A stretch of DNA of 64,000 nt from Salinicola socius (GTDB taxonomy: Bacteria; Pseudomonadota; Gammaproteobacteria; Pseudomonadales; Halomonadaceae): contig NZ_MSDO01000007.1 of the NCBI RefSeq assembly GCF_001937195.1, positions 62,001 through 126,000 of the forward strand, written 5' to 3'. This document shows positions 1 through 64,000 of the stretch, piece after piece. Under the pieces are notes generated by a model that saw nothing but the letters and a program-made list of their open reading frames with translations, had not been told where the DNA came from and made no database searches. The translations under genes were made by a program, and so were the position numbers. Position 1 is the stretch's first letter. Every line of letters starts with the position of its first letter.

Positions 1-577
1 CGATGATACCGGGGCATACCGCATTGATTCTCACGCCTTGGTCCGCATAATCGAGTGCTGCAGACTTGGTCAACCCGATGATCCCGAACTTGGATGCACA
101 GTAGTCAGCGTGCGCCGGGAAACCGGTAACGCCCGCGCCGGAGGAGACATTGACGATGGCGCCGCTACCTTGCTTCAGCATGTGCGGTATCTGATGTTTC
201 ATGCAGTAAAAAATGCCGTGAAGATTGATCGCGACATTTTTCTCAAACGTCTCACTGGATAGTTCCAGCAGTGGCACACCAGTGGGTTCGACTCCCGCAT
301 TGTTGTAGGCGTAATCAAGCCGTCCAAAAGACTCGACGGTTTTCTCGACTGCCGCCTCGACTTGCTCTTCTTTCGAGACATCACAGAGGATCGCTAATGC
401 CTTTCCCCCTGACTTCTCGATCATGGCCACGGTTTCCGCCGTATTGTCATGGGAGCGTCCAACCACCGCGACGCTGGCGCCAGCCTCAGCAAAGGCAAGG
501 GCCGTGGCCCGACCAAGACCGTCGCCACCACCCGTGATGAAAGCGACCTTACCGGTGTAATCGAATTGCGGATTCAT
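1..577 (-). CDS. SDR family oxidoreductase (partial, C-terminus off the left edge)
   Basis: Classical short-chain dehydrogenase/reductase, a cytosolic NAD(P)-dependent oxidoreductase of unknown substrate. About 192 N-terminal residues are present. Visible motifs are the Rossmann glycine motif TGGGDGLG near residue 15, NNAG near residue 90 and the catalytic YCASK (YxxxK) near residue 158, so the active site is complete and only the substrate-binding C-terminus is missing. The ATG is preceded by a strong AAGGAGGAG ribosome site, which fixes the start. It points the same way as the MFS gene next to it, with a gap of about 130 bases, so co-transcription is possible but not shown. The family is certain; the substrate is not. 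Confidence 0.9.
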
Positions 578-709
578 TGGCTTGCTCCTCCTTGAGTAAA
601 ACGCATTCCATGCATGAGTATCTCGTCTATTGGCTCTCTTGGTACCGCTTGAAGGGAGCCTAAAATACTTCCGATGACGCTTACGACGCCAAATTGATCG
701 ATCCCCACA

Positions 710-1897
710 TTAAGCAGGCTTCAGCAACTTGCGTCCGGAGCCGATCAGAAGCAGGGCGATCGCAGAAAGCGCCGCACTGCCCACGAAAGTTCCCGTAATC
801 CCCAGGTGATCCAGCAGCACGCCACCAAAGGCGGCACCGACCAGAATGGCGCCCTGGATGGCTGCGACGATCAGGCTGCCCGCCGCTTCCGGCGCGTCAT
901 CCATGTTCTGTGAAACCCAGGACATCCAGCCCACTGACATGGCCGTATTCATCGCTCCCCACACGCCAAGCAGCATGGCGACGATCAACACGATATGGCC
1001 GAATCCCAGCAGCGCCAGTGTCACCAATCCCATGACCGTGGGTAATATCTTCAGCAGAAGGATCACCCTTCCGTTGGCGAGCTTGCCGCCGAGCCACGTG
1101 CCCATGAAACCTGCACAACCCAAGACCAGAAACATCAGCGACAGCATGCCCACGTCAAGCGATGTGAAGGTCTCGAGAAAGGGTCGCAGATAGGTGAACA
1201 TCGAAAACGCGCCGGCGAACGTGAAGATGACCGCCACGATCCCTCTGGCAAAGTAGGGACGTTTGAGAACCGAGAGCAAAGATTTGAGGGACTGGCGGCT
1301 TGATGAGGGCAGCGATGGCAACGCAAACCAGTGCCATAGGAGATTGATGGCAACGATGGGCACCAGTGCCCAGAACACGCCACGCCATCCGATGAGCCCC
1401 CCCAGGTAACTACCTATAGGTGCTGCGAATGCCGCAGCCGTCGCCTGCCCCGTATACATGACCGCCAACGCTTTCGAGACTTTTTCAGCCGGCACCAGTC
1501 GCATGATCACCGCTGTCGCAAGCGCCCAGAAACCGCCAATGCAGACACCCAGTAGCGCGCGGGCGGCCATGAGAACCGTGAAATTGGGCGCGGTCGCGAT
1601 CAGCACGAGTGAAGCAAGCATGCACGCGGTCATCGCCATCAAGACCCATTTGCGGTTGAGCTTACCGACCAGCGTCGTGATGAGCAGACTCGCAGCGACG
1701 GCGAAGAAGCCGCTGACCGAAATCGCCTGACCGGTTTGCCCCGCCGTGGCATCCAGGCTTTCGGCAATCGGCGTCAACAGACTGACTGGCATAAATTCTG
1801 AAGCGATCAACATGGCAACGCTCAGCGTCATGGAGAGCACCGCTCCCCATGAGTTTGCTGTCGGCGAGCCATTTGCCGTGGAAGTTTTTTGAACCAT
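710..1897 (-). CDS. MFS transporter, DHA1/AraJ-like exporter
   Basis: Inner-membrane major facilitator of about 395 residues with the usual 12 hydrophobic segments. The TM2-TM3 loop GKLNRK resembles motif A of drug-proton antiporters, and the whole protein resembles AraJ/YdhP-type exporters of sugars or drugs. The start was placed at the ATG giving MVQKTS, which leaves a short polar N-terminus before TM1; an in-frame upstream ATG at 1963 would add 22 residues but has no better ribosome site. It is divergent from a LysR gene, the common arrangement in which the regulator controls the exporter. The substrate cannot be read from sequence. Confidence 0.85.
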   Translation of the reverse strand: MVQKTSTANGSPTANSWGAVLSMTLSVAMLIASEFMPVSLLTPIAESLDATAGQTGQAISVSGFFAVAASLLITTLVGKLNRKWVLMAMTACMLASLVLIATAPNFTVLMAARALLGVCIGGFWALATAVIMRLVPAEKVSKALAVMYTGQATAAAFAAPIGSYLGGLIGWRGVFWALVPIVAINLLWHWFALPSLPSSSRQSLKSLLSVLKRPYFARGIVAVIFTFAGAFSMFTYLRPFLETFTSLDVGMLSLMFLVLGCAGFMGTWLGGKLANGRVILLLKILPTVMGLVTLALLGFGHIVLIVAMLLGVWGAMNTAMSVGWMSWVSQNMDDAPEAAGSLIVAAIQGAILVGAAFGGVLLDHLGITGTFVGSAALSAIALLLIGSGRKLLKPA

Positions 1898-2124
1898 GTT
1901 TATCACTGTCGAAGGTCGAGGCGGCACAGCTTTACGAAGGCCACGATTTATGAAGAACATCAATCAATCAGCTCACTAGCCAATCTGTAGAGCTGACGAT
2001 AAGCTCGCCGTCATCTCGAGAGAATCCACCGGTCGAACATGAGTTAATCGAGAATTGGTGCGCTATGCGAGATACTTGAGGGATGGATTCTAGGTGATAG
2101 TCAGAGTTACGCAACGCGAAGCCA

Positions 2125-2138
2125 ATGATACCTATCAT
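2125..2138. promoter_or_regulatory. Inverted repeat, candidate LysR operator
   Basis: The arms ATGATA and TATCAT are separated by CC in the roughly 325-base divergent region between the MFS exporter and the LysR gene, about 85 bases before the LysR start. Position and symmetry suit a LysR-type recognition site. It is a single site with no second copy to compare, so the assignment is inferred. Nothing else gene-like was seen in this intergenic stretch. Confidence 0.4.
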
Positions 2139-2222
2139 GAGGTGTATTCATTGATTGCTCGCATTCCGAAAGCCTAAGGTTACACTGGCCTTTTATCAGG
2201 AAGTGTCGCTTCCGGGGGCATC

Positions 2223-3149
2223 ATGCAGAGAGAAGAGCTGGGAGACATGGCAGTCTTCGTCACAGTTGCCGAAGAGATGAATTTCACGCGCGCCGCCGTT
2301 CGCTTGGGCGTATCCCAATCCGCTGTCAGCCACACCATACGCCGTCTCGAAGCGTCGGTAGGCTTCAAGCTACTTAATCGCACCTCACGGCGCGTTGGCC
2401 TGACCGATGCGGGAGAAAAACTGCTGGCTGCCCTGCGCCCTAGCCTGACTCAGATCGAAACGCGCATAGAAGAGTTGAGATTGATGGATGACTCGCCCAA
2501 GGGGCGAGTTCGTCTCACCGCCAGCAAGCCAGCCGCGCGGTGGATACTGATGCCAGTGCTATCCCCTCTGGTGCGTGACTATCCTGATATCGAAATCGAG
2601 ATAAACCTCGATAGCCGACTCAATGATATCGACGAGGACCGCTTCGACGCCGGAATTCGCCTAGGAGAATTTGTCGCTCCGAACATGATTGCCGTTCCCG
2701 TCAGCCCTCCGCTAAGACTAGCGGCTGTCGCCACGCCGGCTTACTTGCAATCCCGGGGCACGCCGCAGCATCCTGACGATCTCGAGCAACATGACTGCCT
2801 GACTATCCGCTTCAGACCCGACGGCTCGGTCTACCACTGGGAATTCGAGAAAGACGGCCAGCAGCTGGTGAAACGGGTTACGGGCCCTTTTATTTTCAGC
2901 GAAAGCGATCTCGCCATCGAGGCTGCTCGGGCGGGGCACGGCATTGCCTTCGTCCTCGAGGCTGAGGTAGTGGAGCATCTCGCCAGGGGAGACTTGGTTC
3001 GCCTTCTCGCTGACTGGTGCCCCCCGTTTGATGGATATCACCTGTTTTATTCGGATCGCCGCCAAGTCAGCTCTGCGCTGCGTCTCATTATTGATCGCCT
3101 AAAATCTCATCGCGACACCATTACCCTCCCGCTGGACTCCGCCTCTTGA
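2223..3149 (+). CDS. LysR family transcriptional regulator
   Basis: LysR-type regulator of 308 residues. The N-terminal winged helix-turn-helix covers about residues 7-66 (FTRAAVRLGVSQSAVSHTI is the recognition region), followed by a periplasmic-binding-like effector domain from about residue 90. It most resembles the subgroup that regulates divergently transcribed exporters or reductases, and here it is divergent from an MFS exporter, which is its probable target. The ATG lies shortly after a purine-rich stretch (GGGGGC). A strong bidirectional terminator follows the stop codon. Confidence 0.92.
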   Translation: MQREELGDMAVFVTVAEEMNFTRAAVRLGVSQSAVSHTIRRLEASVGFKLLNRTSRRVGLTDAGEKLLAALRPSLTQIETRIEELRLMDDSPKGRVRLTASKPAARWILMPVLSPLVRDYPDIEIEINLDSRLNDIDEDRFDAGIRLGEFVAPNMIAVPVSPPLRLAAVATPAYLQSRGTPQHPDDLEQHDCLTIRFRPDGSVYHWEFEKDGQQLVKRVTGPFIFSESDLAIEAARAGHGIAFVLEAEVVEHLARGDLVRLLADWCPPFDGYHLFYSDRRQVSSALRLIIDRLKSHRDTITLPLDSAS

Positions 3150-3159
3150 GAGAAGACTG

Positions 3160-3187
3160 AAAGGCGCCTGCCTTGGCAGGCGCCTTT
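3160..3187. terminator. Bidirectional Rho-independent terminator
   Basis: A perfect 13-bp inverted repeat (AAAGGCGCCTGCC with its complement) around a TT loop. A-runs at one end and T-runs at the other allow it to work in both directions. It sits between the stop codons of the LysR gene and the convergent paoC-like gene, so it probably ends both transcripts. Confidence 0.88.
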
Positions 3188-3222
3188 GCACGTTGCCAAG
3201 CGTCCAAGGACATTGTCCCGAA

Positions 3223-5403
3223 TCAAACTTCTGGCAATTGGTCGATCATACGGTCCAGCGTCAGCGGATACTGACGCACCCGTATGCCCGTGGCGTTATA
3301 GGCCGCGTTGGCGATCGCTGCCGCCACACCGCAAAGCCCCAACTCGCCAACGCCTTTCGACTTGAGCGGCGTGGCCACGTTGTCGAGCGTATCGAGGAAA
3401 ATGACTTCCTGATGCGGTATGTCGGCATGGACCGCGACCTCGTAACTGGCCAGATCGTGATTGGCGAAGAAGCCGTGCTCTAGATCGACCGCAAGCTCTT
3501 CCGACAATGCACCACCCGTGCCCATCACCATGCCTCCGATCACCTGACTGCGCGCGGTGATCGGGTTGAGGATCCGCCCGGCATCGCAGACGGCGAGCAT
3601 ACGACGCACGCGCGTCTCGCCGGTGGCGACATGAACGCCAACCTCGACGAAGTGCGCGCCGAAGGTGGCCATCAGGTAATCCTTGGACTGGAACTCGCCG
3701 AAGTTCATCGAATCCTCGGCGCTGAACTCGCCGGCGATCTCGGAAAGCGGCGTCACCTCTCCGTTGCCGATTACGTTGCCATCGCGGAATTCGGGATTCT
3801 GCAAGCCAAGTCGCTCACCAATCTTTTCGCGCAGCGCGACGCAGGCGGCATACACGCCAGCCGTAGAACTGGAGGCACCGAACTGACCACCGGAGCCAGA
3901 GGAAACCGGCCAGGCGCTATTGCCCAACCGCACCTCGACTCGACCCATCGGCAAGCCCATCGTCTCCGCGGCGGTCTGCGTCAGGATGGTGTAAGAGCCG
4001 GTACCGATATCCGTCATATCCGTTTCGATCACCAGCCTGCCGTTGGAAAGCGTCGCCCTGGCGCCGGATTTCAAGTTCAAATGCCCGCGATAGGCGCCTG
4101 CCACGCCATGGCCAATCAACCACATACCTTCACGACGACCGCCCGGCGTGGTGTTGCGATCCGACCAGCCGAAGCGATTGGCGCCCTCGCGCAGACACTC
4201 GACATAGTGGCGCTCGGAAAACGGGATCGCCGGATCGCTGGGGTTGACCTGGGTATCGTTGCGGATGCGGAACTCGACAGGATCCATCCCGAGCTTCTCC
4301 GCCATCTCGTCCATCGCAATCTCCAGCGCCATCAGGCCGGAGGTCTCCCCTGGCGCCCGCATGTCGGAGGCCTCGGGCAAGTGCATCTCGACCAGGTGAT
4401 GGATTACGCGGCGATTCGCAGCCGCATAGAAGAATGGCGTCTGCGCGGTGGCGTTTTCGCCGCGGCCGCCCGGCAGCGTGTGAGAGGCCGCTTCGTGATC
4501 GATGGCGGTGAGCTTGCCATCCGCATCGGCCGCCAGCCGGATTCGCTGAATGGTCGCGGATCGGTGCGTGGTGTTGTTGATCATGAACGGACGCGGCAGC
4601 GCCATCTTGACCGGTGCACCGACGGCGCGCGAACCGATCGCCGCCAGTACGGCATCAGCGCGTAGCCAGAGCTTGCCGCCGAAGCCACCACCGATGAAAG
4701 GGCTCTCGACGCGGATGCGATCCGGATCGATGCCGAAATTGGTCGCCAGCGCCTGGCGATTCCACTCGATCATCTGGCTCGAGGTCCAGACGGTCATCTG
4801 GTCACCGTCGGACCAGTCGACGATGGAGGCATGCGGTTCCATCATCGCGTGTGTATGAGACGGCGTATGGTATATCTCGTCGAGGGTAACGGCCGCACTC
4901 TGGAACGCCGCATCGACGTCACCCACCAGGGTCGACGGCTCGCCCGTGCCCCTGACTCGCTCCCATCCCGCCTCCAGATCGACATCGACCTTGTCACGGT
5001 CGTAACTGACCTCTAGCAGCGCAGCGGCGGCCCTCGCCTGCTCGAAACTCTCCGCGACAACGACAGCAATCGCCTGCTGATAGTGTTCGACAACGTCACC
5101 GCCGAACAAGCGAGCGACGTTATAGTCCCAGATACCGAGCGGTTCGATTTCCAGTGTAGTGACAACGCCGCGCACGCCCGGCGCACTGCGCGCTGCGCTT
5201 GCATCGATACCCGTGATCCGGCCCTTGGCGATCGCCGCGCCCACCGGATAGCCGTAAAGTTGTCCCGCCACGACATCATGTCGCTCGTAAGCGTAAGGCG
5301 CCTTTCCGGTCACCTTGAGCACACCGTCCACGCGGGCGTGAGGCTTGCCGACGACGGTGGCGCGATCGAAGAGGTTCTGATCTGCCGGTTGATTGAAGTC
5401 CAT
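3223..5403 (-). CDS. paoC: Aldehyde oxidoreductase molybdenum-binding subunit (PaoC-like)
   Basis: Large molybdopterin-cytosine-dinucleotide subunit of the xanthine oxidase family, 726 residues, close in length to E. coli PaoC. It carries the cofactor-binding GGGFGGK at 238-244 and the C-terminal KGVGELGLCG, whose Glu687 matches the catalytic glutamate of the family. The predicted role is oxidation of (aromatic) aldehydes to acids in the periplasm, with PaoA exporting the complex by the Tat route. It is the last gene of the operon and starts three bases after the paoB stop. No XdhC/PaoD-type cofactor-insertion gene lies beside it, so maturation must be supplied from elsewhere. Substrate class is inferred from the family. 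Confidence 0.9.
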   Translation of the reverse strand: MDFNQPADQNLFDRATVVGKPHARVDGVLKVTGKAPYAYERHDVVAGQLYGYPVGAAIAKGRITGIDASAARSAPGVRGVVTTLEIEPLGIWDYNVARLFGGDVVEHYQQAIAVVVAESFEQARAAAALLEVSYDRDKVDVDLEAGWERVRGTGEPSTLVGDVDAAFQSAAVTLDEIYHTPSHTHAMMEPHASIVDWSDGDQMTVWTSSQMIEWNRQALATNFGIDPDRIRVESPFIGGGFGGKLWLRADAVLAAIGSRAVGAPVKMALPRPFMINNTTHRSATIQRIRLAADADGKLTAIDHEAASHTLPGGRGENATAQTPFFYAAANRRVIHHLVEMHLPEASDMRAPGETSGLMALEIAMDEMAEKLGMDPVEFRIRNDTQVNPSDPAIPFSERHYVECLREGANRFGWSDRNTTPGGRREGMWLIGHGVAGAYRGHLNLKSGARATLSNGRLVIETDMTDIGTGSYTILTQTAAETMGLPMGRVEVRLGNSAWPVSSGSGGQFGASSSTAGVYAACVALREKIGERLGLQNPEFRDGNVIGNGEVTPLSEIAGEFSAEDSMNFGEFQSKDYLMATFGAHFVEVGVHVATGETRVRRMLAVCDAGRILNPITARSQVIGGMVMGTGGALSEELAVDLEHGFFANHDLASYEVAVHADIPHQEVIFLDTLDNVATPLKSKGVGELGLCGVAAAIANAAYNATGIRVRQYPLTLDRMIDQLPEV

Positions 5404-5406
5404 GGA

Positions 5407-6357
5407 TTACCCCTCGGCCAGCATGGCGGCGAGCGTACGCTCGGCCAGTGTGATCTTGAACGCGTTCTCTTCCGTCGGGGTGGCGCCATCCAGCAGACGC
5501 GACATCACCGCGTTCGCCCCGTCGGGCAGCGCGGCTTCCGCCTGGGGTCGGCGCCACGGTTCCGGGGCGACACCGCCCAGCGCCACGCGTCCCGTGCCAT
5601 CCTCACGCTCGATCAACGCCACGGACACCAGCGCGAAAGCATAGGAGGCCCGGTCGCGCACCTTGTGGTACGACTGGCGGCCGCCAATCGGCGGTGGCAA
5701 GGTCACCGCCGTGATGATCTCGCCCGGCATCAGGGCTGTCTCGATCTCGGGCGTGTCCCCCGGCAGCCGGTAGAATTCGTCCAGCGGGATCGTCCGGGAA
5801 GCCCCGGAAGGCGTCGTCGTTTCCACCTCGGCATCCAGCACGCGAAGGGCGACCGCCATGTCGGAGGGATGCGTCGCGATACAGGTATCCGAGGTGCCGA
5901 TAATGCCGAGCTGACGCGAGAACGCGCCCTTGCCCAACGCGGCACAGCCCGCACCCGGCACGCGCTTGTTGCAGGGCATGGCGGTATCGTAGAAGTACGG
6001 ACAGCGAGTGCGCTGCAACAGGTTCCCGGCGGTGGTCGCCTTGTTGCGTAACTGCCCCGAAGCACCGGCCATCAACGCGCGGGTCAGCACGCCGTAGTCG
6101 CGACGTACTGTCGCGTCGGCAGCCAGATCGGTGTTGGTCACCATCGCACCGATGCGCAATCCGCCGCCCGCGGTGGATGAAATCCGGTCAAGGCCGGTCG
6201 CGCTGACATCGATCAGGTGCACCGGCGTCTCGATCTCCAGCTTCATCAAGTCGAGCAGGTTGGTGCCGCCAGCGATAAACTTGGCGCCGGGAACTTCTGC
6301 AGCGCGGGCGGCGGCCTGAGCAGGCTCGCTTGCACGCTCGAAAGAAAACGCTCTCAT
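5407..6357 (-). CDS. paoB: Aldehyde oxidoreductase FAD-binding subunit (PaoB-like)
   Basis: Medium subunit of the molybdenum hydroxylase, 316 residues against 318 in E. coli PaoB. The FAD-binding region [13 protein letters not shown] is near residue 27, and [15 protein letters not shown] begins near 108. Cys119, Cys129, Cys138 and Cys159 fit the extra [4Fe-4S] cluster known in E. coli PaoB, which most xanthine dehydrogenase flavin subunits lack. This is good evidence for the PaoABC subtype. The start ATG overlaps the paoA stop in an ATGA junction, implying translational coupling. A longer upstream reading of the same frame runs through paoA and is not coding. Confidence 0.9.
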
Positions 6358-6989
6358 ACCTGTGCCCCCGACGCCTGATGGATCGCTTCGAGGATGTTGG
6401 CATAGGCACCGCAGCGGCAGATGTTGCCGGACATGCGCTCGCGTATCTCCTCGTCGGACGCCTCGATAGTCGCGGTCAGATCCCGGGTGACGTGACTTGG
6501 CACATTGTCTCGAATTTCCTGGAGCACCGCCTTGGCCGAGCAGATCTGCCCGGGCGTGCAGTAACCGCACTGGAAGCCGTCATGATCGACGAAAGCCTGC
6601 TGCATGGGGTCTAGCTGCTGAGGCGTGCCCAGGCCCTCGATAGTGGTCACCTCGTCCCCTTCGTGCATCACCGCAAGGCTCAGACAGGAATTGATGCGCT
6701 CACCGTTGACCGACACCGTACAGGCACCGCATTGACCGTGATCGCACCCTTTCTTCGTGCCGGTCAAATGCAGATGCTCGCGCAGCGCATCGAGGAGAGT
6801 CGTACGATTATCGATCGCCAATCCGCGCGCCTCGCCGTTGACGACGAGCGTAACGGTGGAATTGTCCGGCCCCACGAGAGACGTTGGTTGCGCGTTGGCA
6901 CGCCAGGGGATATTGGCTGCGACGATGGCGCTGGCCGAACCAACCAGGAACGTTCGCCGACGCATTTCGAATCGGATGGGAGGGCTCAT
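6354..6989 (-). CDS. paoA: Aldehyde oxidoreductase 2Fe-2S subunit with Tat signal (PaoA-like)
   Basis: Small iron-sulfur subunit, 211 residues. It begins with a twin-arginine signal (RRRTFLVG followed by a hydrophobic stretch and ANA), so the folded heterotrimer is expected to be exported to the periplasm. The ferredoxin-type cluster ligands are Cys82, 87, 90 and 102. The helical domain has Cys141, 144, 191 and 193 in the CGYCTPG and CRCG motifs. It is first in the three-gene operon. Electrons from aldehyde oxidation would pass from the Mo site through these clusters to FAD. Confidence 0.92.
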
Positions 6990-7219
6990 CAGGTAGTCCT
7001 CATCAGCATAAGGGTCACGGTCAAATACGTTAATATCTAATCTAGACTACTCCACTTTCAACAGGCATTAGCACCGACCTTCTCAATAGCTACCATGAGC
7101 ATGATTCATCAATTAGGGGATTTATAAATCGAGACTTTATAATGAGGTGAGAGTTTCTTTATGATGAGCCTGCTATCGTATTTCATACACGACATCGGTC
7201 TCGCCGATTCGGGCATACT

Positions 7220-7434
7220 TTCTTCAGATCCTACTAAGCTCTGTCTGAAAAATCGGCGAGCGATGGCAAGACCGGGGCGCGTAGCTAAGGCAAAAATTGA
7301 CGAAAAAAGGACCGGGCTGGCGCTCCAGTTTACGAGGTGTAAATGAGCATTTTGATCGGGCTGGCGCACCAGTCAATTTTTAACGCCGTATGGGCGAGCG
7401 CAGGCATTTTTCAGACAGAGCGTAGGATCAAGAA
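7220..7434 (-). repeat. Structured dispersed repeat, copy A (long hairpin form)
   Basis: Largest of three related elements. The outer stem has three blocks: TTCTT/AAGAA, GATCCTAC/GTAGGATC and a perfect 16-bp arm at 7238-7253 with 7406-7421, about 29 paired bases with only two small bulges. Inside are AAAAATTGAC/GTCAATTTTT (7292-7301 with 7372-7381) and, on the minus strand, the conserved core TCAAAATGCTCATTTAC with its TTTAC/GTAAA hairpin. Only this copy has two 19-nt direct repeats (7310-7328 and 7354-7372, 17 of 19 identical), each holding a CTGG/CCAG mini-hairpin on either side of the core. It lies in the roughly 740-base gap between the pao and ABC-importer operons, where no credible gene is seen. 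Confidence 0.85.
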
Positions 7435-7732
7435 CCGACAGCATTCATGGAGCTATGATCTGAGTGGCCGGAGCCGATAACGGCAGGCAACCAAGCGGAC
7501 GCGATCATGACTCTTCGTTTGATATCGAACGAAGAGTTCGATCGTCAGGTTAGAGACATTATGAGTTGGCCTGCGTAATTAATTGGCATGCAAACCAACT
7601 CACATCTTCTGGTTGCGAGGCCGACCGGATCGACAATAAAGCGTTGTTGAATTGGCTTACCAAACCTTCCATGCCATTAAATAATCGTTCGCGTTGTTAC
7701 CGCGAAACCGGCGCCGGCCCCTGAACGCAACG
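7435..7732. other. Non-coding, AT-richer spacer with a 26-nt palindrome
   Basis: No convincing gene is present between repeat copy A and the end of the ABC ATPase gene. The notable element is a near-perfect palindrome at 7511-7536 with arms CTCTTCGTT and AACGAAGAG around a centre containing GATATC. There is no T-run beside it, so it does not look like a standard terminator. Near 7640 the sequence GCGTTGTTGAATT faintly resembles the ends of IS5-group elements, but no second end or transposase was found. Confidence 0.5.
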
Positions 7733-8863
7733 TCATATAGCGTTGACTCGACTACCCTCACATTCAACGCCGGCCAGCGGGTGGCGTTGCAGACGGTCCA
7801 GCGATTGCCCATTGCTCTTGAAAAGATGCGCGCAGGAGGGATCGAAGCTGAAGCGGACCCGCTCGTGCACGCGATGCACGATATTCCCGTCCGCGACCAG
7901 GATCCACTCTTTACCCAGATGATCGAGATACAGCGAGGTGACACCGCCCAGGCGCTCGGTGAGCACGATGTCTCCTTCCAGGGAGCCGTGGTCGTCCAGC
8001 TTGAGGTGTTCAGGCCGTATGCCCAGCGTCAGCGTATCGCCAACGTTGATGTCATCGCCCACCACCGGTATTCGGCAGGCGCCCCCGGGCAGCGCCAGAT
8101 CGACCCCGGTCGGGCCGACGCCGTGCACTTCGACATCCAGGAAGTTCATCTTCGGCGAGCCGATGAATCCAGCCACGAAGCGGTTGCGTGGATGATGGTA
8201 AAGCTCCATCGGCGACCCAATCTGTTCTACCGAGCCGCCCTGCAGTACGACGATCTTATCGGCCATCGTCATGGCCTCGACCTGATCGTGGGTGACATAG
8301 ATCATTGTCGCGTTGAGCTCATGGTGGAGTCGCGTCAGCTCTATTCGCATCTGTACACGCAGCGCCGCATCGAGATTGGACAGGGGCTCGTCGAACAGGA
8401 AAATACTCGGATTGCGCACGATGGCCCGACCGATCGCAACGCGTTGGCGCTGCCCCCCGGATAGCGCACGCGGCTTCCGGTCCAGCAATTCCTCGAGCTG
8501 CAGAATGCGCGCGGCGGCCCGGATCTTCTCACGACGCTCCGCTCTGGGCACTTTGGCCAGGCGCAGGCTAAACCCCATATTGTCCTCGACACTCATATGC
8601 GGGTAGAGCGCATAACTCTGGAACACCATCGCCAGCCCGCGCTCGGCAGGGCCGATCTCGTTGACCCGCTGGCCGTTGATCTTGATATCGCCGCTGGAGG
8701 CACTCTCCAGCCCGGCGATCGTGCGCAGCAGAGTCGACTTGCCGCAACCGGAAGGACCGACGAAGACGACGAACTCGCGGTCCTTGACCTCGAGATCGAT
8801 GCCCTTGAGGACCCGAGTGCTACCGAAGTCCTTGATGATATTGTCGAGCTGTAGCGTTGCCAT
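7733..8863 (-). CDS. Sugar/polyol ABC transporter ATP-binding protein (UgpC/MalK family)
   Basis: Cytosolic ATPase of a CUT1 carbohydrate importer, 376 residues. Walker A is GPSGCGKST at 36-44, the signature is LSGGQRQR near 135, Walker B is IFLFDEPLSNLD and the switch His is in VTHDQ. The C-terminal TOBE/OB-fold regulatory region typical of MalK/UgpC/SmoK is present. The ATG giving MATLQL was chosen; a GTG four codons upstream is possible. The last 15 residues after SLDRLQR are longer than usual for the family, which may be natural drift. It is the distal gene of the operon, after the SDR gene. Confidence 0.92.
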   Translation of the reverse strand: MATLQLDNIIKDFGSTRVLKGIDLEVKDREFVVFVGPSGCGKSTLLRTIAGLESASSGDIKINGQRVNEIGPAERGLAMVFQSYALYPHMSVEDNMGFSLRLAKVPRAERREKIRAAARILQLEELLDRKPRALSGGQRQRVAIGRAIVRNPSIFLFDEPLSNLDAALRVQMRIELTRLHHELNATMIYVTHDQVEAMTMADKIVVLQGGSVEQIGSPMELYHHPRNRFVAGFIGSPKMNFLDVEVHGVGPTGVDLALPGGACRIPVVGDDINVGDTLTLGIRPEHLKLDDHGSLEGDIVLTERLGGVTSLYLDHLGKEWILVADGNIVHRVHERVRFSFDPSCAHLFKSNGQSLDRLQRHPLAGVECEGSRVNAI

Positions 8864-8904
8864 AAGCTTACTCACAGTTTGAGGTGGTGGCTTGTTAGAA
8901 CGGG

Positions 8905-9669
8905 TCACCAGAGGGTATAGCCGCCATCCACCACGACGATGGAGCCGGTCATGAAGCTCGAGGCGTTGCTGGCCAGGTAGACAATGGTGGGGCCGAGGTC
9001 GGCGGGTGTGGCAGCACGCTGCATGGGCGCGTCGTCGATCCAGCGGGGCTTGAAGCGGGGATCGTCGACCGGCGCCATCGCGGTCTTGACGTAGCCGGGG
9101 GCCAGCGCGTTGACGCGGATGCCGTAGGGCGCCCACTCGGCGGCCAGCGACTTGGTCAGCTGGTGCACGGCGGCCTTGGAGGCGTTGTAGGCGGGCTGCA
9201 TCTGCGGGCGGTTGACGATCATCGCCGAGATCGAGCCGATGTTGATGATCACGCCGCCACGCGACTGCATCCGCCCACCGGCGGCCTGGGCGCAGTACCA
9301 CAGCCCGTGGACATTGATGTCGAAGATCTCGCGCCACTGCTCCGGCGTGACCGCCAGTGCCGGGGCGTGCTGGCAGGCCCCGGCGTTGTTGAGGAAGATA
9401 TCGACCGGGCCGAGGCGGGCTTCAACCTCATCGAGCAGGGCGTCCGCCGCCTCGGGTTGGGTAATGTCGACCTCCACCGCCATGGCGCGGTGCCCGGCAT
9501 CCTGCAGGGCCTTGACCACTTCCAGGCTGCGCTCATGCCCACGGGCGGCGATGGCGACCTTGGCTCCGGCCTCGGCCAGCGCGTGCGCAAACGCCTCGCC
9601 GAGCCCACCGTTGCCGCCGGTGACCACGGCGACCTTGCCACTCAGGTCAAACTGGGACATCACGTTCAT
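8905..9669 (-). CDS. SDR family polyol/sugar dehydrogenase
   Basis: Classical short-chain dehydrogenase, 254 residues. TGGNGGLG (cofactor), NNAG, a serine in IGSISAM and the catalytic YNASK are all in place, and the protein ends in the usual VVDGGYTLW. It lies inside an ABC carbohydrate importer operon between a permease and the ATPase, so it probably oxidises the imported polyol or its first product (mannitol, sorbitol, arabitol or similar). The ATG giving MNVMSQF is taken; a second ATG three codons in is also possible. The operon therefore has two dehydrogenases of different superfamilies and no kinase in the window. Confidence 0.88.
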   Translation of the reverse strand: MNVMSQFDLSGKVAVVTGGNGGLGEAFAHALAEAGAKVAIAARGHERSLEVVKALQDAGHRAMAVEVDITQPEAADALLDEVEARLGPVDIFLNNAGACQHAPALAVTPEQWREIFDINVHGLWYCAQAAGGRMQSRGGVIINIGSISAMIVNRPQMQPAYNASKAAVHQLTKSLAAEWAPYGIRVNALAPGYVKTAMAPVDDPRFKPRWIDDAPMQRAATPADLGPTIVYLASNASSFMTGSIVVVDGGYTLW

Positions 9670-9715
9670 GCGGGTCTCTTCCCTTTCCTGAAGTCTGAAT
9701 ACACCGCCCGGCACA

Positions 9716-10546
9716 TCATTTGACTGCACCTAGGGTCAGCCCCTGAACCATCCAGCGCTTGACCAGCAGCCCGGCGATCGCCATCGGGCAGACCACGACA
9801 GTACCGATCGCCAACAGCTTGCCCCAGTCGATGCCGGTCTGGGTCAGCAGTTGAGCCGCGGCGATGGGGATGGTCTGGGTGCTGGGCCCCGAGAAGGTCT
9901 GGGCGAAGGCGTAATCGTTCCAGGCGAAGATGAAGCACAGGATGGCGGTGGTCACCAGCCCGGGGGTCATCAGCGGCAGCACCACGTAGCGGAACGCCTG
10001 GAACTTGGTGGCACCGTCGATCATCGCCGCCTCTTCCAGGTCGGGTGGCAGGTCGTCGAAGAATGCCGTCATCAGCCAGATGGCGAATGGCAGGTTGAAG
10101 CTTAGATAGGCGACGATCAGGCCGGCATAGGTGTCGAGCAGGTAGAGGTAGCGAAACAGCAGGTACATCGGGACGATGACCGCCGCGATCGGCGCCATAC
10201 GGGTGCTGATGATCCAGAACGCCAGATGCTTCTTGCCTTTGAGTCGAATCCGGGAGAGCCCGAAACCCGCCATGCAGCCGAGCACAACGGCAATCAGCGT
10301 CGAGACCCCGGCGATCGACAAGCTGTTCATTAGATAGGGCCAAAGACTATTTCCGCCGCTGAACAGTGAGGCGTAATGCTCCAGGGTGGGGGTGAAGAAG
10401 ATCCGGGGCGTGTTGGCCGTGATGACGCTGTTCGGCTTGAACGACGACAACACCATCCAGACGATCGGCACCAGCGTCCACAGTAACAGCAGCACCAGCA
10501 GGACGGTCTTGACGGTGAAAGGCAGCCAGCGTTTGGGAGCGGTCAT
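9716..10546 (-). CDS. Carbohydrate ABC transporter permease (MalG family)
   Basis: Second inner-membrane permease of the importer, 276 residues with six predicted transmembrane segments. The EAA loop that docks with the ATPase is visible as EEAAMIDGATKFQAFRYVVLP near residue 190. The start overlaps the stop of the first permease gene in ATGA, so the two are translationally coupled. An upstream extension of the frame is a shadow of the first permease. It pairs with the MalF-type permease to form the translocation pore. Confidence 0.92.
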   Translation of the reverse strand: MTAPKRWLPFTVKTVLLVLLLLWTLVPIVWMVLSSFKPNSVITANTPRIFFTPTLEHYASLFSGGNSLWPYLMNSLSIAGVSTLIAVVLGCMAGFGLSRIRLKGKKHLAFWIISTRMAPIAAVIVPMYLLFRYLYLLDTYAGLIVAYLSFNLPFAIWLMTAFFDDLPPDLEEAAMIDGATKFQAFRYVVLPLMTPGLVTTAILCFIFAWNDYAFAQTFSGPSTQTIPIAAAQLLTQTGIDWGKLLAIGTVVVCPMAIAGLLVKRWMVQGLTLGAVK

Positions 10547-11439
10547 GCGGTCTTCTCCTGGCGTTTGAGCATTTTCATGAACGCGTTGGCAACCAGGATC
10601 GAGAACACCAGCATGGTGATACCCACGGCGGCCGCGTAGCCCAAGTCGAAGAATCGGAAGGCGATGTCGTAAAGCCTGATGGGGATGATCTTGGTCGAGT
10701 CCGCCGGACCGCCGTTGGTGGTGATGAAGATGATCGCGAAGAAGCGAATCGCATCCATGGCACGAATCAGCAACGCCACCAGCAAGATGTTGGAGATCGA
10801 CGGCAAGATGATGTAGAGCAGCTTCTGGACGTACTTGGCACCATCCATCTCGGCCGCTTCCAGAATATCGCCAGGGACCGAGGCGAGCCCGGCGAGCACG
10901 ATCAGCGCCACCAGCGGTGCCCACTCCCACACGTCCATCAGGATGACCGCGATCAGGGCAGAGCCGACACTGCCCAGGATATTGCCATCGAACAAGCCAC
11001 TTTCACTGAGCATCCACGCATACAGGCCATGGCTGGGGTCGAGCATGAAGCGCCCGAGCAGGCCGACGATGACCGGGGCGATGAACATCGGAATCAGCAG
11101 CAGCGAAATGACGATATTGCCACCCCTCACCAGACTGAAGACCAGCAGCGCCATCGCCGTGCCGATGATCATTTCCAGGCCCACCGTGGCCAGGAAGTAG
11201 ACCAGGCTGATCAGCCAGCTGGAGCGGATGTCCGGGTCCGTGAACAACCGCTGCCAGTTATCGAGACCCGAGAACTCGAAGGTCAGCCCGCCCATCAGGC
11301 TGACGTCGTTGAAACTCATCCAGATGATCGAGAAGAACGGGATCAGCGTGATTAGCGCGAGCAGGAAAAGCGCCGGCGCCATCATCGCCAGCTCGAACCC
11401 CTGTCGTCGCGCCGCGGATTTTGCGGTCAACGGCGCCAT
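10543..11439 (-). CDS. Carbohydrate ABC transporter permease (MalF family)
   Basis: First permease of the importer, 298 residues with six hydrophobic segments starting near residue 17. The coupling loop reads LEAAEMDGAKYVQKLLYIILP. The start lies three bases beyond the end of the binding-protein gene. As a CUT1-type subunit it forms a heterodimer with the downstream MalG-type permease. Confidence 0.92.
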   Translation of the reverse strand: MAPLTAKSAARRQGFELAMMAPALFLLALITLIPFFSIIWMSFNDVSLMGGLTFEFSGLDNWQRLFTDPDIRSSWLISLVYFLATVGLEMIIGTAMALLVFSLVRGGNIVISLLLIPMFIAPVIVGLLGRFMLDPSHGLYAWMLSESGLFDGNILGSVGSALIAVILMDVWEWAPLVALIVLAGLASVPGDILEAAEMDGAKYVQKLLYIILPSISNILLVALLIRAMDAIRFFAIIFITTNGGPADSTKIIPIRLYDIAFRFFDLGYAAAVGITMLVFSILVANAFMKMLKRQEKTA

Positions 11440-11442
11440 GCG

Positions 11443-12876
11443 TCACGCCCCCACAATGCGGTCGATGCGCTGCTTGGCGCTTTGCATGGTTTCCTCGGGG
11501 GACATCTGGCCCGCCAGCATCTTGGAAAGCTCGGTGAAGATCACCGTGTCGACCTCGTTCCACTGGGGAATCTTGGGCCGCAGGCCGATGTAACTCTCTT
11601 GCCAGGCGGTCAGCATGGTGTCTGCGGTGAGCATGTTGGGCATGTCGGTGGGCGGGGTGCTCGCGGCCTTGACCTCGGGCATGTCATAGACGGACTGGCG
11701 CGTCGGGGTGCCACCGCCAACCGCGCTCTTCAGCCCCATCAACTGGGTCTGCGGTGATGTCGCCCAGACCAGGAACAGCCAGGCCGCCTTCTGCTTCTCG
11801 GCCGAGGCGTTGGCATTGATGCCGATACCGGTGCCGCCCCACAGGTTGGCACTCCTTGCCGGGCCCTTGGGCAGCGGAGCATAGCCGACCTTGCCCTTGA
11901 GGTCCGAACCTTCCAGCGAGCCGGCGAATTCGTGCCACTCCGGCATCATCGCAAACTCGCCGTTCTGGAAGGCGTTGGCGACGCCGGTCCAGTCCCAACT
12001 GGTGCTGCCGGGGTGGGCGACCTTGAGCAGTTTCTGGTAGAAACGCGCCGCTTCCAGCGAGGCATCGCTGGTCAACTGGCAGGTACCGGGCGAGTCGGTA
12101 CCGAGCAGACCGACCTGCTCGCCGTTGGCGAAGTATTCACCCCCGTAGGCGAACAGCACGTTGGAGAAATCACACATCAAAGAGTCGTACTGCTGGGCCT
12201 GATGGCCGATGCCGTACTTGACCTCGCTGGCGTTGCCGTTACTGAACCACTCGGCGATCTGGTAGTAATGCTCCCAGGTCGTGCTGTCCGACGGCATGGG
12301 ATCGAAGCCGAGATCCTGCTGCATCTGATCGCGGTATTTCTCGAACAGGTCGCGGCGATAGATCCAGATCATCGTCGGGCAGTCATAGGGTAAGGCGTAT
12401 AGACTTTCCTGGTCCTGAAAGCGGCCGGCGGCGGCCAGCTGCGAGGGAATGAAGTCCTCGATGCCCTTGGGCACGACCGGCTGCTGGTCATCCTTGATGA
12501 ACGTGTTGAGATCCACCAGGCCGCGATGGTAGGGCGCGAGCACCTGGTAGGGGTCGGCATAGATCACGTCGAACGAACTGCGCCCCGCCCCGAAGTCCAG
12601 GGCGACTTTCTGCACCAATGCGCCAAGCTGCATCTCGGTAATGTTGACGGTGATGCCGGTGAGCTCCTGGAACGACGCCAGGTTGGCGGCGATCGCCGTG
12701 GTCGGCGGGGTGTTCTCGGAGATGAACTGAATGGTGGTGCCGCTGGCCTGCTTCCAGGCCTCGTCGCTGGCCATGCCCTGGGCGAGAGCCGTACGCAGCG
12801 ATCCCGCCCCCATCAACGACAGGCCGGCGAGCCCCCCTATTCCTTTCAGTATGTCGCGACGCTTGAACTGGGTCAT
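11443..12876 (-). CDS. Extracellular sugar/polyol-binding protein (ABC importer)
   Basis: Periplasmic solute-binding protein, family 1, 477 residues. The N-terminus KRRDILKGIGGLAG followed by a hydrophobic stretch and ALAQ looks like a twin-arginine signal, so export in folded form is likely. The length and motifs such as MMPEWHEF and LWGGTGIGIN match mannitol/sorbitol-type binding proteins (SmoE/MtlE-like), consistent with the dehydrogenases around it. An AAGAGGTG ribosome site precedes the ATG. It is the first transport gene after the zinc dehydrogenase, with a gap of about 54 bases. The exact ligand is inferred from context. Confidence 0.9.
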   Translation of the reverse strand: MTQFKRRDILKGIGGLAGLSLMGAGSLRTALAQGMASDEAWKQASGTTIQFISENTPPTTAIAANLASFQELTGITVNITEMQLGALVQKVALDFGAGRSSFDVIYADPYQVLAPYHRGLVDLNTFIKDDQQPVVPKGIEDFIPSQLAAAGRFQDQESLYALPYDCPTMIWIYRRDLFEKYRDQMQQDLGFDPMPSDSTTWEHYYQIAEWFSNGNASEVKYGIGHQAQQYDSLMCDFSNVLFAYGGEYFANGEQVGLLGTDSPGTCQLTSDASLEAARFYQKLLKVAHPGSTSWDWTGVANAFQNGEFAMMPEWHEFAGSLEGSDLKGKVGYAPLPKGPARSANLWGGTGIGINANASAEKQKAAWLFLVWATSPQTQLMGLKSAVGGGTPTRQSVYDMPEVKAASTPPTDMPNMLTADTMLTAWQESYIGLRPKIPQWNEVDTVIFTELSKMLAGQMSPEETMQSAKQRIDRIVGA

Positions 12877-12930
12877 TGTTGTTCACCTCTTGGTAGGTTC
12901 AGGTCCAGGGTGCTTCCTGGGCTGGCGAGG

Positions 12931-13977
<1,047 letters not shown>

Positions 13978-14215
13978 GACGCGTTTCCCGGTAGATATTG
14001 ACGTGGGGCGAAAGCAGACCGAGGCGCGTCAAAGCTCTCGCTATCCATCTGGCATTGAACCTACGCGTCACGCTGGAAAAGCGGCTAGCGCGTAATTTTC
14101 GCGGGAATGATACTTTTTTGCAGGCGTCATGATGACGAGGACTAACGGATTGTTTTTTCGGTTATTTTTGCCATCCCCAGCGGAGCAGAATCACCAAGCC
14201 AATAGGCTTGTCAGG

Positions 14216-14244
14216 ACCAAAGTCTAAATCGATACCAAAGTCTA
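14216..14244. promoter_or_regulatory. Direct repeats ACCAAAGTCTA, candidate AraC operator
   Basis: Two identical 11-base copies begin 18 bases apart in the 339-base divergent region between the polyol operon and its AraC gene, 70-100 bases before the AraC start. AraC-family activators commonly bind direct repeats at about this spacing. The same intergenic region holds CGTCAT-G-ATGACG (14125-14137), nearer the dehydrogenase side. Nothing coding was seen there. Confidence 0.55.
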
Positions 14245-14316
14245 TAAGTGCAGCGTATCGCTCTCTATCAAGATAGATATTGCCTATGGCGCAATCGAAA
14301 GAGGCACTGACACCCG

Positions 14317-15240
14317 ATGATCGCTGCGAAGCTCGACGATACCCATCTTGGTTCGCCTGTGTTCGAAAGCGTCAGCCAGGATCCAAAATTCAGCTTTTCC
14401 TGGCACTGCCATGATTTCCCCGCACCTATCGCGCGCTGGAACTATCACCCGGAATACGAACTGCATCTGATACGTCACTCGCAGGGTCGTTATTTCGTCG
14501 GCGATTTCATCGGCCGCTTCGGACCCGGTAACCTCGTACTGGTAGGGCCAAACATACCGCACAACTGGTTCAGCGAACCTGACGAGGCGCAACCGATCGT
14601 CAAGGGGCGCGATGTCGTGCTCCAGTTCAAGGGCGAATGGCTGGAGCACATGATGGCGCTCTGCCCGGAGCTCAACTGTCTATCGACATTGATCGAGGAT
14701 TCGGCACTAGGGCTGGAGTTTGAAGGGGAACAGGCCATCCGTTGCGGCGAGTTGCTGGTCGTGATGGGCGAGCAGGACCATGCCGGCAGACTCCTGACCA
14801 TGCTCAACATTCTGCGCGGCCTCTCGCAATGCAAGTATCGCATTCTGGCCGATCGGGAGTACGACCGAGAAGCCAAGAGCACCTCCTCCGAGCAGGTCGA
14901 TGCCGTACTGCGCTATATTCACGATCACTTCCATGAAGAACTGCGCATGTCGACGCTGGCCGAGCGGTACGGCATGACGCCTTCCACCTTTTCGCGTTTT
15001 TTCAAACACGCCACCGGCGATACCTTCGTGGCTTTCCTCAGGCGCATTCGCATAAGAGACGCGTGCCGGCTACTGCTAGAGGGTGAACACTCCGTTGCCG
15101 ATATCTGCTTCCAGGTCGGCTACAACAATCTCTCCAATTTCAATCGCCACTTTCGCGAGCAGAAGGGCATGACGCCACGCCAATACCAACAGCAGACTGC
15201 CGATCTGGAACGGCATGTCACGATCTATCCCCTACCGTGA
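14317..15240 (+). CDS. AraC family regulator of the polyol operon
   Basis: AraC/XylS-type regulator, 307 residues. An N-terminal cupin-like sensing domain (WNYHPEYELHLI near residue 46, GPNIPHNW near 85) is followed by two helix-turn-helix motifs from about residue 195 (STLAERYGMTPSTFSRFFK and ADICFQVGYNNLSNFNRHF). It is divergent from the ABC polyol operon, and such cupin AraC proteins typically activate sugar or polyol uptake in response to the substrate. The ATG follows an AGAGG site. Confidence 0.9.
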   Translation: MIAAKLDDTHLGSPVFESVSQDPKFSFSWHCHDFPAPIARWNYHPEYELHLIRHSQGRYFVGDFIGRFGPGNLVLVGPNIPHNWFSEPDEAQPIVKGRDVVLQFKGEWLEHMMALCPELNCLSTLIEDSALGLEFEGEQAIRCGELLVVMGEQDHAGRLLTMLNILRGLSQCKYRILADREYDREAKSTSSEQVDAVLRYIHDHFHEELRMSTLAERYGMTPSTFSRFFKHATGDTFVAFLRRIRIRDACRLLLEGEHSVADICFQVGYNNLSNFNRHFREQKGMTPRQYQQQTADLERHVTIYPLP

Positions 15241-15433
15241 AAACGGGGAAACTCGGTCCATGGAGGGGAAAAGCTCTCCTTGCCGAGGCGTCTTTGAGCT
15301 CCCCCGCTCTTGAAGTCGAAATCACTACCCACCCTCGACTATCGGCGTAGAACCATCCCCGTTGTCGCCGTGATCGGCTACCCTTGCGTCCCTGGCTTTG
15401 CCGCCGTGAAGCAATATCTTTCGATCTCCAAGG

Positions 15434-16690
15434 ATGGCTCTCTTGTCGACTTCCGCGATGCCCCGCCGGGGCGTTCTGACTCTCGTCGCGCTGCTGCTGG
15501 TGGCGCTCAACCTACGCCCGGCGCTGACCAGCGTGTCGCCGGTGCTCGGCAGCATCGCCGAGGCGCTGGCGCTCTCCCCCAGCTGGCAGGGCATCCTGAC
15601 CACGCTGCCGGTGCTGTTTCTGGGTCTGGCGGCACCGCTGGCGCCGCGGCTGGTGCGGCGCATCGGCCCGGAACGCAGCGTGTTTGCCGCTCTCGTGGTG
15701 TTGGCATTGGCGCTCCTCGCGCGGCCCTATGTTGTTACAACGGTCGGCACGGCGGGGCTGTTTCTGGGCACGGCAGTCGCCGGTGGCTGTATCGGGGTCA
15801 TCGGGGTGTTGCTGCCGGGCATCGTCAAGCGGGACTTCCCCCGTCGCGTCAGCATCATGACCGGCCTTTATACCGTGGCGCTCAATCTCGGCGCTTCCGC
15901 TGCCGCGGGCACCACCGAGCCGCTGCGTCAGGCGTTGGGCGGGCTGTGGCAAAACGCTTCCCAGGGGGCTTCAACCGGCCCTTGGCAAGGTGCGCTGGCG
16001 TTCTGGCTACTGCCGGCGGTGATCGCTGCCCTGTTCTGGCTGCCGCAGCTCAGGGGCACCAAACCCGTTCGGGTGCCCGTCCGTCGCGGCGCGCGCCTGC
16101 GTCACGATCCGCTGGCGTGGCAGGTGTCGCTGTTCATGGGGTTGCAGTCGTCGCTGGCGTACATCGTGTTCGGCTGGCTACCGACGATCCTGCAGGATCG
16201 CGGGCTGGCGGCGGTTACCGCGGGGCTGGCGCTGTCGGTGTCGATTCTGCTGCAGGTGATCACGGCGATTCTGGCACCGTGGATCGGCAGCCGCATGCGC
16301 GATCAGCGGGCGGTGCTGATCGGGGTGATGACGCTCACCCTGATCGGGCTGCTGGGCTGTCTCTATGCCCCGATCGCAAGCATATGGCTATGGATCGTGG
16401 TGCTGGGACTGGGCCAGGGCGGCACCTTCAGCATGGCGTTGACGCTGCTGGCCCTGCGCGCGCCGGATGCCACCACCGCGGCCAGCCTCTCGGCGATGGC
16501 CCAGGGCATCGGCTACACCCTGGCGGCGATGGGGCCGCTGCTGGTCGGCGTGCTGCACGACTGGAGCGGCGGCTGGAACGTGGTGGGCCTTCTGGTCAGC
16601 GCGATTGCGCTGGGCGCGCTGGTGATGGCGCTGGGTGCGGGGCGGGATCGTCAGGTGGCCTCGACCTCTGGTGTGGACGGCGTGGACTGA
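15434..16690 (+). CDS. CynX/NimT family MFS transporter
   Basis: Inner-membrane major facilitator, 418 residues and about 12 hydrophobic segments. The N-terminal ALNLRPALTSVSPVL is characteristic of the CynX/NimT family (cyanate or 2-nitroimidazole transporters in E. coli). The ATG giving MALLSTSAMPRRG follows CCAAGG; a second ATG eight codons on is an alternative. It stands alone between the AraC gene and the convergent pilus operon, with only six bases to the csuE stop. Actual substrate unknown. A longer overlapping frame is a shadow. Confidence 0.88.
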   Translation: MALLSTSAMPRRGVLTLVALLLVALNLRPALTSVSPVLGSIAEALALSPSWQGILTTLPVLFLGLAAPLAPRLVRRIGPERSVFAALVVLALALLARPYVVTTVGTAGLFLGTAVAGGCIGVIGVLLPGIVKRDFPRRVSIMTGLYTVALNLGASAAAGTTEPLRQALGGLWQNASQGASTGPWQGALAFWLLPAVIAALFWLPQLRGTKPVRVPVRRGARLRHDPLAWQVSLFMGLQSSLAYIVFGWLPTILQDRGLAAVTAGLALSVSILLQVITAILAPWIGSRMRDQRAVLIGVMTLTLIGLLGCLYAPIASIWLWIVVLGLGQGGTFSMALTLLALRAPDATTAASLSAMAQGIGYTLAAMGPLLVGVLHDWSGGWNVVGLLVSAIALGALVMALGAGRDRQVASTSGVDGVD

Positions 16691-16696
16691 TTGACC

Positions 16697-17695
16697 TCAG
16701 AACGCCACGTCGACCACCAGCGTGTCGGTATAGGTCGCCGGCGGTGGGGTCGCCTGGTTGGGCAGGATCTCGGCGCGATAGGTGAAGCCTTGCCAGCTCA
16801 AGCCGTCGTAGTTGCCGGGCTGGATATCCGCCTGCCCCGAGCCGCGCCGGGCGCTGCCCTGATTCCCCCATCGCGCCTGGGAGCTGACCCCCTGATAGAG
16901 CTCATAGCGCAGGTAGTTGCCGCCGGCCTCCAGCCGGCGCTGGCCCCCCGAGGCGTGCATGCCGTCGCTGATGCCGACGGTGTAGTTGGCGCCCTTGGTA
17001 CAGCGGATCGAAATAGTCTGGGTGACCGGATCGAACCCCTGGATCAGCGGTGCCGAGCCGAAATCGAGATTGGGCGCATTGATCGCACAGTCCGGCGAAA
17101 CCGTCAGGGAGAGCGAAATAACGCTGGTGCCATTACCGGAATTACGCCCCAGGCAGAGGCTCCCGATACCGATACCTGTGCAGATACTCCAGTTCCACCG
17201 CACCGTCAGTGTGTCCGTGTAGGTTCCCGCCGATACGTTGGCTGCCGTACCCGGCTGAGTTCGGAAATACATGGGGATGTCCGCTGCCTGCCCGCTCAAT
17301 AATCCCAGCAGACCGAGAATGTAGCTGTTGTAGTAGTTATAGGCGGTGCCGAGCGTCAAAGGCGCCTGCCCGGCGGCATCGGCAAAGATCGAATAGCCGA
17401 TCGTGTCGCCAGCCTCGTTTCTCAATCTCCCACCATTGACGCTGGACAGCGTGGCGTTGACTCGATCACCGCTCACGATCAAGCCCAGCACGCTTCCCGG
17501 ACAGCGCAGGCCGGCGCTGGGTAGCGCCTGAGTCTGCTGAGTCATGGTGCCCACGCCCAACGAACTGAGACTGCCGAAACTGGCTGTGGGCGTGGGGGCG
17601 TTCACCGAGCAAGCCATTCCCATCCGCGAAACGATAAGCCCGACGAGCAGACCGCTCCACAGCAAGAGCATCTTGAAGCGCCGAGCCGATCTCAT
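16697..17695 (-). CDS. csuE: Csu pilus tip adhesin (CsuE-like)
   Basis: Secreted protein of 332 residues with a signal peptide ending near MGMACS and two tandem spore-coat-U/Csu domains (about 30-170 and 190-332). The second domain has the C-terminal AEILPNQ...YTDTLVVDVAF strand that completes the fold. Two-domain SCPU proteins at the end of csu operons are the tip adhesins, which bind hydrophobic surfaces through the N-terminal domain. The start overlaps the usher stop (ATGA). It is the last gene of the operon. Confidence 0.85.
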   Translation of the reverse strand: MRSARRFKMLLLWSGLLVGLIVSRMGMACSVNAPTPTASFGSLSSLGVGTMTQQTQALPSAGLRCPGSVLGLIVSGDRVNATLSSVNGGRLRNEAGDTIGYSIFADAAGQAPLTLGTAYNYYNSYILGLLGLLSGQAADIPMYFRTQPGTAANVSAGTYTDTLTVRWNWSICTGIGIGSLCLGRNSGNGTSVISLSLTVSPDCAINAPNLDFGSAPLIQGFDPVTQTISIRCTKGANYTVGISDGMHASGGQRRLEAGGNYLRYELYQGVSSQARWGNQGSARRGSGQADIQPGNYDGLSWQGFTYRAEILPNQATPPPATYTDTLVVDVAF

Positions 17696-20223
17696 GGTCG
17701 TACCTCCACCGCCGTACGCCAGTTCGACGGGGCAGGGGAACGAGAGGGTCCCGAGACGCTCAGCGTATCCGCCGTGGGAGGGAGAACGTCAGCCGGTTTC
17801 GTAGGCTCTTCATTACCGGCGTCCGAAGACACGGAGCTTGCGGTTATCGAGTAGCAGGTCACGGCTCCCGGCTGGTAGAGAACGTCTTTCTCTATCTCGA
17901 CAGGAATCATCGCCCGACAGCGCCCGTCTTGCGGCAAGCGTGCGACGACCGCGGTCGCTGCGGTCAGGCTTTCGAAATAGGCCATACCGTCCCAACCGAC
18001 AATGGAAGACCCACCGCCCGGAATGGATATCGGGGTTCCCACCGGCAGCGCCTCGCCGGACCCGTCGACGAGCTTGACGTGGGTCGCCGCATGGCGCTCG
18101 AGCGGAAAATTCAGCAGGTAGCCGCTTTGCGATTGCACCGCGACGCTCTGCTCGACGTCGGACGTGGCCATGTTGGGCGGCAGCGACAACGTGTTGATGG
18201 CGTATTTTCCCGGATACCAGGCGTTGCCCCAGGGCACCAGCAGATAGCCGTCGTCGTCGGTCGTGCCAACCCGTTGATTCTCGTATCGCACAGGGATGTT
18301 GCCGTGACCATCGGTGGAGACCACGACGAAAGCGTCGCGGATCTCGTTGGCGGCGAACAGTCGGCTCTCCATCAGCGCTACCGAGCCGCCGACGCCAGCG
18401 AAGTAGTAGGCGCTGTCGTCGAATTCGTAGTAGCCGCCGCGCAGCGTCGCGAGTCGATGGCGATACTGAATTTCCGCCTGACCATCGAGACGGCTGCCTC
18501 CGCCCTGATCGTCACCGCGCTCGACGCCGAGATTCCAGCCCCAGCCGCCGTCCAGCGGTGCGGAGCGTGCGTAGCGGGCTTGCTCGCGGACCTCGCCGGT
18601 GGCATCGCGATACGTGCCCACCGAGGCCACGCCGCCGGTGCCCGGCAGCGAGAAGGTCAATTGCGCGAGGCCCGCCCAGGATTCGCCGGGCTCGCGGCTC
18701 GCCGTCAGTGCCAGCTGCGCCCCGGCGCCCAGCGACCGCTGGTAGGAGAGATTGAGCAGACGCGAGGTATAGTCGTCACCACGAATGTCGAAATAGCCCG
18801 CCGCGACGCTACCCCACTCCCCCAGCGAAGCGCTGGCGGTCACTTGACCGCGCTGTTCGGCGCCATCGTGAAAATCGTCCGCCGCCAGCCTGGATAGATC
18901 GCTGAACCCGGATTCGCGTTCTTCCCAGCGCGCGCCGACGCTGAAGGTGGAGCCGCGATATTCGTACCCGGCGCTCCAGGCGTTGCCGCTGCGCCGGGCG
19001 TCGCTGTGCTGCAGGGCGAGTTCCAGCGTTCCCAGACGCCACAGCCGCAAGGTACTGCCGGCGCCGCCCAGGGCCAGCGACTCGGCGGTTTCGGCATGGG
19101 TGCCGAGCGTCAGCCAGTCGAGCACGCCATAGCGATAAGAGGCGTCTGCCGCCGCCTGCCCGTAGCCAAAATTGCGCTGCGCGTAGTCCTCGCGCAGTGC
19201 ACCGGCGCCGATGCTATAGCTCGAAAGCCCCGGTCGCAGCAATTCGTTGGTGACGTAGAACGGCAGCGTGGTCACCACGCGCTGGCCCGAGGCATCGCGG
19301 GTGACGATCGTCGCCTCGCCCGCACCATTGAGCGTGGAGATATCGGCGAAGGTGAACGGGCCGGGGGCGATATCCTGACGGTCGATACGATTGCCATCGA
19401 TCAGCAGGTCGACCGTCGTCGGCACCTCGGTGCTGCCGGCAAAGGCGGGTAACGGATAGGTGACGAGATCGGGTCGGATCGAGAAGTCTCGCGAGAGCTG
19501 CAACCCGCCGAGCCTGACTGCCCGGGTCCAGGCCAGCGGGCGAGTGATCACGTCGCCCACTTCCAGCGTACGCAGAGAATCCTGATCGAAGCTGCGCCAG
19601 GTCGTGTCGTAGCGGATGTAGCCGTCGTCGGACTCGCCGGACGGCGTATCCCACAGTTGATAGCGAAATCGACCGGTGCTGCTGAAGGCGCCGCCGATGC
19701 CGAAGACGCGCAGCTCGTGCCACAGCGAGGTGCGCGTGCGACCGGTGTCGACGCGGCTGGTATAGAGGTCATAGTTGATCAGCGCGCCCGGCGTGCTGCG
19801 CGCCGGCTCCACGCTCGGTGCCGGGCGCCCCGCCAGCATCTGCGGTGGCAGCCAGGCGCCGGGCACATCGAGATAGAGGCGCTGGTTGACGGCGTCGTAA
19901 CGCAGCTTGGCCCGATCCAGCGCCGCAAGATCGACCTCGCTGGCATCGCCCAGGGCACTCGGTAGCGCCATGCCGCCGAGTGCCTCGCGTTCCACCCAGA
20001 AGTGCTCGCCCTGTTTGCGCACGGATACCACCCTCGCCGTCGAGCGTGTGTTGACGATCAGTTCGAGATAGAGACTTTCCGAGGTGTCGGTCTGCGTCGC
20101 CAGCGCCGTCGGGGGCGGCGGCAGCCCCTGGTCGGCCAGCGCCGCGGAGGGATCGGTAGCGACGCTCAGCAGCAGCAAACCGAGGCGGGGCGTCGAACAC
20201 ACGCCGGATCGACGCCCGCTCAA
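17692..20223 (-). CDS. csuD: Csu pilus outer-membrane usher (CsuD-like)
   Basis: Fimbrial usher of the archaic (sigma) class, 843 residues, which forms the outer-membrane pore and the assembly platform. Visible parts are a signal peptide ending near SAALA, an N-terminal periplasmic domain, a long beta-barrel with the plug region DLLIDGNRIDRQDIAPGPFTF, and a C-terminal domain with GYLLNFPLERH and CRAMIPVEIEKD. The only start that fits is a TTG overlapping the csuC stop (TTGA), so translation is probably coupled to csuC. ATG codons just upstream are in another frame. Confidence 0.88.
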   Translation of the reverse strand: MSGRRSGVCSTPRLGLLLLSVATDPSAALADQGLPPPPTALATQTDTSESLYLELIVNTRSTARVVSVRKQGEHFWVEREALGGMALPSALGDASEVDLAALDRAKLRYDAVNQRLYLDVPGAWLPPQMLAGRPAPSVEPARSTPGALINYDLYTSRVDTGRTRTSLWHELRVFGIGGAFSSTGRFRYQLWDTPSGESDDGYIRYDTTWRSFDQDSLRTLEVGDVITRPLAWTRAVRLGGLQLSRDFSIRPDLVTYPLPAFAGSTEVPTTVDLLIDGNRIDRQDIAPGPFTFADISTLNGAGEATIVTRDASGQRVVTTLPFYVTNELLRPGLSSYSIGAGALREDYAQRNFGYGQAAADASYRYGVLDWLTLGTHAETAESLALGGAGSTLRLWRLGTLELALQHSDARRSGNAWSAGYEYRGSTFSVGARWEERESGFSDLSRLAADDFHDGAEQRGQVTASASLGEWGSVAAGYFDIRGDDYTSRLLNLSYQRSLGAGAQLALTASREPGESWAGLAQLTFSLPGTGGVASVGTYRDATGEVREQARYARSAPLDGGWGWNLGVERGDDQGGGSRLDGQAEIQYRHRLATLRGGYYEFDDSAYYFAGVGGSVALMESRLFAANEIRDAFVVVSTDGHGNIPVRYENQRVGTTDDDGYLLVPWGNAWYPGKYAINTLSLPPNMATSDVEQSVAVQSQSGYLLNFPLERHAATHVKLVDGSGEALPVGTPISIPGGGSSIVGWDGMAYFESLTAATAVVARLPQDGRCRAMIPVEIEKDVLYQPGAVTCYSITASSVSSDAGNEEPTKPADVLPPTADTLSVSGPSRSPAPSNWRTAVEVRP

Positions 20224-21044
20224 GACGCATCATCGGCCTGGTCGACGACCACCGCCGACTGCCCGTTGATGCGTGCGCGAAGCGACTCGATGGGCATGGA
20301 GGAAGGCAGCGGCCAGCGTTGGGCGCTGTGGGGCAGGACGTAGCCCAGCAGCCCGTCGGCGAGGGTCATCGAGCGGCCCTCGCCTTCGATAGTGACCTCG
20401 GTGAGCCGGGCATGGCGATCGCCACGATTGATCATCTCCAGCATCGCCTGGCCCTGCTGCCGGACGACGCGCCACTCGAGATGCGTATCGGCGGCACCGC
20501 CGTCGCCGTGTGACGAGACAGGCGTCAGCCCCTCACCGTAGCTGAACAGCGGTAACGAGTAACGCATCTGCAGATGGATGCCGGCGCGGGTCGGTCCACC
20601 GCTTGGCGTATCGCTGCGCTGGGGTATCTCGTCGAGGATCACGCGCCATGCCGCCTCGACGCCAGGCGGTGTCGGCGTCTGACGAATCAATCTGACCAGA
20701 TGACGCTCGCCGGGGCCGATCTGCATCATCGGCGGACTGCCGATCACGTCCTGCTGCTGGCGATAGCGGTTGCCGCCGTTGGCCTGCTCCCAGCCGAACA
20801 CGCGTACCTGGATCCAGGTCGGCGACTCTCCCCGGTTCTCGACCCAGAGTGCCGCCGCCGACTCGCCGGGCTCGAACACCGGCTGAACCGGCCAGAGCAG
20901 CAGCGTCGCAGCCATCGCCGAGTACGGCATCGCCAGCCATCCAGCCAGCATCGTCATGGTCAACAGCACTGCCGTCGCAAGGGATGCGCCACGGGATGTC
21001 GCCTGCGTCCGTGCACGCGAGTCGCGCTGTCGTGTTCTAATCAT
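20220..21044 (-). CDS. csuC: Csu pilus periplasmic chaperone (CsuC-like)
   Basis: PapD-type chaperone, 274 residues after the chosen ATG, with an arginine-rich N-terminus, a hydrophobic signal segment and a likely cleavage after SAMA. The immunoglobulin-like domain 1 starts with LLLWPVQPVFEPGESAAALWVENRG, typical of archaic chaperones with a long donor strand. The motif RLIRQ corresponds to the subunit-binding region. It would carry subunits to the CsuD usher. A longer upstream frame overlaps the subunit gene and is not used. The gap to the previous stop is two bases. Confidence 0.87.
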   Translation of the reverse strand: MIRTRQRDSRARTQATSRGASLATAVLLTMTMLAGWLAMPYSAMAATLLLWPVQPVFEPGESAAALWVENRGESPTWIQVRVFGWEQANGGNRYRQQQDVIGSPPMMQIGPGERHLVRLIRQTPTPPGVEAAWRVILDEIPQRSDTPSGGPTRAGIHLQMRYSLPLFSYGEGLTPVSSHGDGGAADTHLEWRVVRQQGQAMLEMINRGDRHARLTEVTIEGEGRSMTLADGLLGYVLPHSAQRWPLPSSMPIESLRARINGQSAVVVDQADDAS

Positions 21045-21046
21045 TG

Positions 21047-21574
21047 CTACCACTCCAGCGTCACCGTCAATCGATCCGTATAGCTTCCCGCCGCCGCGTT
21101 CCCCGGCAGTGCCAGGCGCCCGTAGATCGGCAGCGCTACCGTCGTCGCCCCCTCGGCGAGGTCGAAAGAGACCGGTTCGTCGATACCGATCGGCTGCTGC
21201 AGGCCGGCATCGGCAAACAGTGTGTAGGTCAGCGACGCGCCGCCACCGGTGCGGGCAAGCTGGCGCGTGCCGCCAGACGCATGCAGGCCACCGTCGACGC
21301 GCAGGGTCAGCGCGATACCTGGTGTGCAGTCGAGCACGACACCGCCGGTCTGGACGAAGGTTGCCACCTGGACCGCCTCGGAGAGCGCCGACGCCGTGCC
21401 AAAATCCAGCTGGCCCAATTCGCCGACGTTGCCAACACTCTGTCCGGTACCGTTGACCAGACATCCCTCGGTGATCGTGGCGGAGACCTGAAAACTGCTT
21501 TGCGGCAGTGACTGCGCCATCGCCGTGCCAAGGCTCAACCACACCGACACCGCCCCGATCAGGGCGGTTCTCAT
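21047..21574 (-). CDS. Csu-type pilus subunit (SCPU domain), minor pilin
   Basis: Secreted spore-coat-U domain protein, 175 residues with a signal peptide ending at AMA. It has two cysteines in the usual places (TEGCLVNG and LDCTPG) and a C-terminal SYTDRLTVTLEW strand. It matches the CsuA/CsuB adaptor subunits that follow the major pilin. The start overlaps the preceding stop by one base (TGATGA), showing tight coupling. Acinetobacter csu has two such genes (csuA and csuB); here there is one. Confidence 0.82.
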   Translation of the reverse strand: MRTALIGAVSVWLSLGTAMAQSLPQSSFQVSATITEGCLVNGTGQSVGNVGELGQLDFGTASALSEAVQVATFVQTGGVVLDCTPGIALTLRVDGGLHASGGTRQLARTGGGASLTYTLFADAGLQQPIGIDEPVSFDLAEGATTVALPIYGRLALPGNAAAGSYTDRLTVTLEW

Positions 21575-22119
21575 CAGAACGTCAGCACGACGTTCAAGGT
21601 GTCGGCGTAGTCACCCGCGGTCAGGCCCTCCTGGCCGAAGGCGCGGCCATAAAGCTCCAGGGTCTGCGGGTTGATGCCATCGGGTTCACCGGCCAAGGTG
21701 GTCGGCGTATTGAGACCCAGCTCGTTGGTACGAGCGGCGTCGGTATAGAGCGAGTAAGGGATGAAGCTGGTGCCGTTGGTCATCGCGTGGGTGCCCGCGG
21801 CACCGCCGGCCCCATCATTGGCGCCACCAGTAATGGCGACGGCGGGCTCGGTGCCCGGAGAGCAGAGGACTTCAATCGCCCCGCCGCCGCTTTCCACTTC
21901 GCTGTCAGCCTGGTCGAACAGCGTGGTCTGAGTGCCGAAGTCCAGTGCACCGAAGTCCAGTCCTTCGGTATCCGTTGAGCCGTTGATGCTGCAGGCCTCG
22001 GTCAACGTCATCGTCACGTCGATGGTGCCCGTCACTTCTTGCGCCTGAACTTGTAGCGACGTGAGGCCAACCAGCGCTACGGTCGCCGACGCCATCTGGA
22101 CCCGATTTCTAGTGAGCAT
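21574..22119 (-). CDS. csuA/B: Csu-type major pilin (CsuA/B-like)
   Basis: First gene of the pilus operon, 181 residues. The signal peptide ends at VQAQ, the SCPU domain has cysteines in TEACSING and VLCSPG, and the protein ends GDYADTLNVVLTF. As the promoter-proximal SCPU gene it is expected to be the major rod subunit, assembled by donor-strand exchange through its N-terminal segment. A strong GGGAGGAG site precedes the ATG, fitting high expression. In-frame sequence upstream of that ATG has no coding features. Confidence 0.85.
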   Translation of the reverse strand: MLTRNRVQMASATVALVGLTSLQVQAQEVTGTIDVTMTLTEACSINGSTDTEGLDFGALDFGTQTTLFDQADSEVESGGGAIEVLCSPGTEPAVAITGGANDGAGGAAGTHAMTNGTSFIPYSLYTDAARTNELGLNTPTTLAGEPDGINPQTLELYGRAFGQEGLTAGDYADTLNVVLTF

Positions 22120-22718
22120 GGTATGACTCCTCCCTGCGGGATAATTGCTCGACACCCTAATCTGCCTATCGACACTCGTTGAATGGCCGTCCGTTACCGG
22201 ACTAGCCTCTGTTACTGCCTTTTGAAGAACCACTGACAGACGGTTTACCCGCTGATTTTGTGGATAATAAACTGACCACTTACATTACGGCCCCGTTTGA
22301 AAGATACGGCCGTTGGGGGGCACTGAAGCTGATAGGCCTGATATTCAGCGGCGTGCGACGAGCATGAGAAACCTAATACTTGCCAGCATAGCATCGACTT
22401 TTACAATAAAGTAAACCCTGAATGAAACTTAGGATTTATTTTGCAAAAGAACCAAAACATTTAAATCACTATTTAATTCAACGAGCGATAACTCAGGTCT
22501 TTAGACAAACCACATGTCATTAACGTCAATCAACATTCTGGAGACGTTTTGTTATCAGTTTTGATCCGCGGCCAGACTCGATATCTCAGGCCTGTTAGAG
22601 AAACCGGTGGAGAACCTCGGGAAAGGAAAGTGTTGTTAACCCCTGAACTGGCGATAACCCAGACCGTCAAGATCGGATACCCTGAACTCCCCACCCAGCC
22701 AGAAGAGAGGAGATTCGC
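22120..22718. other. Long AT-rich intergenic region upstream of the pilus operon
   Basis: About 600 bases between the divergent csu operon and the inositol-monophosphatase-family gene, markedly more AT-rich than its neighbours from about 22240 to 22560. It must hold both promoters. A TACGGCC motif occurs twice (22286-22292 and 22305-22311), and ACGGCC/GGCCGT can pair. No convincing small gene was seen; short open frames here lack ribosome sites and family features. Such AT-rich leaders in front of pilus operons are often targets for nucleoid proteins, which is inference only. Confidence 0.5.
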
Positions 22719-23558
22719 ATGCCAGCCAGAGCCATCAGCCTCGAGCAACAGCAGCGCCTGATCGAGATTGTGCGCGATGCCGCCAGGACCGAGATCCTGC
22801 CGCGCTTTCGCAATCTCTCCGAGGACGCGATCCGTTCGAAGAGCGCGCCGGACGATCTGGTGACCGACGCCGACCAGGGCGCAGAGCGGATGATGACGGC
22901 GGCGATCCGCGAGCTAATGCCGGAGGCGACGGTGATCGGCGAGGAAGCGGTGGCCGACGGCAGCGCCAATCTCGACGACATCGCCGGCGCCGAGCTGGCG
23001 CTGATCATCGACCCGGTCGATGGCACCTGGAACTTCGCCCGCGGGCTCAATCAGTTCGGGGTGATTCTGGCGGCGACCAGCTTCGGCGAGACGATCTTCG
23101 GCCTGCTCTACGATCCGCTGGCGGACGACTGGATCGTCGCCCGTCACGGCGAAGGCGCCTGGTTCGGCCGCCCCGATGGCACCCAGCGCCAGCTGCAGGT
23201 GTCGGCCACCGACAAGTTCGACGAGATGGTCGGTTCCACCTCGATCCGGCTGTTCGCCAAGCCGCAGCAGTACCAGCTGGCGGCGACCTTCCCCGACTTC
23301 CAGCGCATGATGGCGTTCGGCTGCGCCTGCCACGAATATCGCACCATGGCGTTCGGCTTCGTCGACTTCATGCTCACCGGCAAGCTGATGCCGTGGGATC
23401 ATGCCGCGGGGCTGATGATCCACGCCGAAGCCGGCGGCCATTCGGCGCTGCTGGACGGCACACCCTACCAGCCGACGATCCACCAGGGCACGGTGCTGGC
23501 CGCCAGCTCGCGGGCGCACTGGGAGCAGCTGCGCGAGAAGTTCAGCTTTCTGGGCTAA
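22719..23558 (+). CDS. Inositol monophosphatase family protein
   Basis: Magnesium-dependent phosphatase of the inositol monophosphatase/CysQ superfamily, 279 residues. Metal-site motifs are GEEAV near residue 69, DPVDGTWNF near 92 and WDHAAG near 225. The sequence is not close enough to SuhB or CysQ motifs to name one; candidates are inositol-phosphate, histidinol-phosphate or PAP phosphatase. An AAGAGAGGAG ribosome site precedes the ATG. Its stop codon lies at the edge of a structured repeat, followed by a strong terminator. Confidence 0.88.
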   Translation: MPARAISLEQQQRLIEIVRDAARTEILPRFRNLSEDAIRSKSAPDDLVTDADQGAERMMTAAIRELMPEATVIGEEAVADGSANLDDIAGAELALIIDPVDGTWNFARGLNQFGVILAATSFGETIFGLLYDPLADDWIVARHGEGAWFGRPDGTQRQLQVSATDKFDEMVGSTSIRLFAKPQQYQLAATFPDFQRMMAFGCACHEYRTMAFGFVDFMLTGKLMPWDHAAGLMIHAEAGGHSALLDGTPYQPTIHQGTVLAASSRAHWEQLREKFSFLG

Positions 23559-23689
23559 AAAGTGCCTGCGCTCGCCCATGCGGCGTTAAAAATTGGTTCA
23601 AAATGCTCATTTACACCCCGTAAACTCCGCGTTTTCGCCAATTTTTGCCTTGCCTGGCCTTCGCTCGTCGACTTTTTACGCAGGGCACT
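23557..23689 (+). repeat. Structured dispersed repeat, copy B
   Basis: Copy in the conserved-core orientation, beginning inside the upstream stop codon. Nested pairings are AAAAAGT/ACTTTTT (23557-23563 with 23671-23677) or, alternatively, AGTGCCTGCG with CGCAGGGCACT (23561-23570 with 23679-23689); AAAAATTGG/CCAATTTTT (23588-23596 with 23638-23646); and TTTAC/GTAAA (23610-23614 with 23620-23624) around ACCCC. It shares TGCCTGCGCTCGCCCAT and GGCGTTAAAAATTG with copy A, and the core TCAAAATGCTCATT with both other copies. Confidence 0.85.
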
Positions 23690-23718
23690 GGCCATCATCA
23701 TTGACCACCAAGACGACG

Positions 23719-23747
23719 AAAACCGGCGCCGAGAAGGCGCCGGTTTT
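23719..23747. terminator. Bidirectional Rho-independent terminator
   Basis: A perfect 12-bp stem AAAACCGGCGCC/GGCGCCGGTTTT with loop GAGAA, followed by CTTTTCT. It lies between the convergent inositol-monophosphatase-family and SDR genes and should end both transcripts. Confidence 0.9.
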
Positions 23748-23790
23748 CTTTTCTGTAGCCGATCGGGACGAACCGCTCAGACAGACCGAA

Positions 23791-24864
23791 TCAGGGAATG
23801 ATCTTCTCGGCGCGCAGGCGATCGAACAGATCGAAGAACGCCGCTCGCGTTTCGCGGAAGTGATCGAAGCCGAAGTCGCGAGACTTGGTGGTGTCGTTGA
23901 CGCACTCCTGATCGCGGCCGAGATCCGCATCGGTGTGCCACCAGGAGGCCAGCTTGGCGACATCCGGCTCGACCAGATCGTGCTTTTCGGCAATCTCGCG
24001 CCAGGTCGATTCGGCACCGGCCATCTGCGTTTCCAACGGCTGCATCGACTCCGGGTCGTCCGAGGCTTCGGGCCCCTGACTTTCTAGACCAAAGTACTCA
24101 CCGATCTCGCGCCACATCCGGCGCCAGCGGAACACATCGCCATTGACGGTGTTGAAGGCCTGATTGGCAGCGCCCGGCGTGGTGGCGGCCCACTCCATCT
24201 GTCGCGCCAGCACCAGTGCGTCGGTCATGTCGGTGAGCGCATTCCACTGCGTCTGCGAACCGGGATAGACGAACGGCTGGCCGGTCGCCTGGCAGATCGA
24301 GGCGTAGACCGCGATCGTCGTGCCCATGTTCATGGCATTGCCGCGGGCGTAGCCGATCACGGTATGCGGGCGATGCACGTTCCAGGCGAAGCCGTGGCGC
24401 TCGGCGGCTTCGAACAGCACGTCTTCCAGTGCGTAGTAGAAGTTGTCGCCCGGCACGCGCGGCTCGGATTCGCGAAACGGCGTCTCGATCCGGCCGCTAC
24501 CGTAGGCCTCGAACGAACCCAGATACTGCTTGGTACCGGTCACCAGCGAGGCGTGATCCAGCTTGTCGCTGTCGAGCGCGTCGAACAGGTTGCGCATCAT
24601 CTGGCTATTGGCCTCGACGTTGGCCTTCTCGTTGTCGCGCCGAATCCAGGTGCAGTAGAAGACGTGGGTGATCGGCAGGCCGGCCAGCGCCTGCTCGGTG
24701 GCGGGCTTGTCCAGCAGATCGGCGGCAACGGGAATCACGCCGCTCTGTTCGGTGGCGCGACGAGAAAGGCCGTAGACGGTCCAGCCGCTGGCCACCAGGT
24801 AAGATGCCAGATTGCCGCCGGTGATGCCGGTGGCGCCGACGACGAGTGCAGTCCCTTTACGCAT
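23791..24864 (-). CDS. SDR family oxidoreductase, PRISE/iridoid-synthase-like
   Basis: Extended/atypical SDR of 357 residues. The cofactor motif is VVGATGITGGNLASYL near residue 8. The sequence VFYCTWIRRDNEKANVEAN and the absence of a normal YxxxK, with FYYALEDVLFE instead, fit the PRISE class (progesterone 5-beta-reductase/iridoid synthase-like enone reductases using NADPH). A role in reducing activated C=C bonds is inferred from the family. It is divergent from a LysR gene, which probably controls it. GGAGGT precedes the ATG. Confidence 0.85.
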   Translation of the reverse strand: MRKGTALVVGATGITGGNLASYLVASGWTVYGLSRRATEQSGVIPVAADLLDKPATEQALAGLPITHVFYCTWIRRDNEKANVEANSQMMRNLFDALDSDKLDHASLVTGTKQYLGSFEAYGSGRIETPFRESEPRVPGDNFYYALEDVLFEAAERHGFAWNVHRPHTVIGYARGNAMNMGTTIAVYASICQATGQPFVYPGSQTQWNALTDMTDALVLARQMEWAATTPGAANQAFNTVNGDVFRWRRMWREIGEYFGLESQGPEASDDPESMQPLETQMAGAESTWREIAEKHDLVEPDVAKLASWWHTDADLGRDQECVNDTTKSRDFGFDHFRETRAAFFDLFDRLRAEKIIP

Positions 24865-25035
24865 GGTCGATGACCTCCTTTCGAGTCAGGGAGTCGAGTC
24901 AGGAAGATCCGGTATCTTGCCGGATCGATGAACGCAGTCTGGTAGGCTCCGATCGTTGCTACAATCGAAAGTGTCGCAAATCTTTATTGCGCCAGACGCA
25001 ACCTTAGACATTTCAAAGCACTGGATTTCAACGTC

Positions 25036-26013
25036 GTGAATCTCAATTCGCTGGATCTCAACGCCCTGCGCGTGTTCGAAAGGGTCGCGGCGACCGGCAG
25101 TTTCACCGCGGCCGCGCATCACTTCCACCGTGCGGTCTCCTCGGTATCCCGCCAGATTCGCGGGCTGGAAGAGGCGGTCGGGCAACCGCTGCTGTATCGA
25201 CATACCCGTGCGGTCACCCTGACCGAGGCGGGAGAGCGCTACTACGAGGAAGTGCGCGAGATTCTGGAGCGACTCGATCTTGCCACCGAAGCGCTGACCT
25301 ATCCCGACCCCGAGCCGAGCGGCGTGCTACGGATCAATGCGCCGGTCGCCTTCGGCCAGCGCCAGATCGTGCCGCTGCTGCATCGGTTCCAGCGTCAGCA
25401 TGCCGGTATCACCGCCGAACTGCAGCTGAGCGATCACGTCGTCGATCCGGTGCGCGAGGGTCACGACATCACCTTTCGCGTTGGCGATCTGGCCGACTCC
25501 TCGCTGGTCGCACGGCGTCTGGCGCCGATGAATTACGTGGTGGCCGCGGCACCGAGCTATCTGGCCGCGAACGGCGAGCCGCGGACGCCCGAGGCACTGA
25601 GCGATCACAACTGCCTGCTCTATCAGGGTGAGATGGGCCGCCAGCGCTGGTATTTCCAGGCGCGGGATCAGCGCGGTTCGACTCCGTTCGAGGTCGCCGG
25701 CAACCTCTATAGCAACGATGCCGAGAGCCTGCTGCGCGCCGCGCTGCTGGGCCAGGGTCTGGTGCTGTTCCCCACCTGGCTGATCGGCGATGCGCTCTCG
25801 CGGGGGGAACTGGTGCCGCTGCTCGAAGCGTGGCGTGGCGAGGTCATGCCCGGCCGCCGCGACATTCACGTGCTGACCACCGAACGTCGCCTACGAACGC
25901 GCAAGGTGCGCGCGTTTCTCGACTATCTACGGGAATCGCTGGCGCCACGTCCGTCCTGGGACCGGTGGCGTGAACACATAGGCGGCCTCTCGAGCGACCA
26001 TAGACAAACCTAA
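25036..26013 (+). CDS. LysR family transcriptional regulator
   Basis: LysR regulator, 325 residues, starting at GTG. The helix-turn-helix is GSFTAAAHHFHRAVSSVSRQIRGLEE (about 21-46), and the effector-binding domain begins near residue 90. It belongs to the large group resembling DmlR/YafC regulators of adjacent oxidoreductases. It is divergent from the PRISE-type SDR gene, separated by about 170 bases, and is probably its regulator. ohrR follows it after a short gap containing an OhrR-type operator. Confidence 0.9.
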   Translation: MNLNSLDLNALRVFERVAATGSFTAAAHHFHRAVSSVSRQIRGLEEAVGQPLLYRHTRAVTLTEAGERYYEEVREILERLDLATEALTYPDPEPSGVLRINAPVAFGQRQIVPLLHRFQRQHAGITAELQLSDHVVDPVREGHDITFRVGDLADSSLVARRLAPMNYVVAAAPSYLAANGEPRTPEALSDHNCLLYQGEMGRQRWYFQARDQRGSTPFEVAGNLYSNDAESLLRAALLGQGLVLFPTWLIGDALSRGELVPLLEAWRGEVMPGRRDIHVLTTERRLRTRKVRAFLDYLRESLAPRPSWDRWREHIGGLSSDHRQT

Positions 26014-26017
26014 TTAG

Positions 26018-26028
26018 CGATTGAATCG
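26018..26028. promoter_or_regulatory. Candidate OhrR operator upstream of ohrR
   Basis: Palindrome CGATT-G-AATCG, 21 bases before the ohrR start. An almost identical site lies before ohr. The geometry matches known OhrR sites of the CAATT-N-AATTG type. This copy would give autoregulation of ohrR. Confidence 0.65.
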
Positions 26029-26049
26029 TGCGCGATATAGATTGACCGC

Positions 26050-26499
26050 ATGACGACACGCAATAACACCGACGACGCGTTGGCCCTCGAATCGCAGCTC
26101 TGCTTCGCGCTCTATTCGACCCAGCTGGCGATGAACAAGCTCTACCGCAGTCTGCTGCGCGAGCTGGAGCTGACCTATCCGCAGTATCTGGCGATGATGG
26201 TGCTGTGGCAGCGGGACCGGCAGACGGTATCGGAGATCGGCGAGCAGCTCACTCTGGATTCGGCCACGCTGACCCCGCTGCTGAAACGCCTGGAAGCGGC
26301 CGGCCTGGTAACGCGGCAGCGCTCGCGGCAGGACGAGCGGCAGGTGGAGGTCGCCCTGACCGATCAGGGGCGAGCGCTGCGCGACAGGGCAGAATCGATT
26401 CCCGAGTCGGTGGGCTGTGCCAGTCAATGCACCCCCGAGGAGGCGGCCGGACTGCGCGATGCGTTGCATGGGTTGCGTCGGCGTCTCGACACCCCGTAA
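26050..26499 (+). CDS. ohrR: OhrR, peroxide-sensing MarR-type repressor
   Basis: MarR-family winged-helix repressor, 149 residues. The redox-sensing cysteine is Cys18 in SQLCFALYS, the exact OhrR motif, and two more cysteines lie in CASQC near residue 124. The DNA-binding wing region is [13 protein letters not shown]. It would sense organic hydroperoxides and derepress ohr. It sits just upstream of ohr on the same strand, and both have the same candidate operator in front. Confidence 0.93.
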
Positions 26500-26561
26500 A
26501 GCGTTGGCGCGTTCGATGGAAGACGATTTTCGACCAACTTTTTACCCAACTAGATCGTACA

Positions 26562-26572
26562 CGATTAAATCG
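26562..26572. promoter_or_regulatory. Candidate OhrR operator upstream of ohr
   Basis: Palindrome CGATT-A-AATCG, 31 bases before the ohr start codon. It differs from the ohrR-side site only at the central base, which makes chance resemblance unlikely and implies ohr has its own OhrR-controlled promoter. Confidence 0.7.
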
Positions 26573-26603
26573 GCCACGATCTTGACTCACAAGGAGATTC
26601 ACC

Positions 26604-27032
26604 ATGTCACTCGAAAAAGTGCTTTATCGTGCCCAGGCTACCGCCACCGGCGGCCGCGACGGTCGCGCCACCTCTTCCGACAAGGCGCTGGACGTCAAGC
26701 TGACCACGCCCAAGGAGCTCGGCGGTAATGGTGCCGACGGCACCAACCCGGAGCAGCTGTTCGCGGCCGGCTACTCCGCCTGCTTTCTCGGCGCGCTGAA
26801 GCTGGTGGCATCAAAAGAGAAAGCCAAGCTGCCCGACGACACGCAGATCCAGGGTGAAGTGGGCATCGGCCCGATCGCTCACGGCTTCGGCATCGAAGTG
26901 GCGCTGACGGTCAGCCTGCCGAGCATGGATCGGGAGCAGGCCGAAGCCCTGGTCGAGAAGGCCCATCAGGTCTGCCCCTACTCGAACGCCACCCGCGGCA
27001 ACATCGACGTGACGCTCAACGTCGAGGTGTGA
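26604..27032 (+). CDS. ohr: Organic hydroperoxide resistance protein Ohr
   Basis: Thiol peroxidase of the Ohr/OsmC superfamily, 142 residues, reducing organic hydroperoxides in the cytosol with lipoylated partners. The peroxidatic Cys60 (SACFLG) and resolving Cys124 (VCPYS) are present, as is the N-terminal arginine region [24 protein letters not shown] is the family signature. An AAGGAG ribosome site precedes the ATG. It follows ohrR, with its own operator in the gap. Confidence 0.95.
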
Positions 27033-27080
27033 GTATCCGTAGGTGATCATCGCATCGCGCCCATTTCGGACGCGATCTCG

Positions 27081-27114
27081 ACGGCCCGAACCATCGAAAG
27101 GTGGCTCGGGCCGT
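27081..27114 (+). terminator. Probable terminator after ohr
   Basis: Stem ACGGCCCGA/TCGGGCCGT, extended inside by ACC/GGT. The following TTACATCTTT is only a weak T-tract. It lies about 50 bases after the ohr stop. Confidence 0.6.
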
Positions 27115-27289
27115 TACATCTTTGGTCGCAGCACGGTCCAGAGTGAGACTTTTATCTGATATTTATCGATTTAATTTCAATGATTTATCGTGACATGCAA
27201 AAACACGATGCGGGCATAGCGATAACGCAATAGTCTCGCGCCGCCGACGCTGCCTACCGTGTCGACTCCAACAACCAAGGGATTCGATC

Positions 27290-28681
27290 ATGGTCGCGTT
27301 TCTCATTGCCATGGCGGTGACGGCGTTCGCCGGTACGCTGGTCATCAAGAAATACCAGCCGCAGACCGTACTGCTGCTCGCCGGGCTGGCGCTGTTCGTC
27401 GCCACGGCGCTGTTCTTCCCCGCCCAGTCGATCCTGTTCAAGGAGACCGAAACCAGCGGCTGGGCCGGTTTCGATATCTTCGAGTTCATCCATCAGATCA
27501 TGTCCTACCGCCTGGCCGGGCTGGGGCTGATCATCATGGCCGCCGGTGCCTTCGCCAAGTACATGGACCACATCGGCGCCACCCAGGCGATGGTCAATAT
27601 CGGCACCCGCCCGCTGGCGCGGATGCGCGCGCCCTATCTGGTACTGGCGCTCGGCTACGCGGTGGGCCAGGTACTCAATATCTTCATCCCCAGCGCGGCG
27701 GGGCTCGCCATGCTGCTGCTGGTCACGCTCTACCCTACGCTGGTACGCCTGGGCGTCAGCAAGGCGTCCGCCGCCGCGATGATCGGGATGACCTCGGTGC
27801 TCGATCTGGGGCCGGCCTCCGGCACCGCCAACCTGGCCGCGCATACCGCCAACATGGACGTGGCGATCTACTTCGCCCAGTACCAGATTCCGGCGTCGCT
27901 GTTCATCGTCCCGGTCATCTGCGTGCTGACCTACTTCAGCGCCAAGTATTTCGATCGCCGCAGCGGCCATATTGTCGACCCCGACCCCACTGCCCATGCC
28001 ATCGCCGATGGCGAGACGGAGGCCCCGCGCGTCCCCGGCTTCTATGCGCTGCTGCCGATTCTGCCGCTGACGCTGATTCTGATCTTCAGCAAGCTGCTGA
28101 TCCATCAGATCGAAATCGGCGTGGTGACGGCGATGATCATCGGCGCCGTGCTGGGCCTGTTCTGCGAGATGGTGCGCAAGCGCCGTGAGCTGCAAGCGGT
28201 ATTCAAAGGCTTCATGACCTTCTTCCAGGGCATGGGGCAGATGTTCTCCTCGATCATCTCGCTGATCATCTGCGCCGAGTTCTTCGCCGCCGGCCTCACC
28301 GCCATCGGTGCCATCGACTTCATGATCGGCGCGGCCCAGGGCGCAGGCTTCGGTCTGTTCGGGATGACCCTGGTCACCTGTCTGCTGGTGGCGGTGACCG
28401 CGATTCTCACCGGCTCCGGCAACGCGGCGTTTTTCTCCTTCGCCGGGCTGGCACCCAACGTCGCCGCCGCCACGGCCGCCGGCCCGGTGGCCCTGCTGCT
28501 GCCGCTGCAGTTCACCGCCGGGATCGCGCGCTCGCTGTCGCCGGTTTCCGGGGTGATCATCGCCGTCAGCGAGGCCGCCGGCTGCTCGCCCATCGATATC
28601 GTCAAGCGCACCGCGATCCCGCTGATCGGCGGGCTGATCGTGCTGTTCGTCTATACCGCGCTGTTCGTGGGCGTGAAATGA
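27290..28681 (+). CDS. DcuC family C4-dicarboxylate carrier
   Basis: Inner-membrane carrier, 463 residues and about 12-14 hydrophobic segments. MTSVLDLGPASGTANLAAHTA and AILTGSGNAAFFSFAGLAP are the two conserved helical-hairpin regions of the DcuC/ion-transporter superfamily. In E. coli DcuC exports or exchanges succinate and fumarate anaerobically. Here it heads a group with a fumarase-superfamily lyase, an exported hydrolase and a porin, so uptake of a dicarboxylate-like substrate is the more likely role. That is inference. A long antisense frame over it is a shadow. Confidence 0.85.
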   Translation: MVAFLIAMAVTAFAGTLVIKKYQPQTVLLLAGLALFVATALFFPAQSILFKETETSGWAGFDIFEFIHQIMSYRLAGLGLIIMAAGAFAKYMDHIGATQAMVNIGTRPLARMRAPYLVLALGYAVGQVLNIFIPSAAGLAMLLLVTLYPTLVRLGVSKASAAAMIGMTSVLDLGPASGTANLAAHTANMDVAIYFAQYQIPASLFIVPVICVLTYFSAKYFDRRSGHIVDPDPTAHAIADGETEAPRVPGFYALLPILPLTLILIFSKLLIHQIEIGVVTAMIIGAVLGLFCEMVRKRRELQAVFKGFMTFFQGMGQMFSSIISLIICAEFFAAGLTAIGAIDFMIGAAQGAGFGLFGMTLVTCLLVAVTAILTGSGNAAFFSFAGLAPNVAAATAAGPVALLLPLQFTAGIARSLSPVSGVIIAVSEAAGCSPIDIVKRTAIPLIGGLIVLFVYTALFVGVK

Positions 28682-28757
28682 GCCGCGATCTTCCGCGAAC
28701 CGATGGTCTGAACCTGCAACGTCGAACGACTCTGCACACCTTTGGCGAGAACCGACC

Positions 28758-30140
28758 ATGAATGTTGATCAGCTTCCCGATTCGACCGACCACCTCTTTT
28801 CTCGCGATGCCACCTGGCAGGCGTGGCTGGAGGTCGAACGTGCGCTGGCGCTGACCCAGGCCGAACGAGGCATGATTCCCGCTGCCGCCGCGGCGGAAAT
28901 CGAGCGCTGCGCGACCCTCGATCAGCTCGATCGCGAGGCGCTGGCCACGGACATCGAACGCACCATGTCGCCGGTGATGTCGCTGGTGCGGGCGCTGGCC
29001 GCGCGCTGCGACGGCGACGCCGGCGGCTACGTCCACCTCGGCGCCACGACGCAGAACATCATCCTCAGCGGCAAGATGCTGCAGCTGAAGCGTTCGCATC
29101 GCTGGCTCAAGGCGCAGCTCGCCGCACAGCTCCAGTGTCTGGCGGATCTCGCCGAACGCGGCGCCGAATGGCCGTGCGTCTCGCGCACCAACCGTCGCCA
29201 CGCCCTGCCGATCACCTTCGGCTACAAGGTCGCCGGCTGGATCGAGGAGCTGGAGCGCAACGTCGAGCGGCTGGAGGCGGTGGAATCCCGCGCCTTCGTG
29301 CTCACCTTCGGCGGCGCCAGCGGCGCCATGCACAGCTACGCCGACGAAGGCCAGCCGCTGGCGGAAGCGCTGGCGACGCGGCTGGGCCTCGGCGTGTCGC
29401 GCGTTCATTCCCGCGCCGCCATCGACGGCCTGGTCGAGTACATCACCACGCTGGGACTCTACGCCGCCGGCTGCGAGCGCCTCGGCCAGGAGCTCTACAC
29501 GCTGATGGCCAACGAGTTCGAGGAAGTCAGCGAAAACCAGGGGAATGAAGTGGTCGGCAGCAGCACCATGCCGCACAAGTTCAACCCCAAGTACGCCGTC
29601 AACCTGCTGGCCGAGGCCGGCGAGCTGCGCGGCCTGGTGGCGCCGGCGCTGGAGACCGCCCGCCCCTCCCACGAGGGCGATGCGTCGTGCAACTTCCGCC
29701 TCTACAGGTTGCTCGATCAGGCCGGTGCGCTCGCCTATCGCGTCGCCACCACCCAGCGCACGCTGCTGACCCGGCTGGTGCCCCATCCCGAGCGGATGCG
29801 CGAGATCCTGATGGCCAACGCCGCGCCGCTGATGTCCGAGCACATCATGCTCGAACTGAGCGACGAGATCGGCCGCCAGCGCGCCCACGATCTCGTTCAT
29901 GAGGCCATCGTCGCCAGTCGCGACGGGGCTCGCACCTTTGCCGAGGCGCTGTTCGACGACGACACCGTGCGCCGCCACTACGGCGACCGCGCCACGCTCG
30001 AGCAAGCTCTGCTCCCCGAGCACTACACCGGCCAGAGCCGCCAGATCGCCCTGGCGATGGCGGCCTCGGCCCGGCATCTCGCCACGCGTCTTGCACGCGC
30101 TTTCGAAGAAGAAAAAGAAAAGGAAGGATCATGCCAATAA
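28758..30140 (+). CDS. Fumarase/aspartase superfamily lyase (adenylosuccinate-lyase-like)
   Basis: Cytosolic lyase/cycloisomerase of 460 residues. The superfamily signature GSSTMPHKFNP is near residues 267-277, its serine being the catalytic base loop. GATTQNI near residue 95 and TNRRHALPITFG are the other two conserved regions. It is grouped with adenylosuccinate lyase and 3-carboxymuconate cycloisomerase proteins but is not clearly either. No purine genes are nearby, which argues against PurB. Such enzymes usually release fumarate from a substituted succinate. It overlaps the next gene by 10 bases. Confidence 0.85.
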   Translation: MNVDQLPDSTDHLFSRDATWQAWLEVERALALTQAERGMIPAAAAAEIERCATLDQLDREALATDIERTMSPVMSLVRALAARCDGDAGGYVHLGATTQNIILSGKMLQLKRSHRWLKAQLAAQLQCLADLAERGAEWPCVSRTNRRHALPITFGYKVAGWIEELERNVERLEAVESRAFVLTFGGASGAMHSYADEGQPLAEALATRLGLGVSRVHSRAAIDGLVEYITTLGLYAAGCERLGQELYTLMANEFEEVSENQGNEVVGSSTMPHKFNPKYAVNLLAEAGELRGLVAPALETARPSHEGDASCNFRLYRLLDQAGALAYRVATTQRTLLTRLVPHPERMREILMANAAPLMSEHIMLELSDEIGRQRAHDLVHEAIVASRDGARTFAEALFDDDTVRRHYGDRATLEQALLPEHYTGQSRQIALAMAASARHLATRLARAFEEEKEKEGSCQ

Positions 30141-31111
30141 CACCAAGACGCTCTCTTCGCCTCATGCTGGCGCTGGGCAGCATCGCTCTGTCGCCGCTGG
30201 CGCACTCGCAGACGTCTCAGGTATCAAATACTTCGCAGACCCTGGCCACGGGCAGTCATGAATCGACCTTCACGCTGCCGGATAGCCAGCGCCGGATCGA
30301 GGTCGCAAGCTACGTGCCCGAGGGCGCCGACGCCAAGACGCCGATCGTGTTCGTGCTGACCGGCCTCAAGCGCAACGCCGAGGATTACCGCGACGCCTGG
30401 ATCGATGCCGCCGACGAATACGGCTTCACCATCGTGGTGCCGCGCTTCTCCAAGCAGGACTATCCCGGCGTCGCCGGCTACAACCTGGGCAACCTGGTCA
30501 GTGCCGACGGCCAGCTCAATCCGCCCGAGGCGTGGTCCTACAACGTCATCGACGGCCTCTTCAGCGACTTCGAACGGTCCGGCCAGACCGAGCGCCAGCG
30601 CTACTACCTGTTCGGCCACAGTGCAGGCTGCCAGTTCGTGCACCGCATGCTGACCTTCTCGCCGCAGTCGCGGGTCCAGGCGGCGATCTGCTCGGCGGCG
30701 GGCTGGTGGACGCTGCCCGATACCGACAACGAGTGGCCCTACGGGCTCAAGGGTGCGCCGGTCGAGGTCGACCGTGACGCCCAGCGTCAGCTCGCCGGCC
30801 TGAATCTGCTGGTGACCGTCGGCGCCGAGGATACCGACCCCTGGCACAAGTACCTGCGCCGCAGCTACCAGGCGATGGCCCAGGGCAACAACCGGGTCGA
30901 GCGCGCCTGGATCTACTACAAGACCGCCGAGCAGAAGGCCAACCGCTACGGCTTCGACTTCCATTGGGCGTTCCAGACCGTGCCCGACGTCGGCCACGAC
31001 AACGCCGGCATCGCCCCTTTCGCCGCCGAGCAGTTCGCCGCCTTCGAGCGCGACGGCGCCTTCGATGTCGTCACTCCGGTGACACCGCCGGATAGCACAC
31101 CCCAGCGCTAG
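30131..31111 (+). CDS. Exported alpha/beta hydrolase
   Basis: Secreted serine hydrolase of 326 residues. The N-terminal signal ends near LAHSQ. The nucleophile elbow is GHSAG near residues 161-165, with a possible oxyanion loop FVLTGLKRNAEDY and a C-terminal histidine in VPDVGHDNAG. The fold resembles the PHB-depolymerase/feruloyl-esterase group. Its start lies inside the lyase gene, so the two are coupled. Being periplasmic or extracellular, it could cleave an ester or amide substrate before uptake through the porin encoded next. The substrate is unknown. Confidence 0.85.
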   Translation: MPITPRRSLRLMLALGSIALSPLAHSQTSQVSNTSQTLATGSHESTFTLPDSQRRIEVASYVPEGADAKTPIVFVLTGLKRNAEDYRDAWIDAADEYGFTIVVPRFSKQDYPGVAGYNLGNLVSADGQLNPPEAWSYNVIDGLFSDFERSGQTERQRYYLFGHSAGCQFVHRMLTFSPQSRVQAAICSAAGWWTLPDTDNEWPYGLKGAPVEVDRDAQRQLAGLNLLVTVGAEDTDPWHKYLRRSYQAMAQGNNRVERAWIYYKTAEQKANRYGFDFHWAFQTVPDVGHDNAGIAPFAAEQFAAFERDGAFDVVTPVTPPDSTPQR

Positions 31112-31281
31112 CGCTCGCCTTCGCATCGCATTGTCTATCACTGCCCCTCGTCCGCTCAGCGGGCGAGGCAGGAAACCTGCGTCCGCTCGATGGCCAGCGT
31201 CGAGCCGCGAGCGGCCGCGCCAGCAGCTCCCGACAATTTCCAGAAGCTCCCCACAACATGAAAAACGAACAGGAGTTCACC

Positions 31282-32628
31282 ATGAACACGCCATGCCACC
31301 GCACTACGATCCGGCGGCCCCGACTCGCACGCGCGCTCCCGGCCCTTTCGACAACAACGCTTCTATCGACAACAACCCTTCTCTCGATAGCAACGCCTGT
31401 CGCGGGTACCTGCACTTTGGCATTGACTCTGGCGCTCGCCGCGCCAGCCCAGGCCGATTTCCTGGCGGACAGTACCGCTTCTCTGGAGCTCAAGAACTAC
31501 TTCATCACCCGCGACTATCTCGAGGGCGACAGGGACGACAACAAGCGCGAGGAGTGGGCGCAGGGCTTCCTGTTCCGGGCGGACTCCGGCTTTACCGAAG
31601 GCCCGATCGGGTTCGGCGTCGATACCATCAGCATGCTGGGGGTGAAACTCGACTCGAGCCCATCCCGTTCCGGCACCGGCCTGCTCGAGATCGACGACGA
31701 TGACCGCGCCGAGGACGATTACACCAAGTTCGGCGCCACCGCCAAGATCCGCGCCGGCGACAGCATACTGCGCTACGGCTACCTCGAACCGCGTCTGCCG
31801 TCGCTGCGACCGAATGCCAGCCGGCTGTTCACGCAGTCGTTTCTCGGCACCCAGATCACCTCGACCGACATCGACGGGCTGGAGCTGACCGCGGGCCAGC
31901 TCAACCGCACACGCCAGCGCGACGAGACCGACTACGAGCCGATGGCGCTGAATCGCAAGAGCGGCGCCTATGGCAAGGCCACCAGTACCCGCTTCCAGTT
32001 CGTCGGTGGGGAGTATCATCTCGGCAAGCGCGGGCGGCTCGGCTATCACTACGCGCAGCTGGAAGACATCTACCACCAGCATTACGTTGGAGTGAGCGAC
32101 GGCATCAATCTCGGTTCGGGTCGGCTGGGCGCCGATATCCGTTATTTCGACGCCAGCGAACAGGGCGCTGCCGAGGCCGGCGAGGTGGACAACCGCGCCG
32201 TCACCACGCGGCTGCGCTATCGGCTGAACGGACACACCTTCAGTGGTGGCTATCAGTCCCAGTTCGGCGACACCCCTTTCACCTACCTGAGCGGTACCAA
32301 CGTCTACCTGTTTTCCCAGTATCAGATCAGCAACTTCACCGAGACCGACGAGCGGGTCTGGCACGCCCGCTACGACTATGAGTTCTCACGATTCGGGCTG
32401 CCGGGACTGACCTTCATGGTTCGCTACGCCATGGGCGACCAGGCCAGCGTCAACGGCTTCGACGGCGAGGCGCGGGAGTGGGAACGGGATGTCGATATCG
32501 AGTACATCGTTCAGGGCGGCTGGCTCGAAGGGTTGTCACTGCGCTGGCGCAACGCCGCCCGGCGCGCCAATTTCACCCGCGACGTCAACGAGAATCGCGT
32601 CCTGCTCGGCTACACCTTGAAACTGTAG
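31282..32628 (+). CDS. OprD family outer-membrane porin
   Basis: Substrate-specific porin, 448 residues. A long signal region (to about residue 57, ending APAQA) is followed by FLADSTASLELKNYFITRDY, the usual OprD start, and a beta-barrel ending in ...NRVLLGYTLKL with a terminal aromatic/hydrophobic strand. OprD-type channels admit small carboxylates, amino acids or aromatic acids. The ATG giving MNTPCHRT after AGGAG was chosen. The signal peptide contains an in-frame 18-nt tandem repeat coding STTTLL twice, and is unusually long as a result. It is the last gene of the putative catabolic group. Confidence 0.87.
   Translation: MNTPCHRTTIRRPRLARALPALSTTTLLSTTTLLSIATPVAGTCTLALTLALAAPAQADFLADSTASLELKNYFITRDYLEGDRDDNKREEWAQGFLFRADSGFTEGPIGFGVDTISMLGVKLDSSPSRSGTGLLEIDDDDRAEDDYTKFGATAKIRAGDSILRYGYLEPRLPSLRPNASRLFTQSFLGTQITSTDIDGLELTAGQLNRTRQRDETDYEPMALNRKSGAYGKATSTRFQFVGGEYHLGKRGRLGYHYAQLEDIYHQHYVGVSDGINLGSGRLGADIRYFDASEQGAAEAGEVDNRAVTTRLRYRLNGHTFSGGYQSQFGDTPFTYLSGTNVYLFSQYQISNFTETDERVWHARYDYEFSRFGLPGLTFMVRYAMGDQASVNGFDGEAREWERDVDIEYIVQGGWLEGLSLRWRNAARRANFTRDVNENRVLLGYTLKL
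31348..31401 (+). repeat. 18-nt tandem repeat in the porin signal peptide
   Basis: Two close copies of TCGACAACAACGCTTCTA-type units and a third degenerate one, all in frame, coding STTTLL, STTTLL and SIATPV. Unit length is a multiple of three, so copy-number change would lengthen or shorten the signal peptide without a frameshift. Confidence 0.85.
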
Positions 32629-32650
32629 CCGAGAAACGCCTCGATCCGGC

Positions 32651-33598
32651 TCACGGCAGCAGCGTGACGCCGTCATGGAACGCGCGGTCCTGCTGGCCGC
32701 GTGCCTCGAGCGTTTCGCGCAGTGTATCGATGAAGCGCCGCGCGATGGGGCGCTGACCCGCCGGCGGCAGGATACAGGCGTAGGTCAGCTCGGTGGCGGG
32801 GGTGATCGGGCGCATCACGGTGCCGCCGCCCTCGTTGTCAGCTCCCGCAGTGGCACCGCAGCAGGCCAGATCGAGCAGCCCCAGCCCGAATCCCGCTTCG
32901 ACGAAGCGCGGCACCAGTTGCGTCGAGCCGACCTCCAGCGCGATTCGGGGCTTGCGTCCGATCCCGTCGAACAGTCGATCCAGCCGCTGGCGCCAGATCT
33001 GCTGCGGCTTGAGCGTGACGAAGGGCGAATCGACCAGTGCCTCGACCGGCACGCGTTCGAGCGCCGCCAGCGGATGGGTCGCCGGCATCAGCACCTGGGT
33101 GGTCGCCTGCAGCAAAGGCTCCACTGCCAGCTCGACGATGGCGTTCTCCACCGGCAACGAGAGCAGGCCGACGTTGTAGCGCCGCGATCCGACCTGGCGC
33201 TCGACGTCGAAGCGACTGCCGATATCGATCTTGCAGTTGAGCTCGCGGCAGCTCTCGCGCAGCCGGACGATCGCCGCCGGCAGCAGCGTGGCGCCGATGG
33301 GCGCGGAAGTGATGATGCGCAGGCTCTCGACCGTCTGCTGGCGGATCTCGCCGGCGATGGTGGGGATCTCCTCGACGGCGTTGAGAATGTGCTCGGCTTC
33401 TCGATAGAAGCGCTCGCCTTCCAGGGTCAGCAGCAGTTTCTGATGGGTACGCTCGAACAGCGTCAGCTTGAGCTCCGCCTCCAGCGAGGCGATCAACCGG
33501 CTGGCGGCGGGCTGGCTCAGGTTGGCCGCCTGCGAGGCCGCCGACAGCGAACCGTGCAATACGGTCAACCGGAAAAGTCTGAGAGCCTTGAGATTCAT
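32651..33598 (-). CDS. LysR family transcriptional regulator
   Basis: LysR regulator of 315 residues. The helix-turn-helix is GSLSAASQAANLSQPAASRLIASLE (about 16-40), and the effector domain follows from about 90. Proteins with this N-terminus are often regulators of aromatic or carboxylate catabolism. It faces the porin gene with only 22 bases between the stops, so control of the neighbouring dcuC-lyase-hydrolase-porin group is plausible but not proven. Confidence 0.88.
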   Translation of the reverse strand: MNLKALRLFRLTVLHGSLSAASQAANLSQPAASRLIASLEAELKLTLFERTHQKLLLTLEGERFYREAEHILNAVEEIPTIAGEIRQQTVESLRIITSAPIGATLLPAAIVRLRESCRELNCKIDIGSRFDVERQVGSRRYNVGLLSLPVENAIVELAVEPLLQATTQVLMPATHPLAALERVPVEALVDSPFVTLKPQQIWRQRLDRLFDGIGRKPRIALEVGSTQLVPRFVEAGFGLGLLDLACCGATAGADNEGGGTVMRPITPATELTYACILPPAGQRPIARRFIDTLRETLEARGQQDRAFHDGVTLLP

Positions 33599-33753
33599 GG
33601 GAGGTCAACGGCGCCAATGGAGCGAAGCGAAGAGCCTACCAGAAGCCGGGAGAGAGACACTGCCGCTTTGGTGGCAAGCGGCGTGACGCCGAGGCACGAA
33701 GCACGAAGCACGAAGCATCGTCTCCGATCAGCGCCCCAGCCCGATCGACGTGA

Positions 33754-34137
33754 TCAACGATTCAGAATGATCGCCGTGATCACGCCGGTGGCAACAGCCG
33801 CCAACACGTAATCGCCGTCGATGTTCAGCCAGCGGTGTCCTCGCGGCGGCTCCCGCAGGTGGCGAGCGTGCCAGTCGCGGACCCAGTAGCGATCGTCCCG
33901 ATAGTAGTGATCGGCAAGGTGGCCGCCCTTGTACCAGCCGCGATGATCGTCGCGATCACGGTCGCGACCGCCGCCATGTCGGTCATGGTGATGTCTATCA
34001 TGATGACCGCGGTCGTGGTCGTTGCCACGACCATTGCCATGACCGTGTCCATTGCCATGGCCCGGATTGGCCTGGGCGATTCCGGCGGTGCCCAAGGCGG
34101 CAATCATGACGCCAATCGTCAGTGCACGATGTTTCAT
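33754..34137 (-). CDS. RcnB-like His/Asp-rich periplasmic protein
   Basis: Small exported protein, 127 residues. A signal peptide ends near AQAN. Residues about 25-70 are a low-complexity segment very rich in His, Asp, Arg and Gly (for example HDRGHHDRHHHDRHGGG), and the C-terminal half has the WVRDWHARHLREPPRGHRWL pattern and a hydrophobic end seen in RcnB (PF11776) proteins. RcnB is linked to nickel/cobalt homeostasis; metal binding here is inferred. TAAGGAGGT precedes the ATG. Confidence 0.82.
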   Translation of the reverse strand: MKHRALTIGVMIAALGTAGIAQANPGHGNGHGHGNGRGNDHDRGHHDRHHHDRHGGGRDRDRDDHRGWYKGGHLADHYYRDDRYWVRDWHARHLREPPRGHRWLNIDGDYVLAAVATGVITAIILNR

Positions 34138-34379
34138 GGAAACCTCCTTATGTCGCCGTCCCCACGAAACGGAAAGAAACGAAACGAACAGCGAGTGAGT
34201 CAGAGAATGCACCAAGCTTGACGCGGCAATAAGAAAACAGCGTTCACAAATTGTGCAACTCGCGCCTGTCCCTCCCCGATGAGCGGTGTCCGCCGGAAAA
34301 GTCGGCCCATGGACCGCAGCGGCTCGCACTTAGCGTGCTAAGATCGTGAAACCCTCCTCCTCCGCCCGGACTTGCCGAC

Positions 34380-35609
34380 GTGTCAGTGACCGCCCCTCGA
34401 GCCGCAGCACCCACGCCTTGGCCCACCATCGTGCTGCTGGCGATGACCGCGTTCTGCGCCGCCGCCACGCAACGAATTCTCGATCCGATGCTGCCGCGTC
34501 TCGCCGAGGTCTACACCACTACGCTGAGCGCCGCGTCCTGGGCGATCACCGCCTTCGCCATCGTCTACGGCTGTCTGCAGCTGGTGCTGGGGCCGAGCGG
34601 GGACCGCTACGGCAAGCTGCGCGTAATCTCGCTGTTTTCCCTGCTCGCCGCCGTGGCCAGTCTACTGTGTGCACTGTCGGGCAGCCTGGCGACCTTGATC
34701 GCGGCGCGCATGCTGGCCGGCGTGGGGTGCGCCGCGGTGATCCCGCTGGCGATGGCCTGGATCGGCGACAACGTGCCCTACGAGCAGCGCCAGGCAGTGC
34801 TGGCGCGCTTCCTGATCGGGCAGATCGGCGGCCTCGCCTGCGGCCAGACGTTCGGCGGACTGGCCGCGGAACAGGATTGGTGGCAGTGGCCGTTCCTGGC
34901 CTACACGCTGATGTTCGCCGCCGCCAGCGGGCTGCTGTGGTACCGCGCCGGCCGTCACGAACGGCCCCGGAAACGGGAACGGGAATCGCTCGGCGTAAGC
35001 CTGCGTTACGTGCTGCAGAAGCCGTGGCCGCGGGTGGTACTGATCACCGTATTCTTCGAAGGTGCGGCGGTCTTTTGCGGGTTCGCGTTCGTGGCCAGCC
35101 ATCTGCACGTCGCCGGTGGGTTGCCGTTGACCGAAGCCGGGCTGATCCTGGCGGTGTTCGCTCTCGGGGGGTTGAGTTTCGCGCTGCTGGCGCGACGGCT
35201 GGTGCCGAAACTGGGCGAGAGCGGGCTGTGCCAATCGGGCTGCGTGCTGATCGCGATCGCGCTGGCCGCCATCTGCCTGAGGCCGACGCCCAACGTCGCT
35301 ATCGTCGGCTGCTATCTGTTCGGGCTGGGATTCTACATGCTGCACAATACGCTGCAGACCACCGCCACCCAGATGGCGCCGGAGCGGCGTGGTGCGGCAG
35401 TGTCGCTGTTCGCCACCGCCTTCTTCACCGGGCAGTCGCTGGGCACCGCCATCGGCGGCGGTATCATTGCGCTGTCCGGCACTACACCGACCCTGGCGCT
35501 CGCCGCGGTCGCGGTGCTGCCGGTCGGCTTCGGCTTCGCCCGGCAGCTCCGTCGCCGTGACCGCGCGCTGACCGACTATGCTGCCTCTGCCGACCCGACG
35601 ATCAGGTGA
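34380..35609 (+). CDS. MFS transporter
   Basis: Major facilitator of 409 residues with 12 hydrophobic segments and the loop LGPSGDRYGKLR between TM2 and TM3, resembling motif A. The start is a GTG; another GTG two codons later is equally possible. It overlaps the DUF924 gene by four bases (GTGA), so the two are translated together. The closest-looking group is YnfM/arabinose-efflux-type exporters. Substrate unknown. Confidence 0.85.
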   Translation: MSVTAPRAAAPTPWPTIVLLAMTAFCAAATQRILDPMLPRLAEVYTTTLSAASWAITAFAIVYGCLQLVLGPSGDRYGKLRVISLFSLLAAVASLLCALSGSLATLIAARMLAGVGCAAVIPLAMAWIGDNVPYEQRQAVLARFLIGQIGGLACGQTFGGLAAEQDWWQWPFLAYTLMFAAASGLLWYRAGRHERPRKRERESLGVSLRYVLQKPWPRVVLITVFFEGAAVFCGFAFVASHLHVAGGLPLTEAGLILAVFALGGLSFALLARRLVPKLGESGLCQSGCVLIAIALAAICLRPTPNVAIVGCYLFGLGFYMLHNTLQTTATQMAPERRGAAVSLFATAFFTGQSLGTAIGGGIIALSGTTPTLALAAVAVLPVGFGFARQLRRRDRALTDYAASADPTIR

Positions 35610-36169
35610 CTGCCGTGACCGCGACTCTTGTTCATCCTCAACAGGTTCTCGACTTCTGGTTCGAGGAATTGACCCCCAAGGACTGGTTTCGCAAGGACGG
35701 CGAACTGGATCGCGCCATCGCCGCCCGATTCGGCGGCACCCTGGCCGCCGCCGCGCGTTGCGAATGCTGGCCGTGGCGCGAGACGCCTTCCGGCAGACTG
35801 GCGGAGATCCTGGTGCTCGACCAGTTTTCGCGCAACGTGCATCGCGATACCCCGCAAGCTTTCGCCCAGGACCCGCTGGCGCTCGCTCTGGCGCAGGAAG
35901 CGATCGCCGCCGGCGATGACGTCAGGCTGCCCACACGGCAGCGAATCTTCGTCTACATGCCATTCATGCACAGCGAATCATCGATCATTCACGACCGGGC
36001 GACCGTGCTGTTCGACCAGCCCGGCATGGAGGAGCAGATTCGTTTCGAGCGCCGCCACCGCGAGATCATCGAGCGCTTCGGGCGCTACCCGCATCGCAAC
36101 GCGATCCTGGGTCGAGCGTCGACACCGGACGAGACCGAGTTTCTGAGCCAGCCGGGATCGGCCTTTTAA
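35606..36169 (+). CDS. DUF924 family protein
   Basis: Cytosolic protein of 187 residues with the DUF924 (PF06041) pattern: VLDFWFEELTPKDWFRKD at the N-terminus, VLDQFSRNVHRDTPQAFAQD near residue 72, FVYMPFMHSES near 117 and a C-terminal FGRYPHRNAILGRASTPDE. The helical, TPR-like fold has no established biochemical function. It starts at GTG in the stop codon of the MFS gene. Confidence 0.9.
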   Translation: MTAVTATLVHPQQVLDFWFEELTPKDWFRKDGELDRAIAARFGGTLAAAARCECWPWRETPSGRLAEILVLDQFSRNVHRDTPQAFAQDPLALALAQEAIAAGDDVRLPTRQRIFVYMPFMHSESSIIHDRATVLFDQPGMEEQIRFERRHREIIERFGRYPHRNAILGRASTPDETEFLSQPGSAF

Positions 36170-36249
36170 CGGGCCTTGAGCAGGCGAACTTTCTTTTCGG
36201 TCTTTAAACGCGCGCTCATGCGGCCCTGCCATTCATCAGGCGCCAATCC

Positions 36250-36543
36250 ATGACGCCGAAGTTCATGCTGCCGCTGTTCGGCTTCTGCGTCGGCTGGCCG
36301 GATGCCGAGCCCGATCTCAAACCGCGCATGCCGCAGGCGATGCTGGTCCACGAGAACCGCTACCAGCCGGTCGATCCCGCCGTACTGGCCGATTACGATG
36401 GTCAGATCACGCGCTACTACCAGCAGCGCGGCAGCCATCAGCGAGCCGAGATCTGGAGCGCGATGATCCAGCGCCTGATCATCAAGGAAACGCGGCCTTT
36501 CATTCTCGACTATCTGCACCAACAGGGCTGGGCGACGCGTTAG
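36250..36543 (+). pseudogene. nfsA: Remnant of nfsA-type NADPH nitroreductase (C-terminal third only)
   Basis: The 97 codons match the end of oxygen-insensitive nitroreductase NfsA: LPLFGFCVGWP, KPRMPQ, VHENRYQP and the terminal IIKETRPFILDYLHQQGWATR pattern. Full NfsA has about 240 residues. The FMN-binding N-terminus is absent, and upstream sequence in any frame leads directly into the DUF924 gene. The reading frame of the piece is intact, so the loss looks like a clean deletion. It cannot be a working nitroreductase, though a short protein could still be made. Confidence 0.85.
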
Positions 36544-36556
36544 CCCCGGCCAGACG

Positions 36557-37156
36557 TCAACTCACGATGAAGCCCACGCAGGCGGCGGTCGCCAGCCCCA
36601 TCACGCCATTGAAAATGCGCCACGCTCGGGGCGTCTTCAGCAGCTTGCCGATCGCCATGCCAAACCCGGCCCAGCACGAGATGCAGAAGAAGCCGACGAT
36701 CTCCATGAACGCCGACAGTACCAGGGCGTTGGCGAGCAGCGAGCCGCTGGCAGGCATGAAACCGGCAATCAGCGCGATCCCCATCACCCACGCCTTGGGA
36801 TTGACGAACTGGAACACCGCCGCCTGCCAGGCGGTCAGCGGGCGCGCCCCTTCCTTAGCGGTCAGGTCCGGCGGCGGTGCGATGGCGATCTTCCACGCCA
36901 GATAGAGCAGATAGACGGCGCCGATGATCTTGAGACCTTGCTGCAGCAGCGGGAAACGTTCGAACAGCACGCCCAGCCCCAGCGCCACGGCCATGAACAG
37001 CACGAAGCAACCCGCCATGATGCCGAAAATGTGCGGCAACGTGCGGCGATAGCCGTAGAGCGCACCGGAGGCGGTCAGCATCACATTGTTGGGGCCGGGC
37101 GTACCGCACATCGAGACCGAAAACAGCGCCACCGAGAACCACCAGCCAAGCGACAT
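36557..37156 (-). CDS. LysE/RhtB family amino-acid exporter
   Basis: Inner-membrane exporter, 199 residues and about six hydrophobic segments. The N-terminal CGTPGPNNVMLTASGALYG is the LysE/RhtB signature (TPGPN). Such proteins export lysine, homoserine/threonine, cysteine or related amino acids. The ATG overlaps the alanyl-tRNA editing stop by one base (TGATG), so both come from one mRNA. Co-transcription with an Ala-tRNA editing protein and a divergent MocR regulator suggests a role in amino-acid homeostasis. Confidence 0.92.
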   Translation of the reverse strand: MSLGWWFSVALFSVSMCGTPGPNNVMLTASGALYGYRRTLPHIFGIMAGCFVLFMAVALGLGVLFERFPLLQQGLKIIGAVYLLYLAWKIAIAPPPDLTAKEGARPLTAWQAAVFQFVNPKAWVMGIALIAGFMPASGSLLANALVLSAFMEIVGFFCISCWAGFGMAIGKLLKTPRAWRIFNGVMGLATAACVGFIVS

Positions 37157-37932
37157 CACTGGCCACCTCCGGCATTTCCACCCGGCTTGAGCCTATCCGA
37201 CGCCGCCCAGGTGAGCGTGAAGCGACGATTGCGCGCGCCCCGATTCTTGATGCTGGCGACCTGGATCGGGCCGATCTCGACGGTCGAGGCGACGTGGGTG
37301 CCGCCGCAGGGTTGATAGTCGATGTCGCCGATACGCACCATGCGAATCTCGCCGGCGCCGCGTGGAGGGGCCACCGACATCGTCTTAACCAGCTCGGGAT
37401 GCGCGTCGAGCTCGGCTTCGCTGATCCACTCGCTGGTCACCGGATAGTCGGCTGCGATCAGCGCATTGAGCCGCTCGCTCAGCTCCTCCTTGTCGAAGCT
37501 GGCCTCGCCGAGATCGAAATCGAGCCGGCCACGATCGGCACCGATGCTGCCGCCGGTGACGCCATGGGGAACGATCACGGAGAGCAGATGCAGCGCGGTG
37601 TGCATGCGCATGTGGGCATGGCGATGCGCCCAGTCGATCTGCTGGGGGACGCTCTGCCCTGCCTCCAGCCCATGGTTCGGGTCGAGCAGGTGGTGGACCT
37701 GTCCATTGTCGCCCTTGCGCGTGTCATGAACCGTCAAGGTGCGGCCATCGGCGGTGATGAACACGCCCCGGTCCCCCGGCTGTCCGCCACCGTGGGGGTA
37801 GAACAGCGTGGCGTCGGTTACCACGACACCGTCATCCCCAATTGCCCCTGTCGTTGACCCTGTCGTTGACAGCACGGTCGCCAGGCTTTCCCGAGCGTAG
37901 GGCAGTTCGCGGAACGTCAGGACGGTAGACAT
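37156..37932 (-). CDS. Free-standing alanyl-tRNA editing protein (AlaX-like)
   Basis: Trans-editing hydrolase of 258 residues that removes wrongly attached serine or glycine from tRNA-Ala. The zinc-binding motifs HTALHLL (HxxxH) near residue 110 and CGGTHV near 215 are both intact, and the N-terminal DATLFYPHGGGQPGDRG is the alanyl-tRNA-synthetase second-additional-domain element. The ATG giving MSTVLTF follows an AAGAGGTG site. A longer upstream frame runs across the divergent promoter and is not used. Confidence 0.9.
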   Translation of the reverse strand: MSTVLTFRELPYARESLATVLSTTGSTTGAIGDDGVVVTDATLFYPHGGGQPGDRGVFITADGRTLTVHDTRKGDNGQVHHLLDPNHGLEAGQSVPQQIDWAHRHAHMRMHTALHLLSVIVPHGVTGGSIGADRGRLDFDLGEASFDKEELSERLNALIAADYPVTSEWISEAELDAHPELVKTMSVAPPRGAGEIRMVRIGDIDYQPCGGTHVASTVEIGPIQVASIKNRGARNRRFTLTWAASDRLKPGGNAGGGQ

Positions 37933-38011
37933 CGGACACCTCTTCAGAGAATCAATCGATACCCGGGAATCATTTTTCATAAATCGTATGGGTACAATTT
38001 GTTGACTTTGT

Positions 38012-38023
38012 GGCTTTAAAGCC
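38012..38023. promoter_or_regulatory. Palindrome GGCTTTAAAGCC, candidate MocR operator
   Basis: A perfect 12-bp palindrome in the 145-base divergent region between the alaX-lysE pair and the MocR gene. TTGACT (38002-38007) just upstream could be the -35 element for the MocR gene, placing the palindrome over its spacer. Function as an operator is inferred from position. Confidence 0.45.
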
Positions 38024-38077
38024 GAACAATTCGAGCATAATCGCCTTATTTCTTCGGTCAACTCGATTATTGTCACC

Positions 38078-39475
38078 ATGACAATCTGGATCCCTCGGCT
38101 CCCCGGACATGGCCCCCGCTATCGCGAGCTGGCCGACGCCATTGCCGCCGCCGCTGCCAGCGGAGAACTGCCGGCGGGCGCCAAGCTGCCACCGCAACGA
38201 CGCCTGGCAGACGCCCTCGGCGTCACCGTCGGTACGATCACCCGTGCCTACGCGCTCGCCGAACAGCGCGGCGTGGTCAGTGCACGCGTCGGCAGCGGTA
38301 CCTACGTGCGCGACGCCGGTGCGCCCCACCAGGCGTTCGACCACGTCCGTCGCGTCGCGCCGGACAGCGGCATCGTCGATCTCAGCCTGTCGCTGCCGCC
38401 GCCCCACCCACAACGCGAGGCATCGCTGGCCAATGCGATGCGCTCGATTCAGCACGACCCCGAGCTGCTGAGGGCAGCCATCGATTATCAACCCGAAGCG
38501 GGCCAGCACTGGCAGCGAGAGGTGATCGCCGGCTGGCTCGCAACGCTGGGACGCGCCGTCCCGGCGGATGAGCTGTTGATCAATCAGGGCGGCATGCACG
38601 GTATCTACCTGAGTCTGAGCGCCCTGTTGTCGCCCGGCGAACGGCTGGCAGCCGAGCGCCTGACCTATCCGGGCCTGATCAGCGGCCTGCAGCAACTCTC
38701 GCTCAAGAGCGTGGCGGTCGCCCACGACGAGGAAGGCATCGATATCGACGCGTTGGCCCGCGCCTTCGAGCAGCAGCCGTTCCGCGCACTCTACGTCATG
38801 CCCGACTGCCACAATCCGACCACCGCGCGTCTTAGCGAGGCACGCCGGCGGGCGCTGGTGGCGCTGGCGCGGGAGCGTCAGTTCTGGCTGATCGAGGACG
38901 ACATTCATCCTCAGCTCGATGCCGAGCCGGTGACACCGCTCTACCGGCTGGCGCCCGAATGCACGGTGACACTGTTCTCGGTCGCCAAGGTGCTTGGCGG
39001 GGGGCTGCGCGTCGGTGCCATGCGTGCGCCACTGGCGCTGCACGGACGGCTGACGGCGGCGTTGCGGGCCCAGAGCTGGATGCCGCCACCGCTGATGGCG
39101 TCACTGGTCTGTCGCTGGATCGAAAGCGGCGATGCCGAGACGCTGCTGCGCTGGCAGCGCGACGAGCTCGAGTGGCGTTTCGATCATGCCATGGAGAGGC
39201 TGGGGGAGTTCTCCCCGCGCGGTCGCCGCGGTGGGTTCTATCTATGGCTGCCGCTGCCGGGCGAGCTGCGCACCAGCCATGTGGTCGCTCAACTCCAGGC
39301 GCAGCAGGTCAACGTCAGCAGCGCCGAAAGCTTCTGCCTGGGCAGTGTTGCCGCGCCGCAGGCAATCCGCGTCTGTATCAGCGCCGCCGAAAGCCGCGAG
39401 GCGCTGATGCGAGCGCTGGAAACGATCGCCTCGACGTTGGGCGACCCGGATCCGATGCTATGGCAGACCGTGTAG
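38078..39475 (+). CDS. MocR family (GntR-aminotransferase) regulator
   Basis: PLP-dependent regulator of 465 residues. An N-terminal GntR winged helix (RYRELADAIAAAAASGEL to VVSARVGSGTYV, about 14-75) is joined to a fold-type I aminotransferase domain. Lys304 in LFSVAK is the expected PLP-binding lysine, and DCHNPT and EDDIH are the other cofactor motifs. It is divergent from alaX-lysE and is probably their activator or repressor, sensing an amino acid or PLP. It ends two bases from the convergent dehydrogenase. Confidence 0.92.
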   Translation: MTIWIPRLPGHGPRYRELADAIAAAAASGELPAGAKLPPQRRLADALGVTVGTITRAYALAEQRGVVSARVGSGTYVRDAGAPHQAFDHVRRVAPDSGIVDLSLSLPPPHPQREASLANAMRSIQHDPELLRAAIDYQPEAGQHWQREVIAGWLATLGRAVPADELLINQGGMHGIYLSLSALLSPGERLAAERLTYPGLISGLQQLSLKSVAVAHDEEGIDIDALARAFEQQPFRALYVMPDCHNPTTARLSEARRRALVALARERQFWLIEDDIHPQLDAEPVTPLYRLAPECTVTLFSVAKVLGGGLRVGAMRAPLALHGRLTAALRAQSWMPPPLMASLVCRWIESGDAETLLRWQRDELEWRFDHAMERLGEFSPRGRRGGFYLWLPLPGELRTSHVVAQLQAQQVNVSSAESFCLGSVAAPQAIRVCISAAESREALMRALETIASTLGDPDPMLWQTV

Positions 39476-39476
39476 A

Positions 39477-40466
39477 TCAATAGCCCAAGCTCGTATCGAC
39501 TCGATTCTCGAGCGGCCGGTCGTCGAGATAACGTTCGACGTTGGCGAAGAAGAAGCGCAGGCAGCGCGGTACGTAATCGGCGTCGTAGAGTCCGCTGTGC
39601 GGCGTGACGATCAGGTTGCGCGTGGTCCAGTAGGGCGAATCCGCCGCCAGCGGCTCCTCCGGGAACACGTCGAGCACCGCACCGCGCAGTTGACCCGCTT
39701 CCAGCCGTTTCGCCAGCGCGGCCACATCCAGCACCGGGCCTCGCCCGATATTGATCACCCCCGCGCGCGCCGGCATGGCCGCCAGTTCCGCCTCGCCGAC
39801 GATATCGCGAGTATCGGCGGTCAACGGCAGCGTGATCAGCAGAAAATCGGCGCCCGCGAGCGCTTCCTTCAGCCGGCTTTGCGGCAGACTGACATCGGCG
39901 AGGGCGTGATCCCGGCCCGAACGGCTGATGCCGATCACTCTCAGGTTCAGCCGCTTTGCCGCCTCGGCCGCGGCGCTGCCCAGCGCACCCATGCCCAGGA
40001 TCACCACCGTCTTGCCGTCGATGGGCTCGATCGCAGTCTGCGCCCAGTGTTTCTCGCGCTGTTGGGTCACGAAATCCGGCAGCCGGTTGTTGAGCATCAA
40101 CAGTGCCGTCATCGAGAACTCCCGGGCCCGCACCTCGTGATTGCCCTTGGCGTTGGTCACCAGTACCTCGGCGGGCAGGCGGTCCAGGGGAATTCGATCG
40201 ACCCCGGCACTGGTGATATGGATCCAGCGCAACCTGGGCGCCCGTGCCGCCACGTCGGCGATATCCAGCTTGCCCACCAGAATCAGCACCTCGGCATCGG
40301 CCAGCGCCGCATTCAGCGCAGTCTCGTCGTGGCTGAAACTTAGCGTGATACGCGATCCCAGACCCTCGAACTCGCCCAGAATGTCGAGTACGCGCTGATC
40401 GGCGAAGTCCTTCGACTGGCGAAAATCGGGATCGGTGTAGATATGGATATCGAGCGTGGTGGACAT
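39477..40466 (-). CDS. D-2-hydroxyacid dehydrogenase family protein
   Basis: NAD(P)-dependent D-isomer-specific 2-hydroxyacid dehydrogenase, 329 residues. The nucleotide-binding motif is ILGMGALGSAAAE near residue 145, the substrate arginine lies in NIGRGPVLD, the glutamate in DVFPEEPL and the catalytic histidine in TPHSGLY. This is the glyoxylate/hydroxypyruvate-reductase-like branch. The start at the second ATG (MSTTLD) is preferred because AAGGA lies six bases before it; the first ATG overlaps that site. Confidence 0.9.
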   Translation of the reverse strand: MSTTLDIHIYTDPDFRQSKDFADQRVLDILGEFEGLGSRITLSFSHDETALNAALADAEVLILVGKLDIADVAARAPRLRWIHITSAGVDRIPLDRLPAEVLVTNAKGNHEVRAREFSMTALLMLNNRLPDFVTQQREKHWAQTAIEPIDGKTVVILGMGALGSAAAEAAKRLNLRVIGISRSGRDHALADVSLPQSRLKEALAGADFLLITLPLTADTRDIVGEAELAAMPARAGVINIGRGPVLDVAALAKRLEAGQLRGAVLDVFPEEPLAADSPYWTTRNLIVTPHSGLYDADYVPRCLRFFFANVERYLDDRPLENRVDTSLGY

Positions 40467-40638
40467 GGGCATTCCTTATGCGGTTCACGTCGGGTCGGGC
40501 ATGGCATGACAATCAGGCAGATCGCCGGATCATCACCAAGGGTTACCGCAAAATCCCCTAGCCGGCAAATCGTCACTCGCCGAATCGATTAGAATCGGAT
40601 CACTGCGTTCACGCCCGACTTCTTGCCAAGGACCTGCC

Positions 40639-41208
40639 ATGCCTGCCCTGATCCGCCGCCCCTTCGTCTTCCTTCGTCACGGCCAGAGCACCCGCAACCT
40701 CGAACGCCGCATCGGCGGCCAGCATGACGTGGCGCTGACGCCGCAGGGCGAAGACGAAGCGAAGCGCGCAGGCGAGCTGCTGGGGGACATCGACTGGTCG
40801 CTGGCGGTGTCGAGCCCGCTGCAGCGGGCCTACCGCACCGCCGAACTGGCGCTGGGCCGCGCACCGGACCGGATCGTCGATGGGCTGATGGAACGCCACT
40901 GGGGGGACCTCGAAGGCCAGCCGATTCCCGAGACGATCCCGTATACGAGTACGCCGCCTGGTGGCGAATCCTGGCAGACATTCGTCGAGCGCATCGCCAC
41001 CACGCTCAATGCGCTGCTCGACGAAGCCGAGACGCCGCTGATCGTCGGCCATTCGGGGCTGGTCCGCGCCGTGCGTGGCCTGACTCACGGCAGCCCGGCC
41101 GGACCGCGCTCGGCCAATGCGATCCCGCTGTGGATTGCACCGGAAGGCACAGAAAACTGGGTCATCCGCCCCTTCGAGCCGACCGACCGGTTATCGGCTT
41201 GCCGCTGA
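40639..41208 (+). CDS. Histidine phosphatase family protein
   Basis: Phosphoglycerate-mutase-like phosphatase, 189 residues. The catalytic FLRHGQSTRN is near residue 11, ERHWGDLEG near 87 and the second histidine in VGHSGLVRAV near 137. This is the small cytosolic branch (GpmB/CobC-like), with substrates ranging from sugar phosphates to nucleotides. It stands alone upstream of the iron-siderophore genes. No specific function can be assigned. Confidence 0.9.
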   Translation: MPALIRRPFVFLRHGQSTRNLERRIGGQHDVALTPQGEDEAKRAGELLGDIDWSLAVSSPLQRAYRTAELALGRAPDRIVDGLMERHWGDLEGQPIPETIPYTSTPPGGESWQTFVERIATTLNALLDEAETPLIVGHSGLVRAVRGLTHGSPAGPRSANAIPLWIAPEGTENWVIRPFEPTDRLSACR

Positions 41209-41237
41209 CGGCCATTGGCATTGACCCCTGACTCGAC

Positions 41238-41258
41238 ACAAATGATAATGATTCGCTT
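41238..41258 (+). promoter_or_regulatory. Probable Fur box
   Basis: AAATGATAATGATTCGCTTT closely resembles the GATAATGATAATCATTATC consensus, with two GATAAT/GATT hexamers in register. It lies about 25 bases before the siderophore-binding-protein gene, so it probably represses both this gene and the TonB receptor gene when iron is plentiful. Confidence 0.75.
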
Positions 41259-41282
41259 TAATCAACTAGAAGAAAAGCGATC

Positions 41283-42494
41283 ATGGGGTTATCACCGGGC
41301 CGCCGAAACGCGTGGGACACACTCAGGATCTGGCTCAGAATCTGGCTCGGAATCTGGCTCGGTACCGGCTGGCTGACAAGCACGGCCCGGGCGACAGAGT
41401 ATCCGGTGACAGTGACCGATCTCGCCGGGCGCGAGGTGACCCTTGCCGCCGCCCCCGAGCGCCTCTTTCTCGATAATCCGCGCCACCTCTTTGCCCTCGC
41501 GGCACTGTTGCCCGATCCCGTATCACGCATGAGCGGCTGGCGCGGTTCGCTGGAGAGCTTCGACCCCGTGGCGCAGGCGCGCTTCGCGGCGGCCTTCCCC
41601 GCCCTGTCCGATTTGCCGACGCTGGGCAACAACGGCAATGCCATGCCCAGCGCCGAAGCGCTGATCACCCTCGATCCGGATCTGATCGTCGCCGATATCT
41701 CGCGCCATGCCGAGCTGCGCCAGACACCGCTGCTGGATCAACTGGCGGCGCTGCAGATTCCGATCCTGTTCATCGATTTCCGCGAGCATCCTCTCGACGA
41801 CACGCAGCCCTCGCTCGAGCTGCTGGGCCAGGCGCTGGATGCAGAATCGCGCGCCTCCGCCCTGATCACGCGACTGCAATCGGCGACCGCCGCTGTCGAC
41901 GACTGTCTCGATGCCGTCACCCGGCGGCCCAGCGTGCTGATCGATATCGCCCCGGGGCTCAAGGTCGACTGCTGTCGCAGCAACTTCGATTCGGGTCTCG
42001 CCGACCTGGTGGACCATGCCCGGGGCGACAACATCGCCGCCGGCATGAGCCCGGGCACCGAAAACGTACTCAACCCCGAGACCATCCTCGCGCGCGACCC
42101 CGACGTGATCATCGCCACCGCCGCCCAGTGGGCCAAAAGCGGCTCGATTCGGGCCGGCTTCGGTGTCGCGGAAAGCGATACCCAGAGCGACATGGCCGAT
42201 GTCGTGGCCCGCCGACCGGGTTGGTCGGCGCTATCGGCGGTCAACGACGGCGGCTTCCACGCGATCTGGCATGGCTACCACCAGGGGCCGTTCTCGGTGG
42301 TCGCCCTGCAGGCCATCGCCGGCTGGCTGCATCCGCAACAGTGCGGCGCCCTCGATCCGGCAGCGACACGACGCGAACTCTATCGAGACTTCATGCCGAT
42401 CACCGTCGACGGCACGTTCGAGACGACCTATCGCGCGGTTCCTTCATCACCACACTCATCGCCAAATTCATCGCCAAATTCATCGCCACATTGA
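41283..42494 (+). CDS. Iron-siderophore ABC transporter substrate-binding protein
   Basis: Periplasmic binding protein of the FecB/FhuD type (PF01497), 403 residues. The signal region contains the repeated LRIW/LGIW motif, and cleavage is likely near TARATE. VTVTDLAGREVTL and PERLFL open the mature domain; NAMPSAEALITLDPDLIVAD and VLNPETILARDPDVII are the two conserved lobes. It probably works with the TonB receptor encoded next, but permease and ATPase genes are not in the window. The C-terminus ends in an SSPx tandem repeat (SSPH, SSPN, SSPN, SSPH) not usual in the family. Fur regulation is likely. Confidence 0.88.
   Translation: MGLSPGRRNAWDTLRIWLRIWLGIWLGTGWLTSTARATEYPVTVTDLAGREVTLAAAPERLFLDNPRHLFALAALLPDPVSRMSGWRGSLESFDPVAQARFAAAFPALSDLPTLGNNGNAMPSAEALITLDPDLIVADISRHAELRQTPLLDQLAALQIPILFIDFREHPLDDTQPSLELLGQALDAESRASALITRLQSATAAVDDCLDAVTRRPSVLIDIAPGLKVDCCRSNFDSGLADLVDHARGDNIAAGMSPGTENVLNPETILARDPDVIIATAAQWAKSGSIRAGFGVAESDTQSDMADVVARRPGWSALSAVNDGGFHAIWHGYHQGPFSVVALQAIAGWLHPQQCGALDPAATRRELYRDFMPITVDGTFETTYRAVPSSPHSSPNSSPNSSPH
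41322..41357 (+). repeat. 12-nt tandem repeat in the binding-protein signal peptide
   Basis: Three in-frame units, CTCAGGATCTGG, CTCAGAATCTGG and CTCGGAATCTGG, then a diverged CTCGGTACC unit. They code LRIW, LRIW and LGIW, making up the hydrophobic core of the signal peptide. Confidence 0.9.
42444..42491 (+). repeat. 12-nt tandem repeat at the 3' end of the binding-protein gene
   Basis: Four in-frame units of TCATCGCCAAAT type, two of them identical, directly before the stop codon, coding SSPH, SSPN, SSPN, SSPH. The gene thus has different 12-nt tandem repeats at both ends. Confidence 0.92.
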
Positions 42495-42568
42495 ACGCTC
42501 GCCTTCGTCGCGGGCCACGGCCAAAACGTCAGTCAGAAAACGACAATTCAAACCAGGGAACCCACGCC

Positions 42569-44662
42569 ATGCCCCCACGCCGCCTCTCCAGCGCCGCCAC
42601 CTTGGCGGTACTGCTGATAGCCGCCCGAGCCAGTAACGCGGATGACGCTCTTGCACCGATGGTGGTGACCGCCGCCACCGTCCCATCGCAAGCGGAAGGC
42701 TATCAAGCGACGCGCTCGAACCTGGTCAATGGCCGCCCAACCGACTTCCTGAGCCAGGCGCGAACGGTCGACCAGATCAGCTCGCAGATGCTCGAGGATA
42801 TCGGCGCCGATTCGTTGACCGATGCCATGGCCTACATCAACGGCGTGACTCTGGGCAATACCATGGGTGGAACGGAAGCCGGGTTCATCAAACGCGGCTT
42901 CGGCAGTAACAGCGACGGCTCTATTCTGCGCGACGGCATCCGCCAGCCGCGCAATACGTTTGCCACCTTCACCACCGAGCGGGTCGAAGTGCTCAAGGGC
43001 CCGAGTTCGTTTCGCTACGGCATTCAGGAGCCTGGCGGGGTGATCAATCTCGTCAGCAAGAAGCCGCAGTACGAGTGGCAGCGCACCATCAGCGGCAAGG
43101 GCACCTCTTTCGGCGGCGGCAATGCCAGCGTCGACGTCACCGGGCCGCTGGGCGACAGCGGTGCGGCGTTTCGCTTCATCGTCGGGCAGCAGGACGAGGA
43201 GTACTGGCGCGACTTCGGCAGCCATCGTCAGACCGTGGTGGCGCCGTCGCTGAGCTGGGAAGACGACGATACCCGACTGTGGTTCGCCTATGAATATCGT
43301 GATTACGACCTGACCCTGGATCGGGGCACCGCCTTCGTCGATGGCAAGGCGGTCGACGTGCCACGCAAGCGCCGATTCGACGAGAACTGGTCGCGGGTGA
43401 CCGGCCACGATCAGTCGTTCACGGCGCGCTGGGAGCAGGATCTGAACCCGGACTGGACCAGTCGCCTGACCTACGGCTGGAACCGACGCCAGTACGACGA
43501 CGGCCAGCCGCGGGTGCTCAGCGTTGCCGAGGATGGCACTGCCACCCGGCGCGCCGATGCCAATCACGGCTTCGACCGGCGCGTGATCTATACCGCCGCC
43601 GAGCTGCTCGGCGACGTGACCCTGGCCGGCATTCGCCACGAAATGACCGTCGGCATCGATCATGAGCGACGCCGCGACTATCTGGCCGACCGCTATCGCG
43701 GCGCTACCGATACGATCTCGATCTACGACCCCGACGACGGCGACCTGACCCTGGACGGCGCCACCTATCTCGACAGCACCAGCCATCGTCTCGACGAGAT
43801 CGACACCACCGGCGCCTATGTCGACGACAATCTGCACTTAGGCGAACGCTGGATTCTCGGCCTGGGTGGACGTTTTCAGCATACCGAGCAGTATGGCGGT
43901 CAGGGTCGGCCGTTCGTGGTCGAAACCGACACCCAGGATGACGTCTTCCTGCCCCACGCCAGCCTGCTCTACAAGCTGACGCCGCAGACCTCGCTCTACG
44001 CCAGTTACAGCGAATCGTTCGTTCCCAACCAGCCGGATGCCGACACCGGTCAGCGCTTCGATCCGGAAACGGGTCATGGCTGGGAAGCCGGGATCAAGCA
44101 ACGTCTCCTCGGGGATCGGCTGCAGGCTTCACTGGCCTATTTCGAGATCACCAAGGAGAACGTCGTCGTCAGCGACAACGGCGTGTCGCGGGCGGTGGGC
44201 AAGAGCGGTTCGAAAGGGATCGAGCTCTCCGCTCAAGGGGAATTGACCGAGCGGCTATCGGTCCTCGCCAACTATGCCTACACCGATGCCGAAGTGCGCG
44301 ACGATGCGGATGGCGGCACCGAAGGCAACGCGCTGCCCAACGTGGCGCGTCACACCGCGTCGCTGCTGCTATCGCAGGCGCTCGCGGTAAACCCCGATTA
44401 CGGTCGTTGGCGAATCGGCGGCGGCGTGCGCTACGTCGGCAGCCGCGAGGGCGACAGCGACAACAGCTTCAGCCTCGACGACTACACCGTGGCGGACGCC
44501 TTCGTCGCCTGGGACAACCGCTGGCTGGGCGACAACACCCATCTCCAGCTCAACGTCCACAACCTGTTCGACACCACCTACTACCCCTCCAGCGGCGGCG
44601 ATACCCGGGTGGTGGTCGGCGAACCGTTGGAGGTCGCGCTGCAGGCCAGCGTGTCGTTCTAA
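42569..44662 (+). CDS. TonB-dependent siderophore receptor
   Basis: Outer-membrane receptor of 697 residues in the FhuA/FpvA group. The signal peptide ends near SNADD. The TonB-box region is DALAPMVVTAAT, the plug domain spans roughly 55-165 (GFGSNSDGSILRDGIRQPRNTF, VEVLKGPSSFRYGIQEPGGVINLVSKKP), and a beta-barrel ends in VALQASVSF with terminal Phe. It follows the siderophore-binding-protein gene by 74 bases and probably shares the Fur-regulated promoter. The ligand is likely a ferri-siderophore, perhaps exogenous since no biosynthesis genes are seen. Its stop overlaps that of the convergent nitrilase-family gene. Confidence 0.93.
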   Translation: MPPRRLSSAATLAVLLIAARASNADDALAPMVVTAATVPSQAEGYQATRSNLVNGRPTDFLSQARTVDQISSQMLEDIGADSLTDAMAYINGVTLGNTMGGTEAGFIKRGFGSNSDGSILRDGIRQPRNTFATFTTERVEVLKGPSSFRYGIQEPGGVINLVSKKPQYEWQRTISGKGTSFGGGNASVDVTGPLGDSGAAFRFIVGQQDEEYWRDFGSHRQTVVAPSLSWEDDDTRLWFAYEYRDYDLTLDRGTAFVDGKAVDVPRKRRFDENWSRVTGHDQSFTARWEQDLNPDWTSRLTYGWNRRQYDDGQPRVLSVAEDGTATRRADANHGFDRRVIYTAAELLGDVTLAGIRHEMTVGIDHERRRDYLADRYRGATDTISIYDPDDGDLTLDGATYLDSTSHRLDEIDTTGAYVDDNLHLGERWILGLGGRFQHTEQYGGQGRPFVVETDTQDDVFLPHASLLYKLTPQTSLYASYSESFVPNQPDADTGQRFDPETGHGWEAGIKQRLLGDRLQASLAYFEITKENVVVSDNGVSRAVGKSGSKGIELSAQGELTERLSVLANYAYTDAEVRDDADGGTEGNALPNVARHTASLLLSQALAVNPDYGRWRIGGGVRYVGSREGDSDNSFSLDDYTVADAFVAWDNRWLGDNTHLQLNVHNLFDTTYYPSSGGDTRVVVGEPLEVALQASVSF

Positions 44663-45414
44663 TCGGCGAGGTCGAGCCGGTGGAGTTGCCCTCGCCACCC
44701 TTCAGGGCGGCGAGTGGCTATCACCAGCGCATCATCGCCCTCCGCCGCGATCAATTGACCTTCCGATGTCCAGAATCCGCTGCGTCCGATAGCAACCATG
44801 CCGCCGGACGCGGCGTTGTGGTTGGCCATGCCCACCAGCAGGTCATGACGCGCCGCCGTACGGCTGAGCTGCGCGGTATCGGCGGCATAGCCGCCCGCCG
44901 TGATCAACACACCGGCGAGATAGACCGTCGCACCCAGTGCCGCGCAATGCTCGGCGTGCTCGGGTGCATTGGTATCGGCACAGATGGCGATGGCAACTCG
45001 CTCTTCGCCGACATCCAGCAGGTAGTGCTTCTCGCCGGGTTCGAAAGTCGCCTCTTCCCCCGGATGCAGATGTCGCTTGGCGTAGGTCGAGACCTCGCCA
45101 TTCGCAGAGACGACCAGCGCACCTACCTGGGGCAGCTCATGACTCACCAGCGGTAGACCGGCGACGACACAGAGTTCATGGCGCTTTGCCGCTTCGACAA
45201 GACGCGCTAACCGAGGATCTTTTGGTGACAGCGCCAGCTCCGCAGCGAGAGCGGGCTCATATCCCGTCAGCGAAAGCTCGGGGAAGATGAGCACCCCTAC
45301 GCCAGCCGCGGCAGCCTCCTCGACCACGAGCAGATGACGTGCCATGTTGGCCTCGAAATCGCCGGCGACCGAGCTGATCTGCGCCAGGCCAAGGCTCAGC
45401 GGATCTCTCGTCAT
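44659..45414 (-). CDS. Carbon-nitrogen hydrolase (nitrilase superfamily)
   Basis: Cytosolic amidase/nitrilase-fold enzyme of 251 residues. The catalytic triad is visible as Glu46 (PELSLTGYE), Lys113 (YAKRHLHP) and Cys145 (ICADTNAPE). Substrates of this branch include omega-amides and carbamoyl compounds; none can be fixed here. The start overlaps the pyrC stop (ATGA), so the two are expressed together, but a pyrimidine role is only suggested by that linkage. Confidence 0.9.
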
Positions 45415-46463
45415 GCCTCCACCGCCACCGACCAGCTCAGAGATTCGCCAGCCTGGTAGGGGACGAAGGTATTGTCACCTTCGCCCACCGATTCGGCGAC
45501 CGGTGTCGGCTGGCGCGTCAGGGTGACATGACTTTCGTTGAGCGGCAGGCCGTAGAAGCGCGGGCCGTTCTCGGAACAGAACGCTTCGAAGTGTTCGAGC
45601 GCGCCTTCCTGCTCAAAGACGTCGGCGTAGACCGAGAGCGCCGCTTCGGCGTTGAACACGCCGGCGCAACCACAGGAGGTCTCCTTGGCGGCGGTGACGT
45701 GGGGCGCGGAGTCGGTGCCGAGGAAGAAGCGCGGGTGACCGCTGGCGACAGCCTGGCGCAGTGCCTGCTGGTGCTCGCCGCGCTTGAGAATCGGCAGGCA
45801 GTAAAGATGCGGTCGGATGCCGCCGACCAGCATGTCGTTGCGGTTCTGGGCCAGATGCTGCGGAGTCAGCGTGGCGCCCAGGAACTCGTCGCCTTCCAGC
45901 ACGAACTGGGCCGCTTCCCGGGTGGTAATGTGCTCAAACACGACCTTCAGCTCGGGGAACTGGCGGCGAATGTCGGTCATCACCTCGTCGATGAAATATT
46001 TCTCGCGATCGAAGATATCGATCTCGCCGCGCGTCACCTCGCCGTGAATCAGCAGCGGCATGCCGATCCGCTGCATCACTTCCAGCAGCGGATAGACGTC
46101 CTGAATCCGTTTGACGCCGTGCTGGGAGTTGGTGGTGGCGTTGGCCGGATAGAGCTTGGCCGCGGTGAACAGCCCATCGGCGTGGCCGCGCTCCAGCGTC
46201 TCGCGGTCGACGCTCTCGTTGAGATAGCAGGTCATCAGCGGGGTGAAATCGTGCCCGGCGGGAATCGCCGCCACGATGCGCCCGCGATAGGCGCTGGCCG
46301 CCTCGATCGTGGTCACCGGCGGCACCAGGTTGGGCATCACGATGGCGCGGGCAAACGTCCGGCTGGTATAGGGCAGCACCGTCTTCAGCACCTCGCCGTC
46401 ACGCAGATGCAGGTGCCAGTCGTCGGGGCGGCGGATGCGAAACGTGTCGGGCGAAGCGGTCAT
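45411..46463 (-). CDS. pyrC: Dihydroorotase PyrC (type II)
   Basis: Zinc enzyme of pyrimidine synthesis converting N-carbamoyl-aspartate to dihydroorotate, 350 residues against 348 in E. coli. [10 protein letters not shown] (HxH metal ligands), the carbamylated lysine region [18 protein letters not shown] and HITTRE are all present, plus GTDSAPH with the catalytic aspartate. AGGAG precedes the ATG. Confidence 0.96.
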
Positions 46464-46530
46464 CGGGAACTCCTGGCAGTCGGTGGGACGAATCGGCGCT
46501 CATGATACCAGAGCCTGTCGCTCAGTCTGA

Positions 46531-48603
<2,073 letters not shown>

Positions 48604-48715
48604 ACCGCCATCGGCGGGCTCTTGTCAGATTACGCGCGACTCCAGTAGACTGCTCGGTCCCGCAGACCCCGCATCAGGGGGCGCGTTCACCCATTTTGGC
48701 AGCAGGGCTCCCCCC

Positions 48716-48973
48716 ATGGCACGAGTGACCGTCGAAGATTGTCTGGAACACATCGAGAACCGTTTCAAGCTGGTAATGATCTCGTCCCAGCGCGCCCGTC
48801 AGCTCGCACGCGGCTCCCGCGATGCGCTGCTGCCGTGGGAAAACGACAAGCCGACCGTGATGGCACTGCGCGAGATCGCCACCGGCCAGATCGGCGACAG
48901 CATTCTCGACGAGCCCGTCGAAGCCGCGCCGCCGCGCCCGCGCCCCGAGCCGACCCAGGAATACGACATCTGA
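48716..48973 (+). CDS. rpoZ: RNA polymerase omega subunit
   Basis: 85-residue omega subunit. [17 protein letters not shown] is the family start, and [10 protein letters not shown] is conserved. It lies about 110 bases after gmk and 120 before spoT, the standard order. Omega aids polymerase assembly and contributes to the ppGpp site, a functional link to the next gene. Confidence 0.97.
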
Positions 48974-49094
48974 ACCCGGCTCCCGTCGCGACGCGCGGCC
49001 GTCAGTGCTGGCGCCACGATGTTCGAGGAACGGATTGCAGGACGAGTCGTCCATAACGGTTAGTCACACGGGTAGTCAAAAATAGGCGCGCCGC

Positions 49095-51251
49095 ATGTTC
49101 ACCATCGATGACCTGGCCGATCGTCTCGGCGGCTATCTCCCCGACGACGAGATTCAGCAGGTCAAGCGCGCCTTCTACTATGCCGAGCAGGCCCACGACG
49201 GTCAGCGGCGCCGCTCCGGCGAGCCCTACGTCACCCACCCGCTCGCCGTCGCCAATATTCTCGCCAACATGCACATGGATCATCAGAGCCTGATGGCCGC
49301 CATGCTGCACGATGTCATCGAAGATACCAGCGTCTCCCGGGAAGCCCTGGAAGCGCAGTTCGGCGAAGCCGTGGCGGAGCTGGTCGACGGCGTCTCGAAG
49401 CTGACCCAGATCACCTTCGAGGACAAGGCGGTCGCCCAGGCCGAGAACTTCCAGAAGATGGTCATGGCGATGTCCCGTGACATTCGGGTGATCATCGTCA
49501 AGCTCGCCGACCGCCTGCACAACATGCGCACGCTGGGTGCGCTGCGCCCGGACAAGAAACGCCGGATCGCCCGCGAAACCCTGGAAATCTATGCACGTAT
49601 CGCCGGGCGCCTGGGGATCAACACCATTCGTGTCGAGCTCGAGGATCTGTCGTTCCAGGCGATCCATCCGATGCGTTCCGAGCGCATCAAGCGCGCGGTG
49701 GCCAGCGCCCGCGGCAATCGCCGTTCGACCATGCGCCAGATCCAGACCAGCCTGCAGCGCCGGCTCGACGAGGACGATCTGACCGGCAGCGTGGTCGGGC
49801 GCCAGAAGCATCTGCTGTCGATCTATCGCAAGATGCACGATCAGCGCAAACCGTTCGCCGAGATCATGGACGTGTTCGGTTTCCGCATCATCACCGACAG
49901 CGTCGACAACTGCTATCGCGTGCTGGGCGCGGTGCACAACCTCTACAAGCCGGTGCCGGGGCGCTTCAAGGATTACATCGCGATTCCCAAGGCCAACGGC
50001 TACCAGAGCCTGCATACCACGCTGTTCGGGCCCAGCGGGATGCCGATCGAAGTGCAGATCCGCACCCGCGAGATGGAAGCGATGGCCAACAACGGCATCG
50101 CCGCCCACTGGCTCTACAAGGCGGGTCAGACCGAGCGCCCGATCGCTGCCGGCAGTCACGCCCGCGCCCGCGAATGGGTTCGCGGCCTGCTCGAGATGCA
50201 GCGCCATGCCGGCGACTCGCTGGAGTTCATCGAACACGTCAAGAACGACTTGTTCCCGGACGATGTCTACATCTTCACCCCCAAGGGCGACATCATGGAG
50301 TTGCCTCAGGGAGCGACGGCGGTCGACTTCGCCTACAGCGTGCATACCGATATCGGCAACAGCTGCATCGCCTGTCGTATCGATCGTCATCTGGCACCGC
50401 TGTCGACGCCGCTGGAGAGCGGTCAGACGCTGGAGATCATCACTGCGCCGGGCGCGCGCCCCAACCTGGCCTGGCTCAACTTCGTGATCACCGCCAAGGC
50501 ACGCTCGGCGATTCGCCATGCGCTGAAAAGTCAGCAGCGCAGCGAGGCGATCCACCTCGGACGGCGCCTGCTCAATCGCGCGCTGGGTGGCTTCGAGACC
50601 AGTCTCGAGAAACTGCCGACGGGCCGGCTCACGGCGCTGTTGAACGAGCTGGAACTCAAGACCGAGGACGATCTGCTCGAGACCATCGGCCTCGGCACCC
50701 GGCTGGCCCACACCACGGCACGACGCCTGGTCGCGAACGATCTGCCGCTCGAGGCCAACGCCGGCGAACGCAGCGCCGATCCGCTCCTGGACATCCGCCC
50801 GCACAACGGTCCGATCGTGATCAACGGCTCCGAGAGCATGTCGATCAGCTTCGCTCGCTGCTGCCACCCGCTACCGGGAGATCCGGTCATCGGCCATCTG
50901 TCGATCGGCAAGGGGATCGTCGTCCACCGGCATGAGTGTGGTAATCTCGACGAGTTGCGCGACGATCCCGACAAGCTGGTCTCGCTGACCTGGTCGAAGC
51001 AGATCGATCAGGATTTCCCGGTACCGCTGCGGATCGAAGTCGAGACTCGACGCGGCCTGATCGCCGAGCTGGCCAGCCTGATCACCGACGCCGACGCCAA
51101 TATCGAGCGCATCGGCATCGAGGAACGCGATGCCAGGCTCTCGATCGTCAATCTGACCATTCTGGTCAAGGGCCGCATTCATCTGGCGCGAATCATCAAG
51201 CGCTTGCGTAACCTGAATCATATCGGCCGCATCGTTCGCGCCCGAAACTAA
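49095..51251 (+). CDS. spoT: Bifunctional (p)ppGpp synthetase/hydrolase SpoT
   Basis: Stringent-response enzyme of 718 residues. The HD hydrolase domain is intact (THPLAVANILANMHMDHQ, AAMLHDVIEDT, LADRLHNMRTL). The synthetase domain has RFKDYIAIPKANGYQSLHTT, and FGFRII rather than the acidic stretch of strong synthetases, as usual for SpoT. A TGS domain (DVYIFTPKGDIMELP) and a C-terminal ACT domain (LRIEVETRRGLIAELASLI) follow. Conserved CCHPLPGD lies between them. A strong terminator follows. Confidence 0.97.
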   Translation: MFTIDDLADRLGGYLPDDEIQQVKRAFYYAEQAHDGQRRRSGEPYVTHPLAVANILANMHMDHQSLMAAMLHDVIEDTSVSREALEAQFGEAVAELVDGVSKLTQITFEDKAVAQAENFQKMVMAMSRDIRVIIVKLADRLHNMRTLGALRPDKKRRIARETLEIYARIAGRLGINTIRVELEDLSFQAIHPMRSERIKRAVASARGNRRSTMRQIQTSLQRRLDEDDLTGSVVGRQKHLLSIYRKMHDQRKPFAEIMDVFGFRIITDSVDNCYRVLGAVHNLYKPVPGRFKDYIAIPKANGYQSLHTTLFGPSGMPIEVQIRTREMEAMANNGIAAHWLYKAGQTERPIAAGSHARAREWVRGLLEMQRHAGDSLEFIEHVKNDLFPDDVYIFTPKGDIMELPQGATAVDFAYSVHTDIGNSCIACRIDRHLAPLSTPLESGQTLEIITAPGARPNLAWLNFVITAKARSAIRHALKSQQRSEAIHLGRRLLNRALGGFETSLEKLPTGRLTALLNELELKTEDDLLETIGLGTRLAHTTARRLVANDLPLEANAGERSADPLLDIRPHNGPIVINGSESMSISFARCCHPLPGDPVIGHLSIGKGIVVHRHECGNLDELRDDPDKLVSLTWSKQIDQDFPVPLRIEVETRRGLIAELASLITDADANIERIGIEERDARLSIVNLTILVKGRIHLARIIKRLRNLNHIGRIVRARN

Positions 51252-51261
51252 TCGGTAAAAG

Positions 51262-51300
51262 CTGCCCCGCCGCGTCATGCGCGGCGGGGCAGTGTTTTTT
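51262..51300 (+). terminator. Rho-independent terminator after spoT
   Basis: A perfect 13-bp stem CTGCCCCGCCGCG with its complement, loop TCATG, then GTG and six T. It ends the gmk-rpoZ-spoT transcript, implying ridA has its own promoter in the following 68 bases. Confidence 0.95.
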
Positions 51301-51368
51301 CACGATGGCAATGCCATTGAAAAAGTATTTATGAGAAGACGCTAGATAAAGAAACTGGAGGGTACGCC

Positions 51369-51758
51369 ATGAGCAACAAAGCCGTCATCAATACCGACAA
51401 CGCCCCGGCCGCCATCGGCCCTTATTCCCAGGCGATCAAGTCGGGCAATACCGTCTATCTCTCGGGCCAGATTCCGCTAGATCCGAAGACCATGGAACTG
51501 GTCTCTCAGGAATTCGAGGCTCAGGCACGGCAGGTATTCACCAACATGGCCGCCGTATGTCAGGAAGCCGCCGGGTCGCTGCAGGATATCGTCAAGCTCA
51601 ACCTCTACCTGACCGATCTCGACAACTTCGCCGTGGTCAACAAGGTGATGGAAGAGTTCTTCCGGCCGCCGTTCCCGGCTCGTGCCGCAGTCGGTGTCAA
51701 GCAGCTGCCCAAGGGCAGCCAGGTGGAAGCCGAAGCCGTGATGGTCATCGGCGACTGA
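51369..51758 (+). CDS. ridA: RidA, 2-iminopropanoate/enamine deaminase
   Basis: 129-residue trimeric deaminase of the YjgF/YER057c/UK114 family that clears reactive enamines and imines from PLP enzymes. [24 protein letters not shown] is the family start, and the active-site arginine and glutamate occur in [34 protein letters not shown] precedes the ATG. Confidence 0.96.
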
Positions 51759-51801
51759 GATCGCACCGCGAGGGTCGCCCGAGACTGACGGCGCGGCGCG
51801 T

Positions 51802-52773
51802 TCAGGCGCGCGCGGCCTCGGGCAACTCGCCGCGCAGCTTGCTCACGTCCGCCCGCGGCGGCACACCGAACAACCGGCTGTATTCGCGGCTGAAGTGGGA
51901 AGGGCTGCCGTAACCCACGCGGAAACTGGCGGTGGCTGCCTCCATGCCTTCCGCCAGCATCAATCGCCGCGCCTCGTGCAGCCGCAGCTTCTTCTGGAAC
52001 TGCACCGGCGACATCCGCGTGACCTGCTTGAAACTGTGGAACAGCGACGACTCACTCATGTTGACCATGTCCGCCAGATCGCGAACGCGCAGCGGCTCAG
52101 TGAAACGATCCTTGAGCACCGCGATCACCTTGGAAATACGGTGCGTCTGGGTGTCCGCCATCGCGAACTTGCGCATGTGCAGACCGATCTCCCCGATCAG
52201 CGCACGATAGAAGATCTCTCGTCGCACCAGCGGCGCAAGCATTCGAATGTCCTGCTGCGGCGAATCGAGCAGCGTCACTAGCCGCAGTATCGCCTCCACC
52301 AGCCCCTTCTCCGCCTGTACCCGACTTAAACCACAAGCATTCTCGGGGCACTCCTGCTGCTCCGTGCCGCCGAGCCCCTCGCCCAGCGCCAGCACCAGAT
52401 CGGTGATCTCCTGGGGTTCGACAGTGATTTTCAGACCCAGATAGGGTTTGTCCGGTGACGCCTCGGTGACCTTGCCCAGTACCGGCAGATGCACTGCCGA
52501 CACCATGCAGCTCAGCGGGCCGTAATCGATCTGCCGGTCCCCCAGCCATACCGTCTTGCTACCCTGCGCGATCAGGCAGAGCGAAGGGTCGTACACGGTG
52601 GAACCGATGCAGTTGTTGATGGAGGAATCGGCTCGCACCAGCTCCAGCCCCGGCACCGCGGTGGTGGTCAGACCCTCCTGGTGCGTCCATTGACGGATCT
52701 GCAACGCCAGAGTATCCGCCAATCGTCCAAGTTCATCGTCAAGCGTTTCGAAGACAGGTTGAACGACACTCAC
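51802..52773 (-). CDS. AraC family regulator (AraC_N type), probable efflux activator
   Basis: AraC-type regulator of 323 residues with the PF06719 N-terminal domain (DPSLCLIAQGSKTVWLGDRQIDYGPLSCMVSAVHLPV near residues 62-98) and two C-terminal helix-turn-helix motifs (VRDLADMVNMSESSLFHSFK, ATASFRVGYGSPSHFSREY). It is divergent from the MexEF-type pump genes and is their probable regulator, although in Pseudomonas the equivalent regulator MexT is LysR-type. Effector unknown. Confidence 0.9.
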   Translation of the reverse strand: MSVVQPVFETLDDELGRLADTLALQIRQWTHQEGLTTTAVPGLELVRADSSINNCIGSTVYDPSLCLIAQGSKTVWLGDRQIDYGPLSCMVSAVHLPVLGKVTEASPDKPYLGLKITVEPQEITDLVLALGEGLGGTEQQECPENACGLSRVQAEKGLVEAILRLVTLLDSPQQDIRMLAPLVRREIFYRALIGEIGLHMRKFAMADTQTHRISKVIAVLKDRFTEPLRVRDLADMVNMSESSLFHSFKQVTRMSPVQFQKKLRLHEARRLMLAEGMEAATASFRVGYGSPSHFSREYSRLFGVPPRADVSKLRGELPEAARA

Positions 52774-52834
52774 GACTTCACCTCTCGCTTGCTGGTCTGA
52801 TGGTCATCTTGAGACAAATCGCGATTATATGCCT

Positions 52835-52863
52835 GCTTTCTGGCTTTCTGATGACAGAAAGCC
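52835..52863. promoter_or_regulatory. Operator-like cluster in the AraC-efflux intergenic region
   Basis: GCTTTCTG occurs twice in tandem (52835-52850), and its second copy forms an inverted repeat GGCTTTCT-GATGAC-AGAAAGCC (52842-52863). It lies about 70 bases before the AraC start in a 394-base gap. A GCCAACC/GGTTGGC hairpin (53063-53081) lies nearer the pump genes. Nothing coding was seen in the gap. Confidence 0.6.
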
Positions 52864-53167
52864 GATATCTGCAGGATTGGGCAAGACCTTTGAAGGAACG
52901 GGCAATCATGCCCCGATGCCAATCCCGCACAGCCGGAAGCTGACACGCTCCCTTCCGCAGATCCACCATGTCGACAGAATTAGGCAATCAATGACGAGGA
53001 ATCCGATAACGCCCGCGCTTGCCTGAACCCTACAGTGATCGTCCTATCCGGTGCCCATGCTCGCCAACCCCAGAGGTTGGCTGGTGCGTTTTCGGGCCTG
53101 ACTCGCGCGATCTCTGGGCTGATTTTCACCGATCGCGACCGGAAACAGTCAACGCGGGGTCAAGGAA

Positions 53168-54349
53168 ATGCAGAAATACAACGAAAAGCGCGTGTCGACG
53201 GCAAGTCTGTCTCGCGGATTGGGCGTATTGCTCGTCATCGCATTGATCGCCGGTTGCGATGCCCGGGGCGAAGCGCAAACCGCCAGTGCGCCGCCGCCGC
53301 CGGCAGTAGATGTCGCAACGGTGCTGGTGGAACCCGTCACGCTGCGGGAAACCTTCACCGGTCGCGTGGCGTCACCGCAGACCGTAGAGTTGCGGCCGCG
53401 AGTCAGTGGCTATATCGACGAAGTCGCCTTCGAAGAAGGGGAACTGGTCGAGGCCGGCGACCTGCTGTTTCGTATCGATCCCCGTCCCTACGAAGCCCGG
53501 GTACAGGCCGCCAAGGCCTCATTGGCTCAGGCGCAGAGTCAACGCCGGCTTACCGAGGTCGAGGCCGGCCGATCCCGCCAGCTGATCCAGAAACACATGA
53601 TCTCCCAGGAGCAGCACGACCAGCGTCAGGCGGCAGCGCTCAATGCCCGAGCGCAGCAGGCGGAAGCCGAAGCCGCGCTGACCAGTGCCGAGCTGGATCT
53701 GCAGTACACCCGCGTCACCGCGCCGGTAACGGGACGCACCGGACGTGCCATGGTCACCAAGGGCAACCTCGCCAGTGCCGATCAGTCGGTGCTGACCACG
53801 CTGGTGTCGGTCGATCCGCTGTACGTCTATTTCGACAGCAACGAAGCCGAAGCCCCCAGCGCTCAAGCACTGCTGAATCAAGGCAAGACCGCCACGCTAC
53901 GCATCGGGCTGACCGGCGAGACAGGGTTCCCTCACCAGGGACAGCTGGATTTCGTCGACAACCAGATCAACGCGGATACCGGCACTCTGCGCTACCGAGC
54001 GGTTCTGCCCAACCCGGATGGCGCCTTCCGACCCGGCCAGTTCGCGCGGGTGGAAATGCCCGTGGCCCATCTGGCAGAGGCGATGCTGGTGAACCGCAAG
54101 GCAGTGCTCGCCAATCAGGACCGGCGCTTCGTCTACGTGGTCGGCGACGACAATACCGTGACGCCGCGCCAGATCGAGACCGGCCGCGAAGTGGGGGATC
54201 TAATCGTGGTTCGCGAAGGCCTCAAGGCGGGTGAACGCGTGATCGTCAACGGCACCCAGAAGGTCCTCGCGCCGGGGATGCCGGTCGCGCCCAATCCGAT
54301 CGCCATGCGTGAGCCGGCCGTCGGCAACGATGTCGCCACCCGATCCTGA
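53168..54349 (+). CDS. RND efflux periplasmic adaptor (MexE-like lipoprotein)
   Basis: Membrane-fusion protein of 393 residues. The lipobox LIAGC places the lipidated cysteine near residue 33. It has the two biotinyl-lipoyl halves (VELRPRVSGYIDEVAFEEGELVEAGD, then YTRVTAPVTGRTGRAMVTKGNL) around a coiled-coil hairpin, and a C-terminal beta-barrel. It joins the inner-membrane pump to an outer-membrane channel, and is first in the two-gene operon. AAGGAA precedes the ATG. Confidence 0.92.
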   Translation: MQKYNEKRVSTASLSRGLGVLLVIALIAGCDARGEAQTASAPPPPAVDVATVLVEPVTLRETFTGRVASPQTVELRPRVSGYIDEVAFEEGELVEAGDLLFRIDPRPYEARVQAAKASLAQAQSQRRLTEVEAGRSRQLIQKHMISQEQHDQRQAAALNARAQQAEAEAALTSAELDLQYTRVTAPVTGRTGRAMVTKGNLASADQSVLTTLVSVDPLYVYFDSNEAEAPSAQALLNQGKTATLRIGLTGETGFPHQGQLDFVDNQINADTGTLRYRAVLPNPDGAFRPGQFARVEMPVAHLAEAMLVNRKAVLANQDRRFVYVVGDDNTVTPRQIETGREVGDLIVVREGLKAGERVIVNGTQKVLAPGMPVAPNPIAMREPAVGNDVATRS

Positions 54350-54451
54350 GAAAGCCGCGCGCCGATCGACTCAACGCGTCCTGAAGCACTTCTCTCCTTC
54401 CGAATGACAAGACGCGGCGGGCATCGTCCCCGCCGCTCAGGAGCCTCTGTC

Positions 54452-57400
54452 ATGAACTTTTCCCGCTTTTTCGTGGACCGGCCGATCTTCGCCGCGGTGC
54501 TGTCCATCGTCATCTTCGCGGTGGGCGCGATCTCCATCCCCAATCTGCCGATCGGGGAGTATCCGGAGGTGGTGCCGCCCTCGGTGCTGGTCCGCACGAC
54601 CTATCCCGGCGCCAACCCCAAGGAGATCGCGGAGACCGTGGCCACGCCGCTGGAGGAGGCGATCACCGGCGTCGAGAACATGATGTACTACAAGTCCGTG
54701 GCCGGCTCCGATGGCGTGCTGCAGATGACCATCACCTTCCAGCCCGGCACCGATCCCGAGCAGGCGACCGTACGCGTCCAGAACCGGGTCAGCCAGGCGC
54801 TGGCAAGACTGCCGGAAGCGGTGCGGCGACAGGGCGTGACCACCCAGAAGCAGTCCCCCACCTTCCTGATGGTGGTCCACCTGGTGTCGCCGGATGACAG
54901 CTACGACACGCTCTACCTGCGCAACTACGCGCGCCTGCACGTGCGCGACCAGTTGGCGAAGATCTCTGGCGTCGGCGAGGCGCAGCTGTTCGGCGGCGGC
55001 GACTACGCCATGCGCGCCTGGCTGGACCCCGATCGCATCGCTTCCCATGGCCTGACCGCCGGCGACGTGGTCGCGGCCATGCGCGAGCAGAACGTCCAGG
55101 TCTCCGCCGGTCAGATCGGTGCCGAGCCCACCCCGCATAGTGATTTCCTGACCCTGATCAATGCCAAGGGCCGCCTGTCCACCGAGCAGGAGTTCGGCAA
55201 CATCGTGCTCAAGGTCGGCGCGGACGGCGAAGTCCTGCGGCTGCGGGACGTCGCTCGTCTGGAATTGGGCGCAGGCGACTACACGCTGCGCGCCAGCCTC
55301 GACGGCAAGGATGCAGTGGCGATCGGTATCTTCCAGTCGCCCGGCGCCAATGCGCTGCAGATCCGCGACCAGGTGATCCGTACCATGGACGAGCTGGCCA
55401 CCCAGTTCCCGCCGGGAGTGGAGTATCGCACCGTCTATGACACCACGCTGTTCGTGACCGACTCGATCCGCTCGGTGATTCAGACGCTGCTGGAAGCGAT
55501 CCTGCTGGTGGTGCTGGTGGTAACGCTGTTCCTGCAAACCTGGCGCGCCTCGCTGATTCCGCTGCTGGCGGTGCCGGTCTCGGTGGTGGGCACGTTCTCG
55601 GTGCTGTTGCTGCTGGGGTATTCGATCAACACGCTGACGCTGTTCGGGCTGGTGCTGGCGATCGGCATCGTCGTCGACGACGCCATCGTGGTGGTGGAGA
55701 ACGTGGAGCGCAACATCGGCCAGGGACTGGCACCGCGAGCCGCCGCCCACCAGGCGATGCGCGAGGTCTCCGGCCCGATCGTCGCCATCGGTCTGGTGCT
55801 GTGTGCAGTGTTCGTGCCGATGGCGTTCCTGTCCGGCGTCACCGGCCAGTTCTACCGCCAGTTCGCGGTGACCATCGCCATCTCCACCGTGATCTCCACC
55901 GTCAACTCGTTGACGCTCTCGCCGGCGCTGGCCGCGATGCTGCTCAGGCCTCACGACGCCCCGAAAGATCGCCTGACCCTAGTGATCGACTTTCTGTTCG
56001 GGTGGCTGTTCAGACCGTTCAACCGCTTCTTCAACGCCGGCTCGAATCGCTACCAGGGCGTGGTCTCGGGCAGCCTGCGCCGTCGCGGCGCGGTGTTCCT
56101 GGTCTATCTGATTCTGCTGGGCACCACCGGCTATCTGTTCAAGCTGGTGCCGCCGGGGTTCATCCCGGTCCAGGACAAGATGTACCTGATCGCCGGCGTG
56201 AAACTGCCGGAGGGCGCCTCGCTGGAGCGCACCGATGATCTGCTGCGCCAGGTGGTGGATATCGCCATGGAGACCGACGGCGTCGAGCACGCGATCTCGT
56301 TCCCGGGGCTCAACGCGCTGCAGTTCACCAACACCGCCAACACCGGGCTGGCGTTTCTGACCCTGAAGCCGTTCGATCAGCGCACCCGCACCGCGGCGGA
56401 GATCAACGCCGAGATCGCGGGCAAGATCAGTGGCCTCAAGGACGGCATCGCGTTCTCGTTCATGCCGCCGCCGATCCTCGGGCTAGGCAACGGTTCGGGC
56501 TATCAGCTGTTCATCGAGGATCGCGGCGGACTCGGCTACGGCCCGCTGCAGGAAGCGGTGACCGCGTTCCAGGGCGCGGTGGTGCAGACGCCGGGGATGA
56601 GCTATCCGATCACCAGCTATCAGGCCAACGTGCCCCAGCTCGATGCCGAGGTGGACCGACTCAAGGCCAAGACCCAGGGCGTGGCGGTGAGCGACCTGTT
56701 CGATACCCTGCAGACCTATCTGGGATCCACTTACGTCAACGATTTCAATACGTTCGGCCGCACCTGGCAGGTCATCGCCCAGGCCGATGCCCCCTACCGC
56801 GACAGCGTCGAGGATATCGCCCGGCTGCGCACCCGCAACGCCCAGGGCGAGATGGTGCCGATCGGCTCGATGATCGATATCCATCAGAGCTTCGGCCCCG
56901 ATCCGGTGCTGCGTTTCAACGGCTACCCGGCCGCGGATCTGGCCGGCGAAGCCGACCCCCGGGTGCTCTCGTCGCCTCAGGCGATGAGCGCCTTGACCGA
57001 TATCGGCGAGCGCGTACTGCCGGATGGCATCGACTTCGAATGGACCGACCTGAGCTATCAGCAGTCCACTCAGGGCAACGCCGCGCTGGTGGTATTCCCG
57101 CTGGCGGTCATGCTGGTGTTCCTGGTGCTGGCCGCGCTCTACGAGAGCTGGACATTGCCGCTGGCGGTGATCCTGATCGTGCCGATGTGTCTGCTGTCGG
57201 CACTCGTCGGCGTCAAGATTTCCGGCGGCGACACCAACGTCTTCGTCCAGGTGGGCCTGGTGGTGCTGATCGGGCTGGCCTGCAAGAACGCCATCCTGAT
57301 CGTCGAATTCGCCCGCGAGCTCGAGTTCCAGGGTCGCAGCGTGGTGGAAGCGGCGCTGGAAGCCTGCCGGCTGCGTCCGATCATCATGACCTCGATCACC

Positions 57401-57628
57401 TTCACCGCGGCAGTGATACCGCTGGCGCTGGGCCACGGCGCCGGCGCCGAGGTGCGTCAGGCCCTGGGCATCGCCGTCTTTGCCGGGATGCTCGGCGTGA
57501 CCCTGTTCGGGCTGTTGCTGACCCCGGTCTTCTACGTGGCGCTGCGCAAGCTGGCCGGTCCGCTCAGCCAGGGGCACGGCTCGACGATGGAAGGCGAAGA
57601 CCAGCACCCCCACAACGACCCTGCCTGA
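54452..57628 (+). CDS. RND multidrug efflux permease (MexF/OqxB-like)
   Basis: Proton-driven HAE1 pump of 1058 residues, close to MexF (1062). The N-terminus MNFSRFFVDRPIFAAVLSIV is typical. TM4 carries GIVVDDAIVVVENVERN with the paired aspartates of the proton relay, and the TM10 lysine region is VGLVVLIGLACKNAILIVEF. CAGGAG precedes the ATG. No outer-membrane channel gene follows; thpR comes next, so the pump must use a channel encoded elsewhere. Expected substrates are amphiphilic drugs, by family only. Confidence 0.95.
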   Translation: MNFSRFFVDRPIFAAVLSIVIFAVGAISIPNLPIGEYPEVVPPSVLVRTTYPGANPKEIAETVATPLEEAITGVENMMYYKSVAGSDGVLQMTITFQPGTDPEQATVRVQNRVSQALARLPEAVRRQGVTTQKQSPTFLMVVHLVSPDDSYDTLYLRNYARLHVRDQLAKISGVGEAQLFGGGDYAMRAWLDPDRIASHGLTAGDVVAAMREQNVQVSAGQIGAEPTPHSDFLTLINAKGRLSTEQEFGNIVLKVGADGEVLRLRDVARLELGAGDYTLRASLDGKDAVAIGIFQSPGANALQIRDQVIRTMDELATQFPPGVEYRTVYDTTLFVTDSIRSVIQTLLEAILLVVLVVTLFLQTWRASLIPLLAVPVSVVGTFSVLLLLGYSINTLTLFGLVLAIGIVVDDAIVVVENVERNIGQGLAPRAAAHQAMREVSGPIVAIGLVLCAVFVPMAFLSGVTGQFYRQFAVTIAISTVISTVNSLTLSPALAAMLLRPHDAPKDRLTLVIDFLFGWLFRPFNRFFNAGSNRYQGVVSGSLRRRGAVFLVYLILLGTTGYLFKLVPPGFIPVQDKMYLIAGVKLPEGASLERTDDLLRQVVDIAMETDGVEHAISFPGLNALQFTNTANTGLAFLTLKPFDQRTRTAAEINAEIAGKISGLKDGIAFSFMPPPILGLGNGSGYQLFIEDRGGLGYGPLQEAVTAFQGAVVQTPGMSYPITSYQANVPQLDAEVDRLKAKTQGVAVSDLFDTLQTYLGSTYVNDFNTFGRTWQVIAQADAPYRDSVEDIARLRTRNAQGEMVPIGSMIDIHQSFGPDPVLRFNGYPAADLAGEADPRVLSSPQAMSALTDIGERVLPDGIDFEWTDLSYQQSTQGNAALVVFPLAVMLVFLVLAALYESWTLPLAVILIVPMCLLSALVGVKISGGDTNVFVQVGLVVLIGLACKNAILIVEFARELEFQGRSVVEAALEACRLRPIIMTSITFTAAVIPLALGHGAGAEVRQALGIAVFAGMLGVTLFGLLLTPVFYVALRKLAGPLSQGHGSTMEGEDQHPHNDPA

Positions 57629-57715
57629 TCGGGAGCCGCGGTCAAACCGGCAAACCGTTGGCAACGGGGGGAACGATGCGCCATCCTGCTGGCAACGCTA
57701 CAGGGGGCCGCTATC

Positions 57716-58240
57716 GTGACCGTTTCTCGCCGACTCTTCTTTGCCTTGTGGCCCGACGACGCCAGTCGCCGGGCGCTGGCCGACGAGGCCGCGCGGCTGG
57801 CACCGCTCTGTGGCGGCTACCCGCTGCCGGCGGAGAACATGCATGTCACGCTGGCGTTCCTGGGCAGTGTCGACGAGGTCCGGCTCGCCCCCCTCGTGGA
57901 CCTCGCGCAGGGCTGGCCGGCACTGCGCGGCGAGTGGAGACTGGACCGACTGGGCCATTTTCCCCAGCCCCGCATCGTCTGGGCCGGCAGCCAGACGCCG
58001 AACGACGCGCTCCTGACGCTCGATACCGAGCTCTGGCGGGCGCTGTCCCGCCACGGCTTCACCGCGCCGCAACGTGAATTCACCCCGCATGTCAGTCTGG
58101 TACGTCAGGCCGGCCGCGCGGCGACAAGGACCACACTGACCACTCCCGTCATCTGGCGATACGACCACCTCGCGCTGGTCGAGTCCCGACTCGACGGTGA
58201 GGCGTCGCGCTACCTGACGCTGGCTCACGGCCAATCCTGA
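57716..58240 (+). CDS. thpR: RNA 2',3'-cyclic phosphodiesterase ThpR
   Basis: 2H phosphoesterase of 174 residues. The two catalytic HxT/S motifs are HVTLAFLG near residue 42 and HVSLVRQ near 122. The N-terminus RLFFALWPDDASR is typical. It opens 2',3'-cyclic phosphates on RNA ends (LigT/ThpR activity). It starts at GTG and converges on phnP with seven bases between the stops. Confidence 0.92.
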   Translation: MTVSRRLFFALWPDDASRRALADEAARLAPLCGGYPLPAENMHVTLAFLGSVDEVRLAPLVDLAQGWPALRGEWRLDRLGHFPQPRIVWAGSQTPNDALLTLDTELWRALSRHGFTAPQREFTPHVSLVRQAGRAATRTTLTTPVIWRYDHLALVESRLDGEASRYLTLAHGQS

Positions 58241-58247
58241 CCAAGGT

Positions 58248-59051
58248 TCAGAACAGAATCTGCAGATTGTCAGAAGCCAACTCCACGCCCTCCGGCAGGA
58301 TTCGGGAAGTCGCCATGAAGTCGGCATCCAGCTCGTGACTGATATGGGTCAGCCAGGCGCGAGACGGCTGGATTCGCTCGATGATCTCCAGCGCCATGGC
58401 GACGTTGTTGTGGTTGCGGGGCGTGGTATGCGACTCCGGGTGCGGGGAGTCATCAGACTCCGGATTCGGGGAGTGATAAGAGTCGGGATGAGTCGCATCG
58501 ACCACCACGCCATGGGGCCGCCATTCGCTCAGAAAGCGTTCGGTGGCACCGGGCAGGCCCACGGTGTCGCACAGCCAGGCCAGCCGGTTGACGCCGTCTT
58601 CGATCGCGTAGCCCAGCGTCGGCTTGCTGTGGTTGAGCGGCAGCGGCGTGACCTCGAGCCGCCCCAGCTGCAGTGTCCGGAACGGCTTCAGACCGGGCTG
58701 GAAGTCGAGAATGCCGGGGTTCCTGTGCAGGTCGGCGCAGCCTTGAGGATCCTTGGGACCGTAAACCGGAATCGATTCGCCCCGGCCCCAGCGCAGGTGC
58801 AAAAGCCCCTGCACGTGATCGGCGTGATAGTGAGTCAGCAGGATGGCGGCAGGGCGCTGACGCTCGCAGCGGGCGGCCAGATCCATGCGCCCGGCGTCGA
58901 TCAGGATCAGTTCCCCATCGAGTTCGATCTCGCCGCAACAGGGCTCTCGGCGGTGGCAGCTCAGCAGCCGTGCCCGCTGGCAGGCCAGGCAGTCGCAGCC
59001 GAAACAGGGAACCTGCGCGCTGTCACCGGTGCCGGCGAAGCGCAGCTTCAC
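58248..59051 (-). CDS. phnP: Phosphoribosyl cyclic phosphodiesterase PhnP
   Basis: Metallo-beta-lactamase-fold enzyme of the C-P lyase pathway, opening 5-phosphoribosyl 1,2-cyclic phosphate. 267 residues against 252 in E. coli. THYHADHVQG supplies the main metal ligands, GTGDSAQVPCFGCDC has the N-terminal cysteines of a structural zinc site, and PLNHSKPTLGY and LTHISH complete the site. The extra length is a Ser/Pro/Glu/His loop after VVDATHP, coded by a 24-nt tandem repeat. It starts at GTG overlapping the phnN stop. Upstream in-frame sequence is a shadow of phnN. Confidence 0.93.
   Translation of the reverse strand: MKLRFAGTGDSAQVPCFGCDCLACQRARLLSCHRREPCCGEIELDGELILIDAGRMDLAARCERQRPAAILLTHYHADHVQGLLHLRWGRGESIPVYGPKDPQGCADLHRNPGILDFQPGLKPFRTLQLGRLEVTPLPLNHSKPTLGYAIEDGVNRLAWLCDTVGLPGATERFLSEWRPHGVVVDATHPDSYHSPNPESDDSPHPESHTTPRNHNNVAMALEIIERIQPSRAWLTHISHELDADFMATSRILPEGVELASDNLQILF
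58432..58479 (-). repeat. 24-nt tandem repeat inside phnP
   Basis: Two in-frame units (18-19 of 24 bases alike) of GACTCCGGGTGCGGGGAGTC type, with a third degenerate half-unit. They code the SPNPESDD and SPHPESHT segments. E. coli PhnP has only a short linker at this place. Confidence 0.85.
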
Positions 59052-59599
59052 GCCGGATCGTCCGCTACGGGGGCGGCGTCGAGCCAGGCTTCGAGTGTCT
59101 TGACGCCCTCCGCCAGCGCGCCGCCGTTGTCGATTCGAGCGACCCCGGAAAGCGCGTGTTCCTCGCAGCTTCGTGCCAGTCGCGCCTCGACCTCGGCCAG
59201 CGTCTCGCGTCCGCGAGCGATCAGGCGTCGGCGCAGCACCTCGGCGTCCGCCACCACCAGCAGCGGCACCAATGCCGCGCCGAATCGCTCGCGCGCCCTT
59301 TCCAGCGCGCGGCGACTGCCGTTGAGCACCACCGTGTGCCCCGCCGCCAGCCACGCTTCGATCTCGGCGCCGACGCCGTAGTCGAGCTCATGTGCGCGCC
59401 ACGAGAGACAGAACAGCCCCCGCTCGCGCCGCCAGTGGAATGCCTCGCGTGAGAGTTCGACACAGTTCTCCGCCCCGCCGCTGGCCCGGGTGATATAGCG
59501 ATGCGCCACCAGCGCGTCCGGACGACGCCGTGCCAGCTCGCGCAGCAGGCTGTCCTTGCCGACGCCGCTGGCGCCCATGAGGTAGATCAGACGCGACAT
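59048..59599 (-). CDS. phnN: Ribose 1,5-bisphosphate phosphokinase PhnN
   Basis: 183-residue kinase turning ribose 1,5-bisphosphate into PRPP, the last step of phosphonate carbon recovery. The P-loop is MGASGVGKDSLL near residue 8, YITRAS and LSWRAHELDYGV are characteristic. GAGAGG precedes the ATG, and the 3' end overlaps phnP. Confidence 0.93.
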   Translation of the reverse strand: MSRLIYLMGASGVGKDSLLRELARRRPDALVAHRYITRASGGAENCVELSREAFHWRRERGLFCLSWRAHELDYGVGAEIEAWLAAGHTVVLNGSRRALERARERFGAALVPLLVVADAEVLRRRLIARGRETLAEVEARLARSCEEHALSGVARIDNGGALAEGVKTLEAWLDAAPVADDPA

Positions 59600-59624
59600 C
59601 TCGGACCTCTCGGAAAATACGCCA

Positions 59625-60773
59625 TCAATGAACCTGCCTGCCCGCGGTCCACACCCGTCTCAGGATGGGATGATCGTCGATCAACCGCACCCGCAATAGA
59701 TCGGCGCGCAGCCCCGCTGCCAGACGACCGCGATCGTCGAGCCCTACCGCTTCGGCCGGTATCCGTGTCGCGGTGGCGACCGCCCGGGGCAACGCGTAGC
59801 CGTTCTCCATCGCCGCCACCCGGAACACGGCATCGAGCAGCGCCGCCGGATAGTAATCCGACGACAGGATATCCAGCACGCCCAGCTCGACCAGATCGGC
59901 AGCGGCGATATTGCCGGAGTGGGAACCGCCGCGAACCACGTTGGGCGCGCCCATCATCACCGCCATGCCGGCCCGGTGGGAGGCCTCGGCCGCTTCGCGG
60001 GTGGTGGGAAATTCGGCGACGCGAGTGCCGTACTCGTGGCTTTCGGCGACATGCTCGACGGTGGCGTCGTCGTGGCTGGCGATCGCCAGGCCGCGTTCGC
60101 GACAGCTGGCCGCAATGGCACGACGATGCTCGGCGCTGTAGCGCTGGCTGTTGTCGATCTGTGTCGCCATGAAAGCGTTCATCGCTGCGTCATCGAGCTG
60201 GTACTTGCCCTGATAGTAGACGCGATACGCCTCGAGGCTGGCGAACTGGCGCTGACCGGGGGCGTGGTCCATCAGCGATACCAGGCCCAGCAATGGCGAT
60301 GACGACAGCGCTTCGAACCGCGCCAGCGTGTTCGGGTGACTGACCTCGCAGCGCAGGTGGAGGCGATGATCGACCCGCGCCAGGCCATCGTGGACGATCT
60401 GCGATAGCGCCTGACACATCTCGTCCAGCGCCCGGTGGCGCATGCTCTGCTCGTCCACGTCACCGATCGAGACCGCATCGAACACGGTGGTGATGCCGCT
60501 GGCCGCCATCTGGGCATCGTGAGCCAGTGCCGCCTGACGCCCCGGCCATTCGACCTTGGGCCGCGGCTGGAAATATTTCTCCATGTTGTCGGTGTGCAGC
60601 TCGACCAGCCCCGGCAGCAGCGTGTCGCCTTCGCAGTCGACGGCGCCGGCGGCCTGGCTCGCGCCGTGGTCGATGGCCGCGATCCGGCCGTCGCGGATCA
60701 CCAGCGTGCCGTCGATCACCTCGTCGTCGAGCACCAGCCTGGCGTGGGTCAGTATCTGTTCCTGCGCGCTCAT
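59625..60773 (-). CDS. phnM: Alpha-D-ribose 1-methylphosphonate 5-triphosphate diphosphatase PhnM
   Basis: Amidohydrolase-fold enzyme of 382 residues that removes diphosphate from the ribosyl phosphonate triphosphate. LPGLVELHTDNMEKYF carries metal ligands, SHDDATVEH the later ones, and SSDYYPAALLDAVF is a PhnM signature. The start overlaps the phnL stop (ATGA). A longer in-frame extension upstream lies over phnL and is not coding. Confidence 0.95.
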   Translation of the reverse strand: MSAQEQILTHARLVLDDEVIDGTLVIRDGRIAAIDHGASQAAGAVDCEGDTLLPGLVELHTDNMEKYFQPRPKVEWPGRQAALAHDAQMAASGITTVFDAVSIGDVDEQSMRHRALDEMCQALSQIVHDGLARVDHRLHLRCEVSHPNTLARFEALSSSPLLGLVSLMDHAPGQRQFASLEAYRVYYQGKYQLDDAAMNAFMATQIDNSQRYSAEHRRAIAASCRERGLAIASHDDATVEHVAESHEYGTRVAEFPTTREAAEASHRAGMAVMMGAPNVVRGGSHSGNIAAADLVELGVLDILSSDYYPAALLDAVFRVAAMENGYALPRAVATATRIPAEAVGLDDRGRLAAGLRADLLRVRLIDDHPILRRVWTAGRQVH

Positions 60774-61522
60774 GACAACGTCTCCTGGACGTCCCGGGTG
60801 AAAGAAGCGCGAGCGCCGAGGCTGTCGTCCAGCGGCAGCAGACGATCGGCGACCCGGTCGCGCACGTCCTCGTCGTGAAAGATGCCGAGCATCGCCGCAC
60901 CGCGGGCCTTGGCCTCGCCGATCAGGGCGATCACCACGTCGCGATTGGTGGCATCCAGCGACGCGGTGGGTTCGTCGAGCAGCAGCAACGGATGCTCGCC
61001 GATGAACCCGCGAGCGATGTTGACGCGCTGCTGTTCGCCGCCGGAGAAGGTACCGGGCGGCAGCTGCCACAACCTTTCGGGCAGGTTGAGCCGGGCCAGC
61101 AGCGTCTCGGCCCGCTGGCGGGCATCCTGCTCGTCGGCGCCACGCGCCAGCAGCGGCTCCATCACCACGTCGACGGCGGCGACCCGCGGGACCACCCGCA
61201 GAAACTGGCTGACGTAGCCGATCACGTCGCGGCGCAGACCGTGCCAGGCGTAGGCCGGCAGCGTCTCGAGGTCGAGCGTGCCATCGTCGAAATGCAGACG
61301 GATACGGCCCTGATCGATGCAGTAGTCGCCATGGAGCATCTTCAACAGCGTGCTCTTGCCGATACCGCTGCGTCCGGCCAGCACCAGGCACTCGCCGGCA
61401 TGCAGCGTCAGCGACAGATCGCGCATCACGTCGATTTCGAGCCCGCCCTGGCCGTGTAGCAGAAACTGCTTGTGCAACCCGCTCACCGTGAGGCGAGGTC
61501 GAGCGTTCGTCATGGAATGCAT
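60770..61522 (-). CDS. phnL: C-P lyase system ABC-type ATPase PhnL
   Basis: 250-residue ABC protein that acts with the C-P lyase core rather than in transport. Walker A is GRSGIGKSTLL, the signature FSGGEQQRVNIARG and Walker B LLLLDEPTASLD. GIFHDEDVRDRVADR is typical of PhnL. A GGAGGAA site precedes the first ATG; a second ATG lies three codons in. It ends overlapping phnM. Confidence 0.94.
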   Translation of the reverse strand: MHSMTNARPRLTVSGLHKQFLLHGQGGLEIDVMRDLSLTLHAGECLVLAGRSGIGKSTLLKMLHGDYCIDQGRIRLHFDDGTLDLETLPAYAWHGLRRDVIGYVSQFLRVVPRVAAVDVVMEPLLARGADEQDARQRAETLLARLNLPERLWQLPPGTFSGGEQQRVNIARGFIGEHPLLLLDEPTASLDATNRDVVIALIGEAKARGAAMLGIFHDEDVRDRVADRLLPLDDSLGARASFTRDVQETLS

Positions 61523-61535
61523 TGAAATTCCTCCC

Positions 61536-62351
61536 TCAGGGCGTCAGGACAGAAGAAACCAGCAGCTGCGTATATTCGTGCTGCGGGTCATCGAGAATCT
61601 GATCGGTGAGGCCGGTCTCCACCACCTGACCGCGGCGCATCACCATCAGCCGGTGGGCGAGCAGGCGCGCCACGGCGAGATCGTGGGTCACCAGCACCAC
61701 CGAGAGACCGAGGCTTCTCACCAGCGTGCGCAGCATGTCGAGCAGGCGCGCCTGGACCGAGACGTCGAGTCCGCCGGTGGGCTCGTCCATGAACACCAGC
61801 CGCGGCCGGGTGACCAGGGTGCGGGCGATCTGCAGGCGCTGCTGCATGCCGCCGGAGAACGTGCGCGGCGCATCGTCGATACGCCCAGCATCGAGTTCGA
61901 CCTGGCGCATCCACGCCTGGCCCGTCTCTCTGAGCTGGCCGTAGTGGCGCTGGCCCTGGGCCATCAGCCGCTCGCCGATGTTGGCCCCGGCGGAAACGCC
62001 CATGCGCAGGCCGTCGCGGGGATTCTGGTGCACCAGCCCCCACTCGAGGCGCAGCAGCGCCCGGCGCTGCGCCTCGCCGATGGCGTAGAGATCGAGCTCG
62101 GCCTCATCCCGGTCTAGCACGTCTTCTCCGGCATGCCGTCGATAGACCACGCGCCCGGCATCCGGCGCTTCGAGCCCGGCAAGCACGCGCAACAGCGTCG
62201 ACTTGCCGGAGCCGGACTCGCCGACGATGCCCAGCACCTCTCCGGCATGCAGTTGAAAGTCGATCGCCTCGCAGCCCTTGGCCGGGCCGTAGAGTCGGGT
62301 GATGTCCTGAACGTCGAGCAGAACCGGACGTTCCAGTGCCGGCTTCTTCAT
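61536..62351 (-). CDS. phnK: C-P lyase system ABC-type ATPase PhnK
   Basis: 271-residue ABC protein that docks on the PhnGHIJ core in E. coli. Walker A is GESGSGKSTLL, the Q-loop region GLVHQNPRDGLRMGVSAGANIGERL is distinctive of PhnK, and the signature is FSGGMQQRLQIART. The start overlaps the phnJ stop (ATGA), so translation is coupled. Frame sequence upstream of it lies within phnJ and is not used. Confidence 0.95.
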   Translation of the reverse strand: MKKPALERPVLLDVQDITRLYGPAKGCEAIDFQLHAGEVLGIVGESGSGKSTLLRVLAGLEAPDAGRVVYRRHAGEDVLDRDEAELDLYAIGEAQRRALLRLEWGLVHQNPRDGLRMGVSAGANIGERLMAQGQRHYGQLRETGQAWMRQVELDAGRIDDAPRTFSGGMQQRLQIARTLVTRPRLVFMDEPTGGLDVSVQARLLDMLRTLVRSLGLSVVLVTHDLAVARLLAHRLMVMRRGQVVETGLTDQILDDPQHEYTQLLVSSVLTP

Positions 62352-63181
62352 GCCACTTCTCCCCGCCGGGTCTGGCAGTAGTCGGTATCGGAGCAGACGA
62401 ACATCCGCCCGCCCTTGTCGTCGGTGATCACTTCGTCGAGATAGCTGTGATCGCTGCCGCACAGCGCGCAGCTATGCTCCCAGCGCTGGATCTCGAACGG
62501 ATGGTCCTCGAAGTCGAGACTCTCGACCCGGGTGTAGGGCGGGATCGCGTAGAGCCGCTTCTCGCGACCGGCGCCGAACAGCATCAGCGCCGGATTGCCG
62601 TCGAGCTTGGGGTTGTCGAACTTGGGGATCGGCGACGGGTCCATCACGTAGCGCCCGTCCACCTTGACCGGATAGGCGTAGGTGGTGGCGATGTGGCCGT
62701 AGCGGGCGATGTCCTCGTAGAGCTTGACGTGCATCACGCCGTACTCCTCCAGCGCGTGCATCAGCCGGGTCTCCTGCTCGCTGGGCTCGATGAAGCGCAG
62801 CGGCTCGGGGATCGGCACCTGGAACACCAGAATCTGACCGCTTCGCAGCGGCGTCTCGGGAATCCGGTGGCGGGTCTGGATCACGTCCGCCGCGGTGGTC
62901 GCGGTGGTGGTCTCGACCCCGGCCACGCGCTGGAAAAAGTGGCGGATGCTGACCGCGTTGGTGGTGTCGTCGGCGCCTTGATCGATCACCTTGAGAATGT
63001 CGTCGGCCCCGAGAATACTGGCGGTGAGCTGCACGCCGCCGGTGCCCCAGCCGTAGGGCATCGGCATCTCGCGGCCGCCGAACGGCACCTGGTAGCCGGG
63101 AATCGCCACCGCCTTGAGCAGCGCACGGCGGATCATTCTTTTCGTCTGTTCGTCGAGGTAGGCGAAGTTGTATCCGTTCAT
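62348..63181 (-). CDS. phnJ: C-P lyase catalytic subunit PhnJ (radical SAM)
   Basis: The enzyme that breaks the carbon-phosphorus bond, 277 residues. Cys238, Cys241, Cys263 and Cys269 have the same spacing (3, 22, 6) as the four conserved cysteines of E. coli PhnJ that hold the iron-sulfur cluster and the reactive thiol. GWGTGGVQLTASILG near residue 45 is conserved. It follows phnI across a repeat-containing gap of about 60 bases, wider than other junctions in the operon. Confidence 0.97.
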   Translation of the reverse strand: MNGYNFAYLDEQTKRMIRRALLKAVAIPGYQVPFGGREMPMPYGWGTGGVQLTASILGADDILKVIDQGADDTTNAVSIRHFFQRVAGVETTTATTAADVIQTRHRIPETPLRSGQILVFQVPIPEPLRFIEPSEQETRLMHALEEYGVMHVKLYEDIARYGHIATTYAYPVKVDGRYVMDPSPIPKFDNPKLDGNPALMLFGAGREKRLYAIPPYTRVESLDFEDHPFEIQRWEHSCALCGSDHSYLDEVITDDKGGRMFVCSDTDYCQTRRGEVA

Positions 63182-63192
63182 ATTGAGCTCCC

Positions 63193-63311
63193 GAAACTAG
63201 CTGCGTCGCCGGATACGGCGTTAAACACGCCCTCAAAATGCTCATTCATAACCCATGAACTCCGCTTTCTTGGTCGTGTTTGCCTTGTCCCAACTTCCTC
63301 GCTGACGTTTC
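63193..63311 (+). repeat. Structured dispersed repeat, copy C
   Basis: Copy lying between phnJ and the body of phnI, its core strand antisense to the phn genes. Stems: outer GAAAC/GTTTC (63193-63197 with 63307-63311) plus AGC/GCT, middle AAACACG/CGTGTTT (63223-63229 with 63275-63281), inner TTCAT/ATGAA (63245-63249 with 63255-63259) around AACCC. It shares ATACGGCGTTAAA, TCAAAATGCTCATT, AACTCCGC and TTTGCCTTG with the other copies, while both middle and inner stems have changed on both sides. Confidence 0.85.
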
Positions 63312-64000
63312 TTCCTCCGTGGAAGGTCGATCCAGCGATTCGCCCAGCTCAGGTGAAGAATTTCGAGCATGTTCGCGGCGCAGGCGCCGGAGCAGATCGA
63401 GCTCGGACTGGAAGTCGACGTAGTGCGGCAGCTTCAGATGCGAGACGAAGCCGGCGGCGTCGACGCTGTCGGCGTGGGCCAGCACGAACTCCGCCTGCTG
63501 CGCCGGGCCGATGATCGGCTCGCCCAGCTCCTCGGCGCGCAGCGCACGATCGACCAGCGCCATGGCCATGGTCTTGCGCTCGTTGTGGCCGAAGGCGAGG
63601 CCGTAACCCCGGGTGAACTGCGGTGCGGCCTCGCGCGAGCCGCCGAACTGGTTGATCATCTGGCACTCGCTCAGCGCGATCTCGCCGACGCAGATCGTCT
63701 CGTCCCACTCGGCGACGTGGATCTCCACTTCCACCTGGCCCAGGCGGATCTCGCCGGCAAACGGGTGATTGCGCCCGTAGCCGCGTTGGGTCGAGTACCC
63801 CAGCGCCAGCAGGTAGCCCTCGTCGCCTCGGGCCAGCATCTGCAGTCGGGCGGCGCGGTCCATCGGGTAATCCGGCGGATCGCGGGTGATGTCCGCAGGC
63901 TCACTGCCGTCGTCGATCTCCTGCTCCACCAGCCCTTCGTCGTTGAGCAGCGCCAGAATCTGTGGGCACGCCTCGGCGTCGGTGACGTCGTCCCGGGTCT
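63246..64000 (-). CDS. phnI: C-P lyase core subunit PhnI (partial, N-terminus off the right edge)
   Basis: C-terminal two-thirds of PhnI, about 250 residues visible, from TRDDVTDAEACPQILALLNDEG onward. RGDEGYLLALGYSTQRGYGRNHPFAGEIR and HLKLPHYVDFQSELDLLRRLR are recognisable PhnI regions. PhnI is a nucleosidase that, with PhnG/H/L, builds the ribosyl phosphonate triphosphate. The family normally ends near the RRLRR segment; here roughly 35-40 extra residues (ARNSSPELGESLDRPS to the stop) are added, the last part coded by repeat copy C. Whether the tail is tolerated or functional is unknown. Confidence 0.93.
   Translation of the reverse strand, partial: TRDDVTDAEACPQILALLNDEGLVEQEIDDGSEPADITRDPPDYPMDRAARLQMLARGDEGYLLALGYSTQRGYGRNHPFAGEIRLGQVEVEIHVAEWDETICVGEIALSECQMINQFGGSREAAPQFTRGYGLAFGHNERKTMAMALVDRALRAEELGEPIIGPAQQAEFVLAHADSVDAAGFVSHLKLPHYVDFQSELDLLRRLRREHARNSSPELGESLDRPSTEEETSARKLGQGKHDQESGVHGL

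Follow-up and report, generated by a model that had tools for sequence, protein, structure and literature searches.

What kind of element is a repeat whose copies differ in the sequence of their nested stems and still pair in every case, and where is this pairing maintained? The question is raised by a 64,000-nucleotide stretch of the Salinicola socius genome (hereafter the window), in which a first-pass annotation had picked out three dispersed repeats. A covariance-model search of the window recovered exactly these three. Their middle and inner stems do have differing sequences, with pairing verified in each copy, and the outer stem is indeed unlike between copies, copy 1 having complete AGCTCTGTCTGAAAAAT ends and copies 2 and 3 being without intact ends (Table 1).

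Anatomy of the element

The element is a nested palindrome of about 140-190 bp. Read on the TCAAAATGCTCATT strand, its left half consists of TA, an end of ~17 bp, an outer arm, GGCGTT, a variable middle stem and TCAAAATGCTCATTTAC; after a loop of ~5 nt, the right half follows with GTAAACTCCGCTTTTTC, a variable middle stem, GCCTTG, an outer arm, the end and TA. The core is TCAAAATGCTCATTTAC-N5-GTAAACTCCGCTTTTTC. Without modules, the end-to-end length is 139 bp for copies with type A ends and 141 bp for those with type B ends, to which up to three optional hairpin-like modules are added at fixed places (e.g., TGGTGCGCCAGCCCGG); copies from Pseudomonas and Halomonas carry the same kind of module. 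In copy 1, the module at 7311-7328 pushes the right half of the core away, and the 16-nt module TCGGGCTGGCGCACCA is one that is gained or lost among orthologous copies of sister genomes. The orthologues L308 and L248 differ only in the 16-bp module TGGTGCGCCAGCCCGG, which is precisely included in one and missing from the other, with a microhomology of only 1 bp.

Pairwise identity among 36 model-found copies reaches 84-94% for the core, GGCGTT and GCCTTG, a core value biased upward because the covariance model that picked the copies favours the core, and falls to 54-55% for the middle stems and 43-44% for the outer arms. Copies of 139-215 bp have no coding capacity for a transposase, and none of the near-intact or single ends inspected carries one. 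Single ends proved to be decayed copies or a second MITE sharing the tip. A second Salinicola repeat (L344, L347, L348 and L352) has the type B tip AGAGGGTGTTTACAAA in common with the element and an unrelated interior (TTTGCCATCCCTGGCAAAGGACC...).

Table 1. Location of the three copies in the window, of their parts, and of two Correia-core loci.
Feature	Position	Strand	Covariance-model match (E)
Copy 1, complete, flanked by TA on either side (7235-7236 and 7423-7424; target C-TA-G), with three optional modules	7235..7424	-	7239-7414 (8e-15)
Copy 1, terminal inverted repeat, type A (AGCTCTGTCTGAAAAATC); equals the ends of the IS5-family IS L408	7237..7254	-	
Copy 1, second terminal inverted repeat, type A (CATTTTTCAGACAGAGCG)	7405..7422	-	
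Copy 1, middle stem arm AAAAATTGAC (window + strand)	7292..7301	-	
Copy 1, opposite arm of middle stem, GTCAATTTTT	7372..7381	-	
Copy 1, conserved core hairpin TTTAC-gaggt-GTAAA, then TGAGCATTTTGA	7329..7355	-	
Copy 1, optional module (ACCGGGCTGGCGCTCCAG)	7311..7328	-	
Copy 1, optional 16-nt module (TCGGGCTGGCGCACCA)	7356..7371	-	
Copy 2, decayed ends, in a convergent gene pair	23555..23685	+	23555-23685 (8e-43)
Copy 2, core TCAAAATGCTCATTTAC-ACCCC-GTAAACTCCGCGTTTTC	23598..23636	+	
Copy 3, diverged, without intact ends	63191..63319	+	63191-63319 (1e-30)
Copy 3, core; inner stem compensated (TTCAT/ATGAA)	63233..63275	+	
Correia-core locus, L394	401-504		
Correia-core locus, L395	330-450		

Copy number, gene context and spread

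The first-pass annotation had made the case for a family depend on further copies in the genome, and these exist in number: the Salinicola socius genome holds 62 copies (covariance model, E<=0.01), and other Salinicola genomes hold 6 to 86 each, with up to 89 candidates scored per genome. The core pattern matched the Salinicola socius genome 23 times, against 2 for the reversed control, an excess well above chance, and all 23 matches were true copies. The midpoint of the copy lies between genes in 59 of 60 cases, and 17 of these 59 occupy convergent gaps, which bears out the earlier remark that copies sit at or just past gene ends; orientation relative to transcription is random (19:14). In the window, copy 2 directly adjoins an inositol monophosphatase gene (22719-23558) at its stop codon, copy 3 is located in the phnI-phnJ gap of the phn (C-P lyase) operon, where the predicted 3' end of phnI overlaps it, and copy 1 was inserted at the second TA of a natural palindrome, GATCCTACTAGGATC, which it split (7228-7236 with 7425-7430).

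The core is retained across Pseudomonadota, Desulfobacterota, Desulfuromonadota and Bacteroidota, in many cases with tens to more than 100 copies per genome, under arms that diverge and pair anew, and at least one copy was present in 111 of the 274 sampled genomes of the class. Among the matches listed, the exact core occurs in Gammaproteobacteria (including Nitrosomonadales), Zetaproteobacteria, Desulfobacterales and Desulfuromusa, as well as in the Bacteroidota groups Alistipes, other Rikenellaceae, Bacteroidaceae, Lentimicrobiaceae and Cryomorphaceae. Because these lineages carry from 9 to at least 150 copies per genome, each lineage with arms of its own, stray contamination is unlikely. 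The element is found on few plasmids. A phage origin was considered and rejected, given no match in a phage collection of 50,697 records and only 5 viral contigs with the element among 2.9 million.

Insertion, target duplication and decay

The mobility of the element can be followed among sister genomes. In G008, one locus is present as the empty site CCCGCCCG-CTAG-TGTAACGGG, while at the same locus in G000, G002 and G004 a copy sits between CTA and TAG, those of G000 and G002 being identical save for the 16-bp module. G006 has a separate, oppositely oriented copy at another CTAG, 12 bp from the G008-type empty site, and in G011 the G006 copy is reduced by deletion to 46 bp, with the junction GGCGAGCG, a repeat found in both arms. 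As judged from these alignments, two independent insertions have occurred 12 bp apart among sister genomes, and at the level of sequence comparison insertion, target duplication, decay in place and deletion are demonstrated. The element is thus shown to shrink to remnants of ~46 bp; in the case examined, the deletion ran between the GGCGAGCG repeats of the two arms.

The target depends on the type of end. Copies of type A are flanked by TA in 26 of 29 cases on the left and 23 of 29 on the right, with YTAR/CTAG as target and duplication of TA. Of 8 copies of type B (AGAGGGTGTTTACAAA ends), 7 have TNA at both flanks, and in 5 of the 8 the two are identical; this type is inserted at TNA with 3-bp direct repeats.

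Terminal repeats and candidate transposases

A search with PF13340 led to IS5-family elements whose ends match those of the repeat. The IS L408 (Salinicola G001), of ~921 bp from TA to TA and with two frames (orfA/orfB, PF13340 and PF01609), has the ends TACGCTTTGTCTGAAAAA...TTTTTCAGACAGAGCGTA, which are those of type A; L409 (Halomonadaceae G021) has TAGGCTTTGTACGAAAAGT, the type D end of the copy L055 from Halomonas sp. PA16-9; and the decayed L414 of Salinicola tamaricis (PF01609) has TAAGAGGGTTTTTACAAA...TTTGTAAACATTCTCTTA, those of type B. The terminal ~16-18 bp of the element therefore equal IS5-family terminal repeats, with a different IS for each end type, and the similarity between IS and MITE stops after about 18 bp (L408, L409). 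In both L408 and L409 the transposase frame terminates inside the right repeat, which means that this repeat belongs to the IS. The A, B and D ends each match an IS5-family element of their own; end types that differ in target rule thus go with different IS, the core remaining constant. An IS5 element from Azotobacter (L423) has the near-identical end CTA-GGGTTTGTCTGAAAAGTCG and is flanked by CTA and TAG. With no coding capacity, IS-matching terminal repeats and target duplication at a defined site, the element has the characteristics of a MITE.

The draft genome from which the window comes has no PF13340 gene, and we therefore infer its partner IS from congeners. A PF01609 search of 18 genomes of other, non-Halomonadaceae lineages found no IS with ends matching the local copies: several copy-rich genomes had no PF01609 match at all, and where there was one, its ends differed from those of the copies. 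No paired 16-bp ends ~1-2.5 kb apart were seen in the complete genomes G005 and G013 with one mismatch allowed; the decayed L414 was overlooked by the paired-end search owing to the greater number of mismatches in its right end. A BLAST search for recurrent neighbours at 236 loci linked no transposase to the element. In Halomonadaceae G022, a type D IS5-family element (L411, TAGGTTCTGTACGAAAAGTC ends) is present, yet there is no detectable copy of the palindrome.

Other enzymes were considered as movers. Dispersed intergenic hairpins in high copy recall the REPs and REPINs moved by Y1 (HUH) transposases of the RAYT type, but most Salinicola carriers lack such an enzyme (Y1_Tnp is absent from G000-G011, G013, G014, G016 and G017, some of them complete genomes that hold ~70-86 copies), and insertion at TA or TNA, with terminal repeats and target duplication, is DDE-like; mobilisation of this kind is already contradicted in Salinicola and is extremely improbable overall. 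An IS630/Tc1-type transposase would account for the observed duplication of TA at CTAG, which IS630 is reported to produce. It is nevertheless a highly improbable mover, since DDE_3 (PF13358) was not found in G000 and in nearly all Salinicola, the matching ends sit on IS5-family elements instead, and type B targets TNA.

Covariation of the stems and its origin

The first-pass annotation had read the paired changes as the mark of selection on a fold, of RNA or of single-stranded DNA. That the fold is kept through paired changes was confirmed in an alignment of 66 diverged copies, built from sequence alone and compared to controls with slid pairing partners: 94.2% of the cells were paired (33-50% with slid partners), 316 cells had double changes (40-58) and the covariation score was 0.460 (<=0.086). 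The covariation is overwhelming and the conserved fold is real. What found no support is the reading of these changes as selection on an RNA or single-stranded DNA at work in the loci themselves. Resident decay, scored in 15 copies with an identity of 96% or more to the type A consensus, comprised 23 single-arm changes against 1 compensated pair, stem and unpaired sites changing at about equal rates, and one-sided wobble cells (23 GU and 41 AC of 1910 in the diverged set) are fewer than expected for a structured RNA. Because resident arms change singly, wobble is rare and orientation is random, complementarity appears to be maintained in the lineage that moves, without being preserved once a copy is resident; compensation was confined to comparisons between lineages of the element that diverged long ago. 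On the other hand, in 93 of 100 copies the fold of the minus strand is more stable than that of the plus strand, and there are more AC than GU mismatches, so that a single-strand role is possible, and the life cycle of the element may include a single-strand or RNA step.

Could the fold be that of a structured RNA, a small RNA or 3'-UTR element spreading as a mobile gene and selected in the host? The strength of the covariation, the greater stability of the minus strand, the optional hairpin modules at fixed places and an invariant, asymmetric core, which on the minus strand contains a tandem-GA-like internal loop (G(G)AG/UGA), speak in its favour. We consider it improbable, given the absence of strand bias relative to neighbouring transcription, the failure of resident copies to maintain the fold, and wobble pairs at 1-2% of cells on either strand. 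Rfam also gave no support, the covariance-model scan of the window returning 0 matches at gathering score and nothing relevant up to E 1 at a relaxed threshold. A purely mutational origin, in which replication template switching between the arms would perfect imperfect palindromes with no selection, invokes an established mechanism for quasi-palindromes and predicts, as one arm copies the other, the large excess of double changes over one-sided wobble found between lineages. But it would erase the fixed asymmetric parts (the GTT bulge, TGCTCA against CTCCGC), which survive across phyla, and one-arm changes persist in resident copies; this origin is conceivable and rather doubtful. More generally, covariation within a mobile palindrome does not by itself prove a functional RNA.

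Relation to known repeats

The element resembles IS5-family MITEs in that it shares its terminal repeats and its TA or TNA target rule with resident IS5-family elements, and in being intergenic, in high copy and without a transposase of its own. Ordinary MITEs have the ends of one IS in common and are restricted to close relatives, whereas here the interior is the most conserved part and crosses phyla, and the ends are lineage-specific, matching different IS.

ERIC and Correia (NEMIS) have been classed in reviews as MITEs with TA ends (PMC2229807, PMC10969869). ERIC is likewise a long intergenic hairpin with TA ends, and its apex TCA-CTTAC-N4-GTAAG-CTCC resembles TCA-TTTAC-N5-GTAAA-CTCC of the element; outside the apex there is no alignment. 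The best match of the core model at an E. coli ERIC locus was this apex, at 13.6 bits and a non-significant E of 0.37, and blastn on E. coli genomes found no match to the element. The Correia repeat of Neisseria shares the TA ends and the palindrome, and has a central core common to Cupriavidus and Paraburkholderia; its ends and core sequence differ from ours. The core model gave only 11-12.5 bits for Correia and its Cupriavidus relative, and membership in the Correia family was rejected on account of the different ends and the mere 11 bits for Correia itself. Homology with ERIC or Correia is suggestive only, a lead and not a membership, and we know of no settled cognate enzyme for either. The Correia core GCCGCAGACAGTACAAATAGTACGGCAAGGC was also observed at 10 places in one megaplasmid record of Cupriavidus metallidurans and in Paraburkholderia; the arms of the Cupriavidus copy inspected are quite different (AGAGGCGCTATCAAAATGA...TCATTTTGATAGCGCCTCT).

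Compared by description only, R178/R30 of P. fluorescens (PMC2718517) and Ppu-9/Pae-1 (PMC2267715) are short Pseudomonas hairpin repeats that resemble the element in length and number, and the R178, Ppu-9 and Pae-1 families may include local members of the element. A search of the open-access literature with the core sequence found no match and no relevant paper. The earlier remark that the repeat is not recognised as a named family thus stands as far as we searched; its kind is a known one, a MITE with IS5-family ends, and it is the arrangement of a fixed core with exchangeable IS5 ends in several phyla that appears to be new.

Proposed mechanism and implications

Taken together, the element is very probably a non-autonomous palindromic MITE moved in trans by IS5-family transposases. 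The transposases would bind the matching ends and move the element by cut-and-paste, and only in the still-moving lineage would the arms stay complementary and the core nearly constant. A plain MITE requires its ends alone, and so IS5 mobilisation by itself does not account for the near-invariant core and the covarying inner stems. The role of the core is the least certain part of the proposal. We favour foldback pairing of the ends during transposition, and the most likely reason for its conservation is that the core nucleates foldback DNA (cruciform or hairpin), which would keep both short ends close to each other for the transposase. One core could then be moved by whichever IS5-family enzyme currently matches the tips.

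More tentatively, and as a possibility that we rate as somewhat unlikely, the element may be a bacterial counterpart of the CORE-SINEs: an ancient parasitic foldback with a functional core of fixed sequence, which would have reached at least four phyla by adapting its tips to the IS5-family transposase available and would form a superfamily with ERIC and Correia, whose cores, too, would be conserved under arms that vary. If the mechanism proposed above is right, much of the intergenic repeat DNA of Proteobacteria and Bacteroidota would be a single mobile family, of which probably only pieces have been described, one species at a time. The element would invert the usual picture of MITEs, in which the ends are constant and the interior is free. 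The role of the fixed palindromic core in transposition and the switching of ends between transposases could be tested now, and it would have to be asked whether ERIC and Correia operate likewise.

Follow-up and report, generated by a model that had tools for sequence, protein, structure and literature searches.

A dispersed intergenic repeat that is very probably a non-autonomous MITE, with a structured core found across a bacterial class and ends that vary

Main finding

The window, i.e., the whole analyzed stretch of 64,000 nucleotides, carries three copies (A, B, and C) of a short repeat. We are confident that copy A is a non-autonomous MITE, and we read its family as a constant, structured core whose ends can be exchanged. 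A preliminary description of this DNA had left the choice between a MITE and a very stable terminator-like hairpin. The MITE reading is borne out by the many copies, their terminal inverted repeats, a TA duplication revealed by the empty sites of sister copies, and an insertion sequence (IS) with matching ends in relatives. The hairpin is only a by-product of an element that is mobile and multi-copy. An intrinsic terminator, understood as a single fixed hairpin with a T tract downstream of a gene, was likewise rejected for a mobile element in many copies.

Members of the family insert into YTAR-like sites, where the central TA becomes duplicated. An ISPst8-like transposase supplied in trans would bind the matching ends, cut the element out or copy it, and join it at YTAR. 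Under selection, the copies that persist would be those outside genes, many of them placed precisely at a TAG or TAA stop codon, which is restored by the element's first base. Decay would proceed through internal deletions that run from the CGCTCG repeat of one arm to that of the other and leave hairpins of ~52 bp. Beyond the genus, a folded core of ~75 bp is kept across the class, and the ends may be replaced to suit other transposases.

Copy A and its boundaries

Three complementary blocks of 5, 8, and 16 bp had been reported to bracket positions 7220–7434, and they are present exactly there (Table 1). The 16-bp block is the sole exact inverted repeat of at least 16 bp within 300 bp across the 64-kb window, and no exact inverted repeat of such length and closeness occurred in 20 order-1 Markov sequences. 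Folded as RNA, 7220–7434 has a predicted energy of -88.7 kcal/mol, with z-scores against shuffles of -6.2 for the plus strand and -5.6 for the minus strand.

The 29-bp terminal repeat made up of these blocks is real, but it is composite and not a single repeat of element ends: the inner ~17 bp are the element's own ends, and the 5- and 8-bp blocks are mostly flank. In an alignment of 30 loci the edge of the repeat reads TA, then (A/C/G)GC(T/A/G)CTGTCTGAAAA, mirrored at the opposite end. The earlier statement that no clear target-site duplication flanks copy A was mistaken, as a bare TA stands at each edge. When the element and one TA are taken out in silico, the joined site reads TCCTAC-TA-GGATCA (the inner TA is the retained one), i.e., GATCCTA-C-TAGGATC. 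Copy A probably landed in a site that was already palindromic, and the outer 8-bp block would be complementary for that reason.

Copy A lies in a gap of 743 bp between two minus-strand genes. It is 245 bp above the start of a gene for a 212-aa 2Fe-2S protein and 308 bp beyond the end of an ABC ATPase gene (both named by reading their translations).

Table 1. Features of copy A, and the two other copies in the window
Feature	Position	Strand	Basis or remark
5-bp block, TTCTT / AAGAA	7220–7224 / 7430–7434
8-bp block, GATCCTAC / GTAGGATC	7227–7234 / 7422–7429
16-bp block, GCTCTGTCTGAAAAAT / ATTTTTCAGACAGAGC	7238–7253 / 7406–7421
Left flank half of probable pre-existing palindrome GATCCTA-C-TAGGATC	7227–7234		sequence; inference
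TA target duplication, left copy	7235–7236		boundary from family alignment; TA rule from empty sites of L002, L016, L025
Element proper (copy A), full-length form with three optional internal modules	7237–7422 (186 bp)	+	family alignment
Left terminal inverted repeat, AGCTCTGTCTGAAAAAT	7237–7253	+
Optional left-arm module, CGGGGCGCGTAGCT	7273–7286	+	alignments; missing from short copies
Conserved core, AAGGCAAAAAT...TTTACGAGGTGTAAATGAGCATTTTGA...ATTTTTAACGCCGTAT, split by two optional modules in copy A	7287–7391	+
Optional core module, ACCGGGCTGGCGCTCCAG	7311–7328	+	alignments
Second optional core module, ATCGGGCTGGCGCACCAG	7355–7372	+	alignments
Right terminal inverted repeat, reverse complement CGCTCTGTCTGAAAAAT	7406–7422	-
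TA target duplication, right copy	7423–7424		family alignment and sister-copy empty sites
Right flank half of probable pre-existing palindrome, plus AAGAA block	7425–7434		sequence
Copy B, ends shortened to TAAAAAGT..ACTTTTTA	about 23556–23678	-	truncated or decayed family member
Copy C, decayed core relic without recognizable ends	about 63198–63302	-	truncated or decayed family member

Dispersed copies and empty sites

A search of the own genome with 7220–7434 gave 49 matching pieces, which were merged to 40 loci. At least five further loci were obtained by a search for the end pattern, so that the total is about 45. The repeat is present in all 18 genus genomes searched (2 to 49 pieces each). 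The copies are dispersed, shorter than ~500 bp, and without a transposase gene, and terminal inverted repeats, 17 bp long in copy A, occur as paired ends in most of 42 copies.

To find empty sites, we queried the genus with the joined flanks of 25 of the 30 fetched copies (all except copy A, L007, L011, L012, and L013). Nine cases, chosen among the matches listed, were read base by base. Clean and exact empty sites were seen for at least three sister copies. The site of L016 is empty in G016 and G004, with a single TA against two in the filled site; that of L002 is empty in G016, again with one TA against two. The site of L025 is empty in G004 and at a paralogous place of the own genome, with one TA (in the filled site the left TA is mutated to CC). 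The TA duplication is thus proved by the empty sites of sister copies. As L002 is 99% identical to copy A over positions 15–206 of the query, the subfamily of these two moved recently.

Other junctions showed decay. In G009 there is a deletion remnant of L004 and a 52-bp remnant of L024 that includes a 49-bp hairpin between its ends; the L024 site is of ambiguous sequence in other genomes. A deletion running from the CGCTCG repeat in one arm to that in the other would fit the hairpin of the L024 remnant. The junctions of L003, L020, L026, and L029 are too diverged for an empty-site reading. The own genome also contains five solo hairpins (L211 to L215) with 47–48 bp between the TAs, which apparently arose by the same kind of deletion at the CGCTCG repeats.

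An empty allele of copy A itself was not found, as no searched relative is syntenic across its site. G005, G006, G015, and G017 match the region only from about 7774–7820 onward, G004, G009, G010, and G016 only from 8907, and G003 and G011 only up to 7001. Likewise, a stem fixed at this site was not seen in distant relatives, none of those searched spanning it.

These data bear on the suggestion that copy A is a regulatory hairpin or terminator that is fixed between two operons and retained because it affects transcription. The very stable fold of copy A speaks for it, as do the covariation of the core across genera, the many copies directly behind stop codons (see below), and one terminator-like pattern inside copy A (7359–7374). 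But a fixed hairpin accounts poorly for about 45 dispersed loci in one genome and for a presence that is polymorphic, with precise empty sites in relatives. Besides, terminator-like patterns number 2 against 0.8 expected, and the copies on stop codons are of mixed orientation (about 7 sense and 5 antisense). We regard this explanation as very improbable; as the origin of the repeat, a regulatory hairpin is ruled out by the dispersed and polymorphic copies.

Two further observations concern individual copies. In L020 (1501–1716) and L220 (506–719), an extra internal palindrome of ~50 bp, CACTGAACAAyGTTCAGAACGTyCGAAGG...GCGAGC, replaces one of the optional modules. A second repeat, GTGTGGTGTCTCACAAATACCATCC...GCGCCTTGCCTG, abuts three copies of the element in the own genome (L011:1691–1800 and the flanks of L007 and L013) and is perhaps another mobile family.

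Placement relative to genes

The placement of copies was studied in 42 two-ended copies. L012, L209, L217, and copy B, each with one end missing, were dropped; L007, L022, and L028, each with one loosely placed end, and L026, with a mutated TA, were retained. Genes were called by a GC3 rule. None of the 42 copies lies inside a predicted gene. In 16 of them the TA forms the first two bases of a stop codon, and the first base of the element restores TAG or TAA (the mutated L026 gives TGA). The control consisted of the 93 YTAR sites of one window, 22 of which are in called genes and eight on stop codons. Compared with these sites, the excess on stop codons has a binomial p of about 2e-7 and the scarcity inside genes a p of about 1e-5. 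Insertion that restores the stop codon shows how elements can gather behind genes, where they may be transcribed, without breaking them.

One copy (L030:1501–1646) separates two predicted genes that converge and whose stop codons would otherwise share a single CTAG; TAG is kept for each gene from its own side of the element.

An IS5-type transposase with matching ends

The preliminary description had pointed to a transposase gene with matching ends as a thing to look for elsewhere in the genome. Such a gene is present in the relatives G014 and G011; in the own genome, a draft of 156 contigs that leaves room for a missed IS, no transposase of the ISPst8 type was found. The IS with the ends of the MITE is 917 bp long in G014 and 918 bp in G011. 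Its DDE transposase is split over two overlapping frames; they meet near GGTAAAAAGGGGGC, which suggests a programmed frameshift. G011 additionally has a decayed copy of 727 bp, where a degenerate IS5-type transposase is flanked by a pair of end sequences at a distance of 731 bp. With the C-terminal part of the transposase as a query, matches were obtained in four of the 18 genus genomes.

The transposase matches Pfam DDE_Tnp_1_2 (4.5e-16) and NCBIfam transpos_IS5_3 (8.5e-27, under the 110-bit cut-off of that model, for the 112-aa part that was scanned). It is 65–73% identical to 20 listed plasmid transposases of IS5, ISPst8, and ISPs1. By these similarities, we assign it to the IS5 family near ISPst8 and ISPs1; ISPst8 presumably belongs to the IS427 group of IS5.

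The ends of the genus IS, TACGCTTTGTCTGAAAAA.../TACGCTCTGTCTGAAAAAT, match those of the MITE over 17–19 bp on both sides. A side-by-side reading (there is no alignment score) confines the likeness to the ends, so that the comparison shows common ends and not a descent of the MITE from the IS of G014 and G011. The ends of ISPst8 and ISPs1, GGTTCTGTACGAAAAGT and GGTTTTGTACGAAAAGT beside TA, match the TACG end type of the MITE family, which is also found on the MITE of Halomonas sp. PA16-9 and on the own-genome copy L210. TCTG is the end type of the genus IS, whose transposase is of the same kind as those of ISPst8 and ISPs1. Unlike the MITE, these two are ~910–920 bp long and have a transposase gene, and no likeness of their interior to the MITE was noticed in the sequences compared. 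An Azotobacter IS5 ends in GGGTTTGTCTGAAAAGTCG, in the same series as the ends of ISPst8 and ISPs1.

TA duplication is typical of IS630. The MITE could accordingly belong to another TA-duplicating transposase family, e.g., an IS630/Tc1-like one, and match IS5-type elements by chance. The match of the genus IS ends on both sides makes this reading most improbable, as does the fact that the ends of ISPst8, ISPs1, and the Azotobacter IS5 fall in the same series.

The core beyond the genus

Sixteen copies (15 of the own genome, one of Halomonas sp. PA16-9) were used for a covariance model, R1. In the order, the model matched 92 of 293 genomes, belonging to 51 of 118 genera (E up to 1e-4); in the class it matched 96 of 369, belonging to 83 of 272 genera (E up to 1e-7). 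Plasmids of Pseudomonas veronii and P. aeruginosa are matched as well. The core can be summarized as CAAGGCAAAAAnnnnGCGAAAAAGCGsAGTTTACnnnnnGTAAATGAGCATTTTGAGCnnnnTTTTTAACGCCGTAT.

The ends differ between elements. Their types include TCTGAAAA, TACGAAAA, CTCTGAATAA, TTTGCATAA, GTTGCAAAA, GTCGCAAAA, TTTCATAA, GTTGAAAAA, GTCCGAAAA, and others. Within each of 25 elements the two ends agree in 14 to 19 of 20 bases. With one element taken per end type (n = 11), the mean pairwise identity is 0.79 for the core, 0.44 for the left end, and 0.45 for the right end. These identities mark the interior as much older than the ends.

Part of the core (L265:301–356) is carried by a plasmid of Candidatus Fukatsuia symbiotica, a member of the Enterobacterales that lives in aphids as a symbiont, and the core may therefore reach beyond free-living lineages. 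Phage records gave no match to the element. Three viral contigs (L520, L536, and L537) contain elements with the MITE core on the left and a different right part (GCCGCGCG..GAAAA...GATAAAT), possibly hybrids with another repeat.

To assess the fold, we selected by hand 24 cores from the fetched loci, mostly one per genome, spanning the end types. RNAalifold on their MAFFT alignment, which carries the structure predicted from itself, gave 23 pairs with 98.4% of cells able to pair and changes on both sides at 13 of the 23 pairs. None of 500 shuffles reached any of the structure measures, and pairing fell to 35–44% when the partners were slid by 1–3 columns. A larger alignment with ends, fitted to the model, gave the same picture of covariation. 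A variable stem of four bases covaries (e.g., TTGA/TCAA, CAGG/CCTG, TGGC/GCCA) next to fixed motifs. The best conserved columns of the core include motifs such as TGAGCATTTTGAG and GCGnAG, in which some positions are unpaired. No match to the IHF consensus was found in the 24 rows.

Quasi-palindrome correction in replication raises palindromy without selection, and covariation of the core might be such an effect at the DNA level rather than a mark of selection on the fold. Folding of both strands of the copy A region fits this explanation, while the conserved unpaired positions of TGAGCATTTTGAG and GCGnAG are left unexplained by correction alone. As a full account we consider it rather unlikely. 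Both processes could act on the core, and the fixed motifs favour some selection.

Exchange or drift of ends

The common view takes MITEs for short-lived, truncated relatives of a single insertion sequence. Here we tentatively favor another possibility, with a confidence that falls just short of even: the core of ~75 bp would be a structured passenger of ancient origin, maintained because its fold and invariant motifs are under selection, and would have spread through Gammaproteobacteria by repeatedly acquiring the ends of different IS. This would be a MITE superfamily defined by its conserved cargo hairpin rather than by the ends of one transposase. It is also conceivable, with a probability that we put at roughly a third, that the ends drifted gradually along with one co-evolving transposase family while the core was constrained, and no exchange took place. 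Such drift would agree with the loose GGCTGT..AAAA pattern that most end types have in common, and with the occurrence of both the TCTG and the TACG type on ISPst8-like IS. Against it, drift would not easily produce the ends GAGCGCTTTGCACGAATTGG (L269), GAGACCTTTGCATAA (L245), and GGAACCTCTGAATAA (L244), and the sub-terminal stem is changed as well in L266–L275. Because only the TCTG and TACG types can be paired with an IS, exchange is only somewhat more probable than drift.

For the end types besides these two, we found no resident IS with matching ends. PF13586 matches occur in five of 12 genomes; an IS whose ends nearly match (TACG against TCCG) is present in G213 alone. A pattern search in G051 and G145 returned many short GAGGCTGTCGCAAAA-ended elements and no recognizable IS. 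Most of the GAGGCTGTCGCAAAA pairs are 100–210 bp apart with apparently varied interiors, which suggests several MITE families sharing one transposase. Viral contigs contain one more IS5-type IS with TACG ends (L468). Two of the other three end patterns gave no pair 600–3000 bp apart in viral contigs, and the pattern CAGGCTGTTGAAAAA gave at least one pair, of 747 bp (L323), with a frame of 211 residues. The pattern TANGCNCTGTCTGAAAA occurs in 25 viral stretches, with a single match in each.

A covarying core in about 130 sampled genera, combined with changing ends, suggests that the hairpin aids its own spread or benefits the hosts. The former could operate, e.g., via a host factor that recognizes the hairpin in transposition. 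Either possibility raises the question of what binds the invariant motifs.

Relation to known elements

The class-wide core is absent from Rfam, and no description of it was found in the open-licence literature that was searched. Rfam gave no match at the gathering score in the window; the matches in L240 and L247 lie outside the element and are due to chance.

ERIC sequences, which are common in E. coli, are palindromic, ~127 bp long, intergenic, and targeted to TA. The present family is like them in these features, and in having short forms and being widespread, as far as the relevant part of a published account goes (PMC10969869). Unlike ERIC, the core has no match in 5,426 E. coli genomes. 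Membership in ERIC was rejected on this genome search, in which the L240 element served as the family member, and not on an alignment with the ERIC consensus.

In excerpts of their description, QMITE1 and QMITE2 of Coxiella resemble the present family in their number of about 50 copies, their hairpin transcripts, and the location of QMITE2 mostly in 3' untranslated regions; they differ in size and in their duplications of 2–3 or 7–11 nt (PMC5896051). The same excerpts restrict QMITE1 to Coxiella, and QMITE2 to Coxiella and some alphaproteobacteria (PMC5896051). REP/REPIN elements with RAYT, compared by description only, are unlike the family in size and ends: a REP is 20–40 bp long with a GTAG or CGTC tag and is accompanied by a RAYT gene.

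Among the described elements, the nearest relative in kind of ends is MITEPsy1 of Pseudomonas syringae, to judge from part of its published description (PMC3189936). MITEPsy1 has IS5-like ends containing TCTGAAAAA, as in the present family, is ascribed to ISPsy2, targets CTAG or YTAA, and has been shown to transpose (PMC3189936). It is unlike the present family in its length of 100 nt with a duplication of 4 nt, and the comparison concerns its ends, not its interior (PMC3189936). In the same part, its authors mention similar sequences in Pseudomonas, Marinobacter, and Klebsiella (PMC3189936), and in these sequences a part of the superfamily may have been glimpsed earlier.
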